Virus record (IMG/VR): IMGVR_UViG_3300037042_004475
Coordinates: 1-30,893 of that record
From: a virus
Length of the DNA: 30,893 nucleotides
Reading direction: 5' to 3' (one strand)
Positions 1 to 30,893 of this stretch are shown one piece after another. Below the pieces are notes generated by a model. The model ran no database searches. It had not been told where the DNA came from and was given only the letters and a program-made list of their open reading frames with translations. The position numbers and the translations under genes are program-made. The first letter of the stretch is position 1; each line of letters starts with the position of its first letter.

Positions 1-119
1 TCACCATATCCATACTTATGCCCATCATTATAACAATCAAGGATATAAGGAAGGTGACGGAAACCCTCCACGAACCACTCCCACTTACTCATATTGTAAT
101 AGATGTCTCTGTCAGTCAT
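1..119 (-). CDS. Partial second copy of the Trp/Tyr-rich 76-aa protein
   Basis: The 3' end lies outside the window. The visible part starts MTDRDIYYNMSKWEW and matches the first 39 residues or so of the intact gene at 5877-6107, differing in 3 of 119 bases with one Thr-to-Ile change. The start is set by an 8-nt overlap with the gene upstream (stop at 112-114). No domain is recognised and the function is unknown. The two copies are about 6 kb apart in the same orientation, which points to a duplication in which at least this segment was copied. Confidence 0.7.
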   Translation of the reverse strand, partial: MTDRDIYYNMSKWEWFVEGFRHLPYILDCYNDGHKYGYG

Positions 120-315
120 ACATCCCACTCCCATCTACTCCTCTCCAACTACCATTGAGAGTAGCATAAAACTCATCAAATGCATTCAATCCACAAAATC
201 TTTTATTTAATCTATTCAAATCATTAGTCATCATAAATTTCCAAATTTCAAAAGAACTTTTACAATTCCAATAACCATTACGGAGTTGTAGATAGAGAAT
301 AAAAACTTCATCCAT
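112..315 (-). CDS. Hypothetical protein, 67 aa
   Basis: A short soluble protein rich in aromatic and Asn residues (FCGLNAFDEFY near the middle). The start has a GGAG ribosome site seven bases upstream of ATG. Its last codons (Tyr-Asp-stop) overlap the next gene's Met-Thr-Asp by 8 nt, so the two are probably translationally coupled. No family is recognised. Confidence 0.6.
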   Translation of the reverse strand: MDEVFILYLQLRNGYWNCKSSFEIWKFMMTNDLNRLNKRFCGLNAFDEFYATLNGSWRGVDGSGMYD

Positions 316-349
316 AAGAACTCCGTAAGGTAAGGGTGCGAATGTGTCT

Positions 350-466
350 TTAAAGCATCTTTTCTTCTCTTGTAAGTGCTAAACCCCATTTCTTTTTGAT
401 TGTGATGATTTCAACTACATCATTCATAAAGGTGTGTGGAGTTTGTAGGAACTCTTCGTAGTTCAT
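350..466 (-). CDS. Hypothetical micro-protein, 38 aa
   Basis: Starts MNYEEFLQTPHTFMNDVVEI. The ATG overlaps the upstream stop as ATGA, and the frame stays open to TAA at 350-352. The middle segment (IITIKKKWGLALTREEKM) is basic and probably helical. Acceptance rests on the coupled start and tight tiling with neighbours; the function is unknown. Confidence 0.5.
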   Translation of the reverse strand: MNYEEFLQTPHTFMNDVVEIITIKKKWGLALTREEKML

Positions 467-627
467 TTGAGTGTCTCCATTTTTATACGATACTCACACC
501 ATTCTGCGTGATTTTCCAGTTGTCCGTTGATTTGTGGATCACTAATCTTACAATAAGAACAACGATAATAAGGATTACGACCACCAATAGGTTCTTTTGG
601 ATAATCGCAGTAATATTTTTCAGTCAT
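463..627 (-). CDS. Putative zinc-binding mini-protein (C2HC), 54 aa
   Basis: Starts MTEKYYCDYPKEPIGGRN. Residues 22-44 hold a Cys-x2-Cys pair, then His-x3-Cys 14 residues later (RCSYC, then HAEWC), a spacing able to bind one zinc ion. An extra Cys lies at residue 7. It overlaps the upstream gene by 8 nt (Asn-Asp-stop over Met-Thr-Glu) and the next gene by ATGA. Zinc binding is inferred only from residue spacing. A nucleic-acid or protein adaptor role is possible but unproven. Confidence 0.55.
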   Translation of the reverse strand: MTEKYYCDYPKEPIGGRNPYYRCSYCKISDPQINGQLENHAEWCEYRIKMETLK

Positions 628-799
628 TGTTCATTTCAGAGTGTATATGTTGAGATTTTTCCAGTTGTTCTACCCTATCAATCAGTTCTGTAAGAATACA
701 GATAAGGGAAGGATAGCAAATACCTTCATTTTCTAATCCTGTTTCAGGATCATAATAGTAGGAATGGAAGATTTCTTTGCTGATGTTTCGGTTAGTCAT
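620..799 (-). CDS. Hypothetical protein, 59 aa
   Basis: Starts MTNRNISKEIFHSYYYDPE and ends HSEMNND. Residues 30-50 (SLICILTELIDRVEQLEK) look like an amphipathic or short coiled-coil helix. The ATG overlaps the upstream stop (ATGA), and the last 8 nt overlap the next gene. No family recognised. Confidence 0.55.
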   Translation of the reverse strand: MTNRNISKEIFHSYYYDPETGLENEGICYPSLICILTELIDRVEQLEKSQHIHSEMNND

Positions 800-1011
800 T
801 TACCATCACTCCAAGGATACTCATAATCTACCTCAATACATTCTAAAAGTGTGCGGGCAAAGGTAATCTCACCATAATCAGAACCATCCTCAAAAATATC
901 CCAGTTATGGTGTGGATATTCATAATCAGGATTTAGATTATAACAAGTTGGTTGTTCTGCGTAATTTTTGAGAACTTTGAGAAGATGGGTGAGTTTTTGT
1001 TCGTCAGTCAT
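796..1011 (-). CDS. Hypothetical acidic protein, 71 aa
   Basis: I chose the ATG giving MTDEQKLTHLL because the in-frame codon just before it is TTG, and because this ATG overlaps the upstream TGA as TGATG. The N-terminal helix is followed by an acidic, Tyr-rich tail (NPDYEYPHHNWDIFEDGSDY). The segment GEITFARTLLE is faintly like the KFAR motif of the proteins encoded at 1205-1575. Function unknown. Confidence 0.6.
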   Translation of the reverse strand: MTDEQKLTHLLKVLKNYAEQPTCYNLNPDYEYPHHNWDIFEDGSDYGEITFARTLLECIEVDYEYPWSDGK

Positions 1012-1208
1012 CAAAATTCATCCACAACAAGCATTCCATTCACATAATCACTACCACTTGATGAAGTATAAGCAACTCTACAATCCATATTCTTGGAGTA
1101 GAGTTGTTGATAGGTATTGTATTGAAATTGAGTTTCCTTATAGGCACCCCAAAAAATCACAACAAAAACAAAGAGAAGTGCTGATACGATGATAAGTAGT
1201 GGTTTCAT
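1011..1208 (-). CDS. Small membrane protein, 65 aa
   Basis: After MKP, residues 4-22 (LLIIVSALLFVFVVIFWGA) form one strong hydrophobic segment. A polar domain follows with one Cys near residue 43. It could be an uncleaved N-terminal anchor or a signal peptide; no lipobox is seen. The start overlaps the upstream gene (ATGA). A similar small one-pass protein is encoded at 4904-5074. Confidence 0.6.
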   Translation of the reverse strand: MKPLLIIVSALLFVFVVIFWGAYKETQFQYNTYQQLYSKNMDCRVAYTSSSGSDYVNGMLVVDEF

Positions 1209-1384
1209 AAGTCGGCACCCAATACTTTATCGTATCCATAATTCACACCTTCCTGATAGATTGCTCGGGCAAACTTCAAGAGGTCTTCTTCATCACATTC
1301 CCAGTAAATGTCGTTTGTTGTTTTACTTATGTGTCTATCAAACCCATAGGATTTAGCAAGTTCAATAATTTCAGGATTAGTCAT
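1205..1384 (-). CDS. Hypothetical protein, 59 aa, paralogue of the next gene upstream
   Basis: Starts MTNPEIIELAKSYGF and carries YWECDEEDLLKFARAIYQEG near the C-terminus. The neighbouring gene at 1381-1575 shares the same pattern: an N-terminal (E/Q)IxELxK helix, a Trp, then a KFARxxY helix followed by GY-D. This indicates a tandem duplication followed by divergence. The starts and stops of the pair overlap (ATGA). The family looks common in cyanophage small-gene regions, but no function is known to me. Confidence 0.6.
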   Translation of the reverse strand: MTNPEIIELAKSYGFDRHISKTTNDIYWECDEEDLLKFARAIYQEGVNYGYDKVLGADL

Positions 1385-1575
1385 TCTTCACCTCCCATAT
1401 CAATAGAACACATCTCATAACCATCATAATATCCTTCCCATTTAGCCTTATCATAAAGTTCTCGGGCAAACTTCACAAAGGCATCAAAGTTCCCAGAATA
1501 CTCCCAACCATCATTCTCATCCCAATCTTCCTCAAAGTGTTCTTTTACAAGTTCAAGGATTTGTTCTTCAGTCAT
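1381..1575 (-). CDS. Hypothetical acidic protein, 64 aa, paralogue of the next gene downstream
   Basis: Starts MTEEQILELVKEHFEEDW. The central helix FVKFARELYDKAK and the GYYDGYE motif align with the 59-aa product of 1205-1384. It is strongly acidic (several DE-rich stretches), so it is probably soluble. The stop overlaps the next start as ATGA, and its own start overlaps the stop of 1572-1811. Function unknown. Confidence 0.6.
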   Translation of the reverse strand: MTEEQILELVKEHFEEDWDENDGWEYSGNFDAFVKFARELYDKAKWEGYYDGYEMCSIDMGGEE

Positions 1576-1811
1576 AATGCCTCCAGTTCAGTAGCAATAT
1601 CTAAAATTGCCTCACGAATACTTTCATTTCTTGTTTCAAGTGCTTCATCCCATTCTCTATGCCCCGAAAAACAGGTATAATTTTCAGGGGCAACATTATC
1701 AGCAAGAACACGAAGAGCAGCAGCAAAACCCTCTCTAATTGTTCCTCCGTTAGAAAATACTTCATCAGCAGCATCTATGATTGCTTGTGTTTGTGTAGAA
1801 AGGTTAGTCAT
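1572..1811 (-). CDS. Conserved cyanophage-type hypothetical, 79 aa
   Basis: Starts MTNLSTQTQAIIDAADEVF, then GFAAALRVLADNVAP. The pattern of an N-terminal 'TQAIIDAA' helix and a following 'AAALRxLAD' helix is one I associate with small cyanophage proteins of unknown role. I start at the second possible Met because the upstream in-frame codon is TTG, and TGA-TT-ATG links it to the upstream stop in the same way as at 4901. Confidence 0.6.
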   Translation of the reverse strand: MTNLSTQTQAIIDAADEVFSNGGTIREGFAAALRVLADNVAPENYTCFSGHREWDEALETRNESIREAILDIATELEAL

Positions 1812-1813
1812 AA

Positions 1814-2023
1814 TCAAGCATTCTCCAAACGAATGTACTTTTCAAACATTCCTCTCATATCGTGAAAATACGATTGTGCCCTATCAAGAACAGCAGTATC
1901 ATAATCTTCTTGTGTGGGTTCTTCTTCCATTTCCATATCCTTCCAAACTTCCAAGAAATCTTCAACAGACATATGATATTCCAGAGGAATGTATGCGACT
2001 TTGGGAGTGATTGGGTTAGTCAT
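1814..2023 (-). CDS. Hypothetical acidic protein, 69 aa
   Basis: Starts MTNPITPKVAYIPLEYHMS. The middle is acidic (EVWKDMEMEEEPTQEDYD) and the C-terminus is helical (DRAQSYFHDMRGMFEKYIRL). Its ATG overlaps the upstream stop (ATGA). No domain recognised. Confidence 0.6.
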   Translation of the reverse strand: MTNPITPKVAYIPLEYHMSVEDFLEVWKDMEMEEEPTQEDYDTAVLDRAQSYFHDMRGMFEKYIRLENA

Positions 2024-2253
2024 TTGATGGTAATGGTTTGATTTTTGATTTGGCAGAGACGAGCAAGATTATCACCCGAAAGAGCAACTTGAATGAAGTT
2101 GTAGTTGGTCTTACATTCTTGGTTGAGTGCTTGTTGAGTTGTGATTACCCGACTAATCCCAACAAGAGGAGCACCCACAAACATAAGAACAAACACCAAA
2201 ATTATAAAGATATTGATGTAGTCAGCAGGGTCAATAGAAGATTTGCGGGTCAT
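2020..2253 (-). CDS. Small membrane protein, 77 aa
   Basis: Residues 12-33 (YINIFIILVFVLMFVGAPLVGI) are one clear transmembrane segment after a short basic N-terminus (MTRKSS). The C-terminal half is polar with two Cys, residues 47 and 67. It is the first gene after the cassette at 2276-2333, so it probably heads a run of coupled genes towards the left edge. Function unknown. Confidence 0.65.
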   Translation of the reverse strand: MTRKSSIDPADYINIFIILVFVLMFVGAPLVGISRVITTQQALNQECKTNYNFIQVALSGDNLARLCQIKNQTITIK

Positions 2254-2275
2254 CGGTTTGGTTGCTTATGAGAGT

Positions 2276-2333
2276 ATTATAAGGCATTCTCAGGGGCATT
2301 TGGAGTGTCCTTGTGCCAGTTCTTCAAGTGTCC
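2276..2333 (-). promoter_or_regulatory. Punctuation cassette copy 1 (conserved block, spacer, -10 box)
   Basis: Minus-strand order: the conserved block (2312-2333, GGACACTTGAAG then AACTGGCACA), a 30-nt spacer, TATAAT at 2276-2281, and the ATG of 2253 after 22 nt. The block contains the TGA stop of the upstream 50-aa gene. The spacer of this copy has only a weak GGCA/TGCC pairing, not a strong terminator. The promoter role is inferred from the -10 box and fixed geometry; the block has no resemblance I can see to a T4 MotA box. Confidence 0.65.
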
Positions 2334-2476
2334 CTCTTTTTCCATTTGAGTGGTGGTGGTGTTGTTGGTTTGTTTCGGTTCTCATAAAGATATCCACCCA
2401 ACCAAAAAACACCAGGAGCAACTTCTATTTCTTTTGAGAATAAGAACTTGATAATTTTGAGTAGAGTTTTAGTCAT
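2324..2476 (-). CDS. Hypothetical protein, 50 aa
   Basis: Starts MTKTLLKIIKFLFSKEIEV, has a central VFWLGGYLYENRNK stretch, and ends PPPLKWKKRDT. The N-terminal 15 residues form a basic amphipathic helix that might lie on a membrane surface. The last two codons and the stop (Asp-Thr-TGA) are supplied by the conserved block of the cassette at 2276-2333, as in three other genes. The start overlaps the upstream gene by 8 nt (Asn-Asp-stop). Confidence 0.6.
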   Translation of the reverse strand: MTKTLLKIIKFLFSKEIEVAPGVFWLGGYLYENRNKPTTPPPLKWKKRDT

Positions 2477-2675
2477 TTCTCATTTGCTCCAGAACATTAA
2501 TGAATTGAGAAATACAATTTTTTGGAATACTAAAAGAACTTCCTTGTTTGGTTTCAACACCCTTAATCTCTTCATAATACTCAATTTCAATACAACCTTC
2601 ACCATCATCGGTGAATTGGTAGAACCAACCATCCTCGTGGTGAATACGAATTTCTTTGGTGATTTGGTAGTCCAT
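2469..2675 (-). CDS. Hypothetical protein, 68 aa
   Basis: Starts MDYQITKEIRIHHEDGWFYQ and appears mainly beta-stranded, with a C-terminal helix (CISQFINVLEQMRND). It is the first gene after the cassette at 2699-2755. Its first 15 bases and leader closely resemble those of the gene at 8488-8748, which follows a different copy of the cassette, so leader and start region may have been copied together. Function unknown. Confidence 0.6.
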   Translation of the reverse strand: MDYQITKEIRIHHEDGWFYQFTDDGEGCIEIEYYEEIKGVETKQGSSFSIPKNCISQFINVLEQMRND

Positions 2676-2698
2676 CAGGTTTCTGTGTGTATGAGTGT

Positions 2699-2755
2699 AT
2701 TATAAGGCATCTGGAGGGTCTTGTGGGTGCCCCTGTGCCAGTTCTTCAAGTGTCC
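2699..2755 (-). promoter_or_regulatory. Punctuation cassette copy 2
   Basis: The block (2734-2755) lies directly after the stop of 2757-2984, with a 29-nt spacer and TATAAT at 2699-2704. The ATG of 2675 follows 23 nt later with no clear Shine-Dalgarno sequence. The spacer is rich in C and A, with at best a short GGCA/TGCC stem. Confidence 0.65.
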
Positions 2756-2756
2756 C

Positions 2757-2984
2757 TCACAATACCTCACAAAGCCCTTGAATACTATACCTTGTGATAA
2801 ATCCTTTGGTTGTGTATGTTTTCTTATAATTCTCAATAAACTCTTTTGCTTCTTCTTTGGTTTCAAATGTGCCGAAGTTGCGATAGAACAACTCACCAGT
2901 ATAAGTTCTCACAATCCACTTATGAGAATGTTCTGGGTAAGTATCGTTTTCTTCTATGTGTTTGTAGTATTCTTCACGGTTCAT
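2757..2984 (-). CDS. Hypothetical protein, 75 aa
   Basis: I start at MNREEYYKHIEEND because AGGAGG lies nine bases upstream; the earlier in-frame ATG lies inside that ribosome site. Residues 22-59 (KWIVRTYTGELF, then FGTFETKEEAKEFIENYKK) suggest two beta strands followed by a helix. It overlaps the 57-aa gene upstream by 11 nt. Function unknown. Confidence 0.6.
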   Translation of the reverse strand: MNREEYYKHIEENDTYPEHSHKWIVRTYTGELFYRNFGTFETKEEAKEFIENYKKTYTTKGFITRYSIQGLCEVL

Positions 2985-3147
2985 AATACATATCCTCCTC
3001 ATACTTCACATAATCACTTTGAATATAATTGAAGAACTCTCCATCATCGTGGGTCATAGTCCAACACCATTCATCAAAACATTCACTAAACCACCACCAC
3101 CCAGAATGGAGTTTCTCAAAGACATTCATAGGACGATTGTATTTCAT
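2974..3147 (-). CDS. Hypothetical Trp-rich protein, 57 aa
   Basis: Starts MKYNRPMNVFEKLHSGWWWF, followed by SECFDEWCWTMTHDDGEF. Five Trp and two Cys in a 16-residue stretch are unusual. The tail is acidic and Tyr-rich. The start overlaps the upstream stop (ATGA), and the end overlaps the next gene by 11 nt and contains that gene's AGGAGG ribosome site. Function unknown. Confidence 0.55.
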   Translation of the reverse strand: MKYNRPMNVFEKLHSGWWWFSECFDEWCWTMTHDDGEFFNYIQSDYVKYEEDMYYEP

Positions 3148-3479
3148 TTCTCAAACTTCTCTTTCAATTTTAGATAGAGTTCATACTCTTCTTTGTTCTG
3201 TTTTTCTTCTTGCCCTTTGAGAACATCAAGAATATAAGTATCTACACTTTTACCTTTGAGTTCTCCCACAATCTCACAGATTACAAGAGTTTCACCCATA
3301 GTAATACTCCCATCTTCATTATAATCACTCACACTCTCATAACCTTCTTCATTTGCGACAATCTCTGCCGCATCACAAATATATTCATTCAGTTGATGGT
3401 TTTCAATCACATCAAGACGAATATTAGAAATGGTTTCCAGACCATCTCCAAAAGTATCACGAAGAATAATGTAAGTCAC
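3144..3479 (-). CDS. Hypothetical acidic protein, 111 aa, GTG start
   Basis: Reads MTYIILRDTFGDGLETISNI from a GTG start that overlaps the upstream TGA as GTGA. There are alternating beta and helical stretches, and a charged C-terminal helix of about 28 residues (EEKQNKEEYELYLKLKEKFEK) that could form a short coiled coil. No catalytic motif is seen. Confidence 0.6.
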   Translation of the reverse strand: MTYIILRDTFGDGLETISNIRLDVIENHQLNEYICDAAEIVANEEGYESVSDYNEDGSITMGETLVICEIVGELKGKSVDTYILDVLKGQEEKQNKEEYELYLKLKEKFEK

Positions 3480-3751
3480 TTCTTAAAATCCCATTTGCTA
3501 TTGAAGAACACTTTAGTCCAAAATCTAATCCACCTGTTTGGTATTGGAAAACTATTACTTCTATGAAATGAGATTACCAGTTGTTCCTGTCCGAACAAAT
3601 CACACTTACATATCACTTCTGGATTATGAATATAAGAACCTGTATAAGGATTATGAATGTAGGAAGATGTATAAGGATATGGTAGATTATCCGCAGAAGG
3701 TTTTACTGGTTGTCCTATGTTTTGTTCTGTTGGTTTCCAATCGTTATTCAC
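3476..3751 (-). CDS. Hypothetical protein, 91 aa, with internal tandem repeat
   Basis: GTG start, reading MNNDWKPTEQNIGQPVKPSA. Residues 24-44 contain a duplicated unit (YPYTSSYIHN, then PYTGSYIHN) encoded by a 27-bp DNA repeat. A Cys pair (CKC) follows, and the C-terminus ends with an aromatic, basic segment (PIPNRWIRFWTKVFF). The C-terminal motif resembles that of the 35-aa zinc-ribbon-like product of 3935-4042 (GRFFNFFIPNYHRC), so the two may be distantly related. Function unknown. Confidence 0.55.
   Translation of the reverse strand: MNNDWKPTEQNIGQPVKPSADNLPYPYTSSYIHNPYTGSYIHNPEVICKCDLFGQEQLVISFHRSNSFPIPNRWIRFWTKVFFNSKWDFKK
3621..3674. repeat. 27-bp tandem repeat, two copies, inside a coding gene
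   Basis: Two adjacent 27-bp units (3621-3647 and 3648-3674), each starting GGATTATGAAT and ending TGTATAA on the plus strand, differ at five positions; the first bases of a third unit follow. The repeat length is a multiple of three, so copy-number change would keep the frame and add or remove nine residues. Confidence 0.8.
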
Positions 3752-3942
3752 AACTTTTCAATCTCCTCACATAATTCTAATAAATCAAGACAAGAAATAA
3801 AGGCAGGATGAGTAGCAGAACATTGTTGGAGTTGGTTGATGACTTCACGAAGAATACCAGTAAGGTGGAAGGCAGGGTCGTGTGCTAGGTCATCATAATA
3901 AGCAGAAAGTACTTTATCTGCTTTGGTTTTTATGTCAGTCAT
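3748..3942 (-). CDS. Hypothetical protein, 64 aa
   Basis: Starts MTDIKTKADKVLSAYYDDLA, followed by LREVINQLQQC and a C-terminal helix LDLLELCEEIEKL. An earlier in-frame start would lie inside the 35-aa gene upstream, so I use the ATG in the 8-nt overlap. The predicted fold is all-helical. Its N-terminus resembles that of the 140-aa protein of 6114-6536 (MTDMKTKAQEL). Confidence 0.6.
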   Translation of the reverse strand: MTDIKTKADKVLSAYYDDLAHDPAFHLTGILREVINQLQQCSATHPAFISCLDLLELCEEIEKL

Positions 3943-4042
3943 TTTTACACCTATGATAATTTGGAATGAAGAAGTTAAAAAATCGTCCCAACCAACCGAT
4001 TTGTTCTCCACATTTAGGACAGCAGTATGATGGGTGGGTCAT
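3935..4042 (-). CDS. Putative zinc-ribbon micro-protein, 35 aa
   Basis: Starts MTHPSYCCPKCGEQIGWLG and ends IPNYHRCKND. The CPKCG knuckle plus His30 and Cys32 could complete a four-ligand zinc site. Upstream frames end just before it, and its Asn-Asp-stop overlaps the next Met-Thr-Asp by 8 nt, supporting real translation. The start sits in the sequence CGATGACCC. Metal binding is inferred from residue spacing only. Confidence 0.5.
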   Translation of the reverse strand: MTHPSYCCPKCGEQIGWLGRFFNFFIPNYHRCKND

Positions 4043-4075
4043 CGTATCCCACTATCAAAGAGTTTTTTCAGTTCA

Positions 4076-4405
4076 TCATACAAAAATATCAGGATAAAAC
4101 CCATAAATCTCTTTCCACTTCTCCTCTGCTGGTGTCCGTTGAGAATAAGGTGAAACCCAGTTGGATTTTACAAAAACACCAAAATCAACCAAGTTATCCT
4201 TCAATTTAACATGCACAGAAACATCAAGATGAAGTGTTTTCGCAAGAAGTTCAATCTGTTCTTTACACATTTGATGTTGTGCGTGATTTTGTGGATTATG
4301 ATTGATAAACTCCACTTCTGTTCCTGGGTTTTGAACTGCCTTTCCGAGTGCTTGAAGTGCAAGTCCTAATGTTCTTCCTGTTGCTCTTTTAGGGTCGTGT
4401 TTCAT
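4076..4405 (-). CDS. Conserved phage protein with TGRT motif, 109 aa
   Basis: I use MKHDPKRATGRTLGLALQAL, preceded by GGAA eight bases upstream; an ATG 24 nt earlier would overlap the upstream gene by 41 nt. Residues 8-44 (ATGRT, A-L-A, NPGTEVEFINHNP) match the 125-aa product of 11503-11880 (SSGRT, NPGKSVEFIDHYP), so the two are paralogues about 7 kb apart. The Gly-Arg-Thr loop recalls a degenerate P-loop, but no Walker B is visible. Function unknown. Confidence 0.6.
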   Translation of the reverse strand: MKHDPKRATGRTLGLALQALGKAVQNPGTEVEFINHNPQNHAQHQMCKEQIELLAKTLHLDVSVHVKLKDNLVDFGVFVKSNWVSPYSQRTPAEEKWKEIYGFYPDIFV

Positions 4406-4529
4406 AGTTGTAATTCCAAAATCGTTCATACACCAATTCTAACACATCTGGGGGCACATAGGAAGTATCTGTGGTTCTTGGAAGTTTTGCGACTTCCTCA
4501 AAGATGAATTGAGTTTCAGGGTCAATCAT
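4389..4529 (-). CDS. Hypothetical protein, 46 aa
   Basis: Starts MIDPETQFIFEEVAKLPRTT and ends NYNYETRP. It overlaps the following gene's chosen start by 17 nt and the upstream stop by ATGA. The overlap is longer than most here, so either the end of this gene or the start of the next one could be misplaced. No family recognised. Confidence 0.45.
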   Translation of the reverse strand: MIDPETQFIFEEVAKLPRTTDTSYVPPDVLELVYERFWNYNYETRP

Positions 4530-4687
4530 TCTTCATCTCCAAATCTAAAAGGATAAAGTCGTTTCACACCACCAGAAGCATACTTGATTTCATTTTCCAG
4601 TTGAATGATATACACATAAACAGGTTTGGGAACTTCAAAGTGTTCCAGTTCTCGGTTCATATTATAGCACGAAATATGAGAACTCAT
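4526..4687 (-). CDS. Hypothetical protein, 53 aa
   Basis: From the ATG directly after the upstream stop (TGAAATG) it reads MSSHISCYNMNRELEHFEVP. A later ATG at 4660 would give a 44-aa form. The rest (KPVYVYIIQLENEIKYA) looks like beta strands with a short helix. Function unknown; start uncertain. Confidence 0.5.
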   Translation of the reverse strand: MSSHISCYNMNRELEHFEVPKPVYVYIIQLENEIKYASGGVKRLYPFRFGDEE

Positions 4688-4688
4688 T

Positions 4689-4901
4689 TCAAATACCTGC
4701 GTCAGCATCAATAGTGAATTCTGCTTTGTCTGTGATAATCTCTACACTCATATCATTCATAATCTTTTGAAGTTTTTTGAGTAGATTGTCTCTTGCTTCT
4801 TTTGTAGCAGAACCAGTCCAATACTCACCCTGACTTAAAGAGTGTAGCACAGTATCTGTGAGAACATAAAGGTCTAATGCTGATAGAGTTTGTTTAGTCA
4901 T
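4689..4901 (-). CDS. Hypothetical protein, 70 aa
   Basis: Starts MTKQTLSALDLYVLTDTVL, followed by a helical segment (ATKEARDNLLKKLQKIMNDM) and an acidic tail. Two ATGs six bases apart are possible. The later one (4901) fits the TGATTATGACT junction also seen at 1811; the earlier one (4907) overlaps the upstream stop as ATGA. Function unknown. Confidence 0.55.
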   Translation of the reverse strand: MTKQTLSALDLYVLTDTVLHSLSQGEYWTGSATKEARDNLLKKLQKIMNDMSVEIITDKAEFTIDADAGI

Positions 4902-4903
4902 AA

Positions 4904-5074
4904 TCATTTAGGAATACAAAAGAAAGTAGTGTTTCCACCAACTACACCAGAAATCCATTTCCCACCTTCGGCAAGACAATCTGCTTTCTGTGTAGAGTAA
5001 GAAATAGCAAAGAGCACAAGAAATACCAGAACAATTGCACCAACAATAATAAAAGATTGTGTTTCTTCTCTCAT
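4904..5074 (-). CDS. Small one-pass membrane protein with two Cys, 56 aa
   Basis: Starts MREETQSFIIVGAIVLVFLV; residues 8-26 form one transmembrane helix. The C-terminal part (DCLAEGGKWISGVVGG, then FFCIPK) has two Cys 20 residues apart that could form a disulfide if exported. A good ribosome site (AGGAGA) lies nine bases before the ATG, which overlaps the upstream stop. Function unknown. Confidence 0.6.
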   Translation of the reverse strand: MREETQSFIIVGAIVLVFLVLFAISYSTQKADCLAEGGKWISGVVGGNTTFFCIPK

Positions 5075-5232
5075 TCTTTCTCTCCTAAAGTCACAAGTGG
5101 TTGAATGTCGTTCAGTTCATCATACAGCATCTTGGCAAACCCATAGTGAGGTCTTATGCCAGTTTCAATACTGGTTGAAGTGGCAACCGCCCACATAATA
5201 TCAAGTTGTAGTTTATCTGGAAGAGGTTTCAT
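5071..5232 (-). CDS. Hypothetical protein, 53 aa
   Basis: Starts MKPLPDKLQLDIMWAVATST and contains HYGFAKMLYDELNDIQPL. Probably all-helical. Its last codons (Leu-Gly-Glu-Lys-Glu) also form the AGGAGA ribosome site of the next gene. It begins with an ATGA overlap. No family recognised. Confidence 0.55.
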   Translation of the reverse strand: MKPLPDKLQLDIMWAVATSTSIETGIRPHYGFAKMLYDELNDIQPLVTLGEKE

Positions 5233-5555
5233 TCGTCCCAAGGTGCTTTACGGGTTAATAGTTTAGCAATCTTTTCATCATATTGTGGTGGTTCATTCAG
5301 TCTGTCTACCAGAGCATCAAAGTCCTCTTTTGGTAGAATAATTGTTTCTGGTTTAGCACCGACACCCCAGAACTTCTCAAACTCCCACTTGTAATTTGTA
5401 TCATACCATCCAGAGTTGATAGAATACCAGAACTCTCTCCAGAGATGATAATCATCAAACCTAAAACCTTGATGTGACATTAACCTATACCACCACCAGA
5501 ATGGAGTATAACGAAGATGCCTGTTGTTGATTATGAGTTTATGAAGGAATGTCAT
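5229..5555 (-). CDS. Trp/Tyr-rich protein with TacA/DUF1778-like C-terminal motif, 108 aa
   Basis: I start at MTFLHKLIINNRHLRYTPF, which overlaps the upstream gene by 17 nt; two earlier in-frame Mets would overlap it by 50 nt or more. Residues 23-70 are rich in Trp and Tyr (FWWWYRL, LWREFWYS, KWEFEKFWG). Residues 70-108 (ETIILPKEDFDALVDRL, then KIAKLLTRKAPWD) resemble the C-terminal toxin-binding tail of TacA/DUF1778 antitoxins, which usually ends in a similar 'LL-R-APWD' segment. No ribbon-helix-helix domain and no adjacent GNAT toxin gene are seen. The match is to a motif only. Confidence 0.5.
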   Translation of the reverse strand: MTFLHKLIINNRHLRYTPFWWWYRLMSHQGFRFDDYHLWREFWYSINSGWYDTNYKWEFEKFWGVGAKPETIILPKEDFDALVDRLNEPPQYDEKIAKLLTRKAPWDE

Positions 5556-5883
5556 CGTAAAATTGGTAAATGAGATCTGCGGTTTCATCAATCAGTTCTG
5601 ACGTAATTCTATCATATTCACACTCTCTTGGGAAATTGCCATTATATTCCTCACCAACAGCATACCAACCACGATTAAACAATAATTCCAAATATGCAAC
5701 ACATTCTTCACCTTCAAGTGTGAATGGATGCCCTGAAAGGTAATGTATTGCATCGTGCTCTGCGTGTGCTCTAAGTGCCACTTCAGTTTTATATGGAAAC
5801 TTAGATTGTTGTATATCTACTGCAACCCAACGACGACGAATTCTTTGGGGGAGAGTATCTACAAAGTATTGAATATCTACCAC
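5539..5883 (-). CDS. Conserved hypothetical protein, 114 aa, GTG start
   Basis: Reads MVDIQYFVDTLPQRIRRRWV from GTG within the end of the upstream gene (AGGTGGTAG); there is no nearby in-frame ATG. A central segment (ALRAHAEHDAIHYLSGHPF, then EGEECVAYLELLF) holds three His and several acidic residues that could bind a metal, but I cannot name the family. Its end overlaps the next gene by 17 nt. Confidence 0.55.
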   Translation of the reverse strand: MVDIQYFVDTLPQRIRRRWVAVDIQQSKFPYKTEVALRAHAEHDAIHYLSGHPFTLEGEECVAYLELLFNRGWYAVGEEYNGNFPRECEYDRITSELIDETADLIYQFYDDIPS

Positions 5884-6107
5884 CTACCCAACCTCAGTTT
5901 TCTTTCAGGTGACAGATAAGGATTATATGGGTCATCATAAGGATAGATGTATTCCGTCATCCAACCCCAAGATAACCCCTCCCAGAAGTCACCATATCCA
6001 TACTTATGCCCATCATTATAACAATCAAGGATATAAGGAAGGTGACGGAAACCCTCCACGAACCATTCCCACTTACTCATATTATAATAGGTGTCTCTGT
6101 CAGTCAT
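5877..6107 (-). CDS. Trp/Tyr-rich protein, 76 aa (intact copy)
   Basis: Starts MTDRDTYYNMSKWEWFVEG. Over a quarter of the residues are Trp, Tyr or Phe (HKYGYGDFWEGLSWGW, EYIYPYDDPYNPY). A GAGG ribosome site lies just upstream. The first 119 bp recur at the left edge of the window with three changes. It could be a small structural or membrane-surface protein; nothing identifies it. Confidence 0.6.
   Translation of the reverse strand: MTDRDTYYNMSKWEWFVEGFRHLPYILDCYNDGHKYGYGDFWEGLSWGWMTEYIYPYDDPYNPYLSPERKLRLGRW
5989..6107. repeat. Direct repeat, partner of positions 1-119
   Basis: This 119-bp stretch aligns end to end with 1-119, with three mismatches (97%) and no gap. Similarity stops right after the start codon on the upstream side and runs off the window on the other. 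The repeat covers the 5' half of a gene, so it is a gene duplication rather than an intergenic element. Confidence 0.9.
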
Positions 6108-6113
6108 AAGTCC

Positions 6114-6536
6114 TCAATACTTTTCTACACAAACAAACTGATTTGGTTCAAAGGAAATATAATACCACTTGTGCCTTGGTGAATATTCCCTATAACACCA
6201 ATTTTTCTCAATCTCAATATAGTCATTATACCACGAATGAAGTTCATTCACAAACTTCCTCATCTTCTTCACACTATAGAAACATTTTGTGTGTCTGCTT
6301 TCAGCACCCCACCAAATCACCTCATAGAAAATCCTGCGTTTGATTTTCTTGTATTGTTTTTTCATAACCATATCAGCAAAACTACTACCATACAAAGTAG
6401 TCATCAAATGCTTATCATATTGTCTTTGGAACTCTTCTGCACCTTCTTTGATTATATCATCCCTGATAAGTTTTTCAAAATCTACCTTACCAAAGAGTTC
6501 TTCAAGTTCTTGTGCTTTGGTTTTCATATCAGTCAT
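6114..6536 (-). CDS. Hypothetical basic protein, 140 aa
   Basis: Starts MTDMKTKAQELEELFGKVDF, with the ATG overlapping the upstream stop. Features are an N-terminal helical region, a basic stretch (MKKQYKKIKRRIFYEVIWW) and an aromatic C-terminal half (CYREYSPRHKWYYISFEP). The last part suggests a beta-rich domain. No motif permits a functional call. Confidence 0.6.
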   Translation of the reverse strand: MTDMKTKAQELEELFGKVDFEKLIRDDIIKEGAEEFQRQYDKHLMTTLYGSSFADMVMKKQYKKIKRRIFYEVIWWGAESRHTKCFYSVKKMRKFVNELHSWYNDYIEIEKNWCYREYSPRHKWYYISFEPNQFVCVEKY

Positions 6537-6724
6537 ACATCCCACTCCCTTGCTTCCCGATGAAGTTGGAATGCGGTAATGAAAATTAGTCCATCTTCAT
6601 CCAATCGGTTAGCAATCGTTTCCAAAACTGCCTTTGCTTCGTTATTTCGGCAGTCTTCATAAGTTTCTCCTGTGGGTGCGGTAGATATTGCCGTAGCAAT
6701 TAGTTGAAGTAGTTGAAGTGCCAT
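6533..6724 (-). CDS. Hypothetical protein, 63 aa
   Basis: Starts MALQLLQLIATAISTAPTG, followed by AKAVLETIANRLDEDGLIF. An AAAGGA ribosome site is present within the short leader after the cassette at 6748-6804. The helix pattern with 'VLETIANRL' recalls the 'AALRVLAD' protein of 1572-1811, but similarity is weak. Function unknown. Confidence 0.6.
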   Translation of the reverse strand: MALQLLQLIATAISTAPTGETYEDCRNNEAKAVLETIANRLDEDGLIFITAFQLHREAREWDV

Positions 6725-6747
6725 CAGTCCTTTGTGTGTATGAGTGT

Positions 6748-6804
6748 ATTATAGGGCATCCACAGGGGAATTGGTGGGGTCTTGTGCCAATTCGTCAGGT
6801 GTCC
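6748..6804 (-). promoter_or_regulatory. Punctuation cassette copy 3
   Basis: The block (6783-6804) carries small changes (GACACCTGACG, then AATTGGCACA) and begins at the TAG of the GIY-YIG endonuclease gene. TATAAT is at 6748-6753 after a 29-nt spacer; the ATG is 23 nt further on. About 50 bp covering leader, -10 and spacer are nearly identical to copy 8 at 9653-9709. Confidence 0.65.
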
Positions 6805-7487
6805 TAATCTATTCGTTTTCTTTTAGAAGTGTCTATACCTCTTGCTTTTTGATATTTTGTTAAGTTTCCTGGATTAGTAATGAAACCAGTTTCAAGACAT
6901 TCCCACTTTTGGGAATTTGTATTTTTACCTCCTTTGCTACTATGTTTGCTATGTTGTTCGGGTGTTCTTGAAAAAATACCAATATTATTTTCTCTACACT
7001 CTAATCCACTTTTTCTCCCAATTTCAATCTTTTCCTCCATAGTCATTCCGTGTATCCCAACTTTCATTTTATAACTTATACTTCCTCCCAATTTTCCTGC
7101 TTCACTAAATTGTCCCTTTGTATAACCAAAGAAACTAATTTTGTTTTTTCTATTGTTTTCTTGAACCTTTCTTCCAGTTTCTTTTGCTTGTTCTATTGGA
7201 ACATAAAACTTTGTGGAAGTTTGGTATGCTCTATTAACAAAGTGTTGGTTCTCAACTACTTTATAATAGTGTTGTAGAATAATCTCATCAACATATGCTT
7301 CTTCTCTCGTGGCATAATCACTTTTGAGAATAATCTTTTGAGTTGGTTTGAATGCTTTGTCTTTGAATGAACCAAAGTATTTTATATCTTCTTCTGGAAG
7401 ACATTTACATCCTCTACTTCCAATGTATCCTTTACCCCATTTTTCATAAGAATAATAGGTATAGTAATACTCTTTTGGAGTTTCCAT
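6804..7487 (-). CDS. GIY-YIG homing endonuclease, 227 aa
   Basis: Cuts DNA at a specific site to spread its own gene into phages that lack it. The N-terminal nuclease module has the GIY-YIG variant YYTYYS (residues 8-13) and GYIGSR (20-25, with the catalytic Arg25), then EEAYVDEII (62-70) holding the likely catalytic Glu. Residues about 120-175 carry Gly-rich NUMOD3-like DNA-binding repeats (GKLGGS, IGRKSG). It is free-standing: no intron or interrupted host gene is seen. Its leader has an inverted repeat, a terminator and a late promoter (see 7497-7578). The stop codon adjoins a punctuation cassette. Confidence 0.85.
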   Translation of the reverse strand: METPKEYYYTYYSYEKWGKGYIGSRGCKCLPEEDIKYFGSFKDKAFKPTQKIILKSDYATREEAYVDEIILQHYYKVVENQHFVNRAYQTSTKFYVPIEQAKETGRKVQENNRKNKISFFGYTKGQFSEAGKLGGSISYKMKVGIHGMTMEEKIEIGRKSGLECRENNIGIFSRTPEQHSKHSSKGGKNTNSQKWECLETGFITNPGNLTKYQKARGIDTSKRKRID

Positions 7488-7515
7488 AGTTCTACTCTAA
7501 TTTGGTGGTTATTAC

Positions 7516-7523
7516 TATTTATA
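7516..7523 (-). promoter_or_regulatory. T4-type late promoter (TATAAATA), GIY-YIG gene
   Basis: An exact match to the T4/cyanophage late promoter consensus, 28 nt upstream of the ATG at 7487 and inside the loop of the 7497-7578 inverted repeat. Recognised in T4 by the gp55 late sigma factor with gp45. Confidence 0.7.
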
Positions 7524-7527
7524 CAGG

Positions 7528-7548
7528 AAAAGCACCCGAAAGTGCTTT
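7528..7548 (-). terminator. Terminator-like hairpin before the late promoter
   Basis: Minus strand: AAAGCAC, loop TTTCGG, GTGCTTT, then a short T run. The TTCGG-type loop is shared with the hairpin at 10564-10585. It would stop read-through before the endonuclease gene. Confidence 0.6.
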
Positions 7549-7585
7549 ATCCCAACCTAAAAAGAACCACCAAATTAGGTATCAT

Positions 7586-7593
7586 TATTTATA
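7586..7593 (-). promoter_or_regulatory. Outer TATAAATA box
   Basis: An exact TATAAATA that includes the TAA stop of 7589-7783 and lies outside the outer repeat arm. RNA started here would contain both arms and the terminator. Equivalent outer boxes occur at 10625-10632 and 28108-28115. It may be a real promoter or the remnant of a duplicated box. Confidence 0.45.
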
Positions 7594-7783
7594 CTTGCCA
7601 ATCTCTCCCCTCATAATCCATCAGGCACATATCAGTTTGCTCCTTGTCGGTATAGTTATCATAAGCATATTGACGACACTCTTCTTCTGTGCCCTCAAAG
7701 AGTGTATCAAAATACTTGTGGTCTCCATCATACTCATACTTTACGAGAGACCACTGATCGTAGCAATCAGGGTAGTATGGCAT
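7589..7783 (-). CDS. Hypothetical acidic protein, 64 aa
   Basis: I start at MPYYPDCYDQWSLVKYEY; the longer reading would need a TTG start. The start lies inside the restored end of the upstream gene (overlap 7767-7783). Residues 27-50 (TLFEGTEEECRQYAYDNYT) resemble small phage proteins with an 'EEC-YAYDN' helix. Function unknown. Confidence 0.6.
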   Translation of the reverse strand: MPYYPDCYDQWSLVKYEYDGDHKYFDTLFEGTEEECRQYAYDNYTDKEQTDMCLMDYEGRDWQV

Positions 7784-7984
7784 CTTCGTTGTCCTTCCAG
7801 TAATCAAATTCAAGATTTACTTTAATCATTTCAAAAGCACCATCAAGTGTGGAAGCATAACCATCATAAATCCATCCCTATAAGCATCCTGCATCAGGTT
7901 ATAAAGTTTCGTAGAATCGGAAGATGAAAGATTGAGTAATTCTAGCAGTTCTTTGAGTTTAATATAAGTATTGTCGGAAAACAT
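7767..7984 (-). pseudogene. Frameshifted hypothetical gene (about 72 aa if repaired)
   Basis: The gene starts MFSDNTYIKLKELLELLNLS, 22 nt after the -10 box of the cassette at 8007-8063. Around position 7875 the frame appears to shift. In the starting frame it ends in an odd Met/Leu-rich tail (MMVMLPHLMVLLK, stop at 7826). One added T in TTTATGATGG would continue as YDGYASTLDGAFEMI and LEFDYWKDNEDAILP, ending at 7767. The repaired length is a whole number of codons, and its end overlaps the next ATG as neighbours do. It could be a true mutation, a sequencing error or, less likely, programmed frameshifting. Confidence 0.6.
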
Positions 7985-8006
7985 TTGAGTTCCTGTGTAT
8001 GAGTGT

Positions 8007-8063
8007 ATTATAGGGCATCCACATGGGGATTGGTGGGGTCTTGTGCCAGTTCTTCGGGTGTCA
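8007..8063 (-). promoter_or_regulatory. Punctuation cassette copy 4
   Basis: The block (8042-8063) follows the TGA of 8064-8414, with a 29-nt spacer and TATAAT at 8007-8012. The next ATG is 22 nt on, preceded by AGGAAC. Presence of the cassette shows that the open frame running through it from 8110 is not the true start. Confidence 0.65.
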
Positions 8064-8414
8064 TCAAACCCAAGTTCTAACATTTGCTTTTGGATGTTTC
8101 TTACAAGCATCCAATATTTTTTCTACAAAAGGAACAAAGTCCTTATAAGTTCCCCAACCATTAGAAGCATCAAACTGCTTAAAGTGTTCTGGATCAGATT
8201 TGAGGTTCTTCAATCCTTCTTCAAGAAGTGGAATTAACATCCCAGCAGTTGGATTTTCCCAAAGTTCATAAGGATGCCAAAGAGGGTAATAAATGCTTGC
8301 TTCCTCTGCCATCTTATTCAAGTTATGAGTAATATTTGCAGAATACAACTCAACCTTATGAGGTTCAGGTGCTCCCGTATCCAGTTCCATTTCAAGGTAG
8401 AAATCAAGAGACAT
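8064..8414 (-). CDS. Conserved phage/bacterial hypothetical, 116 aa
   Basis: Starts MSLDFYLEMELDTGAPEPHK, followed by ELYSANITHNLNKMAEEASI, LWHPYELW and FDASNGWGTYKDFVPFVEKI, with a C-terminal CKKHPKANV. I know this pattern (DTGxPEP, NITHN, NGWG, HP) from a family widespread in phages and actinobacteria and annotated as hypothetical. The conserved His, Asn and Asp residues suggest a binding or catalytic role, but none has been assigned to my knowledge. It is the first gene after the cassette at 8441-8497. Confidence 0.75.
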   Translation of the reverse strand: MSLDFYLEMELDTGAPEPHKVELYSANITHNLNKMAEEASIYYPLWHPYELWENPTAGMLIPLLEEGLKNLKSDPEHFKQFDASNGWGTYKDFVPFVEKILDACKKHPKANVRTWV

Positions 8415-8440
8415 AATAGTGTCTTTGTGTGTATGAGTGT

Positions 8441-8497
8441 ATTATAAGGCAAAACCACCTCCTTGTGGGAAGTGGTGTGCCAGTTCTTCAAGTGTCC
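8441..8497 (-). promoter_or_regulatory. Punctuation cassette copy 5 with strong hairpin
   Basis: The block (8476-8497) includes the TGA stop of the upstream gene (Asp-Thr-stop). The 29-nt spacer is a hairpin, ACCACTTCC then loop CACAA then GGAGGTGGT (one G-T wobble), ending in TTTT just before TATAAT at 8441-8446. Terminator and promoter share the same bases. The whole segment is nearly identical to copy 7 at 9343-9399. Confidence 0.7.
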
Positions 8498-8748
8498 TCG
8501 ACAATCAAGCAATAACGGCACTGGAAAGAAAATACATCTTTGTCGTGTGTTTTCTTCACACCATTTTCTTCCCAAGAATACACCACTTCATACCAAGGGT
8601 CTGTGCTTCCATAAGAATTGAGACCTTCAACAGTCACAACATAACCACAAGAACTAATCCAACGAGAACCAATTTGGATTTCGTGTGGTTTGAAGAAATG
8701 TCCGACTATGAATTTGTGTCCGTTTTGGATTTTAGTTTCGTAGTCCAT
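8488..8748 (-). CDS. Hypothetical protein, 86 aa
   Basis: Starts MDYETKIQNGHKFIVGHFF. The core (GSRWISSCGYVVTVEGL, DPWYEVVYSWEENGVKK) looks like a small beta barrel of SH3 or KOW type, with Cys at residues 35, 78 and 81. The final Asp-Thr-stop lies within the conserved block of the following cassette. Function unknown. Confidence 0.6.
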   Translation of the reverse strand: MDYETKIQNGHKFIVGHFFKPHEIQIGSRWISSCGYVVTVEGLNSYGSTDPWYEVVYSWEENGVKKTHDKDVFSFQCRYCLIVEDT

Positions 8749-8773
8749 CAGGTTTCTTTGTGTGTATGAGTGT

Positions 8774-8830
8774 ATTATAGGACATCCTGTGAGGTTTTGG
8801 AGTGCTCTTGTGCCAGTTTAAGAAGTGGTC
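8774..8830 (-). promoter_or_regulatory. Punctuation cassette copy 6
   Basis: The block variant (GACCACTTCTTA, then AACTGGCACA at 8809-8830) starts at the TAG of the 162-aa gene. There is a 29-nt spacer, TATAAT at 8774-8779, and the ATG after 25 nt. The spacer sequence is unlike other copies and has no good hairpin, while its length is unchanged. Confidence 0.65.
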
Positions 8831-9318
8831 TATGTGTTACGAATAGCAGGAGTTTCGCAGTTTTCAAGTGCCCATTTCATCCAGAACTCCAACCACATCA
8901 GACGCGGAAGAATAAAATCATATTTGTCTTCATCAGGAGTAATCCAAAGTTGGAGGTTTTTATCCCATTTAGAATAACCAGAAAATCCAGGAAGTTTGGT
9001 TGCCTTTTCCTTATATCTCTCAAGAGCACCATAAACTTCGTGATAATGCTCTTGAGTAATCGGTTTACATCCAGGATGGTTATAAATCAATCCTTCCCAC
9101 TCTTTGTAAAACAAATCATAAAGACCAGTTTCCCTACAAAAATCCGCCCATCCACTATAAGAAGGAGACCGTCTATTTGAGTTTCCAGTCATTTCATCAT
9201 TAGGAAATGTAGGTGCATCATCACTGCAAGCACCTTCAACTACCCAACAAGCATAAAGTTCCCCATCTTCTTTAGAAAATTCGGGAACTGCGTTTCCAAT
9301 TGTGATTGAGTAACCCAT
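8830..9318 (-). CDS. Hypothetical protein, 162 aa
   Basis: I use MGYSITIGNAVPEFSKEDGE, which lies 24 nt after the -10 box of the cassette at 9343-9399; the frame upstream of it runs through the promoter and is not real. Segments include ACWVVEGACSDDAPTFPND, YSGWADFCRETGLYDLFYKE, HPGCKPITQEHYHEV and a C-terminal LMWLEFWMKWALENC. Similar proteins occur in other phages and some bacteria as unannotated genes. The HPGC and HYHEV residues could bind metal, but I cannot name a function. Confidence 0.65.
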   Translation of the reverse strand: MGYSITIGNAVPEFSKEDGELYACWVVEGACSDDAPTFPNDEMTGNSNRRSPSYSGWADFCRETGLYDLFYKEWEGLIYNHPGCKPITQEHYHEVYGALERYKEKATKLPGFSGYSKWDKNLQLWITPDEDKYDFILPRLMWLEFWMKWALENCETPAIRNT

Positions 9319-9342
9319 AATGTAGTGTTTGTGTATGAGTGT

Positions 9343-9399
9343 ATTATAAGGCAAAACCACCTCCTTGTGGGAAGTGGTGTGCCAGTTATTCAAGTGTCC
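9343..9399 (-). promoter_or_regulatory. Punctuation cassette copy 7 with strong hairpin
   Basis: The block (9378-9399) holds the upstream TGA (Gln-Asp-Thr-stop) and reads ATAACT rather than AGAACT. The hairpin in the spacer (arms 9356-9364 and 9370-9378) is the same as in copy 5, with TTTT before TATAAT at 9343-9348. The ATG at 9318 is 24 nt downstream. Confidence 0.7.
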
Positions 9400-9629
9400 T
9401 GCGAGTATGCCTCAAGAATAGCACGGGCAACAGCAATTGCTACATCCTTATGTGCGATACTAATATCCTCACGAGCACCACCATCACAAGAAGTAATGAA
9501 GACACCAGAATTATCAACTATCAGTTCTACTCTGTGAGTTTGATTTTCTGCCTCATCAGTAAGTTCAAAGACATCAATCTTGCTACGAACAACATCGCAA
9601 CCGGGAAGTTTTGTGTAGAAATTAGACAT
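9390..9629 (-). CDS. Hypothetical protein, 79 aa
   Basis: Starts MSNFYTKLPGCDVVRSKIDV, then beta-rich VELIVDNSGVFITSCDG and a C-terminal helix AIAVARAILEAYSQDT. First gene after the cassette at 9653-9709, with a 23-nt leader and no clear ribosome site. No family recognised. Confidence 0.6.
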   Translation of the reverse strand: MSNFYTKLPGCDVVRSKIDVFELTDEAENQTHRVELIVDNSGVFITSCDGGAREDISIAHKDVAIAVARAILEAYSQDT

Positions 9630-9652
9630 AAGGTTTCTGTGTGTACGAGTGT

Positions 9653-9709
9653 ATTATAGGGCATCCACAGGGGAATTGGTGGGGTCTTGTGCCAGTTCTT
9701 CAAGTGGTT
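9653..9709 (-). promoter_or_regulatory. Punctuation cassette copy 8
   Basis: The block (9688-9709) supplies the TGA stop of the HNH endonuclease gene (Thr-Thr-stop). There is a 29-nt spacer and TATAAT at 9653-9658. It is almost the same as copy 3, which also follows a homing endonuclease gene. Confidence 0.65.
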
Positions 9710-10527
9710 TGTTTGAGTTTTCTACCAAGAACCCAACCTTCACCAGGACACTCTACTGCTCTTTTAGAGTTTCCGCATCCATCGTTCCACCATTTTTTTC
9801 CTTTCTTCGCTTCACTCTGTTTTCTTTTGGTTTCTTCAGAATGCGTTTTTCCATACATAGGATGATTTTCACCGGCATATTTACCTTTTTTTGATTTACC
9901 TATTTTTCTTTTTGTTTCTTCGGAAAGTAATTGTCCTTTTCTTGCTTTACTTATTTTTCTTTTCGTTTCTTCGGAGCGTGATTTACCATAATTGCAATGA
10001 TTTTCGCCCCTTACTGATTCGCTTTGTTTCCTTTTAGATTCTTCTGAACGTTTTTTACCCTTTTTCACTTCACTCTGTTTTCTTTTGGTTTCGGTAGAAT
10101 GATATTTTCCATAAAAAGGATTATCTTTTCCTCTTTTACCATAATTAGGATTATTTTTACCACTGCTTGCTTCACTTAATTTTCTTCTATGTTCTTCACC
10201 TACAATTCTATTTTTTAAATAAAGTGATAATCTACTTTTAGAACTTTCATAAAGATAAGAATTATATTTTTCACTGCGATTTTTCATAAGAACAAAAGCA
10301 GTAGTCATCTTTATAGTTCTTTTATCTTCTATTCCATATCTTTGAATACAAATCTTTTCTAATAATGCGTGTGATATATAATGTTCTCTTCCAGTAAGAA
10401 CTACTATTCTACTATTCTTTCCAAAGATACTTTTTGGAAATGTATGATGCTTTTCTGTATAACCTTCAGGAAGAATTCTATTCTCTGCTTTCCTGACGAT
10501 ATTACAATAAATCTTTAGATAATTCAT
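9700..10527 (-). CDS. HNH homing endonuclease with NUMOD3 repeats, 275 aa
   Basis: A free-standing mobile nuclease. The HNH core is at residues 25-53 (EKHHTFPKSIFG, then LTGREHYISH), supplying His27, His28, His49 and His53. Residues 115-245 carry about six NUMOD3-type DNA-binding repeats (NPNYGK, SEETKRKIS and variants). The C-terminal KWWNDGCGN segment is typical of this class. The gene lies between a late promoter plus terminator leader (10535-10617) and a punctuation cassette that provides its stop codon. Confidence 0.88.
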   Translation of the reverse strand: MNYLKIYCNIVRKAENRILPEGYTEKHHTFPKSIFGKNSRIVVLTGREHYISHALLEKICIQRYGIEDKRTIKMTTAFVLMKNRSEKYNSYLYESSKSRLSLYLKNRIVGEEHRRKLSEASSGKNNPNYGKRGKDNPFYGKYHSTETKRKQSEVKKGKKRSEESKRKQSESVRGENHCNYGKSRSEETKRKISKARKGQLLSEETKRKIGKSKKGKYAGENHPMYGKTHSEETKRKQSEAKKGKKWWNDGCGNSKRAVECPGEGWVLGRKLKQTT

Positions 10528-10552
10528 TTCTATTCTACAAGAACGGCATTAT

Positions 10553-10560
10553 TATTTATA
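10553..10560 (-). promoter_or_regulatory. T4-type late promoter (TATAAATA), HNH gene
   Basis: Exact consensus, 25 nt upstream of the HNH start and inside the loop of the inverted repeat. It comes right after the terminator hairpin at 10564-10585. Confidence 0.7.
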
Positions 10561-10563
10561 ATA

Positions 10564-10585
10564 GAAAAGGTGCCCGAAAGCACCT
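10564..10585 (-). terminator. Terminator-like hairpin in the HNH leader
   Basis: Minus strand: AGGTGC, loop TTTCGG, GCACCT, then TTTT. The six-base-pair GC-rich stem uses the same loop as at 7528-7548. Confidence 0.65.
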
Positions 10586-10624
10586 AATCTGTCTGTAGAG
10601 AATTGCCGTTCCTATAGACACTTT

Positions 10625-10632
10625 TATTTATG
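10625..10632 (-). promoter_or_regulatory. Outer late-promoter-like box (CATAAATA)
   Basis: Lies 7 nt beyond the stop of 10640-10888 and outside the outer repeat arm. It shares the string ATAAATAAAAGTG with the equivalent box at 28108-28115, which supports common descent of the two leaders. Confidence 0.45.
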
Positions 10633-10639
10633 CTTTAAG

Positions 10640-10888
10640 TCACAAGTCTTTAAAACTTTCTAATGCATTTTTAATAAAGAGTATGGAATTATAGTATTCC
10701 TCTCCGTCTTGACCTCCCATTACAATCGCCGCCAACTCTTCCAGAGCAAGTTTGATTTTTTCGTCTTTTGTGAGTTCCTCAAAGGTTTTGTTGGCAAGTT
10801 CCTCTCTTTCCATTTCTTTTACTGCATCAAGAACTTTATTCAAGTCTTCATCAGAAATATTACCAATAATTACTTTGTTTTCAGTCAT
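10640..10888 (-). CDS. Hypothetical helical protein, 82 aa
   Basis: Starts MTENKVIIGNISDEDLNKVL and is then almost wholly helical and charged (DAVKEMEREELANKTFEEL, KIKLALEELAAIVMGGQDG). Last gene before the HNH insertion point. The ATG overlaps the upstream stop. Function unknown. Confidence 0.6.
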   Translation of the reverse strand: MTENKVIIGNISDEDLNKVLDAVKEMEREELANKTFEELTKDEKIKLALEELAAIVMGGQDGEEYYNSILFIKNALESFKDL

Positions 10889-11226
10889 TCTTCTAATACC
10901 TCAATAATTCCTAAAATGTCTCTAACATTCACAACCAAAATCCCGTGGTCTCCATCAATATTGAAGTTATCATATCCACACTGTTCTACAAGTGCTCTGA
11001 AAGCAGAAGCAATCACCAGTTCTCTATCACCCTTTTGAGGGCGTAAAGTGTGCTCCATCGTTGCTTCTACAATCTTCTGTGATTGCTGTTGTGCTTTCAG
11101 TTTGCGGAGTTTCTGCTTTCCTTGTGCGGTGAGATAGTTTTTTGATTTTCTCAATTCTTCTATCTCTTGTGGTGATAAGTTCAACCAAGGAGCATTATCA
11201 GGTTCTGGTAGATTAAATTCAGTCAT
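10885..11226 (-). CDS. Hypothetical protein, 113 aa
   Basis: Starts MTEFNLPEPDNAPWLNLSPQ. A basic helical middle (KNYLTAQGKQKLRKLKAQQQ) is followed by a second domain (RELVIASAFRALVEQCGYD, then ILVVNVRDILGIIEVL). The N-terminal part could bind nucleic acid by charge, but no motif supports that. It overlaps its upstream gene by 8 nt. Confidence 0.6.
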   Translation of the reverse strand: MTEFNLPEPDNAPWLNLSPQEIEELRKSKNYLTAQGKQKLRKLKAQQQSQKIVEATMEHTLRPQKGDRELVIASAFRALVEQCGYDNFNIDGDHGILVVNVRDILGIIEVLEE

Positions 11227-11506
11227 TTGCTTTTACTCCGCAGTAAATATCAGGATAAGTGCCCGGATTTGTTTGTGGTTTTCCGGGAATAAGAGTAATA
11301 CCGGGATTACAAGGAATAGTAGTAGTAGGAGTGAGAGTACCGTAATGTGGAGGAGTAAAAACTAATGGAGATTTACTCAAATACTCTACAATTACATCAT
11401 AGTCCCAAGGGTCTCCACCATTAGATTTCCCAAAATCAATTGCTTCCTCTCTTGTGGGAAATGATGCTACGAATTTGTTATGATGGTAAAGTGAATAAAC
11501 TTTCAT
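11219..11506 (-). CDS. Hypothetical protein, 95 aa
   Basis: The N-terminal 40 residues (MKVYSLYHHNKFVASFPTRE, EAIDFGKSNG) form a beta-hairpin plus helix pattern, as in many small phage proteins. The C-terminal half is Pro/Thr-rich and probably extended (TLTPTTTIPCNPGITLIPG). It ends Lys-Ala-Asn-Asp in the 8-nt overlap module. Function unknown. Confidence 0.6.
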   Translation of the reverse strand: MKVYSLYHHNKFVASFPTREEAIDFGKSNGGDPWDYDVIVEYLSKSPLVFTPPHYGTLTPTTTIPCNPGITLIPGKPQTNPGTYPDIYCGVKAND

Positions 11507-11880
11507 AGTCTAAACTGATTGTAAAGATAAACTTGTGCTTGTCCTTTTGTTTGGACTATAATATTGAGATTAAGTTTAAGAATAATACCTCTTAAAGCAT
11601 GTTCGTGTTGTTTAGCAATTATCCAGATATGAGGATAATGGTCTATAAACTCCACACTCTTACCGGGATTTTCAAGTGCTTCTGCGATTGCCTTCATATA
11701 AAGAGCAGTAGTTCTTCCGCTGCTTCTGGTTGTTAGTTCTTCGTATTTTTTAGTAAGGTTATCTGATTTTTCCATTAGTGGTAATGGGACTTTATCATAG
11801 TCAATAAAATCACTTACTTCTTCAATTAATGTGTAAAGTTCTTGTGCGAGTTGTTTGTAGTCAGTCATTTTTTCAGTCAT
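11503..11880 (-). CDS. TGRT-motif protein, 125 aa, paralogue of 4076-4405
   Basis: Two start codons are possible (MTEK-MTDYKQLAQELYTL). The first sits in an 8-nt overlap with the upstream gene; the second is 12 nt later. An N-terminal helical region of about 45 residues, absent from the paralogue, precedes the shared part: SSGRTTALYMKAIAEAL, then NPGKSVEFIDHYP and a hydrophobic strand. The shared domain is about 65 residues. Function unknown. Confidence 0.6.
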   Translation of the reverse strand: MTEKMTDYKQLAQELYTLIEEVSDFIDYDKVPLPLMEKSDNLTKKYEELTTRSSGRTTALYMKAIAEALENPGKSVEFIDHYPHIWIIAKQHEHALRGIILKLNLNIIVQTKGQAQVYLYNQFRL

Positions 11881-12160
11881 TTTTCATTTCTTTAGGTTGA
11901 GTGTAAAACAATTCATCTCTCCAATTGCGACCTGCAAAATCTACACAAATTCCAAATTTTGAAATAGTAAATAAAATTGAAATTAATCTTCCGTTTCCAG
12001 AACTGAATTGAAAATAAGGAAGTTCAGTCCATTTTGAATACTCTCCAATATCAAATGATACTTGTAAGAGTGAATATTTTTTTCCTGTCAAAAGAGTAAA
12101 ATTATATTCTTTTCCGTAGTCATCTCTTAAACCATAATTAAAAAGTTTCATACTTAACAT
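11873..12160 (-). CDS. Conserved phage hypothetical, 95 aa
   Basis: From MLSMKLFNYGLRDDYGKEYN it continues FTLLTGKKYSLLQVSFDIGE and LPYFQFSSGNGRLISILFTI, a mostly beta pattern that I have seen in unannotated phage proteins. The ATG at 12160 has GGA five bases upstream; an ATG at 12151 is also possible. It ends Lys-Asn-Asp-stop, overlapping the next gene by 8 nt. Confidence 0.6.
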   Translation of the reverse strand: MLSMKLFNYGLRDDYGKEYNFTLLTGKKYSLLQVSFDIGEYSKWTELPYFQFSSGNGRLISILFTISKFGICVDFAGRNWRDELFYTQPKEMKND

Positions 12161-12170
12161 TATCCATCAT

Positions 12171-12548
12171 TTAAAGTAGTTTTAGGTGTCCTGTAATACT
12201 TTGTAATTCTTCTTTTGTTGCTGGACCAATCGCACAGCAAGTCAAAGTTGGAACTCCATCAAACTCAGTGAGACCAGAATCTTCAATCAAAGCACAGATA
12301 AATCCAGAAAGTTTTGCTTTTCCATAAACGAGTAGAAGTTCATCCTCCGAATCAACAGAGACACAAATTTTTGTAAATTTATCAGACAACCAGGATTTTA
12401 CTCGATAATCTTGTTGATTTTCAAGAACTGCTTTCATTGAAGCATGAGCACCTTGAGCAACCATCTTTCCTTTTCTCATATTCAAATCCTTGCGGATTAC
12501 AATCACTTGTTGTAGTTTAGTCATCGAATTCTGTGATCGTTCAGTCAT
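12171..12548 (-). CDS. pth2: Peptidyl-tRNA hydrolase 2 (Pth2 family), 125 aa
   Basis: Releases tRNA from peptidyl-tRNA that has dropped off ribosomes. The whole Pth2 fold is visible: VIVIRKDLNMRKGKMVAQGA followed by HAS (residues 16-38), KICVSVDSEDELLLVYGKA, then GLTEFDGVPTLTCCAIGPA and a C-terminal TGHLKLL. Length is normal for archaeal or eukaryotic type Pth2 (about 115-125 aa); bacteria normally use the unrelated Pth1, so a phage Pth2 is notable. The start could also be MTKLQQ, eight codons later, as the first residues are not conserved. The start overlaps the upstream membrane-protein gene (ATGA). By recycling tRNA or clearing stalled peptides, it may help translation during infection (inference). 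Confidence 0.9.
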   Translation of the reverse strand: MTERSQNSMTKLQQVIVIRKDLNMRKGKMVAQGAHASMKAVLENQQDYRVKSWLSDKFTKICVSVDSEDELLLVYGKAKLSGFICALIEDSGLTEFDGVPTLTCCAIGPATKEELQSITGHLKLL

Positions 12549-12751
12549 CTTTCAAAACCAAATAAAGAACTTCTTTTCTTTTCGAAACATTTTTTCAAAA
12601 TAAACAGAGAAATAAGACTAAAAAACGCAAATCCTAAAGCATTAACAAAACCTACATTAAAGATTAAAACTCCAAATAAAGTAACAATAAACAACATTTG
12701 CGATTCTTCCTTTTTTTGTTTTTTAAACAGAATTAGTCTCCGAGTATTCAT
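12545..12751 (-). CDS. Small membrane protein, 68 aa
   Basis: A basic N-terminus (MNTRRLILFKKQKKEES) precedes two hydrophobic segments at about residues 19-35 and 37-52 and a basic tail (KKCFEKKRSSLFGFER). Two starts both have good ribosome sites: AAGGAG before 12751, and AGGAAG before an ATG at 12697 that would give a 50-aa form with both helices. Function unknown. Confidence 0.6.
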   Translation of the reverse strand: MNTRRLILFKKQKKEESQMLFIVTLFGVLIFNVGFVNALGFAFFSLISLFILKKCFEKKRSSLFGFER

Positions 12752-12772
12752 TCAGACAACTCCTTAATACCC

Positions 12773-12955
12773 CTAGTCATCGAATTGATTTTCAAATGTA
12801 AATACTTCACTTATAGAGAGCATAATTGCATCAGTGATTGCATCAACGATTACACCTTCTGAAGGATTTTCATTGTGTTTAAATGCTCTTCTATAACCCA
12901 AAAGAGCACCAGATTCTACTGCTCTCTCAAGTATCACATAATAATTTGGTTTCAT
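12773..12955 (-). CDS. Conserved cyanophage-type hypothetical, 60 aa
   Basis: Starts MKPNYYVILERAVESGALLG, then YRRAFKHNENPSEGVIVDAI and an AIMLSISEVF helix. I recall this helical pattern (AVE-G---GYRRA-KH---P) from small proteins in marine cyanophages with no known function. The start overlaps the upstream stop (ATGA). Confidence 0.65.
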   Translation of the reverse strand: MKPNYYVILERAVESGALLGYRRAFKHNENPSEGVIVDAITDAIMLSISEVFTFENQFDD

Positions 12956-13431
12956 TTGTCCTCTAACTTATAAAATTCTTTAAAACTTTCAGCATTTTTT
13001 AAAATATCAACAGTAATTTCATTTTGAGAGCAAAGAGCATCCATTTCCTCATCAGTATATTGAGGATTATCGGGATTTAATGCTCTTGAAAGTTTTGCTT
13101 TCAGGTCACGAATTTCTGCTTCCAACTTATACATTTCCTTGTTGTAATCTTCAATCATTACTAAATCATATTCATCGGCAGTTTTCTTCATATCTTCATT
13201 ACTACGCATATCGTTGAAGACAAGAGACAGAGCACCCTTATCAATACCTTGATGATTATGCCCCATCGAAAGCATAAACTTACCAAAGAGATTAAAGAGT
13301 TGAATTGAGTTTAAGTCTTGTGCTGGAACTTCAAAAGTAATGTTCTCTTCAGGGGGAATTTCATCATCATAGATACCACCTTTATGGTCCCACTTGGAAG
13401 TATATTTGAGAGTAACAGTTGCTTCGTACAT
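12952..13431 (-). CDS. Hypothetical protein with coiled coil, 159 aa
   Basis: The N-terminal half is probably beta-rich (MYEATVTLKYTSKWDHKGG, ENITFEVPAQDL). Residues about 95-118 (DYNKEMYKLEAEIRDLKAKL) form a likely coiled coil. First gene after the cassette at 13455-13512, so it may head the run of coupled genes that includes pth2. No family recognised. Confidence 0.65.
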   Translation of the reverse strand: MYEATVTLKYTSKWDHKGGIYDDEIPPEENITFEVPAQDLNSIQLFNLFGKFMLSMGHNHQGIDKGALSLVFNDMRSNEDMKKTADEYDLVMIEDYNKEMYKLEAEIRDLKAKLSRALNPDNPQYTDEEMDALCSQNEITVDILKNAESFKEFYKLEDK

Positions 13432-13454
13432 AATCAGGTTTTTTGTATACTCAT

Positions 13455-13512
13455 ACTATAAAACCCCCTTGAGGAAAAATCAAGGGGGTATGTGCCAGTT
13501 TGTGAAGTGGTT
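13455..13512 (-). promoter_or_regulatory. Punctuation cassette copy 9: promoter fused to a strong terminator
   Basis: The block variant (AACCACTTCACA, then AACTGGCACA at 13491-13512), a 30-nt spacer and TATAGT at 13455-13460. The spacer is a 10-bp hairpin (ACCCCCTTGA with TCAAGGGGGT) ending in TTT. TTGATT inside it lies exactly 17 nt before TATAGT, so the hairpin also contains a good sigma70-type -35. The ATG is 23 nt on. Confidence 0.75.
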
Positions 13513-13518
13513 TTGAAA

Positions 13519-14268
13519 TTAACGAAGACCGCGAAGAACTTTGTCAGCAGCACTTGCTAAATCATCACTTTTCATTCTTGGTTTAATTCTTCTATTTGCT
13601 TCAGGTGCTTCTGCTTTTTGTGGGGCTGGAGTAGAACCCATTGGAGCAGAAAAACGTCTAGAAGCTCCACCAATTTGATTCAATATAGCATTAGCTGCTT
13701 TTTCTAATTCTTCTTTTTTCTTTTCTTCTCTTCTTGCTCTTGCTTTCTGAGATGCTCTTTGCGAGGAAGTTAATACTCCTCTTGCCATTCTTTCGCTTGC
13801 AGGACGAAGACCTTCAATAGCTTCAACAATACTTTCTCTCCAGTTTTCACTCATATTCACCATAATTGCTTCTGCTTGTTCTGGTGTTTCAGCATAACCT
13901 TCATTGATGAGGTGAGAAAGGATGATATCGTAGAGGTCTACTTGTTCCTTTTTGAGTTTTGATTTTGCCTTTGCTTCTTTTTTACTATGAGTATCGGCAA
14001 CTCTTACCATTTTATAGTTTCTTTCTTTATTTTTTTCTGCTTTTTCGTGTTCCTCTCTTGCTCTGTCGTAGGTTAATGTGCTATGTGGGTCATTTGCTTC
14101 TCTTTCTCTATCTGCTCTGGTGTCTGCTTCTCTTTCCGTCCTATTTACTGCTTTCCACATCATTTTGCCTACAGGAAGTTTTTTATAAGACATTTCACTC
14201 AACTCATTATTATTACTAACAACTTCCAAATATGCTTCTTGAAGATTGCGAATGTCTTGTGCGTCCAT
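13519..14268 (-). CDS. Hypothetical Lys/Glu/Arg-rich protein, 249 aa (late gene)
   Basis: Starts MDAQDIRNLQEAYLEVVSNN. Residues 40-110 are very charged and probably one long helix (AREEHEKAEKNKERNY). Residues 111-150 hold a small folded motif (VDLYDIILSHLINEGYAETP, then IMVNMSENWRESIVEAIEG) that recurs in many cyanophage proteins, probably as a protein-binding module. After residue 160 it is basic, Ala-rich and disordered. A TATAAATA late promoter precedes it, so a virion or assembly role is more likely than a replication role (inference). Confidence 0.65.
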   Translation of the reverse strand: MDAQDIRNLQEAYLEVVSNNNELSEMSYKKLPVGKMMWKAVNRTEREADTRADREREANDPHSTLTYDRAREEHEKAEKNKERNYKMVRVADTHSKKEAKAKSKLKKEQVDLYDIILSHLINEGYAETPEQAEAIMVNMSENWRESIVEAIEGLRPASERMARGVLTSSQRASQKARARREEKKKEELEKAANAILNQIGGASRRFSAPMGSTPAPQKAEAPEANRRIKPRMKSDDLASAADKVLRGLR

Positions 14269-14287
14269 TTTACAAATACTTTTTAGT

Positions 14288-14295
14288 TATTTATA
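14288..14295 (-). promoter_or_regulatory. Late promoter (TATAAATA) for the 249-aa gene
   Basis: An exact consensus 19 nt upstream of the ATG at 14268 and just after the stop of the 39-aa gene at 14301-14420. No inverted repeat surrounds it, unlike the endonuclease leaders. Confidence 0.75.
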
Positions 14296-14300
14296 AAATT

Positions 14301-14420
14301 TCAAACTAACTCCATTGGATAGTGTTCGTAATCCTTATCTATAGTTTTCTTTACTTTAGGTTTACTTTTTATTTTCTGAAGTCTTTCTTCAAGAATCTTT
14401 TTCCACTCAGAAAAATACAT
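14301..14420 (-). CDS. Basic micro-protein, 39 aa (late gene)
   Basis: Starts MYFSEWKKILEERLQKIKSK, then PKVKKTIDKDYEHYPMELV. Strongly basic and helical in the first half. A CATAAATA late box lies 13 nt before the ATG, and the gene ends directly before the next late promoter. It could bind DNA or act as a small virion factor, but only charge suggests this. Confidence 0.55.
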   Translation of the reverse strand: MYFSEWKKILEERLQKIKSKPKVKKTIDKDYEHYPMELV

Positions 14421-14433
14421 TTGTGTTTTTAGA

Positions 14434-14441
14434 TATTTATG
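14434..14441 (-). promoter_or_regulatory. Late promoter (CATAAATA) for the 39-aa gene
   Basis: Matches the cyanophage NATAAATA late motif. Initiation about 6 nt after the box would leave a leader of only about 8 nt before the ATG at 14420. Confidence 0.6.
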
Positions 14442-14458
14442 AAAACTATAGTATATGT

Positions 14459-14623
14459 TTAGATAAGTTCGTTCTTCAGGTTTTCAATCACTTCCCGCAA
14501 TCTTATAATTCTTTCTGGCTGAAACTCTCGTCCATATCCTGAAGTCGAAGATTCAAGAGTTTCAAGAACATCAAGTGCTGATTTAATGGGAAGTTTAAGA
14601 TTTATCTGCTTTTCTTTAGTCAT
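14459..14623 (-). CDS. Hypothetical protein, 54 aa
   Basis: Starts MTKEKQINLKLPIKSALDVL, followed by TLESSTSGYGREFQPERII and a C-terminal helix RLREVIENLKNELI. It overlaps the endonuclease gene upstream by the 8-nt module, so it is probably translated from the same RNA. Function unknown. Confidence 0.6.
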   Translation of the reverse strand: MTKEKQINLKLPIKSALDVLETLESSTSGYGREFQPERIIRLREVIENLKNELI

Positions 14624-15692
14624 TATTTGTCTCCTTATTATGATATTTTTCAGACCAAATTATTGTATATTTATCGGTTAAAGATCTTGCAAATTGTTCT
14701 TTTAACATATCAATATCATAACTTTCTTTTATAGTCATTTTTTTACTTTTCCAAGGAAATGCTTTTTCACATCCTCGTTCTAAAGCATCTTTCTCTGTAT
14801 AGTGAAATGGACCGTGGTATTCTAATATTTCAATTATTTTATCTTTATTTCCTCTAAATCCATTTTCAAAAACTACCAAATCATAAAGTATCCATCTTCC
14901 TTTATATTGATAACCCCATTCATACAAATTATTTTCATTATCTGAGAACGCACATTGATTTAAATCATATCCTTTTTGTTTGATGTAGTTTCTAATAAAA
15001 TCTCTACATTCAATACTATGATTTGTTTTACAAAAATTATTATTTTCTATTCTTGTCTTAACAGATTTTTGTGCAACTTCTGGAAGTTTCATAGCACAAG
15101 AAACTCCATATTTTTCCATATTAGTTTGTTTTGATTTTTGTTTAATTATTTCAGATTGAACAGGATATTCACATCCATAATTTTTTAGAGAAGTTTCTAT
15201 TTTCTTTTGTTTTATTTCTGATGATTGTGATGGATTTTCTACTCCATATTTTTCTATGCAAGTGGATTTTATTTTATTTTTTATTTCTTCATTTTGTAAA
15301 ACACAAGAAGTACCATATTTTTTCAAGTTAGTTTTATTTCTTTTTAACATAGAACACTGAACACATCCAGAATATCCTTTAATATGATCCATCGGAAATT
15401 GTTCAAATACTCCGTGTAAAGGACAAATAATAGTTATTTTGGTAGATTGATTTATATAATTAACTTTAGAATAATCATAAAAATTACCACAATCTTTTCT
15501 TTTCGTTTTAAATCTTTCTATTATTTCTTCAGTATTCAATCTACTAAATGTTCCTCTTTTCTTTTTTTCAATTCCATATTTGATTAGTAATCTTGGAATA
15601 TTATGATAATCAAATTTTTTGGATATCTCACTCTGCTTCATATTCAAAATATGATAGCAATGATATAACTCTTCTTTTGTAGGTTTAGTCAT
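14616..15692 (-). CDS. Putative EDxHD/Vsr-like homing endonuclease with DUF723-type repeats, 358 aa
   Basis: N-terminal helix-turn-helix (residues 7-41). A zinc-ribbon-like part follows with ICPLHG at 89-94 and CVQC at 110-113. Three or four repeats of the form KKYG-xxxx-Q run from 121 to about 219 (KYGTSCVLQNEE, KYGVENPSQSSE, NYGCEYPVQSEI); such repeats occur in phage endonucleases as DUF723. The C-terminal part (225-358; WGYQYKGRWILYDLVVF, IIEILEYHGPFHYT, IWSE) fits the Vsr/PD-(D/E)xK fold used by EDxHD homing enzymes. The exact fold is inferred. It splits the otherwise conserved mazG-side neighbourhood, and its leader has a terminator and a late-like box. Confidence 0.7.
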   Translation of the reverse strand: MTKPTKEELYHCYHILNMKQSEISKKFDYHNIPRLLIKYGIEKKKRGTFSRLNTEEIIERFKTKRKDCGNFYDYSKVNYINQSTKITIICPLHGVFEQFPMDHIKGYSGCVQCSMLKRNKTNLKKYGTSCVLQNEEIKNKIKSTCIEKYGVENPSQSSEIKQKKIETSLKNYGCEYPVQSEIIKQKSKQTNMEKYGVSCAMKLPEVAQKSVKTRIENNNFCKTNHSIECRDFIRNYIKQKGYDLNQCAFSDNENNLYEWGYQYKGRWILYDLVVFENGFRGNKDKIIEILEYHGPFHYTEKDALERGCEKAFPWKSKKMTIKESYDIDMLKEQFARSLTDKYTIIWSEKYHNKETNND

Positions 15693-15719
15693 TGTTTTTT
15701 TTATTATTGGTAGTACTAT

Positions 15720-15727
15720 TATTTACA
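15720..15727 (-). promoter_or_regulatory. Late-promoter-like box (TGTAAATA)
   Basis: One base away from TATAAATA, 27 nt upstream of the EDxHD start. It follows the terminator, as in the other endonuclease leaders. Confidence 0.45.
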
Positions 15728-15733
15728 CATATT

Positions 15734-15768
15734 AAAAGAGAGGAAGGGGATGTTACTACCCTTCCTCT
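15734..15768 (-). terminator. Intrinsic terminator after mazG
   Basis: Minus strand: AGAGGAAGGG, a 10-nt loop, CCCTTCCTCT, then TTTT. A 10-bp stem located 45 nt after the mazG stop. It probably ends the replication transcript before the endonuclease gene. Confidence 0.8.
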
Positions 15769-15813
15769 TGTCTACTTTTGATTGCCGTCAATAATAGACT
15801 TCATTATTAGTTA

Positions 15814-16224
15814 TCAAACATCACCTTCTTTTCGGTTTTCTGATCTATAAACACTAAATGTACCTTCTGGATACCTTGCAGATAATTTTTCATAATTAAT
15901 TTGCATAATCTCCTCAAAAGACGTATCCATTGCAATACAAAATTGTCCGATGTAATACAATACATCTCCCAACTCTTTGGTGAGATGAACCTTAGCATCA
16001 TCGCTAAAAGGTTTACCTTGCAGCAAACACTTTTTAATAATTTCTACAGCTTCTCCCAATTCTGCAGAAGCACCAAGAGCAAATGTAAGAAGGTGTGTAA
16101 GTTCTACACCTTCTGCTTCAAGTTCAGTCATACGAGCAAGAAGAGCAGAAAAATCACTACTTGCAGGGCTTGTAGTCTGCTTCACGAATTCAATGTATTT
16201 TTTTGTATCGATTACTTGTGTCAT
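15814..16224 (-). CDS. mazG: MazG-like nucleotide pyrophosphohydrolase, 136 aa
   Basis: Hydrolyses nucleoside triphosphates to monophosphates and pyrophosphate. The metal site is visible as ELGEAVE (residues 54-60) and KELGDVLYYIGQF about 25 residues on, giving the ExxE...ExxD pattern of a single-domain MazG. The length is that of the cyanophage MazG found in nearly all T4-like cyanophages. It was first proposed to lower ppGpp; later enzyme work reported preference for dGTP and dCTP, hinting at nucleotide recycling from GC-richer host DNA. It starts 2 nt after the gp41 stop, so it shares the replication transcript. Confidence 0.92.
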   Translation of the reverse strand: MTQVIDTKKYIEFVKQTTSPASSDFSALLARMTELEAEGVELTHLLTFALGASAELGEAVEIIKKCLLQGKPFSDDAKVHLTKELGDVLYYIGQFCIAMDTSFEEIMQINYEKLSARYPEGTFSVYRSENRKEGDV

Positions 16225-16226
16225 AG

Positions 16227-17600
16227 TTAAAACTTAAATCCTTCAAATGTTTTTTTAGGTTTTCTTTCTTCAAAATTATACTCTTCTTCTTTTCCAGAGT
16301 CAAGTACATCATCTTGTGCTGATTGTTCGCAATCATAAAGACGCATTTTAGATCTATCAATACCAACCACAAATCGTTTATGAACTGTTGGGTCTGAATA
16401 ACGATTTTTAAGTTGTTTAATCATAATCTGACCGAGTTCTTCAAGTTCTTCAGTGGAAATTAATGCCAGGAGCAAATCCGCAGTCATTGGTCCTCCTATA
16501 CTTTCTGAAGTATCTGTCAAATCAATGTCACTGTTATTCATTCCACTACGATTTACCTGAGTAGCAGTGATTAGAGGAACATTATGCTCTACAGCAAGAC
16601 CACGAAGTTCTTCTGCAATTGATTTCACATAACTATAAGAATTTACAGACATATTTCCTTTATATCTGGATGAAGAACAAATATTCATATAATCAATTAC
16701 CAAAAGATCTGGTTTAAATGATTTTTTCAAATAGAGTTCATTCAATAATGAATTAAAATGACCTGAGTGAGCGGAAGCAGTTGGATACTCCTTAACAATT
16801 AAATTTCCTTGAGTTTTTTTGGAAAGAGAATTTATTTTACTATCAAACATAGACTTTGGTAAAGACGATAAATCTTTAATGTCTATGTTTAATAAATTTG
16901 CATCAATTCTTTCTGCAATTTTTTCTTCAGACATTTCAAGAGTTATATACAACACATTTTTTCCTTGAAGAAGTGTTGATGCAGCAAGATGACAAAGAGC
17001 AAGACTTTTGCCAACACCCGTGGGAGCCATCAGAATCGACATCGTTTTCTTTAAAATTCCACCCTTGGTAATCTTATTCAAGTATTCAATATCAAACTCA
17101 AGTCTTTCTTCTTTGCGAGTATAAGACTCATATCTTTCTTCATAATCTTGAAAATAATCGTGTCCGATATGATTATCAAAAGATACTGCAAGTGCATCTT
17201 GAAGAATTGATGGAATTGAATCTTTAGATTTATCTCCACTCCCATCAGCCAATTGAATTGCTTCCATTAAAGCAAGATAAATTGCTCTTTCTCTACACCA
17301 CTTTTCAGTAGTATCAATCAACCAATTTTGCTCGGATGCTATATCCTCCAAGCAATCAATGAGGTGAATTATCTTTTTAAATTGATCTTCATTTACATCT
17401 GTTCTCTTTTGAGTTTCAATTGAAAGAACTTCTTTTGTAGGTGGATTATTATATTCAGAAACAAATTCTAGAATTTCTTCGAATACTATTTTTTGAATTT
17501 CGTCTTCAAAATATTCTTTTTTGAGAAATGGTAATACTTTTCTTAAATAATCTTCATTGTAGAGTAGATTTCTGATAATTAAAAATTCAATTTTTTCCAT
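16227..17600 (-). CDS. gp41: Replicative DNA helicase gp41 (DnaB family), 457 aa
   Basis: Hexameric helicase that unwinds DNA at the phage fork and works with the primase. The N-terminal domain (about 1-160) is helical. The RecA-like motor starts near 165, with Walker A APTGVGKS (192-199) and Walker B LLVIDYMN (299-306), then NRSGMN and a conserved RSKMR near the end. Length is close to T4 gp41 (475 aa). The start overlaps the oxygenase stop (TAATG). The C-terminal tail is acidic with a basic end. The primase gene gp61 is not in the window. Confidence 0.95.
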   Translation of the reverse strand: MEKIEFLIIRNLLYNEDYLRKVLPFLKKEYFEDEIQKIVFEEILEFVSEYNNPPTKEVLSIETQKRTDVNEDQFKKIIHLIDCLEDIASEQNWLIDTTEKWCRERAIYLALMEAIQLADGSGDKSKDSIPSILQDALAVSFDNHIGHDYFQDYEERYESYTRKEERLEFDIEYLNKITKGGILKKTMSILMAPTGVGKSLALCHLAASTLLQGKNVLYITLEMSEEKIAERIDANLLNIDIKDLSSLPKSMFDSKINSLSKKTQGNLIVKEYPTASAHSGHFNSLLNELYLKKSFKPDLLVIDYMNICSSSRYKGNMSVNSYSYVKSIAEELRGLAVEHNVPLITATQVNRSGMNNSDIDLTDTSESIGGPMTADLLLALISTEELEELGQIMIKQLKNRYSDPTVHKRFVVGIDRSKMRLYDCEQSAQDDVLDSGKEEEYNFEERKPKKTFEGFKF

Positions 17601-18160
17601 TATTTAAAGTGAAAATATGTACTGAGAATATACTTTTCGTTGCTTATGGGCGGACAGCCCTTATGAGGGTACATCCATAAGGGAGGGAACACAATCACTC
17701 TACCACACTTTGGAGAAATAGTCAGGTCTTCAAAAACAGTTTCTCCACCTTCTGAAACATCATTCAGATAAAACATAAACGAAATAAATCTTCTTGCACT
17801 CTCATAATCCTGAACGTCTACGTGAGTATCAAATCTTTGATTTCCACTCGTATCATATTTTTTAATTCTAAATTCTTCAAAATTATGCTTTTCTGGAAAA
17901 CATCTAGGATCTACAAATTCATAATATTTGTTTTTACATTCAAAGACTTTGGAGATTATGTAATTGTGTACGTTATTAATTTCCTCACTCAACTTACAAT
18001 TTTTAGTTAAATTGAATTGAATGAAGTTTGGTTTTCCATCATTCTCAATCAATTCTTGTTTTTCAGATTGAGTTTCAAATAATTCAATGAGAAAATCACA
18101 ATACTCTTTTTCTAAAATATCATCGTGAACTTGAATCAAATCATTTAATTCAATTGCCAT
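17600..18160 (-). CDS. 2OG-Fe(II) oxygenase (prolyl 4-hydroxylase-like), 186 aa
   Basis: An iron- and 2-oxoglutarate-dependent dioxygenase; substrate unknown. Metal and cofactor residues are visible: His113 and Asp115 (THVD), His166 (MYPHKG) and Lys176, which probably binds 2-oxoglutarate. FYLNDVSEGGETVF is typical of the P4H superfamily. I start at MAIELNDLIQVHDD, whose ATG overlaps the uvsX stop by 11 nt with GAG upstream; a start seven codons earlier is possible. Cyanophages carry several such genes, and placement between uvsX and gp41 is common. Protein or nucleic-acid hydroxylation are both possible. Confidence 0.88.
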   Translation of the reverse strand: MAIELNDLIQVHDDILEKEYCDFLIELFETQSEKQELIENDGKPNFIQFNLTKNCKLSEEINNVHNYIISKVFECKNKYYEFVDPRCFPEKHNFEEFRIKKYDTSGNQRFDTHVDVQDYESARRFISFMFYLNDVSEGGETVFEDLTISPKCGRVIVFPPLWMYPHKGCPPISNEKYILSTYFHFK

Positions 18161-19151
18161 AAGAAAACTCTTGTTTAGCAATATAATCGAGTTTCTCCAT
18201 AACTTCTTTAGTAAAGTATTGTTCTGGATTTTTTAGAATTTCTTTTCCATAAATCTTTTTACCGTCCATCTCATAACGTCCTGCAGTATTTTTCCACATA
18301 CCACCAATCTCACCAAGTTCAAGCAATCCATAATAACGGTCTAGACCACGTTCATCGTAATAAAGACGAGTTTCAACTTCTTGATTTTCTTTACTTATAC
18401 GAGACTTGTATGTTTTTGCTTTGATAATAACACCGATAACATCAGTTCCATCTTTTTCCTTAGATTTAGAAAGATATACAATTGTGGACGCAGCATAACG
18501 AAGTCCACTTCCACCTGAAATTTCTTTTGGTGAATACATAGACATACTATCATATACGTGATTAGTCACAATCATTGGAATATCTGCTTGACCCAATTTA
18601 AGAGTTAACATCCGAAATGCTCCTTTAATCAATTGAGCTTTCGTCATATCCCTTGAATCTTTTTCGGCAAGAGTATCCGAAATCTCCTTCGTAGTTGAGA
18701 GCATTCCCAAAGAGTCTAATACAAACATACAAGGTTTTCTTTCAGATTTATCTTTTTTTAGATAAATATCAACTGCTTTAAGTGCTTTTGATCTAAACTC
18801 TTCTATTGTTACAACATTCAATACAATCACTCTTTTTAGGTCAATTCCTCTACTTTCTAATAGTGATTTTGTAATTGCAGATTCTGTATCAAAATACAAG
18901 CAATATCCATCCGGATGATTATCTAAGAAGTTTTTAACTATTGCTAAAGCATAAAAAGTTTTCCCACACCCCGATTCTCCAACAAGAGCAGTAATCTTAT
19001 TACCAGAAACTCCCCCATAAATACTACCAGAAACTAAAGCATTGAAAATATAACTTCCAGTATCAACATAAGTTTCTTCATCTTTAATCTCAGATGCAAG
19101 TTGAATATATTCCCCACCAATTTCTTTCACAATGTCGTTTAAAAAATTCAT
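18150..19151 (-). CDS. uvsX: UvsX RecA-like recombinase, 333 aa
   Basis: Coats single-stranded DNA and drives strand invasion for recombination-dependent replication and repair. Walker A GESGCGKT is at residues 58-65, and Walker B is the hydrophobic CMFVLDSLG near 145. The L2-side segment KEISGGSGLRYAA corresponds to the DNA-binding loop region. Length is slightly below T4 UvsX (391 aa), as usual for cyanophages. AGGAG precedes the ATG. It lies directly downstream of gp43 with a 13-nt gap. Confidence 0.95.
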   Translation of the reverse strand: MNFLNDIVKEIGGEYIQLASEIKDEETYVDTGSYIFNALVSGSIYGGVSGNKITALVGESGCGKTFYALAIVKNFLDNHPDGYCLYFDTESAITKSLLESRGIDLKRVIVLNVVTIEEFRSKALKAVDIYLKKDKSERKPCMFVLDSLGMLSTTKEISDTLAEKDSRDMTKAQLIKGAFRMLTLKLGQADIPMIVTNHVYDSMSMYSPKEISGGSGLRYAASTIVYLSKSKEKDGTDVIGVIIKAKTYKSRISKENQEVETRLYYDERGLDRYYGLLELGEIGGMWKNTAGRYEMDGKKIYGKEILKNPEQYFTKEVMEKLDYIAKQEFSYGN

Positions 19152-19164
19152 TTGTTTCTCCTAC

Positions 19165-21669
19165 TTAAATAAAGAAAGACTCTAAACTAGATGTTTTTTC
19201 AACTCTCCACCCAACAGAGTCTAAAATATTTTTGAGTGGTTCTAGAAATGTTTTTTCAAATTGTAAATCATAATTAATATATTTGTCAAGATTCAATTCC
19301 TTTGGAAAATCTTGAATAAATGAAATTACATTTTCACGAATAATATTTGGAACTTTTAGATATATGTATTTGATTTTTTCTCCATTCTGAATCAAAGAAT
19401 ATTTGTGAGTAAGTTTATTTTTTTGTATATAATAATTAAAAAGAAGTGAACCACGAACGTGAATTGGAGTGCTTTTACTATAAATTGTAAGAGATGATTT
19501 ATACTTATCAACTTCAGACACTGTTCTCGGACAAGCAATTTGTTCTGGAGAAAGCGTTTTAAATTCTTTACGACAATTTTCAATAAACTTAATCACATCA
19601 TCCTCAGTTCCACTCATCATAATTTTCAGAGAATCTTTAATCATCTTACGGCAAGGTGCTGGAGTAGAAGATCTAATTGCTTCAATTCCCATTATCTTAA
19701 GTTTAGGTTCTTCATAACGAACACCTTCGCTATCCCAGACATTCATAATGTAACGCTTCTTCGCAGTCCAGATTCCACGATCAGCAATATTCTCTCGTTT
19801 CATTCTCATTTTCTGAGAATACGCATTCAAATAATAGGCCAGTTCTTGGTAGCAACTTTCAATATACTTTTCAAGTTCCACCTGACAGATCTTATCAAGG
19901 AAATTGACAACGCTTTCAGTAGTTTTCTCTCTTCCCTTGTATACAGTTTCAACCAAAGAACCCATATTAAGATAAATGGAATCAGTATCAGAAGCAATAA
20001 CATAATCTATATCTTGAGTTTTGAGAAGTTTATTAAAATATTGATTGAGTTTATTTTCAATCCAACGAATTACAACTTGACCGGAAGAAGTAACTGCTTC
20101 TGCATTTTCCAACTTATAGTATCGGAAGTATGGATTTCCCAAACTTCCATAACAGGAATTGAGAGAAATCTTTTTTGCCATCTGAATATTATTACATCTG
20201 GCAATTTCCTTTTCTAATTCTTTTGTTGGAGTTTTTTCATACTGCTTCTTTGCCTCAAGCATTTTCTTTTTGAATAACTTTCTTTCATCGTACATTTTTT
20301 CCATTAATTCTGGAAGAAATCCACGAATGTCTTTGCGATACATTGCACCATTCGCACAGATACAATAATCTTTATAATCATCAAAATTCAATTCTCGATT
20401 TAAGATTTTATCTATTGTAACTGTCGGATGTTTTTGTTCTACTAAAGTCTCGGGACTTAAATTGAATTGCATAATTAAATGTGGATATAGACTGTCTAAA
20501 TCTAGAGAAACAATCCAATCATACATTCCTGGTTTTGGTTCCTTTACATAAGCACCGACAAACTTATCATTTTTTTCAGATCTATCTTTATGAGGAATAA
20601 CAATATTTCTCTTTTTTAGGTAATTGTAAATAATGGCATCCCAAGTTCTAACTTGATAAAATATGTCATTGAAATTAATTTTTGCGTCATAAGCCATCGT
20701 AAAACACAGTTCAATTAGTTTCATTTTATCTTCTAATTGATATACAAGTTCTACATCTTTAATATTGTAATCAATGAACTTGTTCCACCCTTTCCGATAG
20801 AAATCTTTGAAGGTTTCAAACTCAGAGTGGTCTAATTTTTTCTGACCCAATTCAACTTCAGCAATATAGTCTAGTCGATAAGATTCTTGAGTTTTGTAAG
20901 TGAATTTTTTATACAAATCAAGATAATCGAGTTGTGATAATCCTCCAACATCAAATACAGTATGATTGCGACCATTCAAAAAGACCTGATTTTCAGTAAC
21001 AAGTCCCCAATTGGAGAATCGTTTCATTAGCTTTTCGCCAAGAACTCTATTCAGTCTTTTGCAGATATATGGAATATCATATAGATTCGTATTCCATCCA
21101 GTTATTACATCTGGAACATTATACATCCAATAATTAATGAAGTGAGTTAAAAGTTCACATTCGGAAGGGCAATGATGATAAGTTAAGTCTTTTCGATTAT
21201 GTTCGTAAGGTTTAACTCCCCAAGTAATGATATTTTTAGTTGCATAATCTTGAATTGTAATCGCAAGAATTTCTTCAGATGCACTTTCTACATCAGGGAA
21301 TCCATATTCTGAAGAAACCTCAATATCCAAGATGATAAGTTTAATTTGATTAATATCAAACTTTATTTCATCTTCTGGATATTTTTCTGAAATATATTGA
21401 CAGATATATCTGTCATTTCCATAGATTTCAAATCCATCTACATTTTCATACTTAGAATAAAACTCTCTACAATCTTTGATAGAACCGGGTTGAATTGCTT
21501 CAACAAATTCTCCCTCTAATGTTTTATACTTTGTGTTCTTTTTAGTTTTTACATACAAGGTTGGGTGAAAGTTTTCATCTTTAAACTCATATCTTTTACC
21601 ATTCATTACTCCACGAACTAAAATTTGATTACCAATTAATTGAATGTTGGTGTAAAAGTTTTGAGTCAT
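19165..21669 (-). CDS. gp43: DNA polymerase gp43 (family B), 834 aa
   Basis: Copies the phage genome and proofreads. Exonuclease motifs: ILDIEVSSE (Asp115, Glu117), GWNTNLYDIPYI (about 191-202) and YNIKDVEL (301-308). Polymerase motifs: A DLDSLYPHL (390-398), B KKISLNSCYGSLGN (499-512) and C ASDTDSIYL (559-567). The C-terminus ends SLESFFI, a likely clamp-binding peptide for gp45. Shorter than T4 gp43 (898 aa) but normal for cyanophages. The gene is unbroken: no intein or homing endonuclease insertion. The start overlaps the preceding Sm-like gene (ATGA). In T4, RegA and gp43 itself control related messages. Confidence 0.97.
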   Translation of the reverse strand: MTQNFYTNIQLIGNQILVRGVMNGKRYEFKDENFHPTLYVKTKKNTKYKTLEGEFVEAIQPGSIKDCREFYSKYENVDGFEIYGNDRYICQYISEKYPEDEIKFDINQIKLIILDIEVSSEYGFPDVESASEEILAITIQDYATKNIITWGVKPYEHNRKDLTYHHCPSECELLTHFINYWMYNVPDVITGWNTNLYDIPYICKRLNRVLGEKLMKRFSNWGLVTENQVFLNGRNHTVFDVGGLSQLDYLDLYKKFTYKTQESYRLDYIAEVELGQKKLDHSEFETFKDFYRKGWNKFIDYNIKDVELVYQLEDKMKLIELCFTMAYDAKINFNDIFYQVRTWDAIIYNYLKKRNIVIPHKDRSEKNDKFVGAYVKEPKPGMYDWIVSLDLDSLYPHLIMQFNLSPETLVEQKHPTVTIDKILNRELNFDDYKDYCICANGAMYRKDIRGFLPELMEKMYDERKLFKKKMLEAKKQYEKTPTKELEKEIARCNNIQMAKKISLNSCYGSLGNPYFRYYKLENAEAVTSSGQVVIRWIENKLNQYFNKLLKTQDIDYVIASDTDSIYLNMGSLVETVYKGREKTTESVVNFLDKICQVELEKYIESCYQELAYYLNAYSQKMRMKRENIADRGIWTAKKRYIMNVWDSEGVRYEEPKLKIMGIEAIRSSTPAPCRKMIKDSLKIMMSGTEDDVIKFIENCRKEFKTLSPEQIACPRTVSEVDKYKSSLTIYSKSTPIHVRGSLLFNYYIQKNKLTHKYSLIQNGEKIKYIYLKVPNIIRENVISFIQDFPKELNLDKYINYDLQFEKTFLEPLKNILDSVGWRVEKTSSLESFFI

Positions 21670-21947
21670 TCTTTAATTAGATCTTCGTATTTTTCAAGTA
21701 GCGTAGGTGTTGGATCTGCCATAGTGAGAATTTTATCAGAATTCATCATAAAGATAGATTGTTTGGTATATCCATAAAGAAAAGGTTCCAATACATTATC
21801 CAAACATTCAATTGAATTGTTTTTAATCAATACAGGATTAATCAATTTACAATCTGGTTCTCCAATATCTGCACCAACTTCTTCAATCTGACTGATTAAA
21901 ACTTGATTATTTACTAATAGAATAATCTTAGTCACTTTCTTTTCCAT
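21666..21947 (-). CDS. Sm-like (LSm-fold) cyanophage protein A, 93 aa
   Basis: Reads MEKKVTKIILLVNNQVLISQ, then a variable part with DCKLINPVLI, LEPFL, a Met-rich strand and a C-terminal DPTPTLLEKYEDLI. The same order of elements appears in the next gene upstream: KLVLLKSGEDVI, NPCVAKV, SWVPL, IVEPIPALKEMYE. I read the two as tandem, diverged paralogues. A protein of putative cyanophage origin with this pattern was solved as an Sm-like fold by structural genomics (from memory). The start could be GTG at 21932, which would recreate the 8-nt overlap module. RNA binding is possible, not shown. Confidence 0.7.
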   Translation of the reverse strand: MEKKVTKIILLVNNQVLISQIEEVGADIGEPDCKLINPVLIKNNSIECLDNVLEPFLYGYTKQSIFMMNSDKILTMADPTPTLLEKYEDLIKE

Positions 21948-22254
21948 TTTTCACTTCCCTTGTAGATAGACTTTTTTCATACATTTCTTTGAGAGCCGGA
22001 ATTGGCTCCACAATCGTAATTACCCAATCAGATGGAACTGGTATTCTTTTATCTGAAGTTAGAGGAACCCAAGAGGTTAATTGAAGCTTAGAAGGAGCTT
22101 TTGTATTTCCACTTTCATCATTATCAAATGCAAATACCTTTGCAACACAAGGATTTTCAAAGAAATATCCAACAACTTTTTCTTCAATTACCATTTCTTG
22201 AACATCTGCTATTACATCTTCTCCAGATTTAAGCAGAACTAATTTTACAGTCAT
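21928..22254 (-). CDS. Sm-like (LSm-fold) cyanophage protein B, 108 aa
   Basis: Starts MTVKLVLLKSGEDVIADVQE: the Sm1-like strand with 'L-SGEDVIADV'. ENPCVAKVFAF, KLQLTSWVPL and WVITIVEPIPALKEMYEKSL follow. A Gly-Asn-rich insertion of about 10 residues (DNDESGNTKAP) separates it from paralogue A. It is driven by a good sigma70 promoter at 22278-22306, only 23 nt upstream. It sits directly before gp43, so a role in RNA control of the replication messages is attractive but speculative. Confidence 0.72.
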   Translation of the reverse strand: MTVKLVLLKSGEDVIADVQEMVIEEKVVGYFFENPCVAKVFAFDNDESGNTKAPSKLQLTSWVPLTSDKRIPVPSDWVITIVEPIPALKEMYEKSLSTREVKNGKESD

Positions 22255-22277
22255 AACTTATGTCAAATCTTATTTTC

Positions 22278-22306
22278 ATTATAGCAATAAAAAAAGGAGG
22301 AGTCAA
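22278..22306 (-). promoter_or_regulatory. Sigma70-type promoter before the Sm-like genes and gp43
   Basis: TTGACT (22301-22306), a 17-nt spacer and TATAAT (22278-22283) on the minus strand. The ATG at 22254 follows 23 nt later, the same leader length as after the punctuation cassettes. The -35 box and spacer overlap the 3' arm and T run of the hairpin at 22291-22329. Confidence 0.8.
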
Positions 22307-22329
22307 CCTAGATTTGCCAGGTGCTCCTC
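22291..22329 (-). terminator. Possible terminator overlapping a promoter
   Basis: Minus strand: GAGGAG (22324-22329), a 21-nt loop, CTCCTC (22297-22302), then seven T. The six-pair stem with a long loop is weaker than other terminators here. It would end the hsp20 and 56-aa gene RNA where the next promoter begins. Confidence 0.55.
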
Positions 22330-22352
22330 TGCGCCAACGATAGCAATACTAT

Positions 22353-22523
22353 TTATTCTCCACCATCTCCACCACTACCATCACCAGAATCTCCAGAACT
22401 CGAACGACTTCTTACTGGAACTGCTTTTCCCTTTGGAATTTTTTTTTGTTTTCCTTGAGAAAAAACATTATGAGGTAAAGAATTTTTATATGCGATTAGT
22501 TTAAATTCATTAAACGATTTCAT
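22353..22523 (-). CDS. Nested small gene, 56 aa, basic body with Gly/Asp/Ser tail
   Basis: Starts MKSFNEFKLIAYKNSLPHNV inside the last codons of hsp20 (14-nt overlap, different frame). Residues 23-40 are Lys-rich (QGKQKKIPKGKAVPVRSR), and the tail is low-complexity (SSSGDSGDGSGGDGGE). The MKSFNEF opening is common in short phage proteins. A bipartite basic and acidic protein of this kind could be a disordered adaptor or nucleic-acid binder. The function is unknown. The shadow frames here are short, so the open frame is credible. Confidence 0.6.
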   Translation of the reverse strand: MKSFNEFKLIAYKNSLPHNVFSQGKQKKIPKGKAVPVRSRSSSGDSGDGSGGDGGE

Positions 22524-22944
22524 ATGTCTTTTTCTTTTGATGTTCCGGAATAACTCTATTTAGTTTAATAATAAGCAATCCGTCTTCAAAAGAAACATCA
22601 CCAACTACAACATCATCAGAAAGAGTCCAAGATCGTGTAAATGCTCTTTTTGCGAGACCGTGATGAACGTATTCATCAACAGAGTCATCTACTTTCTTTG
22701 CTCCTACCGAGAGTTTATTCCATTCTGAAGATACTTCAATATCTTCTCTTTTATATCCTGCCAATGCAATTTCAAGTCTAAAGTTTGTACTGTTTTCTTT
22801 AACTAGATTGTATGGAGGATAGTTTACTGAAGATTCATGTACTGTTCCAAAACGATTCAACCAATCATCTCCACCAATAAAATACTTGTCAATATCGTTC
22901 AGAAACTTCTCAATGTTTTCAGTATTATATTTGATTGTATACAT
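22510..22944 (-). CDS. hsp20: Small heat-shock protein Hsp20, 144 aa
   Basis: An ATP-independent chaperone holding unfolded proteins. The alpha-crystallin domain spans residues about 45-135 (YNLVKENSTNFRLEIALAGY, KREDIEVS, LSVGAKK, GLAKRAFTRSWTLSDDV, VSFEDGLLIIKL). The tail has VIPEHQKKK rather than a clear I-x-I motif. Hsp20 is a hallmark of T4-like cyanophages and lies near regA and gp43, as here; it may help scaffold or host photosystem proteins fold. AGGAG precedes the ATG. The 148-bp leader may fold (see 22945-23092). Confidence 0.93.
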   Translation of the reverse strand: MYTIKYNTENIEKFLNDIDKYFIGGDDWLNRFGTVHESSVNYPPYNLVKENSTNFRLEIALAGYKREDIEVSSEWNKLSVGAKKVDDSVDEYVHHGLAKRAFTRSWTLSDDVVVGDVSFEDGLLIIKLNRVIPEHQKKKTYEIV

Positions 22945-23092
22945 AATAGTTCTCCTTAAAAAGCGAGTAATTTGTTTAATATTACGGATCCGAAGACTCC
23001 GTTTTAGCGTATGAGGGGTTTAAATAACCTTACCTCATCAATAATATTTAACAGAAAATCGTAAAAAAAGGGAGTGTAGAACTCCCTCAAAA
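22945..23092 (-). promoter_or_regulatory. Structured leader of hsp20
   Basis: A 148-bp gap between the regA stop and hsp20. After the terminator at 23063-23087, the RNA can form a hairpin with stem ATGAGG/CCTCAT (about 23012-23038) and a palindrome ACGGATCCGT near 22983-22992. The ribosome site AAGGAG is not clearly paired. I see no strong -10/-35 pair. It may contain a promoter for hsp20, which otherwise would depend on read-through past a terminator. Confidence 0.35.
23063..23087 (-). terminator. Intrinsic terminator after regA
   Basis: Minus strand: AGGGAG, 7-nt loop, CTCCCT, then seven T. It lies 5 nt after the regA stop and should end the gp45-44-62-regA transcript. Confidence 0.8.
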
Positions 23093-23542
23093 TCATTCGG
23101 TTTCCTGAACTTTACCTTTTTTTCCAATATTATATTTTTGTTCTAAAATCCAATCATTTTTATCCTTATAAGAAAGAACTTTAATTTGATTTAAAGGAGC
23201 AATGTTTTCTACAATAGAATCTGGTTTAACTACAGTTATTAGACCCCAATCAGAAAGCAAACAAACAATACGATTGCGACGTTGAATATCATTTACAGTT
23301 AGATTGGCGTGCTTACCATCCAATGCGAAAAGTTCTTTGAAGTGCGTAATGAAGTAGCGGCCCTGCTTATGCAAAATATGGGCGCTTTGATAGAGTTTTT
23401 TCTCCTTCCTTGAAGCAACTCCAATACGAGTCAATGTTTCACGAACCTTTAAAAAGTCATCTGGTTCATTCAAAACTATTTCCACCATCATATCAGGAGA
23501 CCAATTCACTCTTGGCTCTACTGTTAGATTTGCAGCAGTCAT
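23093..23542 (-). CDS. regA: RegA translational repressor, 149 aa
   Basis: Binds the start region of several early messages and blocks translation; in T4 these include gp44, gp45 and rIIB. The match to T4 RegA is clear through the body: DFLKVRETLTRIGVASRKEK, LYQSAHILHKQGRYFITHFK, LLSDWGLI and a C-terminal YNIGKKG. An N-terminal extension of about 20 residues (MTAANLTVEPRVNWSPDMM) precedes the T4-like start; translation might also begin at an internal Met in DMMVEIVL. The start overlaps the gp62 stop (ATGA), giving the conserved gp44-gp62-regA order. Confidence 0.96.
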   Translation of the reverse strand: MTAANLTVEPRVNWSPDMMVEIVLNEPDDFLKVRETLTRIGVASRKEKKLYQSAHILHKQGRYFITHFKELFALDGKHANLTVNDIQRRNRIVCLLSDWGLITVVKPDSIVENIAPLNQIKVLSYKDKNDWILEQKYNIGKKGKVQETE

Positions 23543-23919
23543 TTTATTCCTCCAATATCAAGTCGTTGTTTAATAAAAGTAATTTGTTCTTGTGTCAAGA
23601 TTTTCAGTGCTTGGGATGCTTTTTCATTACTATAACCATAGTATTGTTTTACACACTCTAAGTCTTTAACCTTATCCTTTCGAAGCCAGGGAGAAAATCT
23701 CTTCCTTTTTCTTATAGTATTTAGATAAAATGAATATTGCATATCTTTATCTAAATGAGAATTCATATTCATTTCATTTACGAAGAGAATAGTATCCATT
23801 TGACCGGATAGACACTTATTAATAATATAAGGAGAATATTCTTTTATTAGATTTGGTTCTTCTTGAATTATATTTTTTTTTGTGTCATTAATAGAATTTA
23901 ACCAATCCTTTAATTCCAT
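23539..23919 (-). CDS. gp62: Clamp loader small subunit gp62, 126 aa
   Basis: Forms the gp44/gp62 clamp loader (4:1 in T4) that opens gp45 onto DNA. Recognised by position and pattern: MELKDWLNSINDTKKNI at the start, INKCLSGQMDTILFVNEMN, then YSFYLNTIRKRKRFSPWLRK and a C-terminal helix. Shorter than T4 gp62 (187 aa), as usual in cyanophages. AGGAGG lies 13 nt before the ATG, a rather long spacing. It overlaps regA by 4 nt. Confidence 0.92.
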   Translation of the reverse strand: MELKDWLNSINDTKKNIIQEEPNLIKEYSPYIINKCLSGQMDTILFVNEMNMNSHLDKDMQYSFYLNTIRKRKRFSPWLRKDKVKDLECVKQYYGYSNEKASQALKILTQEQITFIKQRLDIGGIK

Positions 23920-23945
23920 AATTATATCTTAACCTCCTATTAATT

Positions 23946-24890
23946 TTATTTCCATTCAACTTCACACATAATTTCAGTGAGAGCAGCAAGAAGATTTATC
24001 TCTTGGTCCACAGAAAAAGCTGACTGATATTGATACCTAGCAATAATGAGAACAGCAGCAGGAATATACTGAGGAAGCAAATAATCATAACAAGCGTCAT
24101 AAACCCTACGAAGTAGTACCGAAGCATCGTTATCTAAGTTGGATACAACCCATTTACGGACTTCTGTAAAGTTCTTTTCTTTGAGGTTCTTAATGAGTTC
24201 ATTTACTGAAATGTCTGAGAAAGATGCAAGAATTCCCGAGTCGATTTTTCCGCTCGTAGAATATCTTTGGCATTCGTTGAGGACGCGCCTAAAATCAGGA
24301 AAGTGCTTGGATACCAATTCTGCAACGACTTTTTCATCATACTCAATCCTTTCTGCATCCAAGATTTGAAGAACTCTTTTAAAGAATGCTCCTGCAAGTT
24401 GTACTCTCTGTTTTCCTTTGATGGTGAAGTCAATGACAGCACATCTGGAGTGCAGTGGTTCGATAATCTTGTTCTTGTAGTTACAGGTGAAGATGAATCT
24501 GCAGTTGTTATAAAATGTCTCAATATTCGCCCGTAGTAGGAGTTGAACGTCGTTGCCCGAATTATCTGCTTCGTCGATGATGATGACTTTATGTTTAGAA
24601 GATCCCGTAAGTGAGACGGTCGAAGCAAAGTTCTTTGCTTGGTTTCGTACAGTATCCAGGAAACGTCCTTCGTCGGATCCGTTGATGACATAATAATCTG
24701 CCCCCAATTCATTACATAATGCTTTTGCGATTGTAGTTTTACCAATACCAGGAGGCCCAGAAAGAAGAAGATTCGGAATCTCACCCTTTGCCACAAACTC
24801 CTTAAAGGTTTTTTTAGTATCATCAGGAAGAATACAGTCATCAATTACTTTAGGTCTGTATTTTTCGCAGAATAAGAATTCACTTGTCAT
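23946..24890 (-). CDS. gp44: Clamp loader ATPase subunit gp44, 314 aa
   Basis: The AAA+ motor of the clamp loader. Walker A GPPGIGKT (45-52), Walker B VIIIDEADN (102-110), sensor-1 region FIFTCNYKNK (132-141) and the SRC arginine-finger motif (148-150) are all present. Length matches T4 gp44 (319 aa). The local base composition is more GC-rich than its neighbours, which also produces a long spurious frame within it. It begins 3 nt after the stop of the preceding conserved gene. Confidence 0.96.
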   Translation of the reverse strand: MTSEFLFCEKYRPKVIDDCILPDDTKKTFKEFVAKGEIPNLLLSGPPGIGKTTIAKALCNELGADYYVINGSDEGRFLDTVRNQAKNFASTVSLTGSSKHKVIIIDEADNSGNDVQLLLRANIETFYNNCRFIFTCNYKNKIIEPLHSRCAVIDFTIKGKQRVQLAGAFFKRVLQILDAERIEYDEKVVAELVSKHFPDFRRVLNECQRYSTSGKIDSGILASFSDISVNELIKNLKEKNFTEVRKWVVSNLDNDASVLLRRVYDACYDYLLPQYIPAAVLIIARYQYQSAFSVDQEINLLAALTEIMCEVEWK

Positions 24891-24893
24891 AAT

Positions 24894-25421
24894 TTAAATC
24901 CACGAGGGTCTTCTTTCGGGTATACGAAGGTAATTATCGTTCACCCAAGGTTTTGATGCAATATATCTTTTATATGCCTCAAATGTATCAATAGTATTAT
25001 CATGCTTCCATTCATCGGGCATAGCACGAACAAAAGATTTTACATTTTTATAGATTCCAATAGTTTCATTGGTCTTTTGAGTAAAAATATCCTCTGCAAC
25101 ATAAAGAGTATTCATACACGAATGGATTTTTCCATACCGGTGCCGATACTCATTGCAAAGAGCATAGCCGTGTCGAATCAACCAGGCAAGGTTTTCATAC
25201 TTGTCTGCCGCCCACACAGTACATGGATGCCCTCTGAAGGCACCCTTCTCAGTACTGTAGGGCGTTCCATCCTTCTTAGGAATGGTTCCCCAGTCGTGAT
25301 ACCAAGGACTATAAATCACAGAAATCATTTGGCAAGTTTCCAGAGCCATCTTCACTGTGTATTTGTCTGGAAGTGCCGCAGCAGAAATTACAGGACATTC
25401 ATCGACGACAAAAATATTCAT
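24894..25421 (-). CDS. Conserved T4-like cyanophage protein between gp45 and gp44, 175 aa
   Basis: Starts MNIFVVDECPVISAAALPDK, then YTVKMALETCQMISVIYS, GHPCTVWAADKYENLAWLIR and ALCNEYRHRYGKIHSCM. I know this pattern (NIFVxDxxP, D-K---KM-LE--QM, HPC--WA----N--WL, ALC-EY--RYGK-H) from many phage genomes, some of which label it a pyrimidine-dimer glycosylase-like protein. I cannot confirm that label. The conserved Asp, Lys, Glu, His and Cys residues suggest an enzyme acting on nucleic acid. It is fixed in the clamp operon, so it is probably expressed with replication genes. Confidence 0.75.
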   Translation of the reverse strand: MNIFVVDECPVISAAALPDKYTVKMALETCQMISVIYSPWYHDWGTIPKKDGTPYSTEKGAFRGHPCTVWAADKYENLAWLIRHGYALCNEYRHRYGKIHSCMNTLYVAEDIFTQKTNETIGIYKNVKSFVRAMPDEWKHDNTIDTFEAYKRYIASKPWVNDNYLRIPERRPSWI

Positions 25422-25440
25422 AATATGAAAAAAATAAAAA

Positions 25441-26106
25441 TTAACCGAATGTTGAATCAGGCTCTAGAGCAATCCAATAAGAAACATCAAATCCAGTATT
25501 TTTAAACTTAGAAATAAATTTCTGAGAAATTACAACTTCATAGGTTCCACTCAAAATTTTCAAGTTTTCAACTTTAAAGTTAAATACAAACTCAGAATCA
25601 GTTTCTCCTACAACAATAGAAAAATCATTTGAGGTTTCGTTCTTCTTATCACGAACAACCAATTTTACCACACCGGCTTCACCTACAGCAGAAAGGTCAG
25701 GAAGTTGATAAACAGCAGCAGCCTTTACAAGTTTATCTAGTTGAGTGGTGTTTATTTCAAAGCAAACATCCTCACTTGGCAATGAAATTTCTTTTTCTGG
25801 TGGAACAACAATCACATTTGGGTCTGAGAAGAAATATTTGGATTTCATCTTACCTTCACGAATCACCACATAACCTTCATTTCCAAAATCAAGTTCTGGT
25901 TGTTGATGAAGAGCAAGACCATTCAGAAATTGGTTCAAATCATAGATACCAAAATCTTTTGGAAATTCTTCGGTGATGGTTGCTTCTGCAAGAATGTTTT
26001 TCATCACTGAAATTGTTTTCAGACAATTTCCTTCTTTAATCAGAATAGATTGATTGATAGAAGAAAAGTTCTTAAGGAGAGTTAGTGTTTTATCTGATAG
26101 TTTCAT
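25441..26106 (-). CDS. gp45: Sliding clamp gp45, 221 aa
   Basis: A ring-shaped trimer giving processivity to gp43 and, in T4, acting as the mobile enhancer of late transcription. I start at MKLSDKTLTLLKNFSSINQS because T4 gp45 opens MKLSKDTTALLKNFATIN; an ATG seven codons earlier (26127) adds MKIQNKT. Matching parts include the IYDLNQFL helix, the loop DPNVIVVPP, FNFKVENLKILSGTYEVVI, and the end YWIALEPDSTFG (T4 VVALEADSTHDF). The clamp also links to the TATAAATA promoters here, which need gp45 in T4. Confidence 0.94.
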   Translation of the reverse strand: MKLSDKTLTLLKNFSSINQSILIKEGNCLKTISVMKNILAEATITEEFPKDFGIYDLNQFLNGLALHQQPELDFGNEGYVVIREGKMKSKYFFSDPNVIVVPPEKEISLPSEDVCFEINTTQLDKLVKAAAVYQLPDLSAVGEAGVVKLVVRDKKNETSNDFSIVVGETDSEFVFNFKVENLKILSGTYEVVISQKFISKFKNTGFDVSYWIALEPDSTFG

Positions 26107-26129
26107 AGTTTTATTTTGGATTTTCATAA

Positions 26130-26456
26130 TCAACGAAATTCGGAAAGACCATTATCTTGACGAGAATAATGACCGTCAAAGTGAAGAAGAAGCATAGCAT
26201 AATGAATGACCTTCATCAAATCTCTTTTATTGCGACCATCTTTATCTCCATAACGAGAACCATACTTCAGAATATTTGCTTGACAGAATCCGGGAGCAAG
26301 GTCTTTTGCTGCCATTAAATCAATTGTCTGAATATCTTTATAGTCTTCATTATGTCCGCAATAATGACTTCCATAAGTACTCGTCACGTAGTCTTCAATA
26401 TCTTTGATAATTTTATCTTCGTTATACTTCCAAAGATTGTTTTTTGTTTCACTCAT
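26130..26456 (-). CDS. DUF3310-like protein, 108 aa
   Basis: I start at MSETKNNLWKYNEDKIIKDI; upstream codons of the same frame run through a terminator. YKDIQTIDLMAAKDLAPGFC, ANILKYGSRYGDKDGRNKRD and LMKVIHYAMLLLHFDGHY fit the DUF3310 pattern (phage proteins with an ID-IEA, GF-xGN-xKY, K-DL-K--YL signature). That family has been loosely called nucleotide kinase-like without proof. A TATAAT box 22 nt before the ATG suggests its own promoter. The 3' end is 23 nt before gp45. Confidence 0.72.
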   Translation of the reverse strand: MSETKNNLWKYNEDKIIKDIEDYVTSTYGSHYCGHNEDYKDIQTIDLMAAKDLAPGFCQANILKYGSRYGDKDGRNKRDLMKVIHYAMLLLHFDGHYSRQDNGLSEFR

Positions 26457-26478
26457 ATCTACATTAAATGGTATTTGA

Positions 26479-26484
26479 ATTATA
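26479..26484 (-). promoter_or_regulatory. -10 box (TATAAT) at the end of a terminator
   Basis: TATAAT lies directly after the T run of the terminator at 26484-26514 and 22 nt before the ATG at 26456, the same geometry as the punctuation cassettes. The conserved block is absent at the expected place, and there is no good -35, so strength is uncertain. Confidence 0.5.
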
Positions 26485-26514
26485 AAAAAAGAGAAAGAAT
26501 AGGTTCTTTCTCTT
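26484..26514 (-). terminator. Strong intrinsic terminator
   Basis: Minus strand: AAGAGAAAGAA, loop CCTA, TTCTTTCTCTT, then a T run. An 11-bp perfect stem, 54 nt after the stop of 26569-26796. It should separate the upstream small genes from the clamp operon. Confidence 0.85.
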
Positions 26515-26551
26515 AGTCTATCATAAATTTTTGATAATTGCAATTGTCACA

Positions 26552-26571
26552 TAAACATTATATTATGTTTA
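26552..26571. repeat. 20-bp palindrome at the end of a gene
   Basis: Arms TAAACAT and ATGTTTA flank a 6-bp AT centre. It includes the TAA stop of 26569-26796. A related string, TAAACTTGCRTAA, occurs here (26569-26581) and after the stop of 26854-27114. It could be an operator or a weak RNA hairpin; no partner is visible. Confidence 0.4.
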
Positions 26572-26796
26572 CGCAAGTTTATAATCCTCCTGATAATATC
26601 CACTTATGACTTTATCATCCCAAGCAGTCGGACAATTAGATAGACGATGATGAAGATGATTCAATCCTGAAATCTGATAGTCCTCATACTGATTGTCCTG
26701 AAGAATTCCGATGAGATGCTTTCGTTCATTTGATGTCTTCGGATGACGAAGAGCACATCTGTTGATTCCTTCCAGATTTCTGTAAGTTCGGGACAT
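26569..26796 (-). CDS. Conserved cyanophage hypothetical, 75 aa
   Basis: Starts MSRTYRNLEGINRCALRHPK, then TSNERKHLIGILQDNQYEDY. The MSRTYRNL---ALRHPKT-NE opening is one I associate with small proteins next to gp45 in cyanophages. It is basic, with several His (LNHLHHRLSN). A possible promoter, with TATAAA and a short palindrome ACTAT/ATAGT, lies about 25 nt upstream. Function unknown. Confidence 0.65.
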   Translation of the reverse strand: MSRTYRNLEGINRCALRHPKTSNERKHLIGILQDNQYEDYQISGLNHLHHRLSNCPTAWDDKVISGYYQEDYKLA

Positions 26797-26853
26797 AATT
26801 CCAATCCTCAATTACACATACTATTTTATAGTACTTTTGATTCTTATGCAAGT

Positions 26854-27114
26854 TTATGCATAAGAATAGTCATCATAATAATCACTATTATCAATAACTT
26901 CCCATTCAGCATCAGCTTCAAGATACTCTTGAAGCTTCACTTTGTCGTTTACATCTACACAATCAATTCCAATAGTAGCCGTACAAAGTGCAGGACCATA
27001 CTCAGGAGGGTCATAATAAGACCCTTCATAAGTGAGAACTACATTATCAACCACTGCAGTTACAGTCATTTCCTGTAGTTCATTATTTACTGAAATGTTC
27101 TCAATCTCAATCAT
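26854..27114 (-). CDS. Hypothetical acidic protein, 86 aa
   Basis: Starts MIEIENISVNNELQEMTVTA and is probably a beta-sandwich-like protein (VVDNVVLTYEGSYYDPPEYG, CTATIGIDCVDVNDK) with an acidic Tyr-rich tail (NSDYYDDYSYA). GAGAAG precedes the ATG. A terminator lies 30 nt upstream, so it needs its own promoter or read-through. Function unknown. Confidence 0.6.
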   Translation of the reverse strand: MIEIENISVNNELQEMTVTAVVDNVVLTYEGSYYDPPEYGPALCTATIGIDCVDVNDKVKLQEYLEADAEWEVIDNSDYYDDYSYA

Positions 27115-27146
27115 TTGGTTCTTCTCACTTTAGGGATTTGTTATTG

Positions 27147-27171
27147 AAAAAAGAGGGGAATCACCCCTCTT
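27147..27171 (-). terminator. Intrinsic terminator
   Basis: Minus strand: AAGAGGGG, loop TGATT, CCCCTCTT, then a T run. The TGA of the possible 23-aa gene falls in the loop. Confidence 0.8.
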
Positions 27172-27232
27172 CAGTTTTAGTTTCGATGGATTGTTGGAAC
27201 TCTGCATCTTTATCTAGAAAAAGTTGTGTCAT
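27161..27232 (-). CDS. Possible leader micro-gene, 23 aa
   Basis: Starts MTQLFLDKDAEFQQSIETKT and ends EEG at a TGA in the loop of the terminator at 27147-27171. The promoter at 27302-27330 lies 69 nt upstream. Ribosomes translating to the end would cover the 5' arm of the hairpin, which could couple translation to termination. No ribosome site is seen and the length is short, so this may be chance. Confidence 0.35.
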   Translation of the reverse strand: MTQLFLDKDAEFQQSIETKTEEG

Positions 27233-27301
27233 AGGAAGAAAAAGTGGCAAAGGTTGTTCTATATATCACAGAAAAAGGGATTAACCTTCTTCTGTGTTCA
27301 T

Positions 27302-27330
27302 AGTATATCACAAAAGAAAAATAAATTCAA
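27302..27330 (-). promoter_or_regulatory. Sigma70-type promoter after the GIY-YIG gene
   Basis: TTGAAT (27325-27330), a 17-nt spacer and TATACT (27302-27307), minus strand. The -35 box overlaps the TGA stop of the endonuclease gene. A second copy of TTCTGTGATATA lies about 40 nt downstream (near 27262), suggesting a tandem promoter or an operator. It drives the 23-aa frame and, past the terminator, the 86-aa gene. Confidence 0.7.
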
Positions 27331-28019
27331 GTGCTTATGGACGGTTCATATTTCGTCCATCCTTTATGATGAAGGCATTTGTTGTTTAAAACATTACATA
27401 AAGCACTTGTTGTAAGATTATGTTTTTTACAAAATTGTGTAAGATTGATTTCATCATAAACAACTCCATTGGGAGACAATACAGTAAAAGATTTTTCAAG
27501 TTGTTTTGCTCTCATATCTCCCCCAATTTTTCCATAAAAACTTTTTTCTTCATTGGTTAATGCGTGAATTCCAACTCCCATATCACGAGCTTTAGACCCA
27601 GCATTTTTTGATATTTGAATTCGTTCTTCCTTTGTGTAGGAAAACATTCCTAATTTATTTTCATATGTTTTTTTACCATTCAATTTCCCTATTTCACATA
27701 AAATTTCTCTTGGAATACCAAATTCTCCACCAGAACTCATATTATAACCATAATTTTTATGATTGGATTTATAATAACTTATCCAATATTCTTCTTTTTC
27801 ATTTAATTTTTTCAAATCACATTCTTCAACAATACCCCAAATAAAACAATCCCAACCATATTTTTTTATTGCTCTATAAAAAAGATAATCAAGTCTATTT
27901 GTATCTTTTTTATGTTGCTTTATTCTTAAATTAAACTGTTGTTTTGTTTGACCTATGTATTTTTTTCCAGTAAAAATATTATGGGCACAATAAATTAATC
28001 CCATTGATTGATTTTTCAT
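27327..28019 (-). CDS. GIY-YIG homing endonuclease, 230 aa
   Basis: The nuclease domain at residues 6-100 is canonical: GLIYCAHN (7-14), KYIGQT (20-25), Arg32 (LRIKQH), the metal-binding Glu in NEKEEYWIS (73-81) and the closing YNMSSGGEFG. The middle has NUMOD3-like Gly/Lys repeats (IGKLNGKKT, IGGDMRAK). The C-terminus (SPNGVVYDEINLTQFCKKHN, then HHKGWTKY) is a NUMOD1/IENR1-type DNA-binding helix module. It differs clearly from the GIY-YIG protein at 6804-7487. It lies between cobS and small genes, with no sign of an intron. Confidence 0.92.
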   Translation of the reverse strand: MKNQSMGLIYCAHNIFTGKKYIGQTKQQFNLRIKQHKKDTNRLDYLFYRAIKKYGWDCFIWGIVEECDLKKLNEKEEYWISYYKSNHKNYGYNMSSGGEFGIPREILCEIGKLNGKKTYENKLGMFSYTKEERIQISKNAGSKARDMGVGIHALTNEEKSFYGKIGGDMRAKQLEKSFTVLSPNGVVYDEINLTQFCKKHNLTTSALCNVLNNKCLHHKGWTKYEPSIST

Positions 28020-28042
28020 TCTACTCTAACTGACTGCATTAC

Positions 28043-28050
28043 TATTTATA
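28043..28050 (-). promoter_or_regulatory. T4-type late promoter (TATAAATA), second GIY-YIG gene
   Basis: Exact consensus 23 nt upstream of the ATG at 28019, inside the inverted-repeat loop and just after the terminator T run. Confidence 0.75.
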
Positions 28051-28052
28051 TT

Positions 28053-28076
28053 AAAAGGAGAGTATTTCTACTCTCC
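28053..28076 (-). terminator. Intrinsic terminator after cobS
   Basis: Minus strand: GGAGAGTA, loop GAAA, TACTCTCC, then TTTT. An 8-bp perfect stem with a stable GNRA tetraloop. Confidence 0.85.
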
Positions 28077-28106
28077 CACCCGAAGATTGCAGTCAGTCAG
28101 GCACTT

Positions 28107-29216
28107 TTATTTATCTTCATCATTGACGGCAGACTCTTTAATAAAATCCGCATCAATTTTATCATACAACTCCATAAAACAAGTTTTAGTTTCATCATCA
28201 AAACCAGAAAGACAAAGACTAATTGCTTTACTTTTTTTACCAAAAATAGAATATGCTTTTAGAATGTGGACTAAACGACGAGTTGAAATTACTTCGTCAA
28301 TACCACCATCAGCAAAAGTTTTCCTTACAATTTCTGCCCAAGTACAAAGATGGGAAACAAAATCAGTATGTTCCTTAATCATAGGAATTTTAAGTGATTC
28401 CGCAATTTTAGTCAAAATTTTAGTTTCAACAGAAATAGTAGGATAACTTTGTTCCATCATAATTGGGAAACGGTCAAGCATAGCAGAGTTCATAACATTA
28501 GTACCGATGAAACGACCATCATCAGAACCTTTACCTTTGGTGTTAGCAGTTGCAATCACATTGAAACCTGCTTTAGGAGCAACTTGCTTACCAATTTTCT
28601 TAAGGAAAACACCTTTACCCTCAAGAACAGATTGAAGACACATAATCTTATTAGATGCCAAGTCAATCTCATCAAGTAGAAGAATTGCACCACGTTCCAT
28701 TGCTTCCACAACAGGACCATTTTTCCAGACCGTTTCGCCACCCAGCATTTTAAATCCACCAAGAAGATCGTCAGCATCAGTTTCCATAGTAATATTTACT
28801 CGAATAAATTCTCGATTCAATTGAGCGCAAGACTGCTCCACACTGAAAGTCTTACCATTGCCAGAGAGACCAGTGATAAACACTGGATAAAAAATTCCAG
28901 ACTGAATAACTTTCTTAACATCACTGAAGTTCCCAAAAGGAACAAAGTTAGTATCCTTTTGAGGAATAAGATTTTGATTTACATTATCAAGAGTAGAAAT
29001 AGGATTCATAGAAGGTGCATTATAAGTTTCTTCAAGTTCGTCAATTTTGTCTTGAGTAATTTCAAGATTCCACTTTCCCCGTGAAACCTTAAAGTTAGAA
29101 AGTTTCTTAGAGAGAGTAGCATAAGTTGTTCCCAGTTCATCAGCAACAGCACGAACTGCCTCTGCTCCAAATTCTGTGCCAAATTTTTCTTTCAGCAGGT
29201 CAATTGCGGTTTCCAT
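28107..29216 (-). CDS. cobS: CobS-like MoxR-family AAA+ ATPase, 369 aa
   Basis: I start at METAIDLLKEKFGTEFGAEA; the frame upstream runs through the promoter cassette. Residues 1-65 form a helical domain (VRAVADELGTTYATLSKKLS) that may bind DNA or protein. The AAA+ domain has Walker A GLSGNGKT (116-123), Walker B LLLDEID (179-185), sensor NVIATANTKG, and LDRFP, typical of CobS/MoxR. Cellular CobS is part of the cobaltochelatase of B12 synthesis. Phages carry no full chelatase, so it more likely acts with the VWA partner upstream as a MoxR/VWA remodelling pair. The outer GATAAATA box at 28108-28115 overlaps its stop. Confidence 0.9.
   Translation of the reverse strand: METAIDLLKEKFGTEFGAEAVRAVADELGTTYATLSKKLSNFKVSRGKWNLEITQDKIDELEETYNAPSMNPISTLDNVNQNLIPQKDTNFVPFGNFSDVKKVIQSGIFYPVFITGLSGNGKTFSVEQSCAQLNREFIRVNITMETDADDLLGGFKMLGGETVWKNGPVVEAMERGAILLLDEIDLASNKIMCLQSVLEGKGVFLKKIGKQVAPKAGFNVIATANTKGKGSDDGRFIGTNVMNSAMLDRFPIMMEQSYPTISVETKILTKIAESLKIPMIKEHTDFVSHLCTWAEIVRKTFADGGIDEVISTRRLVHILKAYSIFGKKSKAISLCLSGFDDETKTCFMELYDKIDADFIKESAVNDEDK
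28108..28115 (-). promoter_or_regulatory. Outer late-promoter-like box (GATAAATA)
   Basis: Overlaps the end of the cobS-like gene (Asp-Lys-stop) and lies outside the endonuclease repeat arms. It shares ATAAATAAAAGTG with the outer box at 10625-10632. It might only reflect coding sequence. Confidence 0.35.
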
Positions 29217-29249
29217 AATAAATTGTTGGTCTGTCTTGACTACCCTTAC

Positions 29250-29306
29250 AGTATAGTACAAAAAAAGGTGCCTCAGGGGCACCTTGGGACAGTTTGGAAA
29301 GTGGTT
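29250..29306 (-). promoter_or_regulatory. Punctuation cassette copy 10: terminator-promoter before cobS
   Basis: The most divergent block (AACCACTTTCCA, then AACTGTCCCA at 29285-29306) yet the same 29-nt spacing to TATACT at 29250-29255. The spacer is a strong terminator (AAGGTGCC, loop CCTGA, GGCACCTT, seven T). The ATG of the cobS-like gene is 33 nt on, longer than in other copies. It is about 16 kb from the nearest other copy. Confidence 0.7.
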
Positions 29307-29325
29307 CAGTTATCACTCACAGACA

Positions 29326-30893
29326 TCAGGCAATCAAGGAAATAAAATTTCCAAGTACTTTCTTATTAGTCTTTTTCTTACTCAACATTTTACTAAAACT
29401 GCTTTTAATCTGTGCTTTTGTTGCATTCTCGGGAACAGAAAACTCTTCATCTTGTGACAGAGAAGATGAAAGAAGAACGTTGAATTGGTCGAAACCAGTT
29501 CCACTGAACTGAACGGAAGAATTCTTCCTAAATTCAGCCTTCATTTTCTCATAGTGTTCTTGACCGGGGCCATACCAACGGAAGCAAGACTGAAAATCAC
29601 GACCAGGAGTAATTCTAAAGTTCACCAGATTCACAGTCGGGAACTTATCTTTCACAGTTTGAAGAAGAATCTTCGCATAGGATGGAAAGTGGTCGTATCC
29701 AAATGGAGAATAAATTCTACCAGTCTTGCGGTCACGAATCGCAGTGCGAGGATACCTAGTATTTCCCACATATGAAGGTGCATCGGGATAATGACCCTTG
29801 CGTTCAACCGTCACAGAGTTCTGATAACCTTCACCATCTGTCAGAAAGATTACATTCACTTTCTGAAGTTTATTCTTTGCCTGAAAGTCAGGAATCAAAG
29901 AGTGAAGAGCAATAATACTTTCACCTAGAGGAGAACCTGAAAGGTCAAGATGATGAGGAACTGCACCATGACGTTTCTGATAAGATTCACACACAGTCCA
30001 GATGTTCTTGAGTTGTTCCTCAAGAACACGATTGTTTGTTTTGCTGGTAAAGAAATTCATCAGACGGAATGAGTTTTCAGGTGCAATCACTCCAGGAACT
30101 TTATCATACATAGGAGGATGATTTGATTGAAGTTCAATATAAGAATTACAATCCAGAGTGAAAGCATAAACCTCAAATGGAATATTCACCTTACGACAGA
30201 ACCAAATGAGATTCAGTAGTTGCTTATAAGCATCCAGAAGGAACTCACTCATCGAACCAGACCAGTCAAGAATAAAAATCAGACCGTGATTCTTACCGTC
30301 AGGCACCACTGAGACCTTCTTAAACAGGTCTTCATTGTACTTATAGGTATGAAGTTGAGAAGTATCAAGAATACCCGTGCGGGCCGTGCTAGAGCGTGCA
30401 TATTGGTCTGCAGACTTCTTACATTCAAACTCTTTGACTAGATAAGAAACTTCCTTTTCTGCAGACTTTTTGTAAGAAGCATAGTTCTTACACATTTGTT
30501 CGTATGTATCACGAACCCAAGAATTAGAGTGATTTCCATAAAACTCTGCTGTTTTTTGATGAATGAACTCATTCGGAATAATCATTGTCTCAAGATTCAT
30601 CTTCGGAAGTTCTACATATGCAGTTTCTTGAGCTTTTTTATCCACAAGTTCTTGAGACTTCTCATCAAAAGAACGTGAAGTCTTGGAAGAAAGTTCATCT
30701 TTTTCTGCATTGTTGTGCTGATTACTTGCTTCCTGGCCGAAACCATCACCATTCGGTGCTTCCATTGACTTATTCATCTCATCACCGAAAGATTCACCTT
30801 CAGTTTGAGATTGACCCTGAGAATCCTGTTCCAGTTGAGTCTTGTTTTGACCGTTCTCATTCTCTCCTTCTTGAGAAGAAGAGTTCTGTTGAG
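29326..30893 (-). CDS. VWA-domain protein (CobT-like), 5' end outside window, at least 521 aa
   Basis: The frame is open to the window edge, so the Met at 30777 is internal and the true start lies further right. The visible N-terminus is disordered and Gln/Glu/Ser/Asn-rich. The von Willebrand A domain follows in the second half: the MIDAS motif DWSGS in LIFILDWSGSMSEF, a Leu/Ile-rich helix, DLSGSPLGESIIALHSLI (MIDAS Thr/Ser region) and VIFLTDGEG. A CobT-type VWA next to a CobS-type ATPase is the expected MoxR/VWA pairing, in which the VWA protein recruits a target for the ATPase. The target in cyanophages is unknown; virion assembly or host remodelling are possible. Confidence 0.85.
   Translation of the reverse strand, partial: QQNSSSQEGENENGQNKTQLEQDSQGQSQTEGESFGDEMNKSMEAPNGDGFGQEASNQHNNAEKDELSSKTSRSFDEKSQELVDKKAQETAYVELPKMNLETMIIPNEFIHQKTAEFYGNHSNSWVRDTYEQMCKNYASYKKSAEKEVSYLVKEFECKKSADQYARSSTARTGILDTSQLHTYKYNEDLFKKVSVVPDGKNHGLIFILDWSGSMSEFLLDAYKQLLNLIWFCRKVNIPFEVYAFTLDCNSYIELQSNHPPMYDKVPGVIAPENSFRLMNFFTSKTNNRVLEEQLKNIWTVCESYQKRHGAVPHHLDLSGSPLGESIIALHSLIPDFQAKNKLQKVNVIFLTDGEGYQNSVTVERKGHYPDAPSYVGNTRYPRTAIRDRKTGRIYSPFGYDHFPSYAKILLQTVKDKFPTVNLVNFRITPGRDFQSCFRWYGPGQEHYEKMKAEFRKNSSVQFSGTGFDQFNVLLSSSLSQDEEFSVPENATKAQIKSSFSKMLSKKKTNKKVLGNFISLIA

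Follow-up and report, generated by a model that had tools for sequence, protein, structure and literature searches.

A repeated cassette of fixed-distance dyad and -10 box between the small genes of T4-type cyanophages, with a spacer that may double as a terminator in some copies

The T4-type cyanophages rank among the most abundant aquatic viruses, and most of their numerous small early genes lack an explanation. The described elements that most resemble the locus analysed here are the promoter-early stem-loops (PeSLs), which have been published as composite promoter-terminator motifs (Arbiol 2010; Comeau 2014, as cited in PMC4503421) and are known, according to the same citing paper, from the T4-type phages RB49 and phi1 and from relatives of T4 and KVP40. 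In the cyanophage S-PM2, a stem-loop at 11369-11391 was noted in the so-called 'ORFanage' region, and the density of PeSLs was judged too low to matter (PMC4503421). As shown below, this stem-loop is the hairpin of one of several S-PM2 copies of a cassette that recurs across cyanophages and carries a 24-bp dyad that the S-PM2 paper does not report.

We analysed a stretch of 30,893 nt from an IMG/VR virus record (IMGVR_UViG_3300037042_004475, hereafter the window), for which the original prediction had named four cassettes, at 8441, 9343, 13455 and 29250, with a stable hairpin in front of the -10 box. All four hairpins were found, but the window holds 10 cassettes rather than four, all on the minus strand. 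Common to all 10 are a 24-bp dyad with the consensus TGTGnCA[C/G]TTnnnnAA[C/G]TGnCACA, a spacer of 29-30 nt, and a -10 box (TATAAT, TATACT or TATAGT), with the ATG of the next gene located 20-35 nt further on:

Cassette 1, 2276-2335, minus strand: dyad 2312-2335; 30-nt spacer 2282-2311 without a stable hairpin; -10 box TATAAT 2276-2281; ATG 2253.
Cassette 2, 2699-2757, minus strand: dyad 2734-2757; spacer 2705-2733, weak fold; -10 box 2699-2704; ATG 2675.
Cassette 3, 6748-6806, minus strand: dyad 6783-6806; spacer 6754-6782, weak fold; -10 box 6748-6753; ATG 6724.
Cassette 4, 8007-8065, minus strand: dyad 8042-8065; spacer 8013-8041, weak fold; -10 box 8007-8012; ATG 7984.
Cassette 5, 8441-8499, minus strand: dyad 8476-8499; hairpin spacer 8447-8475, CCACTTCC-CACAA-GGAGGTGG-TTTT; -10 box 8441-8446; ATG 8414.
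Cassette 6, 8774-8832, minus strand: dyad 8809-8832; spacer 8780-8808, weak fold; -10 box 8774-8779; ATG 8748.
Cassette 7, 9343-9401, minus strand: dyad 9378-9401; hairpin spacer 9349-9377, identical to that of cassette 5; -10 box 9343-9348; ATG 9318.
Cassette 8, 9653-9711, minus strand: dyad 9688-9711; spacer 9659-9687, weak fold; -10 box 9653-9658; ATG 9629.
Cassette 9, 13455-13514, minus strand: dyad 13491-13514; hairpin spacer 13461-13490, CCCCCTTGA-TTTTTCC-TCAAGGGGG-TTT; -35 box TTGATT 13478-13483, in the stem; -10 box TATAGT 13455-13460; predicted target ORF 12952-13431.
Cassette 10, with a divergent dyad, 29250-29308, minus strand: dyad 29285-29308; hairpin spacer 29256-29284, AAGGTGCC-CCTGA-GGCACCTT-TTTTT; -10 box TATACT 29250-29255; flanked by genes for a phrog_459 peptidase and for a phrog_249 AAA ATPase, the latter starting with the ATG at 29216.

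The TGA stops of ORFs 8488-8748 and 9390-9629 and of the homing endonuclease ORF 9700-10527 lie inside the dyads of cassettes 5, 7 and 8, respectively. Folded alone, the spacers at 8441, 9343, 13455 and 29250 reach -11.9, -11.9, -17.2 and -11.3 kcal/mol, while those of the other six cassettes range from -2.7 to -3.9 kcal/mol, so that the dyad and the -10 box at fixed spacing are the invariant parts and the hairpin is optional. A search against Rfam gave no match to the cassettes in the window up to E = 1.

The predicted overlap of terminator and promoter is exact at 13483-13455, where TTGATT lies 17 nt before TATAGT and within the stem. A T-run merging with the -10 box, which had been proposed for all four hairpin copies, was confirmed at 13455 (and at 26479, see below), but at the other three sites a gap of 4 nt separates the two (TTTT-GCCT-TATAAT at 8441 and 9343, TTTTTTT-GTAC-TATACT at 29250). 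Two further sites, at 22278 and 26479, do have a promoter or -10 box on the 3' end of a terminator-like hairpin, as had been claimed:

22278-22329, minus strand, overlap without dyad: hairpin about 22297-22329; -35 box TTGACT 22301-22306, 17 nt before the -10 box and on the 3' arm of the hairpin; T-run; -10 box TATAAT 22278-22283.
26479-26514, minus strand, overlap without dyad: hairpin 26489-26514; -10-like TATAAT 26479-26484 directly after stem and T-run; no -35 box.

Scoring for the dyad found none at either site (scores -6 and -22), and these two form a group separate from the dyad cassettes. Generic scans of the window alone show little beyond chance, both for terminators (12 versus 7.6 +/- 2.5 and 13 versus 6.3 +/- 3.1 expected) and for promoters (58 versus 60.6 and 74 versus 59.6 expected), and it is the family-wide excess of hairpins, described below, that is decisive.

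The same layout was found in seven sequenced cyanomyophages (S-PM2, S-SRM01, B23, S-CRM01, P-SSM2, ACG-2014f and, as a variant, Syn9) and at hundreds of places in IMG/VR contigs, and it is reused dozens of times per genome, between small genes. In isolate genomes chosen independently of the -10 box, -10 matches at offsets of 10-55 nt from the dyad peak at 29/30 nt (19/32 in S-SRM01, 17/25 in P-SSM2 and 32/58 in ACG-2014f). For the unique IMG/VR dyads, whose loci come partly from patterns that require a -10 box, 870 of 1017 are accompanied, on one side or both, by a -10 box at 27-32 nt, compared to 2-3% at other distances. The layout is not a product of chance. Both the T4 and RB49 genomes were checked and lack the 24-bp dyad layout, and in 257 Gb of bacterial genomes the dyad followed by TATAAT gave four matches, none of them cyanobacterial and hence with no sign of a regulon in the host, although imperfect host sites are possible. 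No description of the dyad motif was found in the literature searched, which left out the Syn9 transcriptome and PeSL papers, so that an earlier description is possible. Two other readings of the conserved block were dropped: a coding origin (frame TLEELAQ...DAL*, with its stop inside TATAAT), because the dominant spacings of 29 and 30 nt are not both multiples of three, and the resemblance of TGGCACA to a sigma54 promoter (-24/-12), because the spacing does not fit and because, to our knowledge, cyanobacteria have no sigma54.

Cassettes are concentrated among small genes of variable regions in S-PM2, S-SRM01 and B23, and likewise in ACG-2014f, where the region of 27-58 kb, populated by small hypothetical genes, holds 31 of the 35. 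Four S-PM2 copies, at 5075, 8572, 9852 and 11346, are located at or near the 'ORFanage'. The cassettes are break points of gene order: a neighbouring gene is shared across the junction in 91/250 comparisons at cassettes versus 352/501 at cassette-free junctions (pair counts that are not independent), so that order is broken about twice as often. Operon ends are a confounder here, since they fall at the same places as the cassettes and are in any case more prone to loss of synteny. A near-identical flank restricted to one side was seen at two window copies, namely 2699, where the downstream gene is 98.8% identical in L027 and the upstream gene there is unrelated, and 8007, where the upstream 258 nt are 100% identical to L032 and the downstream genes are unrelated. 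The ends of the published S-PM2 deletion (5,799 and 15,339; PMC4503421) were considered as a product of cassette recombination, but both fall outside cassettes. Since the block is repeated and nearly uniform, genes may be exchanged at the cassettes, as with T4-type PeSL cassettes, and this would proceed by homologous recombination between copies. The broken gene order and the one-sided flanks are compatible with such shuffling; neither a recombination product nor a mini-circle was observed.

Among non-redundant spacers, 130/698 fold at -12 kcal/mol or below versus 11.5 expected from dinucleotide shuffles, an 11-fold excess, and 239/698 at -8 kcal/mol or below versus 88.5 expected (ViennaRNA energies at 37 C, uncalibrated for cyanobacteria). 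For the 147 hairpins that end at least 5 nt before the -10 box, the next 6 nt contain on average 3.43 T, against 2.02 at matching positions of hairpin-free cassettes (maximum of 200 resamplings, 2.29), and four or more T follow in 78 of them versus 18.7 expected. Stems mostly end 6-11 nt before the -10 box and include the -35 position. A -35 box (at least 4/6 matches at 16-18 nt) is present in 121/317 cassettes versus 31 expected, and in 59/136 of the hairpin class versus 12 expected, leaving about 60% of copies without one under the 4/6 rule; in an ACG-2014f copy, TTGGCA lies in the hairpin loop, exactly 17 nt from the -10 box. Finally, hairpins are strongly depleted at dyads with a -10 box on each side (18/143 versus 125/294 in the same contigs, Fisher p = 8e-11), as would be expected if they stop incoming RNA. 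A crude version of this test based on ORF direction was not significant (39% versus 32%, p = 0.17; ORF calling is noisy), and fold energies showed no preference for the RNA strand (96 versus 86).

Taken together, we consider it likely that the cassette works in T4-type cyanophages as a self-contained control block between genes, the spacer of which doubles as a terminator in some copies. The dyad, at about -60 to -42 relative to the expected start, outside the core, would probably be the binding site of a dimeric transcription factor assisting the host RNA polymerase; behind it would follow the 29-30 bp spacer, an active sigma70-type -10 box, and the ATG of the next gene. In approximately one third to two fifths of the copies (4/10 in the window), the spacer would also act as intrinsic terminator for the preceding gene, with the -35 position held in the 5' arm or loop of the hairpin and the U-tract just before, or coinciding with, the -10 box, so that the preceding RNA would end inside the promoter of the next gene. 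For this fraction, the original claim that a single short segment both terminates one RNA and initiates another is retained as the best reading, supported by the T-run enrichment, the -35 box inside the hairpin and the depletion at divergent dyads. As a description of the cassette in general the claim fails, because six of the 10 window copies lack a terminator and what stays constant is the dyad with the -10 box.

A screen for candidate dyad-binding proteins, by presence in cyanophages and absence from T4 and RB49, gave 14 small families, none with obvious DNA-binding character by eye. Such dyads are typical of dimeric repressors, and the cassette promoters might later be silenced rather than activated through them; we regard this as unlikely, since the position outside the core and the weak -35 boxes of most copies fit activation better. 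A smaller chance is given to two other roles of the hairpin. Instead of terminating transcription, it might chiefly serve in protecting or processing the upstream mRNA at its 3' end, which is compatible with its presence in the upstream RNA only, as the new RNA would start beyond the -10 box, and with the 78/239 hairpins whose stem abuts the -10 box without a separate U-tract, many of which may therefore be poor terminators; the T-run in the larger hairpin class is, however, a mark of intrinsic termination. Alternatively, and with similarly low probability, the overlap could serve to pass polymerase on to the next gene: polymerase would stay on the DNA after termination and restart at the same promoter, as the location of the terminator within the promoter would allow. 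Bacterial polymerases that have terminated at a hairpin can recycle to the promoter closest by (PMC11347151), but recycling is not known from cyanobacterial polymerase and hairpin-free cassettes are at least as common. It is quite improbable that the hairpins are by-products of a GC-rich spacer and the cassette no more than a promoter preceded by a dyad: most family copies, like six of 10 in the window, do keep dyad, spacing and -10 box without a stable hairpin, but this reading does not explain the excess over shuffled spacers, the T-run specific to hairpin copies, the depletion at divergent dyads, or the many unrelated hairpin sequences that occupy the same position. Hardly tenable is the view that the dyad works as an RNA hairpin at the end of the previous mRNA, e.g., for antitermination or processing, for although its two halves are inverted around a 4-nt centre and it is transcribed in tandem arrangements, roughly three quarters of the copies set C against C or G against G at the inner position (26% complementary), its distance to the -10 box is fixed, and 91 dyads serve -10 boxes on both sides.

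The control-block reading would account for unrelated small genes being slotted in and yet still expressed. A recognisable cassette also offers a route to cyanophage transcription units, points to a specific putative regulator to seek, and revises the published view of sparse PeSL-like elements in S-PM2. Whether it extends to a phage-specific, Kyanoviridae-wide promoter class is an even call. In such a class, the dyad and its regulator would simultaneously activate dozens of genes dispersed over each genome, the terminator in the promoter core would be optional, and any gene between two cassettes would be insulated, expressed and co-regulated together.

Compared to PeSLs, the cassettes likewise occur as many copies of one small unit with a sigma70-like promoter and a terminator-like stem-loop (the two being combined in 4/10 window copies), lie between small, non-essential genes of hyperplastic, variable regions, and may take part in the gene shuffling to which PeSLs are linked. 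Terminator and promoter sharing bases is not new, because RB49 already has about a dozen copies with a hairpin inside the promoter (TTGAC-AGGGGATCGGCGATCCCCT-TATACT). The RB49 hairpins either exactly fill the spacer between -35 and -10 or sit 35-55 nt upstream of the -10 box, whereas the cyanophage hairpins do not show the exact fill from TTGACA to -10 but begin upstream of the -35 position, which comes to lie within their 5' arm or loop, and in many copies have a U-tract ahead of the -10 box. Nor do the cassettes have the form of T4 late promoters, which consist of a TATAAATA -10 box alone; late-type TATAAATA is instead present at other sites, at the genes for homing endonucleases. The combination of a -10 box with an upstream protein-binding element in place of a good -35 box may be likened to the MotA-dependent middle promoters of T4, but the MotA box is short and centred near -30, in contrast to the 24-bp dyad further upstream. 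A possible model for the dyad-binding factor is pMarR of the cyanopodovirus P-SSP7, from a different phage family, a phage-encoded dimeric factor that touches the alpha subunit of the host polymerase (PMC9692554). What is new in the cyanophage cassette is the shifted geometry of the hairpin, the dyad at a fixed distance, and the cyanophage-wide spread.

The window, a 30.9-kb piece of the virus record, has its closest relatives among the T4-type cyanophages, for example Synechococcus phage S-SRM01. Most of its genes lie on the minus strand; positions 1-13 kb contain small genes without known function, further on follow replication and other genes, and several homing endonuclease genes are present. 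The minus strand carries ten cassettes, in which a 24-bp dyad block (e.g. GGACACTTGAAGAACTGGCACA) is followed by a spacer of 29 or 30 nt, a -10 box, a leader and the ATG. The original prediction, which held that terminator and promoter are built from the same bases, named four of these ten copies (8441, 9343, 13455 and 29250), and their spacers indeed contain stable folds, but the remaining six have no stable hairpin. TTGATT located 17 nt before TATAGT at 13455 was an exact match, whereas the T-run suggested to merge with the -10 box does so at the 13455 copy but at none of the others; it also does so at 26479, a site outside the family. At 22278 and 26479, two minus-strand sites proposed to have the same arrangement, a promoter element overlaps a terminator-like hairpin, but the dyad is missing at both. 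Within the window by itself, generic scans for promoters and terminators stayed near shuffled expectation, thus the case for the cassettes depends on comparison. Positions 1-125 and 5989-6113 share 96% identity over 125 nt, a duplicated gene end.

The window also contains strong hairpins with a T-run leading into the T4-type late promoter TATAAATA, before three homing endonuclease-like or unknown ORFs:

7516-7547, minus strand, hairpin-to-TATAAATA
10553-10585, minus strand, hairpin-to-TATAAATA
28043-28077, minus strand, hairpin-to-TATAAATA

A similar hairpin-to-TATAAATA layout is found near 125540 in T4.

Three exact pattern scans of IMG/VR gave many loci, for two of them as a lower bound, and the dyad and spacer counts below are among the matches listed. 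Isolate genomes, whole or nearly so, were scanned with a position matrix derived from 317 non-redundant copies; S-SRM01 had 42 sites, S-PM2 27, B23 59, S-CRM01 43, P-SSM2 30, ACG-2014f 68 and Syn9 12, part of which are counted on both strands since the site is nearly symmetric. The same scan gave 1 site in T4 and 0 in RB49, and the reversed matrix 0-1 sites. The -10 box peaked 29/30 nt past the matrix site in the isolate genomes, and Syn9 uses the variant TATTCT at an unchanged distance. Across bacterial genomes totalling 257 Gb, the dyad combined with TATAAT matched 4 times, none of them in a cyanobacterium. In ACG-2014f (NC_026927), 31 of 35 cassettes are located within 14% of the genome (27222-58277).

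The dyad block belongs to the inverted repeat TGTGnCA[C/G]TTnnnnAA[C/G]TGnCACA. Among the matches listed, 870 of the 1017 unique dyads have a -10 box 27-32 nt away on one flank or both, and 91 have it on both flanks, with a background of 2-3% per side, so a single dyad can serve two divergent promoters. A function as RNA stem is disfavoured by the inner position, which is usually non-complementary (complementary in 26% of the 1017 unique sites among the matches listed). The fixed distance, the symmetry and the two-way use suit a site on the DNA, at about -60 to -42, that a putative dimeric factor would bind. The inner C/G of both half-sites is mostly the same letter on one strand (C/C or G/G, about 74%), thus in the IMG/VR loci the dyad favours two unlike half-sites.

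Among the matches listed, 130 of 698 non-redundant spacers fold at -12 kcal/mol or better, compared to 11.5 expected from dinucleotide shuffles, and an earlier spacer set contained 136 hairpins in 317 versus 24 expected. Two kinds of placement were found. In the first (147 hairpins), at least 5 nt separate the stem from the -10 box and a T-run comes after the stem (mean of 3.43 T in 6 nt, versus 2.02 at the same positions of cassettes lacking a hairpin), and in the second (78 hairpins), the stem adjoins the -10 box, which forms the sole T-rich tail. Matches to a -35 at 16-18 nt from the -10 box occur at about 4-5 times chance, and lie in the 5' arm or loop of the hairpin. A clean example from ACG-2014f is AGGGGGGTTGGCAAACCCCCTTTTTTGTGC-TATAAT, in which the loop holds TTGGCA, 17 nt from the -10 box; in sister copies of that genome the 5' arm is C-rich, the hairpin is absent and the remainder is kept. 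In ACG-2014f spacers with the same loop, a G-rich 5' arm goes with a hairpin and a C-rich one with none, as if the arm swap switched the predicted terminator strength. Termination can be examined without RNA, since hairpins that stop incoming RNA are expected to be rare where none enters. On the same contigs, hairpins accompany 18 of 143 dyads with two-sided -10 boxes versus 125 of 294 one-sided dyads (p = 8e-11); a cruder test based on ORF direction showed the same trend, which was not significant.

Gene shuffling was assessed using contig pairs that share the gene before a junction, with at least 80% identity up to the junction. At cassettes, the next gene was also common to both contigs in 91 of 250 cases, versus 352 of 501 at cassette-free junctions, a comparison in which pairs are not independent and operon ends are a confounder. 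The 8007 copy is 100% identical to IMG/VR locus L032 over the 258 nt compared upstream (20-nt bins keep full identity for 300 nt) and unrelated past the leader, and the 2699 copy is 98.8% identical to locus L027 downstream and unrelated upstream. These one-sided junctions resemble those ascribed to PeSLs, promoter-early stem-loop cassettes of T4-type phages, which PMC4503421 cites as composite promoter-terminator motifs mediating shuffling.

The same paper considered PeSLs unlikely in the ORFanage, a region of cyanophage S-PM2; plaques reportedly grow faster when this region is lost (PMC4503421). In S-PM2 (NC_006820), we found dyad cassettes at or near/inside the ORFanage at 5075, 8572, 9852 and 11346; one of them is a stem-loop already noted in PMC4503421, which does not describe the ORFanage dyad cassettes as such. 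In RB49 (NC_005066), about a dozen copies carry near-identical hairpins that take up precisely the spacer from TTGACA to TATAAT/TATACT, as in TTGAC-A(hairpin)T-TATACT, for example:

117386, minus strand, spacer-filling hairpin
123271, minus strand, spacer-filling hairpin
134526, minus strand, spacer-filling hairpin

Other RB49 copies have a terminator 35-55 nt upstream. Judged by sequence, the cyanophage cassette is a real, widespread, predicted promoter unit of fixed geometry, with an optional putative built-in terminator. Since RB49 hairpins lie inside promoters, sharing between terminator and promoter already exists there; such sharing of bases is of a known kind, and the predicted cyanophage form is a variant with its own features. 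What differs from RB49 is the position of the hairpin relative to the -35, the real U-tract in many copies, the presence of the dyad, and the fact that the hairpin is optional.
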